Shown: positions 1-40,562 of the stretch, in pieces
Layout of the letters: every line of letters begins with the position of its first letter
Numbering within the stretch: position 1 is the first letter of the stretch
DNA from: Nitrobacter sp. 62-23
Lineage (GTDB): Bacteria > Pseudomonadota > Alphaproteobacteria > Rhizobiales > Xanthobacteraceae
NCBI RefSeq assembly: GCF_001897285.1
Contig: NZ_MKSM01000115.1
Location: forward strand, 1-40,562
Direction: 5' to 3'
DNA: 40,562 bases
Translations under genes and position numbers: made by a program
Notes under the pieces: model-generated
The model's database searches: none
The model's input: the letters and a program-made list of their open reading frames with translations, nothing else
What the model was told of the DNA's origin: nothing

Positions 1-821
1 GCGACCTCGACAACATGATCGAGCGCATGGAGCGGCTGTCGCGCTCCGGCGACAAGGACGCCGCCAGGCAGTTGCTCGAACAATTGCAGCAGATGCTCGA
101 AAATCTCCAGATGGCGCAGCCGGGCCAGAGCGAGGATGGAGACTTCCAGCAGTCGCTGAACGAACTGGGCGACATGATCCGCAAGCAGCAGCAGTTGCGC
201 GACAGGACTTTCAAGCAGGGTCAGGAGTCACGGCGCGACCGGATGCATGACAACAGCCAGGACGGACAGCATCCGATGGAGGGCTTGCAGCAGGATCAGC
301 AGGCGCTGCAAGACAGGCTGAGGACATTGCAGCAGGAGCTTGCCCGGCGCGGCATGGGACCGGCTCAGCGTGACAGGCTCGGTCAGGACGGCGAGCAGGG
401 ATCGCAGGCTGAACAGGGCGAGGATGGTCTCGGTCAGGCCGATAGCGCCATGGGCGACGCCGGCGGACGGCTTGGCGAAGGCAATGCCGAGGGCGCCGTC
501 GATGCGCAAGGCCGCGCGCTTGAGGCGTTGCGCAAGGGCGCCCGGAGTCTGGCTGAAGCCATGCAGCAGGGCGAGGGGCAGGGCGAGGACGGTTCGGGCA
601 GTCGGGCGGGCAACCGGCAGAGCGGCGGCAACCAGACCGATCCGCTGGGGCGGCCGGTGCGTGGCCGGGAATTCGGCAATGATTCGAGCGTCAGGATTCC
701 CGGTGAGATCGACGTGCAGCGGGTCCGTCGCATTCTCGAAGAGCTGCGCCGCCGTTTCGCCGATCCGTCACGGCCGAAGATCGAACTCGACTACATCGAG
801 CGGCTGCTCAAGGATTACTGA
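1..821 (+). CDS. TIGR02302 family (DUF4175) protein, C-terminal part
   Basis: The reading frame is open from the left edge, so the gene begins outside the window; the visible part is about 272 codons and ends at TGA 819-821. It is very rich in Gln, Gly, Glu and Asp. It ends in an Arg-rich conserved tail containing LEELRRRFADPSRPKIELDY and then ERLLKDY, which I recognise as the C-terminus of the TIGR02302 family. These are long alphaproteobacterial proteins with membrane segments at the N-terminus and a Q-rich, coiled-coil-like C-terminal half. Their function is not established. The stop overlaps the stop of the convergent response-regulator gene by 7 bp. Family assignment is by recognition of the tail only. 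Confidence 0.85.
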   Translation, partial: DLDNMIERMERLSRSGDKDAARQLLEQLQQMLENLQMAQPGQSEDGDFQQSLNELGDMIRKQQQLRDRTFKQGQESRRDRMHDNSQDGQHPMEGLQQDQQALQDRLRTLQQELARRGMGPAQRDRLGQDGEQGSQAEQGEDGLGQADSAMGDAGGRLGEGNAEGAVDAQGRALEALRKGARSLAEAMQQGEGQGEDGSGSRAGNRQSGGNQTDPLGRPVRGREFGNDSSVRIPGEIDVQRVRRILEELRRRFADPSRPKIELDYIERLLKDY

Positions 822-1201
822 TCGTTGCGCGAGCGTCGTTCGGCCAGCGCATCGGCGACGGCGGTGCGGATATCGGCCACCGAAAACGGCTTGGTGACGA
901 CGTCGTGGACGATCGCGTTGAGCCCCGATGCGCGCTCGCGCTGATCGGCGAATCCGGTCATCAACAGAATGACCAGATCTGGGAAATCGCGCGCGGCGGC
1001 CAGCGCCAGGGCGATGCCGTCCATGATCGGCATCTTGATGTCGGTGAGCAGAAGATCGAAGGCGCGGGCGTCGCCGGCCAGAATATCCAGCGCCTCTGCG
1101 CCGTCGGCCGCGGTCACCGTCTCGTGGCTGTCCATGGCGATGGCGCGGGCGACCAGCGACCGCATCGAATCCTCGTCGTCGGCGATGAGAACGCGCGCCA
1201 C
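815..1201 (-). CDS. cpdR: Single-domain response regulator, CpdR-like
   Basis: A 128-residue stand-alone receiver domain with no output domain. The acidic pocket is D8-D9, the phosphoacceptor is D54 (LLLTDIKMP), the switch Thr is T82 (LMTGF) and the conserved Lys is K104 (VTKPF). The GTG at 1201 is chosen because the protein then starts VARVLIADDED, exactly at beta strand 1; a longer frame adds 50 residues with no receiver similarity. It lies 2 bp after the stop of the zinc-ribbon gene, so the two are probably co-transcribed. The LLLTDI.MP.MDGI and TGF patterns and the length resemble CpdR, which in Caulobacter and Sinorhizobium primes ClpXP for cell-cycle proteolysis. It could instead be another orphan receiver; the CpdR identity is inference. 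Confidence 0.85.
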   Translation of the reverse strand: MARVLIADDEDSMRSLVARAIAMDSHETVTAADGAEALDILAGDARAFDLLLTDIKMPIMDGIALALAAARDFPDLVILLMTGFADQRERASGLNAIVHDVVTKPFSVADIRTAVADALAERRSRNDQ

Positions 1202-1203
1202 GG

Positions 1204-2046
1204 CTACACTCCGCTTCCCGTGGCAAGATCCCGCCGGTTGAAGAAACGAACGTCGATGCTGCGGCCTTCGGGCGGCGGCGACGCCAGCCGCGAACGGAAC
1301 CAGACATTCTCGCCGGGCTTGAGCGCAGCCTGTTCGAGCACCGCGTTCCACGCATAGATCTCCGAGCCGTGTGCGTCACGGACGCTGAAGCGCAGGCGTG
1401 GCAATTCGACCGGCTTGCGGGTTTGCGCCACGATCATCCCTTCGATGATCAGGACGGGTTTGCCGTCGACGGTTTCGCTCGACATCTTGACGTCCTTGAA
1501 CACTAGGCCCCGCAAGTTCACCTCCAGCCCGGCGAGACGATAGAACGTTGCGGTTTGCGGCAGCAGCCGCACGATCTCGGCGCGCCAGATCACCAGCGCC
1601 AGCACCATGGCGGCCATCGCGACGCAGACGATGTTCAGATTCACCGCAGCGCCGCGCAACGCGAACCTCGGCTTGAGCAATCCGCGCAGCCGCGAGGTGA
1701 GCGGGCGCTTGTCGGCCTGAGGCTGAGGCGTATTGTCCTGCTGCGCCGGCGAGGTCCATGCGCCGGCAAGCTCCTGTTGCGTGCCGCCGGGTTCCGGGGT
1801 TTCCGGCAGGTCGCTGGCGATCGAAGGGCTGTCGATGGAGGGGATGGCTCGCGCGGGTTCGGTCCATCCCGCCGCCTCGTCCGCTCCTGCCATGGAAGGA
1901 ACGCGAGCGGCGGCGACGGCTACCTTTTCGGGCATTGCCCGCCATGTTTCCTTGCAGCGCGAGCAGCGCACGGTGCGGCCCGCATCGCCGAAAGTTGCGG
2001 AGTCGACCGCGTAGGATGTCGTACAATGAGGGCAGATGATGTGCAT
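1204..2046 (-). CDS. MJ0042-type zinc-ribbon membrane protein (DUF3426-like)
   Basis: 280 residues. The N-terminus is a zinc ribbon with two CxxC knuckles, CPHC at residues 5-8 and CSRC near 28-31, as in the MJ0042 zinc-finger domain. A low-complexity linker follows. One membrane segment (IVCVAMAAMVLALVIW, about residue 140-155) leads to a C-terminal beta-rich region of about 120 residues resembling DUF3426. The predicted topology is a cytoplasmic zinc ribbon and an external C-terminal domain. Function is unknown. It is transcribed divergently from ftsE and sits just upstream of the CpdR-like receiver. Confidence 0.85.
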   Translation of the reverse strand: MHIICPHCTTSYAVDSATFGDAGRTVRCSRCKETWRAMPEKVAVAAARVPSMAGADEAAGWTEPARAIPSIDSPSIASDLPETPEPGGTQQELAGAWTSPAQQDNTPQPQADKRPLTSRLRGLLKPRFALRGAAVNLNIVCVAMAAMVLALVIWRAEIVRLLPQTATFYRLAGLEVNLRGLVFKDVKMSSETVDGKPVLIIEGMIVAQTRKPVELPRLRFSVRDAHGSEIYAWNAVLEQAALKPGENVWFRSRLASPPPEGRSIDVRFFNRRDLATGSGV

Positions 2047-2313
2047 GGACGAATCGCCGCAAATGACGCTGTCCGGAGTCTATGCGCCGACCGTTAACGA
2101 ATCGGAAACCATAACCGACGCACAACGGATCCGATCGCCGCAGGGGCGCGCAAGGTCCGGGCAGCTTGATTTGGCCGATCGCGTCCGCGAACCGAGTTCG
2201 TGGGGCGGATCGGAAATTCTCCTCATTTTCGTAAGGAGCCCGTCAAGGGAACTTCTGAACGACCGACGTTGACGTCTTTTCTGATCCAAGGTTCGCGAAA
2301 GGAGGCGCCAGGA

Positions 2314-2349
2314 ATGTTGCGAACTTTGGATTCGGGGCGCCAGGCTTGA
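2314..2349 (+). CDS. Putative 11-codon leader ORF coupled to ftsE
   Basis: ATG at 2314 follows a strong Shine-Dalgarno sequence (AAAGGAGG, 2298-2305, spacer 8) and encodes MLRTLDSGRQA. Its TGA (2347-2349) overlaps the TTG start codon of ftsE (2346-2348). The only good ribosome site before ftsE therefore serves this mini-ORF, and ftsE would be reached by termination-reinitiation. This is read directly from the sequence; translation of the leader is inference. Confidence 0.5.
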   Translation: MLRTLDSGRQA

Positions 2350-3005
2350 TCCGATTCGAAAATGTCGGCTTGCGCTACGGGCTCGGCCCGGAGATTTTGC
2401 GCGACCTCAGCTTTCAGGTTCCGGCCCATTCCTTCCAGTTTCTCACCGGCCCGTCGGGGGCAGGAAAGACGTCCCTGCTGCGGCTGTTGTTTCTGTCGCT
2501 GCGGCCGACGCGGGGGCTGGTCAATTTGTTCGGTCAGGACGTCTCGCTGCTTGGCAAGGACGAGGTCGCCGATTTGCGCAAGCGCATCGGCATCGTCTTG
2601 CAGGACTTTCGCCTGCTCGATCACATGACCACTTACGAGAACGTCGCCTTGCCGTTCCGGGTGATGGGGCGCGATGAGTCGACCTACCGGCGCGAAGTCA
2701 TCGATCTTCTGAGATGGGTGGGGCTCGGCGAACGCATGGACGCGCTGCCACCGGTGTTATCCGGCGGCGAGAAGCAGCGCGCGGCGATCGCTCGGGCGGT
2801 GATCGCGCGTCCGCAACTCCTGCTGGCGGACGAGCCGACCGGCAACGTCGATCCGACGCTCGGACGGCGGTTGTTGCGGTTGTTCATCGAGCTGAACAAA
2901 TCCGGCACGGCGGTCATCATCGCCACCCACGATATCACGCTGATGGACCAGTACGACGCGCGGCGTCTGGTGCTCCATCAGGGACGGCTGCACGTCTATG
3001 AGTAA
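2346..3005 (+). CDS. ftsE: Cell-division ATP-binding protein FtsE
   Basis: 219 residues, the usual FtsE size. ABC ATPase motifs in order: Walker A GPSGAGKT (35-42), Q-loop Q86, signature LSGGE (138-142), Walker B LLLADE (158-163) and switch His H195. FtsE pairs with the membrane protein FtsX; in well-studied bacteria the complex sits at the septum and activates peptidoglycan hydrolases through periplasmic partners. TTG at 2346 is chosen because it gives the family-typical N-terminus MIRFENVGLRY. It has no strong ribosome site of its own (see the leader ORF). ftsE overlaps ftsX by 8 bp, so the pair is translationally coupled. Confidence 0.95.
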   Translation: MIRFENVGLRYGLGPEILRDLSFQVPAHSFQFLTGPSGAGKTSLLRLLFLSLRPTRGLVNLFGQDVSLLGKDEVADLRKRIGIVLQDFRLLDHMTTYENVALPFRVMGRDESTYRREVIDLLRWVGLGERMDALPPVLSGGEKQRAAIARAVIARPQLLLADEPTGNVDPTLGRRLLRLFIELNKSGTAVIIATHDITLMDQYDARRLVLHQGRLHVYE

Positions 3006-3969
3006 CACTGGCGACGACCACGGCGTTTTGATGGACCTCGGGCGCGAACGCCCGCAGGTGCCGGCCCGCGCGCGCAACATGTCGCCGATCGTGCCGCGCG
3101 CTTCGATCGCCGGCCGTGCTCTGGTCGCCGTCGTCGCCATCATGACGTTTCTCGCCTCGATCACGACCGGGGCGGTTCTGCTGGTCAGCGCCTCGGCGAC
3201 GGAATGGCAGTCGGACGTTGCGAGCGAAATCACCATTCAGGTGCGCCCGGTCGCCGGTCGCGACATTGAGCGCGACGTTGCCGCTGTCGCCGGCGCCGTG
3301 CGCGCCGAGCCGGGCATTCTTGAGGTCAGGCCGTACACCCGGGAGGAGTCCGCCAGGCTGCTGGAGCCGTGGCTCGGCAGTGGCCTGTCGCTTGACGATC
3401 TGCCGGTGCCGCGCATGATCGTGGCGCGGGCGGCGCCGGGGACCAGGCTCGACCTTGAAGGACTCCGCGGCCGCGTGACGCAGGTGGCGCCGTCGGCCAG
3501 CGTGGACGACCATCGCGCCTGGATCAACCGGATGCGGTCGATGACCAATGCGACGGTGTTCGCCGGGATCGGCGTGCTCGTTTTGGTCATCATCGCCACT
3601 ATAATTTCGGTATCCTTCGCGACCCGTGGTGCCATGGCGGCCAACCGGCCGATCGTCGAGGTGCTGCATTTCGTCGGCGCGAGCGACCGCTACATCGCCA
3701 ATCGCTTCCTGCGGCATTTCCTGCGGCTCGGGTTCGAGGGCGGCGCGATCGGCTGCGTCGCCGCCATGCTGATGTTCGGCTTCTCCGAATCGATCGCCAC
3801 CTGGTTTTCCGGAACGCCGGTCGGAGACCAGTTCGCGGCGCTGCTGGGCACGTTCTCGCTGCGTCCTTCAGGCTATCTCGTTCTGGCGGCGCAGACGGTG
3901 CTGATCGCCGCGATCACCGCCCTGGCCGCCCGCCGCACGTTGTTTGCGACGCTGGACGAAATTGACTGA
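2998..3969 (+). CDS. ftsX: Cell-division permease-like protein FtsX
   Basis: 323 residues. The first membrane segment is near residues 40-63 (VAVVAIMTFLASITTGAVLL). A periplasmic extracellular domain of about 120 residues follows (IQVRPVAGRDIERD to the WINRMRSM segment). Three further membrane segments start near 183 (VFAGIGVLVLVIIATIISV), near 247 and near 297, ending in the FtsX/MacB-type fold. It is the partner of FtsE, couples ATP hydrolysis to peptidoglycan hydrolase control, and lies immediately downstream with an 8-bp overlap. The N-terminal tail of about 35 residues is cytoplasmic and Arg-rich. Confidence 0.93.
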   Translation: MSNTGDDHGVLMDLGRERPQVPARARNMSPIVPRASIAGRALVAVVAIMTFLASITTGAVLLVSASATEWQSDVASEITIQVRPVAGRDIERDVAAVAGAVRAEPGILEVRPYTREESARLLEPWLGSGLSLDDLPVPRMIVARAAPGTRLDLEGLRGRVTQVAPSASVDDHRAWINRMRSMTNATVFAGIGVLVLVIIATIISVSFATRGAMAANRPIVEVLHFVGASDRYIANRFLRHFLRLGFEGGAIGCVAAMLMFGFSESIATWFSGTPVGDQFAALLGTFSLRPSGYLVLAAQTVLIAAITALAARRTLFATLDEID

Positions 3970-3995
3970 GTGGCTGGTTCAGGTCTCCCGCTTTA

Positions 3996-4039
3996 CCTAG
4001 CGCGACCGGATTCCACTTCGCCCCAAAACGAACTAAAGT
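3996..4039 (+). repeat. Degenerate copy of dispersed repeat (right part)
   Basis: The segment aligns with the right part of the 97-bp repeat at 5884-5980 and 37202-37298: shared blocks are CCGG..TCCACTTCG, then AAAACG and TA.AG. It fills most of the gap between ftsX and the YdcF-like gene. It is clearly more diverged than the other two copies. Confidence 0.5.
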
Positions 4040-4064
4040 CGGGGTGACCAGGAATATCGCACGG

Positions 4065-4784
4065 ATGAGTGAACAAGCGCGCCATGACAAGCCGGAAGCC
4101 ACGCGCCAGACGCCGGCGCGGCGTCGCGCCAGGATGCTCGCGGCGGTGGTTGCCGTAGCCGGGATCGCCTTTGTCGGGGCGGGAGTGGGCTTCGTCGGAT
4201 TTCTGTCGCAACTGCGCGGAGTCGAAACGAAACCGGCCAGCAATGCCGACGGCATCGTCGTGCTCACCGGCGGATCGTCGCGGATTTCCGACGCGATCGA
4301 GCTTCTGGCCGGCGGCTATGGCAAGCGACTGCTGATCTCGGGCGTCCACCCCACCAACGGGGTCAGTGATATCTCGCGCTCCTTGCCCGACAGCCAGCGG
4401 CTGCTGACATGCTGCGTCGATCTCGATCGGTCGGCGGTCAACACCCGGAGCAATGCCAGCGAGACGCGGCGCTGGGTCGACGAACGGGGTTTCCACTCGC
4501 TGATCGTGGTGACCTCCAACTATCACATGCCCCGCGCCATCGTCGAATTGTCGCATGCGATGCCGGACATCACCCTGATTCCGTTTGCGGTGATCGGCGA
4601 TAAGTGGCGCGAAGAGCCATGGTGGACGAGCGGTGCTACCTTGCGGCTGTTGCTGTCGGAATATGTCAAATACCTCGCCGCGGAGGCGCGGGTTCGCCTG
4701 GCTTATATTGGTCTCGAACCTTTCCCCGAGACCACCGACCCGTCTGCCGGATCGGCCGAGCCGAAACGACCGCCCTCCGGTTAG
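4065..4784 (+). CDS. YdcF-like DUF218 membrane-anchored protein
   Basis: 239 residues from the ATG at 4065; a GTG at 4044 would add 7 residues. A basic N-terminus is followed by one membrane segment (AAVVAVAGIAFVGAGVGFVG, about residues 25-46). The DUF218 core then shows the family signatures: IVVLTGGSSRISDAIELL, KRLLISGVHP, the S-N-x-ETRRWV region and VVTSNYHMPRA. E. coli family members are SanA/YdcF (envelope integrity, nucleotide binding), but the biochemical role is not settled. It lies between ftsX and an acyltransferase on the same strand, which fits an envelope function. Confidence 0.88.
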   Translation: MSEQARHDKPEATRQTPARRRARMLAAVVAVAGIAFVGAGVGFVGFLSQLRGVETKPASNADGIVVLTGGSSRISDAIELLAGGYGKRLLISGVHPTNGVSDISRSLPDSQRLLTCCVDLDRSAVNTRSNASETRRWVDERGFHSLIVVTSNYHMPRAIVELSHAMPDITLIPFAVIGDKWREEPWWTSGATLRLLLSEYVKYLAAEARVRLAYIGLEPFPETTDPSAGSAEPKRPPSG

Positions 4785-4787
4785 TGT

Positions 4788-4850
4788 ATGATCCCGATCC
4801 AAACGGCCGCGCCAGCGCAAGGTGCAAGCCGGTTTTGCGATCAGAACACG
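4788..4850 (+). repeat. Degenerate copy of the ATGATCCCGA palindromic repeat
   Basis: ATGATCCCGA at 4788 and AGCCGGTTTTGCG near 4827 match, in order, parts of the intact palindrome at 5699-5742 (ATGATCCCGAAA, AACCGGTTTTCGG). The arms no longer pair well. It lies between the YdcF-like gene and the acyltransferase, so the acyltransferase is flanked by a decayed and an intact copy. Confidence 0.4.
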
Positions 4851-4923
4851 CGCGGGTTATTGATGAGAGCATTGCCTTGCGGCTGGCCGGATCCGCTTCC
4901 GGCGCCACGAAATTGGATCGTTG

Positions 4924-5697
4924 ATGATTTTGATCTTTCTGCGCTCGCTGGTCTTCAACGTCCTGTTCTATCTGACGATGGCGATCTGGATCATTGCCGC
5001 GCTGCCGACCTTCGCGATGCCGCGCGCAGCCCTCGTCGGCATGGCGAAGGCCTGGGGACGCTGGAACATCTGGCTGATGCGGGTGATTTGCGGCACGCGC
5101 GTGAGGATTCTCGGCGCCGGAAGGATTCCGAAAGGGCCGCTGATCATCGCTTCGAAGCATCAGTCGATGTGGGAGACGTTCGCGCTGTTCAGTCTCATCG
5201 ACCAGCCGATCGTCATTCTCAAGCGCGAGTTGAAGTGGATTCCGTTTTTCGGCTGGTATCTGACGAAGACCGGCATGATCGGCATCGACCGCAAGGCCGG
5301 CATACGCTCGCTCAAGATGCTGGCCCGGATGACGCAGGAGCAGATGCGTCTCGGGCGTCAGCTTGTCATTTTCCCCGAGGGGACGCGGCGGGCGATCGGC
5401 GCGCCGCCGGCATATAAAAGCGGCGTCGCCATGATCTATGCCGAGGCCAAGGTGCCGTGCGTGCCGGTGGCGCTCAATTCCGGCCTGTGCTGGCCGCGCC
5501 GCACGTTCCTGCGCTATCCCGGAACGATTTCGGTCGAGTTTCTCGATCCGCTGCCGCCGGGATTGCGGCGCGACGAATTCATGTCGCGGCTGGCGGCCTC
5601 GATCGAAACAGCGACGACGGCTCTGGTCGAGGCGGAGCAGCGCGAGCAGGCGCGGTTGTTCGGGCGCGGGCCGGACGCCTCAAAGACCGAGGATTAG
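4924..5697 (+). CDS. plsC: 1-acyl-sn-glycerol-3-phosphate acyltransferase (PlsC family)
   Basis: 257 residues from the ATG at 4924; a TTG lies directly before it. The N-terminal membrane segment is about residues 10-30. The acyltransferase block 1 is SKHQSMWET with H79 and, four residues on, E84 where most families have Asp (HX4D becomes HX4E). Block 3 is FPEGTR (150-155) and block 4 is VPCVPVALNSG. The enzyme class transfers a second acyl chain to lysophosphatidic acid to make phosphatidic acid at the inner membrane. The presence of Glu in place of Asp leaves some doubt about the exact substrate. Confidence 0.88.
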   Translation: MILIFLRSLVFNVLFYLTMAIWIIAALPTFAMPRAALVGMAKAWGRWNIWLMRVICGTRVRILGAGRIPKGPLIIASKHQSMWETFALFSLIDQPIVILKRELKWIPFFGWYLTKTGMIGIDRKAGIRSLKMLARMTQEQMRLGRQLVIFPEGTRRAIGAPPAYKSGVAMIYAEAKVPCVPVALNSGLCWPRRTFLRYPGTISVEFLDPLPPGLRRDEFMSRLAASIETATTALVEAEQREQARLFGRGPDASKTED

Positions 5698-5698
5698 A

Positions 5699-5742
5699 GC
5701 ATGATCCCGAAAGTGGAAACCGGTTTTCGGAAAAGATCATGC
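5699..5742. repeat. Palindromic repeat GCATGATC...GATCATGC
   Basis: Outer arms GCATGATC (5699-5706) and GATCATGC (5735-5742) are perfect inverted repeats; CCGAAA and TTTTCGG form an inner stem. It begins 2 bp after the acyltransferase stop, so it probably ends up as a hairpin in the 3' end of that mRNA. The type is very common in Bradyrhizobiaceae genomes (recognition). Confidence 0.8.
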
Positions 5743-5784
5743 CCAATCAAAACAAGCAACGAGTCTGATTCAAACAGTTGAAGC

Positions 5785-5858
5785 AGTGGGTCCGATTCTA
5801 ACATTTGCATCCCGTTGCGGCAGGGAGTTCTTGCAAATGTTAGAATCAAAGGACCACT
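5785..5858. repeat. Palindromic element with AGTGG...CCACT ends (copy A)
   Basis: A perfect 15-bp inverted repeat, GATTCTAACATTTGC (5794-5808) and GCAAATGTTAGAATC (5833-5847), surrounds a 24-bp GC-rich centre. The outer ends AGTGGGTCC (5785-5793) and GGACCACT (5851-5858) pair with one bulge. It has no coding capacity. The layout matches the neighbouring element at 5979-6053, although the arms differ in sequence. Confidence 0.75.
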
Positions 5859-5883
5859 AGCAACTATCAGGTTTCCAGGGTCC

Positions 5884-5980
5884 TTCACCGTTCCATGGAA
5901 ACAGTGAAAGACTCTAGGCGCTTGATTTAACGCGTTTTCTTCACGCGAACCGGTATCCACTTCGCTCGAAAACGCTATAG
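5884..5980 (+). repeat. 97-bp dispersed repeat, copy 1
   Basis: It matches 37202-37298 at 93 of 97 positions in the same orientation, running from TTCACCGT to CGCTATAG. Its right edge (AG, 5979-5980) is also the left edge of the palindromic element at 5979-6053. Read on the minus strand it gives the short peptide VDTGSREENA, which I regard as non-coding. Confidence 0.85.
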
Positions 5981-6053
5981 TGGAGTTTTGAATTTGACAT
6001 TCGCCTGCCGGGTTTGCTGCAAAGTGGGTAGCGAATGTCAAATGCACTCCACT
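5979..6053. repeat. Palindromic element with AGTGG...CCACT ends (copy B)
   Basis: The ends AGTGGAG (5979-5985) and CTCCACT (6047-6053) and the inner arms TTTGACATTCGC (5993-6004) and GCGAATGTCAAA (6031-6042) are perfect inverted repeats. The right end overlaps the stop codon (6052-6054) of the gamma-glutamylcyclotransferase gene, so the element supplies part of that stop codon. Confidence 0.8.
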
Positions 6054-6636
6054 AGCCGCGCACCGGCGTATCGTCGCGCAGCAATTCCGCCAGCTGATGA
6101 AGTTTCGGGTCGCGAAAGCCCTGTGCCTCGATCGACTTCACGGTGGACAGCACGTAGTCGCGATTATGGCCGGAGCGGCCGTGGCCCTGCCGCACGTAGC
6201 GAACCTGTTCCGCCAGCGTCAGCCGTCCGGCATACTGGACATGACCGCGATCGACGACATAGGCCAGCGCGCTGACCCGCCGGCGGGCGTCGTCCTCGAG
6301 CCAGACGGAGCGCATCACCTCGCGATAGACGTGGGTGGTCTGTTCGCGCCCGCGCAGGTAAGCGAGGGTGGCCTCGCGACAGCTCGGCGCAACGCGGAAC
6401 GCGATGCCGCGGCAGGCGCCTCCGCGGTCGAGGCCGAGAACCAGCCCCGGTTTCTCCGGCGTCCCGCGATGGTCGAACGAATAGACGCAGAGCGCCCGGT
6501 GCTCGCCGATCAGCCGCGCCGGCACCTGCTCGGCAAAGTCGAATCCCGGCCGCCACATCAGCGAACCGTAACCGAACACCCAGAAATCGGTATCGGAATG
6601 GCCGGAACCCGGCTCGAATTGTCGTTGAGCATTCAT
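6052..6636 (-). CDS. ChaC-like gamma-glutamylcyclotransferase
   Basis: 194 residues from the ATG at 6636, just before the conserved FWVFGYGSLMW (residues 18-28), the substrate-binding YGSL motif of the fold. YLRGREQ carries the likely catalytic Glu, as in ChaC proteins. Family members release 5-oxoproline from glutathione or other gamma-glutamyl compounds in the cytoplasm. An upstream open frame extends to 7089 but overlaps the divergent DUF2125 gene and has no similarity, so it is rejected as start. The stop codon lies in a palindromic repeat. The exact substrate cannot be read from sequence. Confidence 0.88.
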   Translation of the reverse strand: MNAQRQFEPGSGHSDTDFWVFGYGSLMWRPGFDFAEQVPARLIGEHRALCVYSFDHRGTPEKPGLVLGLDRGGACRGIAFRVAPSCREATLAYLRGREQTTHVYREVMRSVWLEDDARRRVSALAYVVDRGHVQYAGRLTLAEQVRYVRQGHGRSGHNRDYVLSTVKSIEAQGFRDPKLHQLAELLRDDTPVRG

Positions 6637-6804
6637 CGCGTATGCCTGGAGGGTTGCGGTTCTTTGACCGCATCCTGCCCCTGAAATATTGCAGACCCGC
6701 GCTGTCAGGCGAAGCGGAATTGAAAGGGCTGGTTTTGCCGCAACGGCGCGATTATTCTCCAAGGCAACCGCTGATTTGACAAATTCACGAGTGTACCTTC
6801 CTGC

Positions 6805-8001
6805 ATGGCCGCCGCCACCACGCCCCCTTCCAAGCATCGTCTTTGGCCCATTTTCGTCATGCCCGCGCTGGTGGTCGTCGCTGCCATAGCGTGGAGCGCG
6901 TTCTGGTTCTATTCGGCTTCGCAGGTCGACCGTACCGTCGACGCCTGGCGCGCGCGCGAAGCCGCGTCCGGGCGCATCTATGATTGCGCCAAGCGGACCG
7001 TCGCGGGGTTTCCGTTCCGCCTGGAGGTTCACTGCCTGGATGCGACCGTCGAGCTGAGGTCGCAGACCGCTGATCAGGCGGCTGCCCAAGCGCCACCGGT
7101 GACCGCCCGCCTCGGGGACATTTTTGTGATCTCGCAGATCTACACTCCGAGGTTGCTGATCGCGGAGTTCAAGGCTCCGGCGACGCTATACCGGCTGGGG
7201 CAGCCGGTGATGGTCGTCAACTGGAAGACCGCGCGCAGCAGCATTGTCGGGCTGCCCGGCACACCGCAAAGCGCTGACCTCGTATTCGACGATCCAGTGG
7301 TCGATCGCGTGGACGGCTCTGTGCAGACCCCGGTCGCACGTGCGAGCCACGTCGAGCTTCACGGCCGCATCGCGGAGAACTCCAAACCGGATCACCCGAC
7401 GATCGAGACCGTCCTCGAATTGACCGGAGCAACGCTTCCCGACATTCACCCGGTGTTGACCAAGCCGTTCGATGCGGACGTTCGTGCGATGCTGCACGGG
7501 TTGAAGGATTTCACGCCCAAACCCTGGCCGGTGCGGTTTCGCGAATTGCAGGCTGTGGGCGGCCGCGTCGAGATCATGCAGTCGCGCATCCAGCAGGGTG
7601 ATCTGATTGCGATCGCCGCCGGCTCGCTTGGCCTCACCGCCGATGGACACCTCGACGGCGAGTTGCATATGACGGCGACCGGCTTTGAGGCGATCATTCC
7701 GGCGCTCGGAATCCAGCAAATGCTGGAGGAGGGTGTTCCGCAGGGCACGCTCGACAAGGTCGCGCCGGGCGTGAAGACGGAAGACATCAACAATCTGTTC
7801 GGTGCGCTGGATCGGGCGATTCCGGGATTGGGCAAGGCCGTGCGGGAGAACGCCAATGCCGGTGTCACCGCGGGCCTCGCGGCGATCGGTCAGGAGGCAA
7901 CGCTCGAAGGCAGGAAGGCGCGCTCCTTCCCGTTGCGTTTCGTCGATGGCGCCGTCTTCATCGGGCCGTTGAAGGTCGCCCAGACGCCGCCGCTGTTCTG
8001 A
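6805..8001 (+). CDS. DUF2125 domain protein
   Basis: 398 residues. The N-terminal membrane anchor is at about residues 15-37 (IFVMPALVVVAAIAWSAFWFY). Next comes YDCAKRTVAGFPFRLEVHC, with the paired Cys and FPFR pattern typical of DUF2125, and then a long beta-rich extracytoplasmic region. Alphaproteobacterial DUF2125 proteins have no established function; an envelope location is likely. It is transcribed divergently from the cyclotransferase and converges on tyrC across an 80-bp REP-like element. Confidence 0.88.
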   Translation: MAAATTPPSKHRLWPIFVMPALVVVAAIAWSAFWFYSASQVDRTVDAWRAREAASGRIYDCAKRTVAGFPFRLEVHCLDATVELRSQTADQAAAQAPPVTARLGDIFVISQIYTPRLLIAEFKAPATLYRLGQPVMVVNWKTARSSIVGLPGTPQSADLVFDDPVVDRVDGSVQTPVARASHVELHGRIAENSKPDHPTIETVLELTGATLPDIHPVLTKPFDADVRAMLHGLKDFTPKPWPVRFRELQAVGGRVEIMQSRIQQGDLIAIAAGSLGLTADGHLDGELHMTATGFEAIIPALGIQQMLEEGVPQGTLDKVAPGVKTEDINNLFGALDRAIPGLGKAVRENANAGVTAGLAAIGQEATLEGRKARSFPLRFVDGAVFIGPLKVAQTPPLF

Positions 8002-8009
8002 CATTTACC

Positions 8010-8089
8010 CCGGCCGTCATGCGCGGGCTTGACCCGCGTCCATCCATCTTCTTAAGCGGATGGAGTGCCGGATCGAATCCGGCCATGAC
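8010..8089. repeat. REP-like palindromic element between convergent genes
   Basis: Three nested hairpins: CGCGGG/CCCGCG (8022-8037), TCCATC/GATGGA (8040-8064) and CCGGAT/ATCCGG (8068-8082). The outer ends CGGCCGTCATG and GGCCATGAC are also related. It sits exactly in the 91-bp gap between the convergent DUF2125 gene and tyrC, where it may act as a bidirectional 3' end. The pattern CGTCATG..GGGCTTGACCC is a well-known Bradyrhizobiaceae repeat (recognition). Confidence 0.8.
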
Positions 8090-8092
8090 TTC

Positions 8093-9031
8093 TTAAGGCT
8101 TCTTTGCCGCGTTCGGTTGCAGCCGTCCGAAATCCGGAGCCGCCGAATCCTGACCGATCTCGACGATGCCGCGGCGGATCGCGCGGGTGCGGGTGAAATG
8201 CTCGAACAGCGCCTCTCCGTCGCCACGGCGCATGGCGCGCGTCAGCTTGGAAAGATCCTCATTGAAGGTGCCGAGCATTTCCAGCACCGCGTCCTTGTTG
8301 GACAGGAAAACGTCGCGCCACATCGTGGGATCGGACGCCGCGATGCGGGTGAAGTCGCGAAAGCCGCCGGCGGAGAATTTCATCACTTCCGAGGACGTGA
8401 CCTCGCCGAGTTCGTCCGCGGTGCCGACGATGGTGTAGGCGATCAGGTGCGGCAGGTGGCTGGTAATCGCCAGCACCAGGTCGTGATGTTCGGGCGTCAT
8501 GGTTTCGACCCTGGCGCCGATCGCGGTCCAGAATGCGCGCAATCTGTCCACCGCGGCGGTGTCCGTCCCCTCTGGCGGCGTCAGGATGCACCAGCGGTTG
8601 ATGAACAACTCGGCGAAACCGGAATCCGGTCCCGAGTGCTCAGTGCCGGCGACCGGGTGCGCGGGCACGAAATGAATACTCGCGGGCAGATGCGGAGCCA
8701 TGTCGCGGACGATGGCGCCTTTCACCGATCCGACGTCGGAGACGATGGCGCCCGGCTTGAGATGCGGCGCGATCTCCTGCGCCACTGCTCCGCACGCACC
8801 GACGGGAATGCAGAGGATCACGAGATCGGCGCCGTCAGTGGCTTCGGCGTTGGTTTCCACCACGCGATCGGCGATGCCAAGCTCCGTCACCCGCGCACGC
8901 GTTTTCGCGGAGCGTGCGGTGACGACGATTTCTCCGGCGAGGCCTCGCGCACGCGCGGCGCGCGCGATCGAACCGCCGATCAGTCCAAATCCGATCAGCG
9001 CGATCCGCTGGAACAAGGGCGCTGCCGTCAT
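8093..9031 (-). CDS. tyrC: Prephenate/arogenate dehydrogenase
   Basis: 312 residues. The Rossmann motif GFGLIGGS (14-21) binds NAD(P). Conserved patterns [25 protein letters not shown] and the helical C-terminal dimerisation region ([22 protein letters not shown]) identify a TyrA-type dehydrogenase without chorismate mutase or ACT domain. It oxidatively decarboxylates prephenate or arogenate in tyrosine synthesis. It is last in the chorismate mutase-hisC-tyrC cluster and its ATG overlaps the hisC stop by 4 bp. Prephenate versus arogenate preference cannot be decided here. Confidence 0.93.
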
Positions 9032-10125
9032 GCCGGTGCCATGAAGTCGCGCAAGCCCTCAGCCACCAGGCGGTTGGCTTCCTCGGTGCCGATGGTCAAA
9101 CGCAGCGCATACGGCAGGCCATAATTGTCGAGCGCGCGCAGCACCAGGCCGCGTCGGGTCAGAAACGCATCGGCCTCGGACGCGGTCTTGCCCCGGGTCT
9201 CGGGGAAGTGGATCAGAATGAAGTTCGTCACGCTCGGCGTCACCTTGAGGCCAAGTTTTGTCACTTCATCCGTCAGCCAGTTGCGCCACTTCTCCGTATG
9301 CGCCTTCGACATCTGGACGTGCGCGGTGTCCCCGATCGCCGCCGCGGCCGCAAGCATCGCAGGGGTCGAGACGTTGAAGGGGCCGCGTATCCGGTTCACC
9401 GCCTCCACGATATGCGCCGGGCCGAACATCCAGCCGATGCGCAACGCAGCCAGGCCATGGATCTTGGAGAAGGTGTGCGTCAGCACGGTGTTTTCGGTGG
9501 TCGCCACCAGTTCGATGCCGAATTCGTAGTCGTTGCGCGACACATAATCGGAATAGGCGGCGTCGAGCACCAGCAGCACGTGCGAGGGCAGTCCTGCGCG
9601 CAACCGCCTGACCTCGTCGAACGGCAGATAGGTGCCGGTCGGATTGTTGGGATTGGCGAGCCAGACCATCTTGGTCTTCGGCGTCACGCGCTTGAGGATC
9701 GCGTCGACGTCGGCGGTGTAGTCGGTCTCCGGCGCGACGACGTTGGTCGCGCCGTTCGCCATGGTCGCGATCGGGTACACCAGAAAGGCGTGGGTGGTCG
9801 AAATCGCCTCGTCGCCGGGGCCGAGATAGGTATGCGCCAGCAGGTTCAGGATTTCGTCCGACCCTGCGCCGCAGATGATGCGATCGGGGTCGAGTCCGTA
9901 GGCGCGCGCGATGGCGTCGCGCAGCACGCGCGAGGTGCCTTCCGGATAGTCCTGGAGATGCGTCACGGCATTGCGGTAAGCGTCCATCGCCTTCGGCGAG
10001 GGGCCGAACGGCGTTTCGTTGGCCGACAGCTTGAACATCTTGCGGCCCGCTTCCGGCACCGGGCTCTTGCCGGGCACGTAGGGCGCAATATCGAGAATGC
10101 CGGGATTCGGCACCGGTCGGGACAT
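9028..10125 (-). CDS. hisC: Histidinol-phosphate aminotransferase (HisC)
   Basis: 365 residues, a fold-type I PLP enzyme. It shows [12 protein letters not shown] (33-44), YPEGTS (60-65), NPNNPTG (158-164), the PLP lysine K221 in [16 protein letters not shown] and R229. HisC enzymes convert imidazole acetol phosphate and glutamate to histidinol phosphate. Its place between chorismate mutase and tyrC suggests it also, or mainly, transaminates aromatic keto acids (prephenate or phenylpyruvate), as shown for HisC-type enzymes elsewhere; that is inference. It starts 24 bp after the chorismate mutase stop. Confidence 0.92.
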
Positions 10126-10149
10126 GATGAACTCCGGGACAGTCCGACG

Positions 10150-11001
10150 TTACGGGCGAGCCGCCGCGCTGGAAGGTATCGTATAGCGTGTTGCGTGGCT
10201 GCCGACGAGGGCCGTCGAACGAACCGACGCACCGGCCTCAAACAGCGCCGCTCGGATCGTGTCGAGGCCGGTGCCGCCGGTGACGGACACCAGCAGCGCG
10301 GCGCCGTCGAAGGCGGTGTCGGGGACTGCGACGATTTCGGCAAGCGGCGACAGCGTTCGCGCGATACCGGCATTCCAGCCGGACACGCGCACGCTCCAGG
10401 TTTCCACTTCGGTGACCCGCGCATCGTCGGCGACGCGCGAGACCACGAACACCGGCAGCGCCGCCGGATGGTCGGCGCGCTCGATGAAAGGCAGGCGGGC
10501 GATGATCTTCGGCGCGCCGTCGGCTTCGAGCGCAAGCCACCACGGCGCACGGCTCGATGTCGCCGAAACAAGCGCAAGGTCGCCCTTCGAATTCGCCACC
10601 GCTTCCACGGCCGCCTGCGCGCTGAAATGCGGCACGAACGGCACCGTGAAGCCGAAGTGGAAGCGCGCGGAATCCCGCATCGCGGATTCGCCGAGCGACA
10701 GGTCGGCGTGCAGCGAAAATGGCGCCTGCACATAGGTGAAGGTCGCGATGATGACGCGCCAGATGCTCTCGACGGTGTCGAGCGGCAGGATGCCGCGATG
10801 ACGCTGCGCCAGGCGGCGCATCATGTCGGCTTCGCGCGCCGGGCGGAATGCGGAGCCGGTTTCCTGGGTCTGCTTCACCGAGATCAGGCGATCGATGATG
10901 TCGCCACGTCGCATGAGCAGGCTGTGAACCTGTTCGTCGATGCCGTCGATCTCTTTGCGCAACTCCTGCAGGGAAGGTGGCGCGGGCGGTGCTTTGGTCA
11001 T
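10150..11001 (-). CDS. Chorismate mutase (AroQ domain) with extended C-terminal region
   Basis: 283 residues from the ATG at 11001; a GTG at 11010 would add three. Residues about 10-95 are an AroQ-type helical domain: LQELRKEIDGIDEQVHSLL, RRGDIIDRL, the V-K pair, then FRPAREADMMRRL. The remaining part of about 190 residues resembles the substrate-binding/ACT-like portions of P-proteins but lacks an obvious TRF catalytic motif, so a bifunctional prephenate dehydratase is not supported. It converts chorismate to prephenate at the head of Phe/Tyr synthesis and is the first gene of the minus-strand cluster with hisC and tyrC. Confidence 0.85.
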   Translation of the reverse strand: MTKAPPAPPSLQELRKEIDGIDEQVHSLLMRRGDIIDRLISVKQTQETGSAFRPAREADMMRRLAQRHRGILPLDTVESIWRVIIATFTYVQAPFSLHADLSLGESAMRDSARFHFGFTVPFVPHFSAQAAVEAVANSKGDLALVSATSSRAPWWLALEADGAPKIIARLPFIERADHPAALPVFVVSRVADDARVTEVETWSVRVSGWNAGIARTLSPLAEIVAVPDTAFDGAALLVSVTGGTGLDTIRAALFEAGASVRSTALVGSHATRYTIPSSAAARP

Positions 11002-11262
11002 GGATACCACTTGTCGGCCGCGAACGGGCGGCTACCGGTTCTGCCATTCCCTCCCGTTCCAGGGGCGTCTTTTTGCGAAGCTCCGACGCCGGGGGACAGT
11101 TGCGCCGGTCGCTCGGCGAATTCGGTCCTTCGCGAAATAACGGGTCGCGAATGGTAAATGAATTTCCACCAGCGGCCGCATTGATAGGAAAGTAGGCGCA
11201 CGAAAGCAAAGAAAACCTTGCCGCCTCGACGCAATCACCGTCGGCGGAAGTGGCAGCTTGTC

Positions 11263-11291
11263 TTGACGAAAACCGCATGCGGGATTAGGTT
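11263..11291 (+). promoter_or_regulatory. Sigma-70-type promoter of metX
   Basis: TTGACG (11263-11268), 17-bp spacer, TAGGTT (11286-11291). The expected transcription start, about 11298, falls just before the SAM-II aptamer at 11300, which supports the call. From 11010 to 11262 I see no gene and no other strong signal. Confidence 0.65.
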
Positions 11292-11299
11292 CCGACTGT

Positions 11300-11352
11300 T
11301 CCGTGGTCATTTGAGCCGGCCGGCTTGCAGCCACGTTAAACAACTCGCTAAA
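11300..11352 (+). ncRNA. SAM-II riboswitch
   Basis: The sequence fits the compact SAM-II (metA leader) pseudoknot: P1 CGTGG (11302-11306) with CCACG (11331-11335), the conserved loop CATTTGAGCCGG, GCTTGCAG before the 3' P1 strand, then TTAAACAA and the terminal GCTAAA box (11347-11352) that closes the pseudoknot. SAM binding lowers expression of methionine genes; the next gene is metX. The layout promoter, aptamer, hairpin with T-run, start codon indicates transcriptional control. Confidence 0.93.
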
Positions 11353-11378
11353 CAGGCCGGGGACAGCGAAATCCTGAT

Positions 11379-11411
11379 CCCGGCCGAACAGATGTTCAGG
11401 CCGGTTTTTTT
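11379..11411 (+). terminator. Intrinsic terminator / expression platform of the SAM-II switch
   Basis: The stem CCGGCCGAAC (11380-11389) pairs with GTTC-A-GGCCGG (11394-11404, one bulged A) and is followed by seven T (11405-11411). The upstream GGCCGGG (11355-11361) can instead pair with CCCGGCC (11379-11385), which removes the 5' arm of the terminator: a mutually exclusive antiterminator. Confidence 0.8.
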
Positions 11412-11465
11412 ATGGCCTGCGGTCCGGCGGTTTTTTACCAAGCCCCGGAGGAGGTCATCGGCAGG

Positions 11466-12662
11466 ATGGTCAACGTGCAACCGATACCGGGCCCGGCTCA
11501 TGCCGAGGATCGAGCCCTTGAGGCGGACCATCCCACCTCAAAGGTTGCGATGTTCACCGGCGATCAGCCGCTACCGCTCGATTGCGGCATCGATCTCGCG
11601 CCGTTCCAGATCGCCTACCAGACCTACGGCGAACTCAACGCCGGCAAATCCAACGCCGTTCTGGTCTGCCATGCGCTGACCGGCGATCAGCATGTCGCCA
11701 ACGTTCATCCGGTCACCGGCAAGCCGGGTTGGTGGATCACGCTGGTGGGGCCCGGCAAGCCGCTCGACACCGACAGGTATTTCATCATTTGCTCGAACGT
11801 GATCGGCGGCTGCATGGGTTCGACCGGTCCCGCCTCGACCAATCCCGTCACCGGGAAGGTGTGGGGGCTGGATTTCCCGGTCATCACCATCCCCGACATG
11901 GTGCGGGCGCAGGCGATGCTGATCGACCGGCTCGGCATCGATACGCTGTTTGCCGTGGTCGGCGGCTCCATGGGCGGCATGCAGGTGCTGCAATGGTGTG
12001 CGGCCTATCCGCAGCGCGTGTTTTCAGCGCTGCCGATCGCGTGCAGCACCCGCCACTCCGCGCAGAACATCGCGTTTCACGAGTTGGGACGACAGGCTGT
12101 CATGGCCGATCCCGACTGGCGCGACGGCCGCTATGTCGAGCAGGGCACCCATCCGCACCGCGGGCTCGGCGTGGCGCGGATGGCCGCGCACATTACCTAT
12201 CTGTCGGATGCAGCGCTGCATCGCAAATTCGGACGCCGGATGCAGGACCGCGAACTGCCGACGTTTTCCTTTGATGCGGATTTTCAGGTGGAGAGCTATC
12301 TACGCCATCAGGGATCGTCGTTCGTCGAGCGCTTCGATGCCAACAGCTATCTCTATTTGACGCGGGCGATGGATTATTTCGACATCGCCGCCGACCATGA
12401 CGGCGTGCTGGCGGCCGCGTTTCGCGGCACCCGGACCCGGTTCTGCGTGGTGTCATTTACGAGCGACTGGCTGTTTCCGACCTCGGAATCGCGCGCCACC
12501 GTTCATGCTCTCAATGCCAGCGGGGCGCGGGTCTCCTTCGCCGAGATCGAGACCGATCGCGGCCATGACGCCTTCCTGCTCGACGTACCCGAATTTTTCG
12601 ACATTGCGCGTGCTTTCCTGGAATCAGCAGGCCATAGCCGCGGGCTGACGGCAGATGAGTGA
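11466..12662 (+). CDS. metX: Homoserine O-acetyltransferase (MetX)
   Basis: 398 residues, an alpha/beta-hydrolase-fold acyltransferase. The nucleophile S168 is in [10 protein letters not shown], with D334 (FTSDWLFP) and H367 (DRGHDAF) completing the triad; [11 protein letters not shown] is also conserved. It activates homoserine, most likely with acetyl-CoA, for the sulfhydrylation or cystathionine route to methionine; succinyl-CoA use occurs in some family members. The ATG at 11466 is chosen for GGAGGAGG (11447-11454) about 11 nt upstream; the ATG at 11412 would lie directly on the terminator T-run. It is controlled by the SAM-II riboswitch and overlaps metW by 8 bp. Confidence 0.94.
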
Positions 12663-13347
12663 GATGAGCGCACCGCAACCTGCCTTGCCGCTGGCTGACA
12701 GCGTGCCGCCCCGAAAGCGCTATCGCCGGAAAGGCCGTTATCGCAGCGACCATCTGCTGCTGGCCGAGATGATCGAGCCCAATTCAAAGGTGCTGGATGT
12801 CGGCTGCGGCGACGGCGACCTCCTGCAATTGCTCGAGACGCGCGGCGTCGATGGCCGCGGCATCGAACTGTCGCGCGAGGGCGTCAATCACTGCGTCGCC
12901 AAAGGGCTCGCCGTGGTGCAGGGCGATGCCGACACCGATCTCGTCAACTATCCCGACGACGCCTTTGATTACGTGATCCTGTCGCAGACTTTGCAAGCCA
13001 CGCGGCAGCCGAAGGCGGTGCTTGAAAACCTGCTGCGGATCGGCAGCAGGGCCATCGTGTCGTTTCCGAATTTCGGCCACTGGAAAATGCGGCTCCAACT
13101 GTTGATCGGTGGGCACATGCCGCGCACCGACAACCTGCCGGCGACCTGGTACGACACGCCGAACATCCATTTCTGCACGATCAAGGATTTCGTCCAACTC
13201 TGCGACGAGATCAACGTCAGGATGGAGCGTGCGGTCGCGCTCGATCTCTATGGCCGGCCGCTGCGCTTCAACGCGCCATGGTGGTTCTGGAATATGTTCG
13301 GGGAGCAGGGTGTGTTCCTGCTGAGCCGGGCGGAGAAGATCAGATAA
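12655..13347 (+). CDS. metW: Methionine biosynthesis protein MetW
   Basis: 230 residues with a class I methyltransferase-like fold: [12 protein letters not shown] (47-58), [26 protein letters not shown] and the MetW-typical [14 protein letters not shown]. The N-terminal basic stretch ([11 protein letters not shown]) is longer than in many homologues. MetW is encoded with MetX in many proteobacteria and is thought to support homoserine acetylation; no methyl acceptor is known. It overlaps metX by 8 bp and is followed by a terminator. Confidence 0.94.
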
Positions 13348-13380
13348 GCGTAGGCAACGCTACGGCGTTGTCGCTTTTTT
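13346..13380 (+). terminator. Intrinsic terminator after metW
   Basis: GCAACGC and GCGTTGT form a stem around TACG, extended by outer GC/GC pairs, followed by six T (13375-13380). The hairpin begins at the metW stop codon and ends the metX-metW transcript. Confidence 0.75.
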
Positions 13381-13679
13381 AACCAATCTGGACAGACCGC
13401 GAAGCTCCGATTCGGCGCGAAATTTACCATCTGACGAAGTCGTCAATCTCTGCGGCCGGCTCTCCACAGATAGAAATTATAATTACGCAACAAGAGCTTG
13501 GATAAATTTTTGGCCCGCCGCAGCCAAGTGCATCGCTGATCTGTGCTGCACGCAACCCAGATATGACTTCCAAATCCCTAACTCCCGTGGTTTCAAAGCG
13601 CCGCGTTTTCCCGCCGCAACATAATCGCGGATTTACCGTGAAGCTGGGGGGAAATGGGAGGTGTCACAGGGGAGCAAGA
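13381..13679. other. Gene-free leader region
   Basis: About 300 bp without a credible gene. It has an AT-rich patch (13470-13512, e.g. AAATTATAATTA) that could hold the promoter of the next gene, but I cannot fix -35/-10 boxes. The only clear site is the ribosome site AGGGGAGC (about 13668-13675) before 13680. Confidence 0.4.
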
Positions 13680-14273
13680 ATGTCTCAGTTAGTTGCGTTA
13701 CGCCGGCTGCCGCATATCCTGGCGCTGGCGGTTTGTTCCTTGGCAGTCGCCGCATTCTCGGCGCCGGCCTCGGCAAGGCCTCATCACCGCGCGGGACATC
13801 ACGCGTACGTTCATCACCACAAGCATCATCATCACGCGCATCGGCACCACCGCTATCGCCATCACAGGCACAATCACGCGTCGCGCCTGGATTCAACCGA
13901 AACCGGATTTTCAGGTGGAGGCTTCGTGTCGAACATCGTCACCGAGGCACGTCGTTACATCGGCGGCAATCCCACCGGCCGCAGCCGGCTTTGGTGCGCC
14001 CGTTTCATGAACATGGTTCTGAAGCGTTCCGGGCATCGGGGAACGGGCTCCGACATGGCGAGTTCGTTCGCGCATTACGGGCGGAGGGTCTCCGGTCCGC
14101 AGGTCGGCGCCATCGCGGTCATAGGTCGACGCGGCGGCGGCCATGTCGGCGTCGTCAGCGGTGTCGACCGCCGTGGCAATCCCATTATCGTTTCGGGCAA
14201 CCATGGCCATCGCGTCGCGGAGGCGGTCTATCCGCGCGGCCGCGTCTACGCCTATGTGATGCCGTCGAACTGA
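13680..14273 (+). CDS. Exported His-rich CHAP/NlpC-like protein
   Basis: 197 residues from the ATG at 13680 with a good ribosome site. The signal peptide is about residues 1-32, with ASA-R cleavage. Residues 35-66 contain 18 histidines of 32, with few other residue types (R, A, K, Y). The C-terminal part has the cysteine peptidase/amidase layout: C106 in SRLWCARFMN, H155 in GGGHVGVV and N174 in VSGNHGH. Such domains cut peptidoglycan peptides in the periplasm. The His-rich linker could bind metal. The enzymatic role is by fold recognition only. It converges on the MOSC gene 16 bp away. Confidence 0.82.
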   Translation: MSQLVALRRLPHILALAVCSLAVAAFSAPASARPHHRAGHHAYVHHHKHHHHAHRHHRYRHHRHNHASRLDSTETGFSGGGFVSNIVTEARRYIGGNPTGRSRLWCARFMNMVLKRSGHRGTGSDMASSFAHYGRRVSGPQVGAIAVIGRRGGGHVGVVSGVDRRGNPIIVSGNHGHRVAEAVYPRGRVYAYVMPSN

Positions 14274-14289
14274 GCGGAACTTCACCCGA

Positions 14290-15075
14290 TCATAAATCGT
14301 CGTGATCGAGCACTTCGATCTTGTCGCCGGCGGCGATCGTGCCGCCGGTGATGACTTCGGCATAGACCCCGCAATCGCGATGCCCCAGCGTTCGCGTCAG
14401 CGTGTTCGGAATGTCGAGGTCGCGCGCTGCGGTCTCCGGATCGACATTGGTGGCCGTGCATCGGACGATGCGCTTGACCACCTTGAGCCGGATGTCGCCG
14501 ATTGCAAGCGTGTGCCCGAGCAGGTCGAGTTCGCGCCAGGCCGGCCAGCCGCGGACGTAAAGATTGGCGCGGAAACGGAGCGGATGAACCGGCTGCCCGA
14601 CCATGTCCTCGATGGCGGCGACGCTGCCGAGGTTGATGATCGAGACCACCTTCCTTGCGACGTCCGAGAAGCTGTGGCCGCTGCCGACGAGAACCTTGGG
14701 CGGTCCCTTGAGTTCCCGGGTGAAATTGGCGGTGAAGAACCGTTCGACCGCGCCGCGGCCGGCGTCGGTGCCGAGGTCGGCGCGCACCGCCTCCTCGCCA
14801 TTGGTCCGGATGGTCAGGACCCGGCTGGCATCGTCATAGCGGCTGCGGAGCGCGGCGAGTCGTTCGTCGCGCATCAGCATCAGAAAGCGGCTTTTCGGAA
14901 AGTGCTGCGGATGGGCCGGGTCGAACCCGATAGGGCCGTTCTCGATGGCATAGCTGCGGTCGCCGGGAACGGTCTCGCCGGGGCGCAGCGTCGCATGGGG
15001 CAGGGCTTCGGCGGACAGGCCTTTGACAGGGTAGCGGTAAAGGGCGGCGACAGTCGCATCCGGGATGGCAGACAT
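14290..15075 (-). CDS. MOSC domain protein
   Basis: 261 residues from the ATG at 15075, preceded by AAGGAC. It has an N-terminal MOSC beta-barrel domain ([13 protein letters not shown]) and a C-terminal MOSC domain with the sulfur-carrying candidate Cys in [20 protein letters not shown]; it ends [11 protein letters not shown] and GDKIEVL. Related proteins (YcbX, mARC) bind molybdenum cofactor and reduce N-hydroxylated bases, often with a ferredoxin partner; no such domain is fused here. The open frame continues upstream to 15348 but without conserved sequence. Confidence 0.9.
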
Positions 15076-15114
15076 AGGGTCCTTTAAGGGATTCAGGCCG
15101 GCTGCGCCATCGGT

Positions 15115-15145
15115 TTTGAAAACCCGCCGCGGTTCCCCTTCATTT
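15115..15145 (+). promoter_or_regulatory. Candidate heat-shock (RpoH) promoter of clpB
   Basis: TTTGAA (15115-15120), 14-bp spacer, CCCCTTCATT (15135-15144) resembles the sigma-32 pattern CTTGAA-N13-15-CCCCATNT. It lies about 160 bp before the clpB start. The match is partial, especially the first -35 base and the -10 core. Confidence 0.4.
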
Positions 15146-15307
15146 CCTGGGAGCGTATTCCTACATTTGCCACAAGCCGGATCGACGATCCGTCGTGCCG
15201 ACCGCTGCCGGTTGAGGAACGTCAATGCGGCCAGCGGAAATCCAATACCCAATGAAGATGTCGCCTCTGTGCCTTCGGGGCAGGGGCGACAGGCTGAGGG
15301 AGATTCC

Positions 15308-17944
<2,637 letters not shown>

Positions 17945-17952
17945 GCTTCTCC

Positions 17953-17995
17953 GCACGCGGCCTGATTTCCTGCATCGCAGGAAGATGCCGCGTGC
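17953..17995. terminator. Strong hairpin after clpB, no T-run
   Basis: Outer stem GCACGCGGC (17953-17961)/GCCGCGTGC (17987-17995), inner stem TTCCTGC/GCAGGAA with loop ATC. It starts 8 bp after the clpB stop. Without a following T-run it may protect the mRNA 3' end or stop transcription poorly. Confidence 0.6.
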
Positions 17996-18347
17996 GAAAG
18001 CGAGACCGTTCCTTGATCTCGCCCGGTCGCGTGATCGCGCTTTCCGGCATTAACGCAAGGTAAAACCGGCCGACACTCCGGCACCCCATTCGGGGCGTCC
18101 CGGCCACTCTCCCGCAATGCTAAAAATAAGCGCGGCAACGAAATATTCGTTTCGCTGCCTGCGTGCGCTGAAGGGTAATATTCTTTTTTTCAATAACGCA
18201 TTGTTTTCTCTGCCAAACCGGACCTATTCAAGAGACCCGGACTGTCGAAAATGGCGCGGCAGATTCCGTATCGTTCAGCGGCTCGACCCGACCTGTGAAA
18301 TGCAAATCGCAATCGGGCGGGCAGTTCGCTTCCGAGGTTTGCTTGCG
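17996..18347. other. cysJ upstream region with AT-rich block
   Basis: About 350 bp without a credible gene. The block 18117-18240 is far richer in A and T than its surroundings, with AAATATTCG (about 18140) and TAATATTCTTTTTTTC (about 18177). It probably holds the cysJ promoter and operators; I cannot assign boxes with confidence. The cysJ frame stays open through it, but the translation shows no conserved sequence. Confidence 0.45.
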
Positions 18348-20186
18348 ATGACAAAATTGGAATTTCCAGGATCGGCGCTCTCGACGGATCAGTGGACGCA
18401 AGTCAACCAGCTTGCGACGTCGCTCAGTCATGAACAGGCGATCTGGATCAGCGGCTATTTCGCCGGTTTGAGCCATAAGGCTCGCGCGGCCGCTATTGCT
18501 TCCGATGTCGCGGAGCTTGCGCCACCTTCACAAGGCAATCTCATCGCGGCGCCTGCGACGCGGCTGTTGACGGTTCTGTTCGCCAGCGAAACGGGAAACA
18601 GCAAGGCTCTGGCCCAGACTCTCGTCGACAAGGCCGCGGCCAAGGGCATCGAGGCCCGCCTCGCCGATATGGCGGACTACAAGACGCGCGGTCTCAAGGA
18701 CGAGCAGGACATGCTTGTCATCACCAGCACCCATGGCGAGGGCGACGCGCCGCAGACGGCCGTCGGCTTCTTCGAATTCCTGGAAAGCCGCAAGGCGCCG
18801 AAGTTACCGCAGTTGCGCTACGCAGTGCTGGCGCTGGGCGATTCCACCTACGAAAAATATTGCGAGGCAGGTAAGCGGGTCGACCGGCGGCTGGAAGAAC
18901 TGGGCGCGCAGCGTCTCGCCGACCGCGTCGACTGCGACGTCGACTATGAGGAGGCTGCGGAAGCGTGGATTGCGGCCGTGGTCACCAGCCTCGCGCCATC
19001 GGCGCAAACCGCGCAATCTGCGCCGGCATCGGCGGCCGCGGCGCAGAGCCGTGAACCGGCGGCGGCGACATTCGACAAGAAGCATCCGTTTCAAGCCGCG
19101 GTCATCGACAACATCGTGCTGACCGGGCGCGGGTCGACCAAGGAAACCCGCCATATAGAACTGTCGCTTGCTGACTCCGGACTGACCTACCAGCCGGGCG
19201 ACGCGCTCGGCATCGTGCCGCGCAACGACCCGGCGCTGGTCGAGGCTGTGCTGGAGAAGCTGTCGCTGCCGGCCGATGCCCCGCTGACGGTGAAGCAGAC
19301 GATGACTAGCCTGGGGGAGGCGTTGAGCGCGACCTTCGAGATCACGGCGCTGACGCCGCGCTTTCTCGATCATTGGGCCGACATCACGGGCGCAGCCGAG
19401 CTTCAGGCGTTGCGTGCGCCCGATCAGAAGGAGGCTCGCGCAGCGTTCCAGCACAGCCACCACATTCTTGATGTCGTCAGCCGCTTTCCGGCGTCGGGCA
19501 TCGATGCCGCGCAGTTCGTCGCCGGCCTTCGGCCGTTGCAGCCGCGGCTCTATTCGATCTCCTCCAGCCTTGCCGCGGCACCGGACGAAGTGCACCTCAC
19601 CGTCAGCACCGTGCGCTACATGATGCACGACCTGCCGCGCGCCGGCGTCGCCTCCGGCTATCTCGCCGCGCGCACCGAGGCGGACGCCACGATTCCGGTC
19701 TACATCCAGTCCAACGATCACTTTCATTTGCCGGATGACGATGTGCCGATCCTGATGATCGGCGCCGGCACCGGCGTCGCGCCCTACCGCGCCTTCATGC
19801 AGGAACGCGAGGCGCGGGGTGCATCCGGCCGCTCCTGGCTGTTTTTCGGCGAGCGCAATTTCCGCAGCGACTTCCTCTATCAGGTGGAGTGGCAGGAACT
19901 GGTCAAGAACGGCGTGCTGAGCCGGCTCGATCTCGCCTTCTCGCGCGATGCCGCGCCGAAGACCTATGTGCAGGATCGCCTGCGCCGCCAGGGCCGCGAC
20001 GTCTATGCGTGGCTGGAGGAGGGCGCGTATATTTACGTCTGCGGCGACAGCGCGCACATGGCGCCGGATGTCCATGCGGCGCTTACCGATATCGTGGCCG
20101 AGCACGGCAGCCTCGATCGCGACGAGGCGGTCGCCTATCTCTCGGCGCTGCAGCGCGATCGCCGTTATCGGCTTGACGTGTATTGA
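18348..20186 (+). CDS. cysJ: Sulfite reductase [NADPH] flavoprotein alpha-component
   Basis: 612 residues from the ATG at 18348. Domain order: flavodoxin-like FMN domain (FASETGNS, 78-85), a low-complexity Ala/Gln linker (about 220-240), FAD domain with RLYSISSS (400-407), NADPH domain with GAGTGVAPYRAF (472-483), and the C-terminal aromatic DVY. It passes electrons from NADPH through FAD and FMN to the CysI hemoprotein for reduction of sulfite to sulfide. cysI starts 10 bp downstream. The first 70 residues form a helical extension upstream of the FMN domain. Confidence 0.93.
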   Translation: MTKLEFPGSALSTDQWTQVNQLATSLSHEQAIWISGYFAGLSHKARAAAIASDVAELAPPSQGNLIAAPATRLLTVLFASETGNSKALAQTLVDKAAAKGIEARLADMADYKTRGLKDEQDMLVITSTHGEGDAPQTAVGFFEFLESRKAPKLPQLRYAVLALGDSTYEKYCEAGKRVDRRLEELGAQRLADRVDCDVDYEEAAEAWIAAVVTSLAPSAQTAQSAPASAAAAQSREPAAATFDKKHPFQAAVIDNIVLTGRGSTKETRHIELSLADSGLTYQPGDALGIVPRNDPALVEAVLEKLSLPADAPLTVKQTMTSLGEALSATFEITALTPRFLDHWADITGAAELQALRAPDQKEARAAFQHSHHILDVVSRFPASGIDAAQFVAGLRPLQPRLYSISSSLAAAPDEVHLTVSTVRYMMHDLPRAGVASGYLAARTEADATIPVYIQSNDHFHLPDDDVPILMIGAGTGVAPYRAFMQEREARGASGRSWLFFGERNFRSDFLYQVEWQELVKNGVLSRLDLAFSRDAAPKTYVQDRLRRQGRDVYAWLEEGAYIYVCGDSAHMAPDVHAALTDIVAEHGSLDRDEAVAYLSALQRDRRYRLDVY

Positions 20187-20196
20187 GGCCAGTTTG

Positions 20197-21927
20197 ATGG
20201 ATGTGAAGGCTGAGCCCGATCGCAGCCGCGACGTTTCCCAACCCCTCGACAAACTCGGGCCGGATGAAACGCTGAAGGCCAACAGCGACTATCTGCGCGG
20301 CACGATCAAGCAGAGCTTGGCCGACGAGATCACGTCGGCGGTGGCGGCGAGCGACGCCAAGCTGATGAAGTTCTTCGGCATCTATCAGCAGGATGACCGC
20401 GACATCCGCGACGAGCGTCGGCGCCAGAAATTGGAAGCGGCGTTCTCATTCATGGCGCGCGTGCGGCTGCCGGGCGGCGTCTGCAGTCCCGGCCAGTGGC
20501 TGAAGCTTGACGATCTGGCGCGCAACTACGGGGGCGACACGCTGCGGCTGACCACGCGTCAGACGTTCCAGTTTCACCGTGTCATGAAGCACAACCTGCG
20601 CAGCCTGCTTCAGGGACTGCGCGACGTGCTGCTCGACACCAAGGCCGCCTGCGGCGACGACACCCGTGGCGTGATGTGCACGGTCAATCCCGATCTGTCG
20701 AAACTGCACGCCGAGGTTTATGCGCTTGCCAAGCGCGCGAGCGATCACGCCGTCCATCGAACGGGAGCCTACAAGGAAATCTGGTACGGCGCCGAGCGTG
20801 AGGAGACGGATGGTCCCGAGGAGCCGTTCTACGGCCGCACCTACATGCCGCGGAAGTTCAAGATCGGCTTCGCGATACCGCCGAGCAACGACATCGACGT
20901 CTACGGCCAGGATCTCGGCTTCATCGCCATCGCGCGTCGCGGCAAGCTGAAAGGCTTCAACGTCGCCATCGGCGGCGGCCTTGGCCGCACCGATCAGTCG
21001 CCCAAGACCTATCCGCGCCTGGCCAGCGTCATCGGCTACATCGACGCCGACAAGCTGTTTCCGACCATCGATGCGGTGATGTCGGTGCAGCGCGACTACG
21101 GTGATCGGCTCGACCGGCTGCACGCCCGCTTCAAGTATACCATCGACGAAAAGGGACTCGACTGGATCAAGGCGGAGACCGAGCGCCGGCTCGGCTTCGC
21201 GCTCAAGCCTGCGGAGCCCTACACCTTCACCTCGAACGGCGATCCGCTCGGCTGGGTCAAGGGCGAGGACGGCCGCGAGCATTGCATCCTGTTCATCCAG
21301 AACGGCCGCATCATCAACACACCGGACTTTCCGATGATGGACGGCTTGCGCGCCATTGCGCAGGTCCACAAGGGCATGTTCCGCGTCACGCCGAACCAGA
21401 ACCTGATCATTGCCGACATCGCTTCCGAGGACCGGCCGGCGATTGAAGCGCTGATGAAGCAATACGGTCTCGACCAGTTCGAGACCCGCAGCGGCTTGCG
21501 CCTCAACTCGATGGCTTGCGTTGCGCTTCCGACCTGCGGTCTGGCGATGGCCGAAAGCGAGCGCTATCTGCCCGATCTCGTCACCAGGATCGAGGCCATT
21601 CTTAATACCCACGGGCTCAAGGATGACCCCATTACCATTCGCATGACCGGCTGCCCGAACGGTTGCGCGCGACCCTACATCGCCGAGATCGGCCTGACTG
21701 GCCGCGCTCCTGGCAAGTACAATCTTTATCTCGGCGGCGGCTTCCACGGCGAGCGCCTCAACAAGATGTATCTGGAGAATGTCGGCGAGCCCGCGATCCT
21801 GGAAGCGCTGGACAAGACGCTCGGCCACTATGCCCGCGAGCGCAAGCCGGGCGAACATTTCGGCGACTTTGCCATTCGCGCCGGTTATGTCGCGGAGGTC
21901 AAGGAAGGGCGGTTCTTCAACGACTAA
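20197..21927 (+). CDS. cysI: Sulfite reductase [NADPH] hemoprotein beta-component
   Basis: 576 residues, usual CysI length. It has two sulfite/nitrite reductase ferredoxin-like halves. The four cysteines that hold the 4Fe-4S cluster and siroheme are C441 and C447 (CVALPTCG) and C486 and C490 (TGCPNGC). Basic substrate residues appear in TTRQTFQFH. It receives electrons from CysJ and reduces sulfite to sulfide, which feeds cysteine and methionine synthesis. The start ATG 20197 lies 10 bp after cysJ. NADPH as donor is supported by the CysJ neighbour. Confidence 0.95.
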   Translation: MDVKAEPDRSRDVSQPLDKLGPDETLKANSDYLRGTIKQSLADEITSAVAASDAKLMKFFGIYQQDDRDIRDERRRQKLEAAFSFMARVRLPGGVCSPGQWLKLDDLARNYGGDTLRLTTRQTFQFHRVMKHNLRSLLQGLRDVLLDTKAACGDDTRGVMCTVNPDLSKLHAEVYALAKRASDHAVHRTGAYKEIWYGAEREETDGPEEPFYGRTYMPRKFKIGFAIPPSNDIDVYGQDLGFIAIARRGKLKGFNVAIGGGLGRTDQSPKTYPRLASVIGYIDADKLFPTIDAVMSVQRDYGDRLDRLHARFKYTIDEKGLDWIKAETERRLGFALKPAEPYTFTSNGDPLGWVKGEDGREHCILFIQNGRIINTPDFPMMDGLRAIAQVHKGMFRVTPNQNLIIADIASEDRPAIEALMKQYGLDQFETRSGLRLNSMACVALPTCGLAMAESERYLPDLVTRIEAILNTHGLKDDPITIRMTGCPNGCARPYIAEIGLTGRAPGKYNLYLGGGFHGERLNKMYLENVGEPAILEALDKTLGHYARERKPGEHFGDFAIRAGYVAEVKEGRFFND

Positions 21928-21971
21928 TGGCGCCGCCGGCCCATTTATATTTCGGCTGAAGCTCTTTAAAT

Positions 21972-22010
21972 ATGTCGCGATCGGCTGGTCGCGACATCCC
22001 GGACGGGATG
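21972..22010 (+). promoter_or_regulatory. Two overlapping hairpins in the metB leader
   Basis: ATGTCGCGA (21972-21980) pairs with TCGCGACAT (21989-21997). CATCCC (21995-22000) also pairs with GGGATG (22005-22010). The two stems share CAT and cannot both form fully. The 9-bp palindrome could equally be a DNA operator. Confidence 0.45.
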
Positions 22011-22047
22011 TGCGCTCGCCGCATTTCATCGAAAGTCCACGAACATC

Positions 22048-23232
22048 ATGCCCGAATCTACGAACCTGAAAACGGTCGCGGCCGCAAACGGCATCGCGAC
22101 CGAAGATGCCTTCGGAGCGGTGACGCCGCCGCTCTGCCTGTCGAGCACTTTCATCTGGCCCGGCTTCGGGCGCAGCGGCCCGCACGAATATACCCGTACC
22201 AGCAACCCCACCCGGACGTTGCTGGCCGACACTCTCGCCAAGCTCGAAGGCGGCGCCGGCGCGGTGGTGGTGTCCTCGGGTTTGGCCGCGATCGATCTTG
22301 TGCTGTCGCAACTGTCGCGCGATGAGGTCGTGATTGCGCCGCATGACTGTTACGGCGGCACTCAACGCCTGCTGGTGAACCGCCGCGACCGCGGCCACTT
22401 CAAGGTAGTTTTTGTCGATCAGAACGATACGGCGGCGCTGACGGCCGCCTTGCAGGACAGGCCCAGGCTCGTCCTGATCGAAACTCCGAGCAATCCTCTG
22501 ATGCGCATCGTCGACATCCGGGCGATTGTCGCGCAGGCCGGAGCGGTTGGCGCCAAAGTCGCCGTCGACAATACGTTTCTGTCGCCCGCTCTGCAGCGCC
22601 CCATAGCGCTCGGGGCGGATTTTGTCATTCACTCGACGACGAAATATCTCAACGGCCACTCGGATATGGTCGGCGGCGCCGTGATCGCGGCCGATGCCGC
22701 TGATGCCGAGGCGCTGGCGACCTGGGCCAATATCGTCGGCACGACGGGGGCGCCGTTCGATTCGTATCTGGCGCTTCGCGGCATCCGCACGCTGTTTCCG
22801 CGCATGGAATGGCAGCAGCGCAATGCGCAGGCGGTCGCCGAGTTTCTTGTGAAGCATCCGCTTGTCGCCGCGTGTCACTATCCGGGATTGCCCACGCATC
22901 CGGGCCATGCCGTCGCCAAGGCCCAGCAATCCGGCTTTGGCGCGATGCTGAGTTTCGAACTGAAAGGAAGCGACCTGGAAGCCGCCAGTTTCGTCGAGGC
23001 CGTGAAGCTTTTCAGTCTCGCGGAGTCGCTCGGCGGCACCGAGAGCCTGGTGGCTCATCCCGCGACGATGACCCATGCCAGCATGTCGGAGGAAGCGCGT
23101 AGCGCCGCCGGCATAACCAGCGGTCTTATCCGGCTTTCAATCGGCCTGGAGGACGCCGCCGACCTGATCGCCGATTTGGACCAGGCTCTTGCCAGGATCA
23201 ATGCATCGGCTCGTTCAAAAGCGACCGCCTGA
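22048..23232 (+). CDS. metB: Cystathionine gamma-synthase-type PLP enzyme
   Basis: 394 residues, Cys/Met-metabolism PLP family. PLP lysine K199 in IHSTTKYLNGHSD; PLP contacts in YTRTSNPT and SSGLAAI; ETPSNPLMRIVDI and DNTFLSPALQRPI are conserved. The C-terminal SLGGTESL and HASM.EE.R motifs fit gamma-synthase or gamma-lyase. With metX in the same window, O-acetylhomoserine plus cysteine to cystathionine is likely. Cystathionine beta-lyase or direct sulfhydrylation cannot be excluded. It sits 120 bp downstream of cysI with its own leader. Confidence 0.85.
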   Translation: MPESTNLKTVAAANGIATEDAFGAVTPPLCLSSTFIWPGFGRSGPHEYTRTSNPTRTLLADTLAKLEGGAGAVVVSSGLAAIDLVLSQLSRDEVVIAPHDCYGGTQRLLVNRRDRGHFKVVFVDQNDTAALTAALQDRPRLVLIETPSNPLMRIVDIRAIVAQAGAVGAKVAVDNTFLSPALQRPIALGADFVIHSTTKYLNGHSDMVGGAVIAADAADAEALATWANIVGTTGAPFDSYLALRGIRTLFPRMEWQQRNAQAVAEFLVKHPLVAACHYPGLPTHPGHAVAKAQQSGFGAMLSFELKGSDLEAASFVEAVKLFSLAESLGGTESLVAHPATMTHASMSEEARSAAGITSGLIRLSIGLEDAADLIADLDQALARINASARSKATA

Positions 23233-23276
23233 ACGGTCACGGGTAGACACCCGCAGGGCAAAGATCCGCTTGTTAT

Positions 23277-23305
23277 AAAAAACGCGGAGCCGATAGGCTC
23301 CGCGT
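23277..23305 (-). terminator. Intrinsic terminator for the BA14K-like gene
   Basis: Perfect 10-bp stem ACGCGGAGCC (23282-23291)/GGCTCCGCGT (23296-23305), loop GATA, with six A on the left (23277-23282) that read as six U on the minus-strand transcript. It also lies in the 3' region of metB. Confidence 0.85.
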
Positions 23306-23354
23306 CAACAGCTCGGATATGTCGGCACGACCGTGCGCCGAAAAATTCTGTCGC

Positions 23355-23735
23355 CTACGGACAGGGATGACGATAGCCGTCCAAGCCGAGATACGTTCCG
23401 GATGCCGGATCGTAGGAGCGGAAACGCTGCGCGCAATAGGCCGCGTTCTGTTGTGCGGCCGCGTTGGCCTGACCGGCAGCGATAGCGCCGCCGATAATGG
23501 CGCCTGCAGCCAGGCCGCCGATCAACGCCCCGGCGCCGCCGCCCCCGCCATGATAGTGGCGATGATGGTGGTGATGACCATAATGATGGCCATAATACTG
23601 AACAGCCTCGATCGAGGATGGAGCCGCGTTGCTTATATTGGACTGGCCCATGAGCGGTGCTGATGTCGCCGGCACGGAAAAGGCAAACGCTACGGAACCG
23701 GCGAGCAATGCCGGTAACATGATCTTCGATCGCAT
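23355..23735 (-). CDS. Exported BA14K-like small protein
   Basis: 126 residues from the ATG at 23735, preceded by GAGGAGATT. Signal peptide about residues 1-27 (LLAGSVAFAFSVPATSA). A His/Gly/Tyr-rich stretch (YYGHHYGHHHHHRHYHGGGG) leads to a Gly/Ala-rich hydrophobic segment (ALIGGLAAGAIIGGAIAAG). The conserved end AYCAQRFRSYDPASGTYLG and HPCP is the BA14K signature. These rhizobial/Brucella proteins are exported or membrane-associated and of unclear function; Brucella BA14K is immunoreactive and lectin-like. The gene is monocistronic with its own terminator. Confidence 0.88.
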   Translation of the reverse strand: MRSKIMLPALLAGSVAFAFSVPATSAPLMGQSNISNAAPSSIEAVQYYGHHYGHHHHHRHYHGGGGGAGALIGGLAAGAIIGGAIAAGQANAAAQQNAAYCAQRFRSYDPASGTYLGLDGYRHPCP

Positions 23736-23947
23736 GATCAATCTCCTCAATGGCAGGTATCGGGACGGTGGGATATTTGGTCAAGACGTCGTGATTGGCG
23801 AGGCGTCAGATTGACGCGAGCGGGTGGAATGGCACGGGTTAAGGATGAATGGACTGGCGTGAAGACATGCGTCAAACCAGAAAGATAAAGTCTCTCGCCT
23901 GATTACGTCAGAGGCGGGAAGGTTGGCGGGAAGGTTCCTCCGACGAG

Positions 23948-25057
23948 CTACACCACGACGCTCAGCCGCTTCGCGGCGCGGGTGATGCCAGTGTAGAGCC
24001 ATCGTGCGCGGCTGTCCTGAAACGCGAAACTTTCGTCGAACAGCACCACGTCGTCCCATTGCGAGCCCTGCGACTTGTGCACCGTCAGGACATAGCCGTA
24101 GTCGAACTCGTCGTAGGGCTTGCGCTGCTCCCACGGAATATCCTCGATGCCGCCGGCGAAGCAGTCCTGCCGCACCGAGACTTTCGTCACCTTGTGCGCG
24201 AATTCTTCATCAGGGGACAGCCGCATCGTGATGATTTTCGATTTCGAGGCCGCGCGCGACTTCACGCGCCACAAGCCGCCGTTGAACAGCGCCTTTTTGC
24301 GGTTGTTGCGCAGGCAGACCAGCTTGTCTCCGGCCACCGGCAGCGGGTCCTCGATATTCTGCCGCTGCCGCATCCGCATGTTGTAGGAGCGGCGGGTGTT
24401 GTTGCGGCCGACCAGCACCTGGTCGGCGTTCATCACGCGTGCGGGATCCAACTCGCCGCGCGCCACGACTTCGCTTTCGCCGTAGCGGCCGATGTCAAGC
24501 TCGCGGCCGTCGCGAACGTCCATCGACATGCGCACGATCGGGTCGTCCTGGGCCTGCCGGTGAACCTCCGTCAGCATCGCGTCCGGATCGGCGCTGGTGA
24601 AGAAGCCGCCGCCCTGGATCGGCGGCAACTGTGCGGGATCTCCCAGCACCAGCAACGGGCAGTCGAACGACATCAGGTCGCGACCGAGTTCGGCGTCGAC
24701 CATGGAACACTCATCGATCACGATGAGCTTGGCCTTGGAGGCGGGCGCATCGTCCCACAACTCGAAACTCGGTTGCTCCTCGCCGGATTCGCGGGCGCGA
24801 TAGATCAGCGAGTGAATCGTCGACGCGCCGTCGCAGCCCTTGTTGCGCATCACCAGCGCGGCCTTGCCGGTGAAGGCCGCGAACTTGACCTCGCCGTCGA
24901 CGCCGTCGGCGATATGGCGCGCCAGCGTGGTCTTGCCGGTGCCGGCATAGCCGAACAAGCGGAACACCTGTGGCGTGCTACCTTTACCGGGTTTGGCTTT
25001 CAGCCAGTCGGCGACGGCTTTAAGCGCTGTGTCCTGATGCGGCGAAAAGGAGGTCAT
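23948..25057 (-). CDS. RecD-like / SF1B ATP-dependent helicase
   Basis: 369 residues. Helicase motif I is GYAGTGKT (36-43), motif II IDECSM (114-119), motif III GDPAQLPP (139-146), motif V VLTVHKSQGSQW (about 330) and motif VI YTGITRA (about 357). These are the motifs of the RecD/Dda (UvrD_C_2) group of 5'-3' helicases. It is shorter than RecD or RecD2 and lacks their N-terminal domains, so it is not RecBCD RecD. The role in DNA repair or replication restart is inference. It ends in VVV just after motif VI, so the C-terminus is minimal. Confidence 0.9.
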   Translation of the reverse strand: MTSFSPHQDTALKAVADWLKAKPGKGSTPQVFRLFGYAGTGKTTLARHIADGVDGEVKFAAFTGKAALVMRNKGCDGASTIHSLIYRARESGEEQPSFELWDDAPASKAKLIVIDECSMVDAELGRDLMSFDCPLLVLGDPAQLPPIQGGGFFTSADPDAMLTEVHRQAQDDPIVRMSMDVRDGRELDIGRYGESEVVARGELDPARVMNADQVLVGRNNTRRSYNMRMRQRQNIEDPLPVAGDKLVCLRNNRKKALFNGGLWRVKSRAASKSKIITMRLSPDEEFAHKVTKVSVRQDCFAGGIEDIPWEQRKPYDEFDYGYVLTVHKSQGSQWDDVVLFDESFAFQDSRARWLYTGITRAAKRLSVVV

Positions 25058-25156
25058 GGGTCCAGACGGATGACGGAGCCTGCGCCGCGACGCCGCGACT
25101 CGTTTTATGAAAGCTGAATAGCGTGGACGAGCTGATCCGACCAGTCAACCGGGCGA

Positions 25157-25525
25157 TTAAGAGCTTCGCTTTATATCGCGTGGAGGATGGAGTTCGTATA
25201 TCCCCCGAGCTGCTTTTACATTGATCGTTGAGTACAGAGGACGGACATCAACCAACTCCCACGCCAGCCACCCGTCCTCGAAATAACTGCTGCAAGCTGC
25301 GGCCATGTCTTCTGGTACAAACGGGCGAACTGTAGCAACGCGCACTATGGCAACAACGCGACCTTCATCATCTTCATCGCCTTCATTTCGAAGAAACCTG
25401 TTATTCTCGACGATCAACAGATCTTCATCAGCACGCAGACTGGGCTTCCAGCGCCGCACTTCCAGCGTCTTCTCGCCAGATGCGATTTGAGTGCCGCTTG
25501 GTTTTACAAGCGATAGTGCTTTCAT
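25157..25525 (-). CDS. ASCH domain protein
   Basis: 122 residues from the ATG at 25525, with GAGAG about 8 nt upstream. The N-terminal LSLVKPSGTQIASGEKTLEVRRW is the ASCH motif (P-x-x-x-x-I-x-x-G-x-K-T-x-E-x-R-x-W) that places it in the PUA-like fold, probably binding RNA or modified nucleotides. Base composition is visibly lower in G+C than neighbours, and it stands alone between a helicase and the flagellar cluster, so recent acquisition is possible. Substrate unknown. The open frame extends to 25675 without similarity. Confidence 0.8.
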   Translation of the reverse strand: MKALSLVKPSGTQIASGEKTLEVRRWKPSLRADEDLLIVENNRFLRNEGDEDDEGRVVAIVRVATVRPFVPEDMAAACSSYFEDGWLAWELVDVRPLYSTINVKAARGIYELHPPRDIKRSS

Positions 25526-25693
25526 AAATTTCAATCTCTCGCCCGGCATATTTAAAGACAACGACAAATCACTGACGGCCGCATAGCACCGATTTGACGT
25601 AGCAAGAAAGCGCTGATTCAAGGCTTCCTTTTGACGCAGGCTTATTCTTTTACGTGTGACTCTCGTTTGCCGCACCGAAAGCGGGAAGGGCGC

Positions 25694-27073
25694 TCAGGTC
25701 GTCGGAACGAAGGCGCGATGATCACCGTTGCCGGGAGGCGTGATCGGGATCCCGCCGTCGGCGTATTCGTTGAGCTTGTTGCGCAGCGTCCGGATCGAGA
25801 TGCCGAGAATGTTCGCGGCGTGGGTCCGGTTGCCGAGGCAATGTTTCAGCGTTTCGAGAATCAGGTCGCGTTCGACGTCGGCCACGGTGCGGCCGACCAG
25901 CGCCCGCGTCACCTGCTCGGCGGCGAGCGTGGCATGGGCGACGGCGGGCGCGGTCTTCGCCAGGTCGAGACGGTCGCCGTCGGGCGTCAAAATCGCGTCG
26001 GCGCCGATCTCGTCGTCGCTCGTCATCAAGACCGCGCGGTGAATGGTGTTCTCCAGCTCGCGGACATTGCCTTGCCAGCGGTTCGTCGTCAGCACGCGCC
26101 GCGCGTCGGCCGACAGCGAACGCACCGGCAGGCCGTTGGCTTCGGCATATTTCTTTGCGAAATGCTGCGCCAGTTCGAGAATGTCGGCGGGACGCTCGCG
26201 CAGCGGCGGGATCTTCAGGTTCACGACGTTGAGACGGAACAGCAGGTCCTCACGGAAGGTCCCCTCGCGCACGGCCTCCGCAAGGTTGCGGTTCGATGTG
26301 GCAATGATGCGGATGTCGACCGGCACCGGCCGCGTGCCGCCGACGCGATCGATCACGCGCTCCTGGATGGCGCGCAGCAACTTGGATTGCAGCCGAACGT
26401 CCATCTCGGAAATTTCATCGAGCAGCAGCGTGCCCCCGGTGGCCTCCTCGAATTTGCCGATGCGGCGCGCGACCGCGCCGGTGAACGCGCCCTTCTCATG
26501 ACCGAACAGTTCGGATTCCAGAAGATGCTCCGGGATCGCCGCGCAATTGATCGAGATGAACGGCCGCTTGGCGCGGTTGGAACGGGTGTGGACATACCGC
26601 GCCAGCACTTCCTTGCCGGTGCCGGATTCGCCGGTGATCATGATCGAGGCGTCGGAGCCGGCGATCTGCTGCGCCAGCTTGATGACCCGGGCCATTGCCT
26701 CGTCGCGGTAAATGAGATCGCGGGAATCGTTCGCCACGGCGGCGAGCACCGCGGCGATCAGTTCCGGATCTGGCGGCAGCGGGATGTATTCCTTGGCGCC
26801 TGCATGGATCGCGGCGACAGCGGCTCGCGCGTCGCTGGTGATGCCGCAGGCGACGATCGGCACGTGAATGTGTTCCGCCTCGAGCCGCATGACGAGAGCG
26901 CGGATGTCGAGATCGACATCGACCAGAAGGAGATCGGCGCCCTTGCCGCCGCGAAGCACGGCCATGGCCTGTTCGTTGCCGTCGGCGTGGGTGACGGAGG
27001 CGCCATTGTCCATCGCGATCTTGGTGGCGGTCGTGAGCTGGCCCTTCAGTGTGCCAACGATGAGAAGCCGCAT
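25694..27073 (-). CDS. flbD: Sigma-54-dependent flagellar regulator FlbD
   Basis: 459 residues. A degenerate receiver domain (1-115) has D52 but lacks the acidic pair near the N-terminus and the K-P motif. The AAA+ domain has GESGTGKE (148-155), the sigma-54 contact loop GAFTGA (195-200) and LLLDE (216-220); a C-terminal Fis-type HTH is at about 400-435. In Caulobacter FlbD activates late and represses early flagellar promoters under control of FliX. It is last in the fliF-G-H-N-flbD operon, with AGGAGC before the ATG at 27073. No fliX is in the window. Confidence 0.94.
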   Translation of the reverse strand: MRLLIVGTLKGQLTTATKIAMDNGASVTHADGNEQAMAVLRGGKGADLLLVDVDLDIRALVMRLEAEHIHVPIVACGITSDARAAVAAIHAGAKEYIPLPPDPELIAAVLAAVANDSRDLIYRDEAMARVIKLAQQIAGSDASIMITGESGTGKEVLARYVHTRSNRAKRPFISINCAAIPEHLLESELFGHEKGAFTGAVARRIGKFEEATGGTLLLDEISEMDVRLQSKLLRAIQERVIDRVGGTRPVPVDIRIIATSNRNLAEAVREGTFREDLLFRLNVVNLKIPPLRERPADILELAQHFAKKYAEANGLPVRSLSADARRVLTTNRWQGNVRELENTIHRAVLMTSDDEIGADAILTPDGDRLDLAKTAPAVAHATLAAEQVTRALVGRTVADVERDLILETLKHCLGNRTHAANILGISIRTLRNKLNEYADGGIPITPPGNGDHRAFVPTT

Positions 27074-27111
27074 GATCTGCTCCTGTTATGTGTCCCGGCT
27101 CGCGGCGGGCG

Positions 27112-27462
27112 TCAGGCTTTGTCGGCCTTGATGATTTCGGTCATGGTCACGCCGAGCTTGTCCTCCACGAGAACGACCTCGCCGCGCGCCACCAGCCTGT
27201 TGTTGACGTAGATGTCGATGGCCTCGCCGACACGCCGGTCGAGTTCCAGAACGCTGCCGGGCCCAAGTTTGAGAAGCGCGCCGACGTCCATCCTTGAGCG
27301 GCCGAGCACGGCGGACACCTGGACAGGAACGTCGAACACCGCCTCGAGATCGGAGGCGACCCGCGAAACCTGCTCATCCTCGCTGTATCCGACATCATCA
27401 TCCGCCGGCGCATCGGCGGCATTGAGGTCGGGAAGCGGCACCTGGGTGTCGTTATCGCTCAT
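27112..27462 (-). CDS. fliN: Flagellar motor switch protein FliN
   Basis: 116 residues from the ATG at 27462. An acidic N-terminal tail of about 35 residues leads to the SpoA/FliN domain: FDVPVQVSAVLGRSRMDVGALL, LGPGSVLELDR, GEAIDIYVNNRLVARGEVVLVE. FliN forms the bottom of the C-ring and binds FliH at the export gate, in the cytoplasm at the flagellar base. It lies 16 bp after fliH. Confidence 0.94.
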   Translation of the reverse strand: MSDNDTQVPLPDLNAADAPADDDVGYSEDEQVSRVASDLEAVFDVPVQVSAVLGRSRMDVGALLKLGPGSVLELDRRVGEAIDIYVNNRLVARGEVVLVEDKLGVTMTEIIKADKA

Positions 27463-27478
27463 TGTTCGTCCCCATGCC

Positions 27479-28105
27479 TCAGGTGTTGCCGTTCGATTTG
27501 CGAGCCATGTAGCCGCGCACCAGGTCGTCGATCCTGGCATTGACAGCGGCGCGTTCCAGCACGACCCCGCCGTCGGCCCACTCGATCCGGCAGTCGCCGG
27601 TCTCGATGTCGGGTTCGGCGAGTATGACGAGATGTCCGGTAAACCCGTGTTGTTTGGCGAGGCGCTCGATCTGCTCGCGCGCCGCGTCGTAGAGCTGGTC
27701 GTTGATCCGCACCACGAGATGCGGCGTCGACACCAGATGCCGGAAGCTGTCGCGGATCAGCGCAATGATCTCCGTCAAGGGTTCGGCGGCCATCAACTCG
27801 CTGCACAATTTGCGCGCGACGGCGACGGCGACGTCGACTGCCTCGGTCTCCATCCGCGCTTCGACCCCGCTGACGCCTTGAGCGATTCTCTGGAGGCTTG
27901 CGGCGATGTTCTCGATCGCCAGCGCGATACGGCGGTCGCTCTGAACCCTGGCTTCGCGCTGCGCGGCATCGAACCCGTTCTGATAGGCCCGGGATTCCGC
28001 GGCCGCGATCTGCTGCGCGATCTCCTGAGCCGTGGGCGCCCGCTCGCTGGATTTATGCGGAACCGAGAAGTCCGTGTCGAACAGGAATTTTGCCGGAGCG
28101 CCCAT
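27479..28105 (-). CDS. fliH: Flagellar export regulator FliH
   Basis: 208 residues. The N-terminus (FLFDTDF) is followed by a coiled coil (about 25-75, AQEIAQQIAAAESRAYQNGF) and a C-terminal FliH/SctL domain (VAVAVARKLCSEL, CRIEWADGGVVLERAA). FliH controls the FliI ATPase and links it to FliN. Its ATG overlaps the fliG stop by one base (TGATG). Sequence conservation is weak, so operon position between fliG and fliN is important support. Confidence 0.87.
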   Translation of the reverse strand: MGAPAKFLFDTDFSVPHKSSERAPTAQEIAQQIAAAESRAYQNGFDAAQREARVQSDRRIALAIENIAASLQRIAQGVSGVEARMETEAVDVAVAVARKLCSELMAAEPLTEIIALIRDSFRHLVSTPHLVVRINDQLYDAAREQIERLAKQHGFTGHLVILAEPDIETGDCRIEWADGGVVLERAAVNARIDDLVRGYMARKSNGNT

Positions 28106-29187
28106 CAGTACACCAGCTCGTCGTCGGCGCGGTTCTTGGACAGCATGATTTCGCCCTTGGCGGCGAGGTCCTTGGCGAGATTGACCAATAGCGCCTGCGC
28201 CTCGTCGACATCGCGCAGCCGGACTGGTCCAAGCGCCGCCATGTCGTCCATCAGCATTTTCGCTGCGCGTGACGACATGTTGCCCATGAAGAAGGCGCGA
28301 ACCTCCTCGTTGGCGCTCTTCAGCGCGATGCCGAGCTTGTCCTTGTCGACGTGGCGCATCAAAGTTTGCGCCGAGCCCGCATCGAGCTTCACGAGGTCGT
28401 CGAAGGTGAACATCAGGGCCTTGATGCGTTCGGCAGACTCGCGGTTTTCTTCTTCCAGCGCGGTGATGAAGCGGGTCTCGGTCTGGCGGTCGAAATTGTT
28501 GAAGATTTCCGCCATCACCTCATGGGCGTCGCGGCGGCGGGTCTGCGACAGGTTGGACATGAATTCGCTGCGCAGCGTCTGCTCGACGCGCTCGATCACT
28601 TCCTTTTGCACCGCTTCCATCTTGAGCATGCGGCCGACCACGTCGAGCGCCATGTCTTCGGGCAGGATGGCGAGCACCCGTGCGGCGTGTTCGGATTTCA
28701 GCTTCGACAGTACGACAGCGATGGTCTGCGGATATTCGTTCTTGAGATAGTTCGCGAGCACCTCCTCCGGAACGTTGGACAGCTTTTCCCACATGTTGCG
28801 GCCCGCCGGTCCCCGGATCTCATCCATGATTCCGCTCACCCGGTCGGCGGGAAGGTATTGGGTCAGCAGCCGCTCGGTTGCATCGAAGTTGCCCATCAGC
28901 GCGCCTGAGGCCGACATCCGTGAGACGAATTCCAGCAGCAGGTCCTCGACCACATCGGCCTCGACCGTGCCGAGCGTGGACATCGCCAGCGACAGATCGC
29001 GAACCTCGTCGTCGTCCAGCATCGCCCAGACCTTGCCGCCGTATTGCTCGCCCAGCGCCAGCATCATCACGGCCGCCCGTTTCGGTCCGCTCATCGGCTT
29101 GGACTTGGGACGGTTGCTTTGACGACTGGCAAGCGAGGCGACGACGCTGGCGATATCGTTTGCGTTGGTGGTCTGAGGTATAGCCAT
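28105..29187 (-). CDS. fliG: Flagellar motor switch protein FliG
   Basis: 360 residues. Three FliG domains: N-terminal ([14 protein letters not shown], about 34-47) binding FliF, middle domain with [12 protein letters not shown] and the EHAARVL region, and C-terminal torque domain with [11 protein letters not shown] and the [20 protein letters not shown] pattern. It is part of the C-ring rotor, where the C-terminal charged residues meet the stator. It starts 6 bp from the fliF stop and is co-transcribed. Confidence 0.96.
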
Positions 29188-29193
29188 GTCGGA

Positions 29194-30813
29194 TCACGCG
29201 GGCTCGGTAAGCCATTGACGGATGATGGAGGCGGTTTCGGCGGGATTGCGCTCGGCCAGTTCGCCGACCCGATGCACGGATTGGGCGTGGACCTGCCCCT
29301 GCACCTGGGCAACGTCGATCAGTTGCGCGGTGGCGTTGTTGCCGGGAACGAGATTTTGTCCGGACCCGCCGGCCTGGGCGGTGGCATCGGCCGGAGCCGG
29401 CAGGGCGGACGGCGGACTGGGCGGCGGCGGCTCCGACGCCAGGATACGCTGGACCAGCGGACGGATCACCATGAACGTCACCACGAGGCCGAGCAGCATC
29501 ATGACGGCGAGCTCGATGACGTACATCAGGTCGTCTTTGGTCAACTGCATCATTCCCAGCCAACCGGCCGGCTCGGAGAGCGGCACTACTGACGGCGGCT
29601 CGGCGAATTTGAGGTTGACCACCTCGACCTGGTCGCCGCGCTTCTGGTCGAAGCCGATGGCCGAGCGCACCAGCGTGGCGATGCGATCGAGCTGCTCCTT
29701 GCCGCGCTCCGCATAGACCATCTGGCCCTTGTCGTCTTTTGTATACGTGCCATCGACGAGAACGGCGACCGAGATGCGATTGACGCGGCCGACTTCGGTC
29801 ACCTCGGTCTTGGTGGTGCGGGAGATTTCGTAGTTGTTGGTCTCTTCGCTCTTCTTGCTCTGGTCGCGCGCGGGGTTTGCCGTGTCCGACTGCTGGTTGC
29901 CGGGCAGCTCGTTGTTGACCGTGACCTGGCCGTTGTTCTCAGCGGTGACGGAGGATTCCTCGCGGGTCTGGCTGGATCGCAACACCCGGCCTTCCGGATC
30001 GAACTTGTCGGAGGTCTGGGTGATCTTGTTGTAGTCGAAGTCGGCGGAGAGCTCGACGCGTGCCCGGCCGCTTCCGACCACCGACGACACGATGGCCTCG
30101 ACATGATTGCGCATGCGTTTTTCGAATGCAGCCCGCCGCTCGTCGCCGGTCGCGCCGTCGGCATCGGTGTTCGAGCCGTCGGCAAGCAATTGGCCGGCTT
30201 CGTCCACGATGGACACCCGCTGCGGTTTCAGCCCGTTGACGGCCGAGGCGACGAGATGGCGGATGGCGCGGATCTGCTGCGGTTCGAGGCCGCCGCGGAC
30301 GCGCAGCACGATCGAGGCGGATGGCTGCGGCGCTTCGCGCGAGAACAGCGGCCGTTCGGGCAGCACCAGATGGACGCGGGCGTCCTGGATGCGGTCGATG
30401 GCGCGGATGGTGCGGGCGAGTTCGCCTTCCAGCGCGCGCAGGCGATTGATGTTCTGGACGAAGCTGGTGGTGCCGAGTGCGTCGGATTTGTCGAAGATCT
30501 CGTAGCCGACACCACCGCCCTTGGGCAGTCCCGCCTCGGCGAGCTTCATCCGCAGCCGCGTCACTTTGTCCTTCGGCACCATAATGACGGCGCCGTCGTT
30601 GCGCAGCTCGTAAGGAATGGCCTGGCGTTCGAGGTCCTTGATGATTCCCGAGGAGTCCTCGACGCTGAGGTCGGTAAAGAGGGTCGTCATCTGCGGGGTC
30701 GTGACGCGAATGATGACGAATGCGAAGAAGCCGATCAGCACGGCGGTGACGGCGACCATCGCCATCAGCCGTGACGCGCCCAGGCCTTTCAGAAATGCCA
30801 GCAGCCCCTGCAA
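29194..30813 (-). CDS. fliF: Flagellar MS-ring protein FliF
   Basis: 539 residues from a TTG at 30813 with AAGGGG upstream. First membrane segment about 17-38, periplasmic ring-building motifs (LFTDLSVEDSSGI, LERQAIPYEL, DRIQDARVHLVLPER), a low-complexity insert near 290-330, second membrane segment about 440-465 and a cytoplasmic C-terminus (ASIIRQWL) that binds FliG. FliF forms the MS ring in the inner membrane, the first step of basal-body assembly. It heads the fliF-G-H-N-flbD operon; a CtrA-type box lies 76 bp upstream. Confidence 0.96.
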   Translation of the reverse strand: MQGLLAFLKGLGASRLMAMVAVTAVLIGFFAFVIIRVTTPQMTTLFTDLSVEDSSGIIKDLERQAIPYELRNDGAVIMVPKDKVTRLRMKLAEAGLPKGGGVGYEIFDKSDALGTTSFVQNINRLRALEGELARTIRAIDRIQDARVHLVLPERPLFSREAPQPSASIVLRVRGGLEPQQIRAIRHLVASAVNGLKPQRVSIVDEAGQLLADGSNTDADGATGDERRAAFEKRMRNHVEAIVSSVVGSGRARVELSADFDYNKITQTSDKFDPEGRVLRSSQTREESSVTAENNGQVTVNNELPGNQQSDTANPARDQSKKSEETNNYEISRTTKTEVTEVGRVNRISVAVLVDGTYTKDDKGQMVYAERGKEQLDRIATLVRSAIGFDQKRGDQVEVVNLKFAEPPSVVPLSEPAGWLGMMQLTKDDLMYVIELAVMMLLGLVVTFMVIRPLVQRILASEPPPPSPPSALPAPADATAQAGGSGQNLVPGNNATAQLIDVAQVQGQVHAQSVHRVGELAERNPAETASIIRQWLTEPA

Positions 30814-30854
30814 CGAACCAGCCCCTTGACCCGGCCCGCGGTAAAGGCCGACTC

Positions 30855-30867
30855 GGCAATTATTGCC
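30855..30867. promoter_or_regulatory. Palindrome in the fliF promoter region
   Basis: GGCAAT-T-ATTGCC, a perfect 13-bp palindrome 41 bp before the fliF start, directly beside a GACTC (GANTC, CcrM methylation) site at 30850-30854. The position suits a flagellar regulator such as FlbD; this is inference. Confidence 0.5.
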
Positions 30868-30888
30868 TATGGTATGGTTTCGATATGG

Positions 30889-30902
30889 TTAACGACGGTT
30901 AA
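30889..30902. promoter_or_regulatory. Candidate CtrA box
   Basis: TTAA-N6-TTAA; on the minus strand it reads TTAACCGTCGTTAAC, close to the CtrA consensus TTAA-N7-TTAAC with a spacer one base shorter. fliF is a CtrA-controlled gene in Caulobacter, and sciP, encoding a CtrA antagonist, lies next to it. Confidence 0.55.
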
Positions 30903-30927
30903 GACCCGTGACGAAATTGCTCAATGA

Positions 30928-30960
30928 CAAAAAACCGGTCTCCAGAGGGAGACCGGTTTT
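30928..30960 (-). terminator. Intrinsic terminator after sciP
   Basis: Perfect 13-bp stem AAAACCGGTCTCC (30931-30943)/GGAGACCGGTTTT (30948-30960), loop AGAG, with six consecutive A at 30929-30934, giving a U-run on the minus-strand transcript. It separates sciP from the fliF promoter. Confidence 0.9.
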
Positions 30961-30989
30961 CCGAGAATTCGCGCTAATCTGGAAGTGTT

Positions 30990-31265
30990 TTACTGACGAT
31001 ATTGCTGGATTCGCGTGGTGCGCAGACCGGCAAGGCCGTGCTGGTCGATCGAGAACTGCCAGGACAGGAATTCATCGACCGTCAACGTATAGCGGCTGCA
31101 AGCTTCCTCGAGGGAGAGCAATCCGCCGCGTACCGCGGCGACGACCTCGGCCTTGCGGCGGATCACCCACCGTTTGGTGCCGGGCGCGGGCAGATCGGCG
31201 ATCGTTAACGGGCTTCCGTCGGGCCCGATGACGTATTTTACCCTCGGGCGATGGGGTTCTGTCAT
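30990..31265 (-). CDS. sciP: DUF1153 cell-cycle regulator SciP
   Basis: 91 residues with the DUF1153 pattern: KYVIGPDGSPLTIADLPAPG, TKRWVIRRKAEVVAAV and the helix-turn-helix region GGLLSLEEACSRYTLTVDEF. In Caulobacter SciP binds CtrA and nearby DNA and blocks CtrA-activated transcription. It lies inside the flagellar block between fliF and flgD. The first 34 codons and the upstream DNA are duplicated immediately upstream (31327-31488). Confidence 0.92.
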   Translation of the reverse strand: MTEPHRPRVKYVIGPDGSPLTIADLPAPGTKRWVIRRKAEVVAAVRGGLLSLEEACSRYTLTVDEFLSWQFSIDQHGLAGLRTTRIQQYRQ

Positions 31266-31489
31266 GGCGTACTCACAAACTCTAAACCACTGAACTCGCC
31301 GAGGAAGCTACGCCTTGCGGCTTAAAACCCACCGTTTGGTGCCGGGCGCGGGCAGATCGGCGATCGTTAACGGGCTTCCGTCGGGCCCGATGACGTATTT
31401 TACCCTCGGGCGATGGGGTTCTGTCATGGCGTACTCACAAACTCTAAACCACTGAACTCGCCGAGGAAGCTACGCCTTGCGGCTTAAAA
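31165..31489. repeat. 162-bp perfect tandem duplication over the sciP start
   Basis: 31165-31326 is repeated without mismatch at 31327-31488, and the match runs one base further. Each unit holds the first 34 sciP codons and about 60 bp upstream. The lack of any difference means a recent event, gene conversion or an assembly error. From 31490 to 31632 I see no further gene. Confidence 0.95.
31308..31427 (-). pseudogene. Truncated duplicate of sciP (39 codons)
   Basis: The second repeat unit carries the sciP start and its first 34 codons (MTEPHRPRVKY to TKRWV), then runs across the repeat junction into LSRKA and TAG (31308-31310). The helix-turn-helix is lost. It has the same leader as sciP, so it may be translated, but is most likely non-functional. 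Confidence 0.8.
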
Positions 31490-31632
31490 TTTGCCTAAGC
31501 CCAAGGCTTCAATACGATTCTCCTTGAAAAGACCGCTCGGAAGCGACGCCGGGCCCTTGGTTCAGTGGCGCAAGACCGGTCGGATCATGAGCGGGAAGGT
31601 AGTTTCTGACAGCCGGGCACGAGCCGCGCCGG

Positions 31633-32322
31633 TCAATTCACGATGCGCTTGATCTGGCTGATCGTGTAGCTCTGGCCGCCGATCGACAGCAGTGGCGGCG
31701 ATTGGGTGAGATCGACCGAATTCACCTGACCCTGAATCTGCGTCGAGACCATGACCGGATTGCCGGAGGCATCCGCCCCCGTCGCCGTCAGCGTGTATTT
31801 GCCGTCGGGCCATTGCGTGCCGTCGTTGCCGAGGCCGTTCCAGGCGAAAACCTGATTGTCGCCGGCATTGACGTCGTATGATCCGGAGAAAACGTTCTGG
31901 CCGGTGCTGTTGGCGATGTTGACGGTGAGGGTGGAGGCGGCCGGGACGCTGAGCTGCCAGGTCGCCGCGCTGTTGGTCATGGTGGCGGTACTGCCGTCGA
32001 CCACGGCGTTCTTGCCGACGAAGTCCAGCGCCTGCGTCGCCTGCGTCGTCTGCTGCAGCGAGACGAGGCTCGCGAGCTGGTCGTTCGTTCTCAACTGCTG
32101 CTCGACGCCGGCAAACTGCACAAGCTGCTGGGTGAACTGGTTGGTGTCCAGCGGATCGAGCGGGTTCTGGTTCTGCAACTGCGTCGTCAGCAGCGTCAGG
32201 AAGGTCTGGAAGTTGCCGGCGAGCGTGCTGTTGGTGCTTGCTGCCGCGGAGTTGGAGGAAGCGGGCAACGCCGTCGTGCCCGACACCACCTGCTGAACCG
32301 CAGAGCCCACTGAACTCGTCAT
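31633..32322 (-). CDS. flgD: Flagellar hook-cap protein FlgD
   Basis: 229 residues with GGAGA before the ATG. The N-terminal FlgD signature is FLTLLTTQLQNQNPLDPLDT and FVGKNAVV. A Tudor-like/FnIII-like core follows, with FAWNGLGNDGTQWPDGKYT, the FLGD_tudor/FlgD_ig pattern. FlgD caps the growing hook outside the cell and is discarded when the hook is complete. fliK ends 9 bp upstream, so the two are co-transcribed. Confidence 0.95.
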   Translation of the reverse strand: MTSSVGSAVQQVVSGTTALPASSNSAAASTNSTLAGNFQTFLTLLTTQLQNQNPLDPLDTNQFTQQLVQFAGVEQQLRTNDQLASLVSLQQTTQATQALDFVGKNAVVDGSTATMTNSAATWQLSVPAASTLTVNIANSTGQNVFSGSYDVNAGDNQVFAWNGLGNDGTQWPDGKYTLTATGADASGNPVMVSTQIQGQVNSVDLTQSPPLLSIGGQSYTISQIKRIVN

Positions 32323-32331
32323 GTCCGTCTC

Positions 32332-33861
32332 CTACACTCTGATATCGAGGCCGCTGCTCGATGCGAGCATCCGGCCATAGCTTCGCCCGGCCGCCGCCGG
32401 AACGATGTCGTCTTCGGTTATGATCAGGCGCTGCGCATTGCGCCCGGTATCGTCGCGCGGGCTCTGGCCCTGCGAGGACTGGTCGCGCAGGCTGAATTGC
32501 AGGCCGCCGTCGCCGGTCTTCAGGCCCGCATCCTGCAGCGCGCGCTGGAGCTGCGGCGCGTCCTGCCGCAGCATTGCAAGCGTTTCCGGCTTCTCGACCG
32601 TCAGATGCGAGGTGACCCGGCCCTGGCGGTCGACGTCGAGGCGGACATCGATGCGGCCCAAGTCGGCGGGGTCGAGCCGGATTTCGAAGCGGCTCTTGCC
32701 GCTTTGTGCCGTGACCGCGATCTGGACCGCCAGCCCGTTCAGCGGCACCGCGCCGGCGGCCACCGCGACGTTGTACTGAGGCGCCGCGGGCGTTGTTGTC
32801 GCGGCGGTTGATTGCATCTGGGGCTGCGCGACGGCGCTATTGATGCCCTGCGGCTGAGCGCTGTCGGGCTGGCCGGGCTGCGGTTGCGCGGCGTCGACCG
32901 CTGCGGCTGGATGATGCGCCGCCGTCGCTCCCGGCTGCGCCGCGGGCGCGTCGGTGTCGGACGCGGCGGTCTTGGTGCCGTCGGCGGCGGCGGCATCGTG
33001 CTTGCGATCGCCGGGCGTGGCGTCGTGCGGCACGTTCGGGCTCGCGGCGGCAGCTGGCGCTGATGCATCCGAGGTCGTTGGTTGAGGCTGGAGTCCGGTC
33101 ATGACTGATGCGGCCGTCCTGGCCGGTTGCGCATTGTCCGGCGTCTTTCCGGTCGCTTTCGCGGCGGCCGGTGCTGCCGCGGCGACGACGGTTGCCAGGG
33201 CCTCGCCGGCTTCACCGATCTGCATGGCGGTGGTTTGCGCGGCCCGGAGCGCCTCAGGCGGGGCTGTCGCTTCCGGGATGATCGCCGCCGTGGCTGCCGC
33301 GGTATCGGCGTCGCCGGCTGCTAGCGTCGCCACGACCGGTGGCGTGACCGGGACGGCCACCGCAAGCGGGATTGTGACGGGTTGCGAGGATGCGGCCGGG
33401 TCTGTCGTTGTGACGTCCGAAGCCGTCGGCACGGGATCTGGAGCGTCCCCGGTCGAGGCGGTCTCGGTATCGTCGTGTCGATGGTGGTGTCCGGCGTGTG
33501 ATGCCTTGGTGCCGGTATCGGCCTTCTGAATGCCGGTGCCGGGCTCAGTGGTCGAATTGATCTGCGGCGGCTGGCGGGACGATGCCTGGGGACCGTGTGC
33601 CTGCATGTCGCCGCCGTCGGGAGTGGCGCGGCGAGAGGCGGGCAGCCGGTCAGGACGCAGACCGCGCCGATCGGACAGATTCGGCGTCTGCGCGCCCGCA
33701 GCCTGCGAGGCATGCGCGTTAGCATCGACCATGGCCGCGAAGGTATCGCCCGGCGGTGACCGCTCGTCCGGCTCAGCCTTGAGCTCGGATTTGGGCTCAA
33801 GCCCCGGCCGCGCGCTCTGGAACGACACGCTGGGGACGGATTCTGGTATCACGGTACGCAC
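32332..33861 (-). CDS. fliK: Flagellar hook-length control protein FliK
   Basis: 509 residues from a GTG at 33861, chosen because GAGAGG lies 6 nt upstream; a TTG at 33888 would add 9 residues with no ribosome site. The N-terminal 370 residues are low-complexity (Ala, Thr, Pro, Gln), as expected for the secreted molecular ruler. The conserved C-terminal Flg_hook domain (about 375-450) has FEIRLDPADLGRIDVRLDVD and LRQDAPQLQRALQDAGL. FliK ends hook growth by switching export specificity at FlhB. It is followed by flgD in the same operon. Confidence 0.93.
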   Translation of the reverse strand: MRTVIPESVPSVSFQSARPGLEPKSELKAEPDERSPPGDTFAAMVDANAHASQAAGAQTPNLSDRRGLRPDRLPASRRATPDGGDMQAHGPQASSRQPPQINSTTEPGTGIQKADTGTKASHAGHHHRHDDTETASTGDAPDPVPTASDVTTTDPAASSQPVTIPLAVAVPVTPPVVATLAAGDADTAAATAAIIPEATAPPEALRAAQTTAMQIGEAGEALATVVAAAAPAAAKATGKTPDNAQPARTAASVMTGLQPQPTTSDASAPAAAASPNVPHDATPGDRKHDAAAADGTKTAASDTDAPAAQPGATAAHHPAAAVDAAQPQPGQPDSAQPQGINSAVAQPQMQSTAATTTPAAPQYNVAVAAGAVPLNGLAVQIAVTAQSGKSRFEIRLDPADLGRIDVRLDVDRQGRVTSHLTVEKPETLAMLRQDAPQLQRALQDAGLKTGDGGLQFSLRDQSSQGQSPRDDTGRNAQRLIITEDDIVPAAAGRSYGRMLASSSGLDIRV

Positions 33862-34199
33862 AGGCAACCTCTCGCGATAGGGCGCCAAGTGAGCAGCAAG
33901 GACCGGGCCATCATCCGGTCTGGTTGTAAAATTAGCGTATTCAACGAGTTACGTGGAACGCGCGGCGGCCGGAACGGTCGATCCGGCTGCTTGCTTTCTG
34001 CCCGGCGGCAAGATTTGCCGCTGGTCCGTTGCCGTCGTCCGGCCGTGATTGCCTCGCAGGAATACGGACTATATTACTATAACAAAAGGTGGTCTTTCGG
34101 TCGGACAAACGGAACGGAATCCCCGCTCCGGAACACCGCGAAAGTCTCCGATCCGCAAGGCGCGTGTGATCTTGCGCGATCTCAGGTATGACGGGATCA

Positions 34200-35402
34200 A
34201 TGCTCAACAGTCTGGATCTGGAAGGCCGTCCTCAGGATACGCGGGTCGTGGTCGCCATGTCGGGCGGTGTCGATTCGTCGGTGACGGCCGCGCTGTTGAA
34301 GTCCGAGGGTTACGATGTCGTTGGAATAACCCTGCAGCTCTACGATCACGGCGCGGCCACCCATCGTAAGGGCGCCTGCTGTGCCGGTCAGGACATCCAT
34401 GACGCCCGCAACGTTGCCGAGCGTCTCGGCATTCCGCACTATGTGCTGGATTATGAAAGCCGTTTCCGCGAAACCGTGATCGAGAATTTCGCGGACAGCT
34501 ATGCCTCGGGCGAGACGCCGGTGCCCTGCATCGAGTGCAACCGCCTGGTGAAGTTCCGCGACCTTTTGGCCACCGCGCGCGAGCTTGGCGCCACCGCGCT
34601 GGCGACCGGCCATTACGTCGCCTCACGCCGTCTGGCTGGTGGATCGCGCGCGCTGCTCTGTGCCGCCGATGCGGACCGTGACCAGAGCTACTTTCTGTTC
34701 GCCACCACGCGCGAGCAACTCGATTTTCTGCGCTTTCCGCTCGGCGACATGACGAAGGCGCAGACCCGCGAACTGGCGCGGCGCTTCGAGCTGTCGGTTG
34801 CCGACAAGCATGACAGCCAGGATATCTGTTTCGTGCCGACCGGCCGCTACACCGATGTCATCAGCCGGTTGAAGCCGAATGCATTGGAGCCCGGCGATAT
34901 CGTCGATCTCGACGGACACGTCCTCGGCCATCACGAGGGCATCGTGCATTTCACGGTCGGACAGCGCCGTGGCCTCGGCATCGCTTCCGGCGCGCCGCTT
35001 TACGTCCTGAGTCTCGATGCCGCCAACCGGCGTCTGGTCGTCGGACCGCGCGAAGCGTTGAAGATGCATCGTATCGTGCTGCGCGACGTGAACTGGATCG
35101 GCGACGGTGCGCTCGATCGCGCCGTGGGAGCAGGGCTTGAACTGTTCGTGCGGGTTCGCTCGACCCGCAAGCCTCAGCCGGCGTGGCTGCGCGCCGTCGA
35201 CGGCCGCTATGAGATTGAACTCGTGGCCGGCGAGGAGGGCGTATCGCCCGGTCAGGCCTGCGTGTTCTATGATGGGCCGGAAGGTCAGGCGCGGGTGCTC
35301 GGCGGCGGGTTCATCGCGCGCGCCATGGCGAAGCGCGCAAGCGGTGCGGCCATGCAGAGCGGTACGTCGGTGGCGCCTCTCGCCGCCGAATTGCGCGGGT
35401 AG
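34200..35402 (+). CDS. mnmA: tRNA-specific 2-thiouridylase MnmA
   Basis: 400 residues from the ATG at 34200 (an in-frame ATG at 34188 would add 4). PP-loop SGGVDSS (21-27); the nucleophile is C113 in [10 protein letters not shown] and the persulfide partner C210 in DSQDICFVP; central VGQRRGLGI and C-terminal beta-barrel with [12 protein letters not shown]. MnmA thiolates U34 of tRNA-Lys, -Glu and -Gln in the cytoplasm. It is divergent from fliK across a 299-bp lower-GC gap in which I see no gene. Confidence 0.95.
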
Positions 35403-35479
35403 AGGCGGGACGAGGAAAAAAGTGTATCGTGGTTTCCGCCCGTATCCCGCTTCTTGAAATATTGGAATCGGTCACGTTC

Positions 35480-35510
35480 ATGATTCCGGATCGATTCGAT
35501 CCGGGATCAT
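35480..35510. repeat. 14-bp hairpin after mnmA
   Basis: ATGATTCCGGATCG (35480-35493) pairs with CGATCCGGGATCAT (35497-35510) with one G-T pair, loop ATT. No T-run follows. The ATGATTCCGG arm resembles the ATGATCCCGA repeat at 5699, so it may be a related palindromic repeat. Confidence 0.6.
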
Positions 35511-35535
35511 CGTAATCCAGAACGCGCAGGGGAGC

Positions 35536-36174
35536 ATGGGCAACGATATCGACCGCGCCGGCGTCGCGAAGGCCTATGGCCGCTGGGCGCCGATCTACGA
35601 TCTCGTGTTCGGCAAGGTTTTCGATCCGGGCCGCCAATCCACCATTGCCATCGCCGATACGATCGGCGGTCGTATCCTTGACGTCGGCGTCGGCACCGGA
35701 CTGTCGCTGTCGGATTATGCGTCCACCACGAAACTGTGCGGCGTCGACATTTCCGAACCGATGCTGCGCAAGGCGCAGCAGCGCGTGCGTGCGCTCAATC
35801 TCACGAACGTCGAAACCCTGGCGGTGATGGACGCCAGGAATCTCGCCTTTGCAGATTCGTTTTTCGATGCGGTGGTGGCGCAGTATGTCATCACCGCGGT
35901 GCCGGATCCTGAAGCGACATTGGACGATTTTATCCGTGTGCTGAAGCCGGGCGGCGAACTGATCCTGGTCAATCACATCGGCGCCGAGCGGGGAGCGCGC
36001 CGTCTGTTCGAACTGGCGTTTGCGCCATTGGCGCGGCGGCTGGGCTGGCGCCCGGAATTCCCGTGGGCGCGTCTCGTGAACTGGGCGGCGAAGCACGGCG
36101 GCGTCACACTTTCCGAGCGTCGCCCGATGCCGCCGATGGGGCACTTCTCGCTGATCCGCTACCGCAAATCCTGA
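35536..36174 (+). CDS. Class I SAM-dependent methyltransferase, PmtA-like
   Basis: 212 residues. AYGRWAPIYDLVFG near the N-terminus, motif I ILDVGVGTGLS (47-57), motif II CGVDISEPML, VMDARNLAFADSFFDAVVAQYVI, then LKPGGELILVNHI. The YxRWAPxYD opening and GVGTGLS fit the Rhodobacter-type phosphatidylethanolamine N-methyltransferases that make phosphatidylcholine at the membrane. Ubiquinone/menaquinone C-methyltransferases (UbiE) are the main alternative. Confidence 0.82.
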   Translation: MGNDIDRAGVAKAYGRWAPIYDLVFGKVFDPGRQSTIAIADTIGGRILDVGVGTGLSLSDYASTTKLCGVDISEPMLRKAQQRVRALNLTNVETLAVMDARNLAFADSFFDAVVAQYVITAVPDPEATLDDFIRVLKPGGELILVNHIGAERGARRLFELAFAPLARRLGWRPEFPWARLVNWAAKHGGVTLSERRPMPPMGHFSLIRYRKS

Positions 36175-36221
36175 TTGCCGGTTCCCGAGGAACAACCGTT
36201 GCGACCGTTCGTTGCCGTGGC

Positions 36222-36572
36222 ATGCGGATGAAAGCCACGTCTATATTTTTATTCGTCGCGATTATTGCGCTCGCGGATACCGCCTTTGCACAGGCGCCGC
36301 CGACACCGGGGACATCTCCTGCCGTCCCGACTCCAGCACCCTCCACGAATACAGGCGTTTGCGCCCCCCACGATACGGCGCCGCCGAATCGAACGACGAC
36401 CGGCGAGCGCAGGGAGCCGCTCGGCGACAAATTGGCGAAATCCGACGGCGTGCTGTGCCCGCCTCCGGATGTCGATCCGGAGATGCGTGCGCCGACGCCG
36501 GAAGGCGGCAACACGCCGGTCATCCCGCCACCCGGCAGCCCTGGCGGCGATCCTACCGTGCGGCCAAAATAA
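36222..36572 (+). CDS. Small exported proline-rich protein
   Basis: 116 residues from the ATG at 36222 (another at 36228). Signal peptide MKATSIFLFVAIIALADTAFA, then a Pro/Thr-rich chain (PPTPGTSPAVPTPAPSTNTG) with two Cys (VCAPHD, LCPPPD) that could form a disulfide, and a Pro/Gly-rich tail. I do not recognise a family. Codon use fits the host and the length is conserved-looking, but there is no strong ribosome site, so a few alternative starts remain possible. Confidence 0.65.
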   Translation: MRMKATSIFLFVAIIALADTAFAQAPPTPGTSPAVPTPAPSTNTGVCAPHDTAPPNRTTTGERREPLGDKLAKSDGVLCPPPDVDPEMRAPTPEGGNTPVIPPPGSPGGDPTVRPK

Positions 36573-36789
36573 GAGCCTGTTTGCTTTTCGGGTGTTCCGG
36601 GCGCGCTGCGGCACGAAGTGACGCTGCATTGACTCGGGATCGTCGCAGAAAACCTCGCAAAGACCCGGCTCAGCAGCGCACCGTTTCACGCTGCGCTGCA
36701 TCCGGGGAACGGCCGGGAGATGCCCGGTGACTTTTCAAACAGCCTCGAACCGCTGTCGTGCAATAAGCTGGCATATCGGGCGGCTTTGC

Positions 36790-36819
36790 TTGACAGGTCC
36801 TTTGGCGGCTTTTTATATG
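36790..36819 (+). promoter_or_regulatory. Promoter of tRNA-Met
   Basis: Consensus TTGACA (36790-36795), 17-bp spacer, TTATAT (36813-36818). It is 38 bp before the tRNA, so transcription would begin about 30 bp upstream of the mature 5' end. The stretch 36573-36789 holds nothing else that I can name. Confidence 0.8.
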
Positions 36820-36856
36820 CCGCGCGTTCACGACTCTCGTCTATTGTGGACGCTGC

Positions 36857-36933
36857 GGCGAGGTAGCTCAGCTGGTTAGAGCACGGGAATCATAATCCTG
36901 GGGTCGGGGGTTCGAGTCCCTCCCTCGCTACCA
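36857..36933 (+). tRNA. tRNA-Met (CAT), elongator type
   Basis: 77 nt including encoded CCA. Acceptor GGCGAGG pairs with CCTCGCT (G1-T72 wobble). D arm GCTC/GAGC, anticodon stem CGGGA/TCCTG with loop ATCATAA (anticodon CAT), T stem GGGGG/CCCTC with TTCGAGT. It lacks the C1-A72 mismatch and the three G-C pairs of initiator tRNA. The variable loop GGGTC fits elongator Met rather than Ile2, but lysidine-modified Ile cannot be fully excluded. Confidence 0.95.
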
Positions 36934-37201
36934 GAAATATTCGTCTGTTTCGAATAGTTGCGGTGATGTCTTTTGCGCTTCCGCGTGCGGAAACGTATTG
37001 TACCAATTTTGTGCCGATGGACTGACTGCGCAGCAAGCAATCGCGCGAGCGCTCGGGCCCGCTTGATCGCGCCGCCTCGCCTCGTCAAACAAATCTACTG
37101 AATTGATGCGGCAGTCTCCTGCCGAGGCGCGAAGGTTAGCTACGGACCTACTCCGCTGATTGCTTGCGTTCGCGCTCGCTCGGGCCGAGGCGCTAAAGTC
37201 T
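36934..37201. other. Gene-free region after tRNA-Met
   Basis: No credible gene. A short stem TATTCG/CGAATA (36938-36956) follows the tRNA and may end its transcript although no T-run follows. I found no second copy of the tRNA 3' end here that would mark an integration site. Confidence 0.4.
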
Positions 37202-37298
37202 TTCACCGTTTCATGGAAACAGTGAAAGACTCTAGGCTCTTGATTTGACGCGTTTTCTTCACGCGAACCGGTATCCACTTCGCTAGAAAACGCTATAG
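37202..37298 (+). repeat. 97-bp dispersed repeat, copy 2
   Basis: 93 of 97 positions identical to 5884-5980, same orientation. As a host-type repeat it suggests that the ordinary chromosome extends to at least 37298 and the atypical segment with the dab genes begins after it. Confidence 0.85.
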
Positions 37299-37362
37299 AC
37301 TGCTGCCGACGCTTCCGAATTGCGTAGCACCACCGGGAGCGGCCTGGCGCCGCTGCGGCGCG

Positions 37363-37683
37363 CTATTCGTCCTCTGACAGCTCGGCGTCCCAGCCACGCG
37401 CCTTGGCGCGGGCGATGGCCTCGGCATAGACGCGGTTGTGGCGCTCGGCGAGCTCTGGCGGCAGCGCGCTAGGCAGGTTGCCGTACTCATCCCAGAGCTG
37501 CTCTATTTTGCTCTTCAGAATCTGCATTTGGCCGATGTCCCAGCCCGCGCAGTCCTGTGTTTCGGGGATGAGACCGAACACACGCGCATCAAGCACGATG
37601 CGCCCGAGCTGAGTGATGCCGTATACGTCCTGATCGAGCCCGACGTATTTTTTATTCGTGGGGGAGTGCGTGTTTTTATTCAT
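37363..37683 (-). CDS. Small uncharacterised protein divergent from dabB
   Basis: 106 residues, charged and without signal peptide or membrane segment: YVGLDQDVYGITQLGRIVLD, then ETQDCAGWDIGQMQILKSKI, and a C-terminal helix rich in E, R and A (PPELAERHNRVYAEAIARAK). I do not recognise the family. The coding look (Asp/Glu/Arg balance, third-position bias) is good, but the ribosome site is weak; an 18-bp tandem repeat lies directly before the start. It faces away from dabB and may be a soluble partner or regulator of the DIC locus, by position only. Confidence 0.65.
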   Translation of the reverse strand: MNKNTHSPTNKKYVGLDQDVYGITQLGRIVLDARVFGLIPETQDCAGWDIGQMQILKSKIEQLWDEYGNLPSALPPELAERHNRVYAEAIARAKARGWDAELSEDE

Positions 37684-37684
37684 G

Positions 37685-37720
37685 CTTGGACGCGAACGAG
37701 TTCTTGGACGCGAACGAGTT
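37685..37720. repeat. 18-bp perfect tandem repeat
   Basis: CTTGGACGCGAACGAGTT occurs twice back to back (37685-37702 and 37703-37720), immediately upstream of the small minus-strand gene and 190 bp before dabB. It could be a recent slip or a double operator. Confidence 0.9.
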
Positions 37721-37910
37721 GCGCGGTTGCGGTCGCCACGGATGTATCAGTTCGCCTTAGGCATTGAATAAGCAATTCAAATTTTTCCTTATTGAGTTCA
37801 TCACTTATCGTAATAACAGTTCGGTCAGCCGGGGCTGGCGGACCCTAGCCGCTCCGCATTGTGCCATCCCGTTCGGCATTATGCCATCCCGATCGCGAGG
37901 AGTATCTACC

Positions 37911-39608
37911 GTGGACCAATGGGTCTCTTGGTGTCTCGTGGCGTTGCCGATGCTGCCGGTGCTTTCGGCAATCGTCGCCCCGCTGGCCGGAACCGATAGG
38001 CCGGCACGGGCAGGGCGTATCAGCGTGGCCATGCTCGTCGCCACCTGCGCGACCGCACTGGCGTTGCTGGTGGTGGTGTTGCAGGTGCCGCAGGAACGCG
38101 CGGCTTTGGCGCAACTCGGACCGGCGGTTCTGCTGCTCGACCATCTTGCCGTGGCAATGGCGGTACTGGTGTCGGCTATCAGCTTGGTGGTGCATGTTTA
38201 CGCACTGCACTACATGGCCGACGAGCCCGGTTATGCGCGGTTTTTCGCCTTGCTGGACCTGATGACCGCCGTGATCCTGCTGATGGTCACCGCCGGCGAT
38301 CTGCTCACGCTGTTGGCCGCCTGGTTCCTGATCGGGGTGCTTCTATTCTTTCTGCTGGGCTTCGATGCCAGCCGCAAGGCCAGCGGCCGCTATGCCTTCT
38401 GGACGTTCCTGACCTATCGCGTGGGTGATCTGCCGCTGGTCGGCGCGACGCTACTGTTGTGGCATGGCTACGGCACGACGCAGCTGCCGGAACTGTTCGC
38501 CCGGATCAGCGCCAATCCGAACGTTGAACTCGGAGAAGTGGCGGTGGTGCCGCTGGCAGCGCTGCTGCTGGCGCTGGCGGCATTTGCCCGCTCGGCGCAA
38601 TTCTTTATGCATACCTGGCTACCTTACACCATGGACGGCCCCACGCCTGTGTCGGCACTGATGCATGCGGGCATTGTCAATGCCGGGGGATTTTTGTTCA
38701 ACCGCTTCGCCCCGGTATTTATCCACGCGCCCGACGTGCTGCACCTGTCCTTCGTCGTCGGCGTGGTGACGGCGCTGACCGGCTCGGCGCTGATGCTGAC
38801 GCAGAACGACGTCAAGAAATCCCTTGGCTATTCCACCATGGGGCAGATGGGCTTCATGATTATGGAATGCGGCCTGGGCGCATTTTCGCTTGCCGTCTAT
38901 CACCTGATCGCGCACGGGCTATTCAAAGCCACGCTGTTCCTCGGCTCGGGCAGTGTAATCGGCGATACCCGACGCGACGATGGCGTGCCGCCGGACGACA
39001 TCTACACCTTTGTGGTCGAACGCCGTCCGCTTCGCGCTGTGAAGGTGCCCTGGCTATTGGCCGCGCTCATCACCGTGCTGGTGCCGGCGTTGATGCTGGG
39101 CCTGTCGCACTGGATGGTGGCCGAGGACTTCTTCCACAAGCAGGGCGCGGTCGTGCTGCTGTTCTTCGGCTGGGTCACCGGCGCGCAGGCGTTCTTCTCA
39201 ATTCACAAGCTGCCCAGCGAGAACCCCTGGCGCTCATTGACCATGATCCTGCTGTCTTTCCTCATCGTGGTGGTGGGCTACGCCCTGATCGCGCATGCGT
39301 TCGAAACCTTCCTCTACCCCGATCCGGATCTGCGCGACGCAATCTATGCCGCGGCGGGCATCAACGCCTTGGCTTTCGACGTCCTCGTGGTGTTCCTCAC
39401 GCTCGTGTTGGTCGGCGCCTGGCTGGTGACTTTTTATGCCGAGTCGCTCGAACTCGAAGGACGGCCCGGCACGCTGTGGAATGCCATCTACCTCAATCTC
39501 TACACCCTGTTTACGCGGGAGTTCTACGTGTCCGACGTTTACACCCAACTGGCGCGCGGTGCGCTCACCGCGGCCAAGCGGGTAAATATCTGGCTGCGGT
39601 GGGTCTGA
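37911..39608 (+). CDS. dabB: DabB-type inorganic-carbon pump membrane subunit (NuoL-like)
   Basis: 565 residues, strongly hydrophobic with about 14 membrane segments. Proton-antiporter (NuoL/MrpA-like) motifs include HTWLPYTMDGPTPVSALMHA (about 235-254), DVKKSLGYSTMGQMG and the HxxxHGLFKATLFL region. GTG at 37911 is chosen because GAGGAG (37897-37902) lies 8 nt upstream; the open frame reaches 37764 without similarity. NuoL homologues next to a DUF2309 gene form the DAB complex, which drives vectorial hydration of CO2 to bicarbonate with ion gradients. No Nuo genes are nearby, which supports DabB rather than Complex I. Confidence 0.88.
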   Translation: MDQWVSWCLVALPMLPVLSAIVAPLAGTDRPARAGRISVAMLVATCATALALLVVVLQVPQERAALAQLGPAVLLLDHLAVAMAVLVSAISLVVHVYALHYMADEPGYARFFALLDLMTAVILLMVTAGDLLTLLAAWFLIGVLLFFLLGFDASRKASGRYAFWTFLTYRVGDLPLVGATLLLWHGYGTTQLPELFARISANPNVELGEVAVVPLAALLLALAAFARSAQFFMHTWLPYTMDGPTPVSALMHAGIVNAGGFLFNRFAPVFIHAPDVLHLSFVVGVVTALTGSALMLTQNDVKKSLGYSTMGQMGFMIMECGLGAFSLAVYHLIAHGLFKATLFLGSGSVIGDTRRDDGVPPDDIYTFVVERRPLRAVKVPWLLAALITVLVPALMLGLSHWMVAEDFFHKQGAVVLLFFGWVTGAQAFFSIHKLPSENPWRSLTMILLSFLIVVVGYALIAHAFETFLYPDPDLRDAIYAAAGINALAFDVLVVFLTLVLVGAWLVTFYAESLELEGRPGTLWNAIYLNLYTLFTREFYVSDVYTQLARGALTAAKRVNIWLRWV

Positions 39609-39614
39609 ACCGCC

Positions 39615-40376
39615 ATGATCGAACTGCTCCTTGCCCTGATCCTGCTGCCGCTGTTTCCCCTGAGCCTGTTGGCCAACGCCGCGCTCCAGGCGCTCCCCGT
39701 CTGGTTGCGCGTTCCCGCGCTGCTGGCGCTGCCCGCAGCCGGCGCACTGCTGCTTAGCCAAACGACTGTGCCGCCCGGACCGCTGGCTACCGCGCTGCAG
39801 GTACTGGCGGCGTTTACCGCGTTGCTCTATGCGTGGCGGCTGCTCGCAGTGCGCGAGGTGTTCGTTTGGGCGCGGCTGCAGGCCACCTCGGCTTGGCCGC
39901 TGGTGTGGTTGGCCTGGCTGCATGGTCTGCGCGGTGTGGCCCTCCTGCTCGTGGCTCTGGCGATGACAATCCCGGCTGCCGTGTTGATCATTCTCGGCTG
40001 CAGCCTCAGCCGCCGGCTCGGAGGGGCGTATCTCGGACTGCGCGGACGCATTGGCCCGGCCTATCCACGCCTGACCGGCGCTTGGGTCGTGGCAATGATC
40101 GCGGTTCTGGCCGCGCCGCCGTTCCCGGGATTCTTTGCCATGCTCGCGGTGCTGCAGCAGGTTCCTGCTGGTCCGGCGGCCGTGGTGCTCGCGGTGTGGC
40201 TTTTGTGGAGTTGGGCGGCCGCGGTGTTGTGGCAGCACGCCCTATTCGGGGATGAGTGGCCGCGCGCGGTGGGCACGGTTGACCTGTCGCGCAGCGCCGT
40301 TGCCCCGTGGCTGGTGCTCGCCGCCGCTGCCGCTGTGCTGGGTTCGATCGGAGGATGGTCGTGGTGGATGCACTGA
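39615..40376 (+). CDS. Short antiporter-like membrane protein of the dab operon
   Basis: 253 residues, about 7 membrane segments, almost no charged residues in them. APPFPGFFAML (about 170-180) matches the conserved PPF/LxGFF loop of NuoM/NuoN-type subunits, yet the upstream half of that fold, including the Glu and Lys proton-channel residues, is missing. It starts 6 bp after dabB and overlaps dabA, so it is part of the operon. I treat it as a reduced antiporter relative acting as a third subunit; the role is not known to me. Confidence 0.75.
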   Translation: MIELLLALILLPLFPLSLLANAALQALPVWLRVPALLALPAAGALLLSQTTVPPGPLATALQVLAAFTALLYAWRLLAVREVFVWARLQATSAWPLVWLAWLHGLRGVALLLVALAMTIPAAVLIILGCSLSRRLGGAYLGLRGRIGPAYPRLTGAWVVAMIAVLAAPPFPGFFAMLAVLQQVPAGPAAVVLAVWLLWSWAAAVLWQHALFGDEWPRAVGTVDLSRSAVAPWLVLAAAAAVLGSIGGWSWWMH

Positions 40377-40562
40377 ACCTCGGACGGCGCCTGCGGGTGC
40401 GCTCGACCGCCTACGTGGCGGGTGAGCCGGTGCCGTTTTTCTGGCCGATGCGCAACTTCATTCACCACAATCCGCTCTACGGCCTTGAGGATATGCCCTT
40501 CGAGCAGGCGGTGCGGCGCGGCGCGGAGCTGTTCCATGCGCGCATGTTCCTGCCGCGCGGCA
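40361..40562 (+). CDS. dabA: DabA-type DUF2309 protein, N-terminal part
   Basis: The frame begins at about 40355-40364 and runs open off the right edge. GTG at 40361 is preferred over ATG 40355 because GGAGG (40350-40354) is too close to the latter. The visible part contains PVPFFWPMRNFIHHNPLYG and then LEDMPFEQAV, matching the N-terminal pattern of DUF2309/DabA (F-I-x-x-N-P-L-x-G, M-P-F-E-x-A). DabA carries the zinc site that resembles beta-carbonic anhydrase; those residues lie beyond the window. It overlaps the upstream gene. Confidence 0.85.
   Translation, partial: MVDALNLGRRLRVRSTAYVAGEPVPFFWPMRNFIHHNPLYGLEDMPFEQAVRRGAELFHARMFLPRG

Follow-up and report, generated by a model that had tools for sequence, protein, structure and literature searches.

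A probable small tandem duplication of the sciP start region with a breakpoint in the CtrA-type box in Nitrobacter sp. 62-23

In the draft genome of Nitrobacter sp. 62-23, the start of the sciP gene and the DNA immediately before it stand as two adjacent, identical units of 162 bp, the inner of which forms part of an intact sciP gene. We regard it as likely that this array arose very recently in one Nitrobacter lineage as a small tandem duplication, much as a short-junction slippage would produce one, and that it has one whole CtrA-type promoter and would leave the dose of SciP the same or slightly lower. The evidence comes from the window (the whole stretch of DNA analysed, 40 562 nt, contig NZ_MKSM01000115.1), from the remainder of the same assembly and from the sciP loci of related bacteria.

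Results

The two units (Table 1) share all 162 of their bases in the window sequence, and the identity amounts to 163 nt when the shared base 31165 is counted (31165–31327 = 31327–31489). Each is made up of 62 nt 5' of the ATG, 33 full sciP codons and the first base of codon 34. A preliminary description of this DNA had reported a perfect 162 bp tandem duplication with 34 codons and about 60 bp of upstream DNA in each unit, and both the identity and the extent are confirmed in the assembly. At the inner junction the minus strand reads CGGTGGG and then TTTTAAGCC. An exact repeat of 162 bp is beyond chance; the array has a single match in the whole assembly, and the window contains no Ns. Two adjacent direct copies are found here and one copy in close relatives, as befits a small tandem duplication, and in the assembly the duplication is real and tidy, unusual but ordinary in kind. 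Elsewhere in the window, positions 37685–37720 hold a perfect 18 bp tandem repeat of two copies (unit CTTGGACGCGAACGAGTT).

Table 1. Features of the sciP array and their positions in the window
Feature	Position	Strand	Basis or remark
sciP, intact, 91 aa, DUF1153 (PF06627)	30990..31265	-	ORF; Pfam 1.6e-40
Inner tandem unit, 162 bp	31166..31327	-	Leader and first 33 1/3 codons of intact sciP
Outer tandem unit, 162 bp	31328..31489	-	Same letters as inner unit
Truncated upstream ORF, 39 aa (sciP residues 1-34, LSRKA, TAG)	31308..31427	-	Translation across array
CtrA-type box TTAG-N7-TTAA	31484..31498	-	Pattern; whole in outer copy alone
-10-like element TAGCTT, outer copy	31467..31472	-	Conserved TA columns
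-10-like element TAGCTT, inner copy, without upstream box half	31305..31310	-	Supplies the TAG that ends the upstream ORF
Direct repeat GCCTTGCGGC, copy 1, inside sciP	31150..31159	+	Read in sequence, in register
Direct repeat GCCTTGCGGC, copy 2, extra copy	31312..31321	+	Read in sequence
Direct repeat GCCTTGCGGC, copy 3, leader copy beside original flank	31474..31483	+	Read in sequence

The gene, its location and its box are ordinary for sciP. The predicted product matches the DUF1153 profile over its full length (positions 5–87 of 87, 1.6e-40), and the gene lies between flgD (31633–32322) and fliF (29194–30813), both of which are recognized by Pfam. The earlier naming of the gene as sciP is upheld by this full-length domain and by the flagellar neighbours, given that DUF1153 corresponds to SciP. 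In Caulobacter, SciP is described as a repressor of CtrA-activated genes in passages of two reports (PMC4287350, PMC4241560), and none of the papers searched contains both of the whole words Nitrobacter and sciP. Between the end of sciP and fliF there is a TTAA-N6-TTAA sequence (30889–30902), the sole one in the window (0.01 expected), which is a candidate CtrA-type site for fliF. In one relative (genome G188, locus L108, 1564–1834) sciP matches occur in two frames, covering residues 1–47 and 47–91, as if the gene were frameshifted near codon 47; a sequencing error is possible there.

Comparison with relatives drew on 119 sciP loci, three of them from the window's own genome and 115 others with at least 150 nt of upstream sequence, which reduce to 106 distinct regions. 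One locus with only 7 nt upstream (L049) was left out of the upstream counts, and another with only its flgD side (L010, from genome G004) was also left out; two more (L005 and L009) were re-oriented and included in the relatives' counts. No exact repeat of at least 18 nt across the sciP start was found in any of the 106 distinct regions. Of the eight further genomes in the genus, seven are single-copy and the eighth (G004) ends before sciP. When 391 family genomes were scanned with a strict pattern for two sciP starts 152–172 bp apart, the present genome was the one hit, the pattern requiring two exact copies of the 14-base start, so that other spacings or letters would escape it. A 501-base query matched 279 of 296 family genomes, and among the matches listed only the present genome covers its full length. 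The duplication was seen, over the 106 distinct regions and the 391 family genomes, in the present genome only. An old or recurrent duplication drifting in many relatives, which that description had set against a recent origin, was searched for and none was seen. The only other exact repeat of at least 18 nt near sciP in the 119 loci is a 32 bp direct repeat in Microvirga (L083), with copies 111 nt apart, 403 and 292 nt upstream of the gene.

The nearest genome compared, that of Nitrobacter sp. 62-13 (NZ_MKRN01000005.1), has one copy, which departs from the unit at 5 of 162 positions, all of them third codon positions; it is not a very close relative, since identity in the wider region is 93.7% across 2830 nt and 87.7% across 1900 nt. 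Between the two copies in the array there are no differences in 162 positions, which puts the upper 95% bound on their divergence at about 1.8%. On these sequence comparisons the event looks very recent, as had been proposed from the perfect identity, and the single-copy state of related loci agrees.

Perfect identity of the copies is equally what a contig join would give. We consider it unlikely, if well short of negligible, that the array is an artefact, in which case the chromosome would have one unit and the second would result either from two contigs joined with their overlap retained or from amplification, as a chimeric molecule arising at the 10 bp repeat described below. The array comes from a draft assembly with 142 contigs and 3.02% contamination, and runs of 9 and 13 Ns in two of its sampled stretches (L123 and L126) suggest scaffold gaps. 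Template switching during amplification also uses short repeats. Some assemblers collapse repeats and later expand them, although passages of the same source state that short-read assembly at repeats usually errs by collapse (PMC6868369). Against an artefact, a sample of 359 749 bases of the present genome (18 readable stretches and the window, about 9.5% of the genome) yielded no further exact tandem duplication at periods of 20–3000 bp, the other exact self-matches at such offsets being three, of 20, 26 and 31 nt. No overlap of 20–380 nt was found among the contig ends tested (26 of 284), nor any overlap between the flanks of the two N runs, and a join by overlap would be unlikely to land in register with a pre-existing 10 bp repeat. 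The clean sample makes an artefact less probable without eliminating it. The assembly error that the preliminary description offered as its alternative to a recent event keeps a minor share of the probability.

The three copies of the 10 bp direct repeat GCCTTGCGGC are in register with the duplicated unit. The single-copy locus of strain 62-13 (one locus, represented by L003, L027 and L092) has GCCGCAAGGC twice, exactly 162 nt apart, and a second unduplicated relative (L007/L107) also has the 10 bp repeat at the 162 bp spacing, an arrangement found in two of the 106 distinct regions. When breakpoints were placed at random in the window, an in-register exact match of at least 10 nt within 16 bp was obtained in 47 of 633 129 trials, and in none of 38 763 at an offset of 162. 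Because an in-register 10 bp repeat is so rare at random breakpoints, its presence here points to slipped pairing at that repeat. The junction itself has the structure GCCTTGCGGC-TTAAAA-CCCACC, which places the crossover 6 nt past the 10 bp repeat, with a 1 nt overlap at the breakpoint.

The control region was examined for the pattern TTAR-N7-TTAA, which has a single match in the window (31498–31484, minus strand; 0.07 expected). Among the relatives the pattern occurs within 150 nt of the sciP ATG in 100 of the 106 distinct regions, and in 91 of those 100 it lies 70–76 nt before the ATG. It is missing from six, of which three are Methylobacterium loci (L082, L085 and L090) and three come from metagenome-assembled genomes (L073, L076 and L088). 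The box upstream of the outer copy is one change from the consensus. The spacer of this box contains the outer breakpoint (31489/31490), and the inner copy consequently lacks the upstream half site: no whole box stands before it, the TTAA half remaining and AACG taking the place of TTAG. The distance from the whole box to the sciP ATG is accordingly 233 nt here (71 + 162), as against 71 nt. What is present once is the whole box; what is present twice is the -10-like element, the leader and the coding start. Two upstream blocks are conserved among the relatives, namely the CtrA-type box and a stretch of roughly 30 bases directly preceding the ATG. The leader before the ATG (e.g. GAGTTCAGTGGTTGAGAGTTTGTGAGTACGCC) is near-invariant in most Bradyrhizobium, shows small changes in Nitrobacter and differs more in Rhodopseudomonas.

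If TAGCTT serves as the -10 element, the transcript would start near 31460 and the box would lie at about -38; as a -10 element TAGCTT is weak. A scan of 30800–31700 for sigma-70 promoters returned no site, which lends this promoter reading no support, and the four terminator-like matches in the same interval are all on the plus strand, opposite to sciP.

Translated across the array, the outer copy encodes MTEPHRPRVKYVIGPDGSPLTIADLPAPGTKRWVLSRKA and then meets a TAG (31310–31308), which also forms the first three bases of the inner -10-like element. As 162 nt equals 54 codons, the truncated ORF shares the reading frame of sciP, and this TAG is the only stop between the start of the truncated ORF and sciP; amber read-through would yield a SciP of 145 residues. 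There was no signal of special RNA structure in the doubled leader (31460–31205, from the array transcript to early sciP; z 0.05), nor in the single leader (31298–31205; z -0.07).

Discussion

Passages of published work on other genera provide a framework for reading the control region. CtrA is a direct activator of sciP in C. crescentus and S. meliloti (PMC4433202), CtrA-activated promoters of Caulobacter mostly have one site, at -35 (PMC11264516), and full CtrA motifs in Caulobacter start at -39 at ctrA P2, where CtrA activates, and at -49 at podJ P1 (PMC4287350). From conservation and from these other genera we infer the promoter, the transcript start and the effects on expression. The Nitrobacter protein resembles the SciP of C. 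crescentus, the CtrA antagonist, in being a full-length DUF1153 protein encoded among flagellar genes, downstream of a CtrA-type box. The arrangement differs in that the box here stands 162 bp further off and sciP is preceded by an in-frame, truncated version of its own start. Similarly, TTAG-N7-TTAA followed by a -10-like element resembles a CtrA-activated promoter, with TTAA-N7-TTAA near -35, whereas the cutting of the spacer by the breakpoint, which leaves a half site before the inner copy, does not.

The preliminary description had suggested that a doubled promoter and leader could raise the dose of SciP or shift its timing, and such a duplication might be kept by selection. The leader, the -10-like element and the start region are indeed doubled, and the TTAA half site persists before the inner -10-like element. 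According to passages of one study, a TTAA half site by itself can act in Caulobacter, where half sites form activator and repressor groups (PMC4287350), and the inner copy may have a weak promoter. We nevertheless find a gain in dose or a selected shift in timing very improbable. A doubled promoter is rejected as the main reading because the breakpoint splits the CtrA-type box: the inner copy has AACG in place of TTAG, whereas 100 of the 106 relatives have the full box. Furthermore, the full coding sequence is not doubled, the outer copy being a truncated ORF and no second sciP, and one occurrence in one genome is no evidence of selection.

Our preferred reading is instead that one CtrA-type promoter would give a transcript carrying the 39-codon truncated ORF, a second leader and then intact sciP, which would be translated from its own duplicated start region. 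The effect on SciP would then probably be neutral, or a slight to modest lowering, and not an increase.

With regard to mechanism, we propose that during replication the 3' end of a nascent strand had copied the GCCTTGCGGC of the leader and six further bases, TTAAAA, and that it then annealed again 162 bp back, at the GCCTTGCGGC within the gene. Extension from there would copy the intervening stretch twice, and its product would be the junction observed. Four of the six TTAAAA positions would be mispaired before extension, the last base being paired. Since the crossover lies 6 nt beyond the repeat and four of these six bases mispair, a simple repeat-to-repeat exchange fits inexactly, and slipped-strand extension would be a looser fit than a crossover inside the repeat.

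The nearest parallel in the systems compared is the short-junction (SJ) duplication at sigH of S. aureus, in which, according to passages of the report, a short direct repeat already present in two copies gains a third with the tandem doubling of the segment (PMC3486894). The sciP array shares this feature, and the single-copy locus of strain 62-13 has the short direct repeat at the same spacing. The unit is smaller, at 162 bp compared with 1210 bp in sigH clone B1 (PMC3486894). Unlike the SJ type, the sciP array has its crossover 6 nt outside the short repeat and not within it, and on that account we file it as a small tandem duplication only and not as a strict SJ member. It differs also in that the copy next to the promoter is the partial one, while the complete gene is preserved.

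The SJ duplication at sigH is reversible (PMC3486894), and we would expect the same of the sciP array, which would collapse to one copy at a measurable rate. One could imagine a switch in which sciP alternates, as the unit is gained and lost, between a state with a direct leader and one with an upstream ORF, a form of phase variation of the CtrA antagonist. In favour of such a switch, the comparable reversible duplication in S. aureus, in which the repeats go from two to three, alters sigH expression in the passages cited (PMC3486894), and single-copy relatives have the in-register 10 bp repeat. The array, however, is known from one genome alone; the 162 bp-spaced repeat is kept in just two of the distinct regions, which argues against a conserved switch; and the S. 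aureus duplication made a new chimeric expressed gene (PMC3486894), whereas sciP here is unchanged. A reversible switch therefore seems to us improbable, and it is quite improbable that repeat-driven flipping of sciP tunes the CtrA antagonist, and hence motility, within a population of this nitrite oxidizer. A slippage duplication that is probably neutral and short-lived is the reading we prefer.

Conservation of the box before sciP in loci of Nitrobacter, Bradyrhizobium, Rhodopseudomonas, Afipia and others points to CtrA control of the gene in them too. If real, the array is a clean natural snapshot of a slippage duplication before drift, located at a cell-cycle regulator's promoter, and a sister genome still shows the one-copy layout together with its direct repeat.
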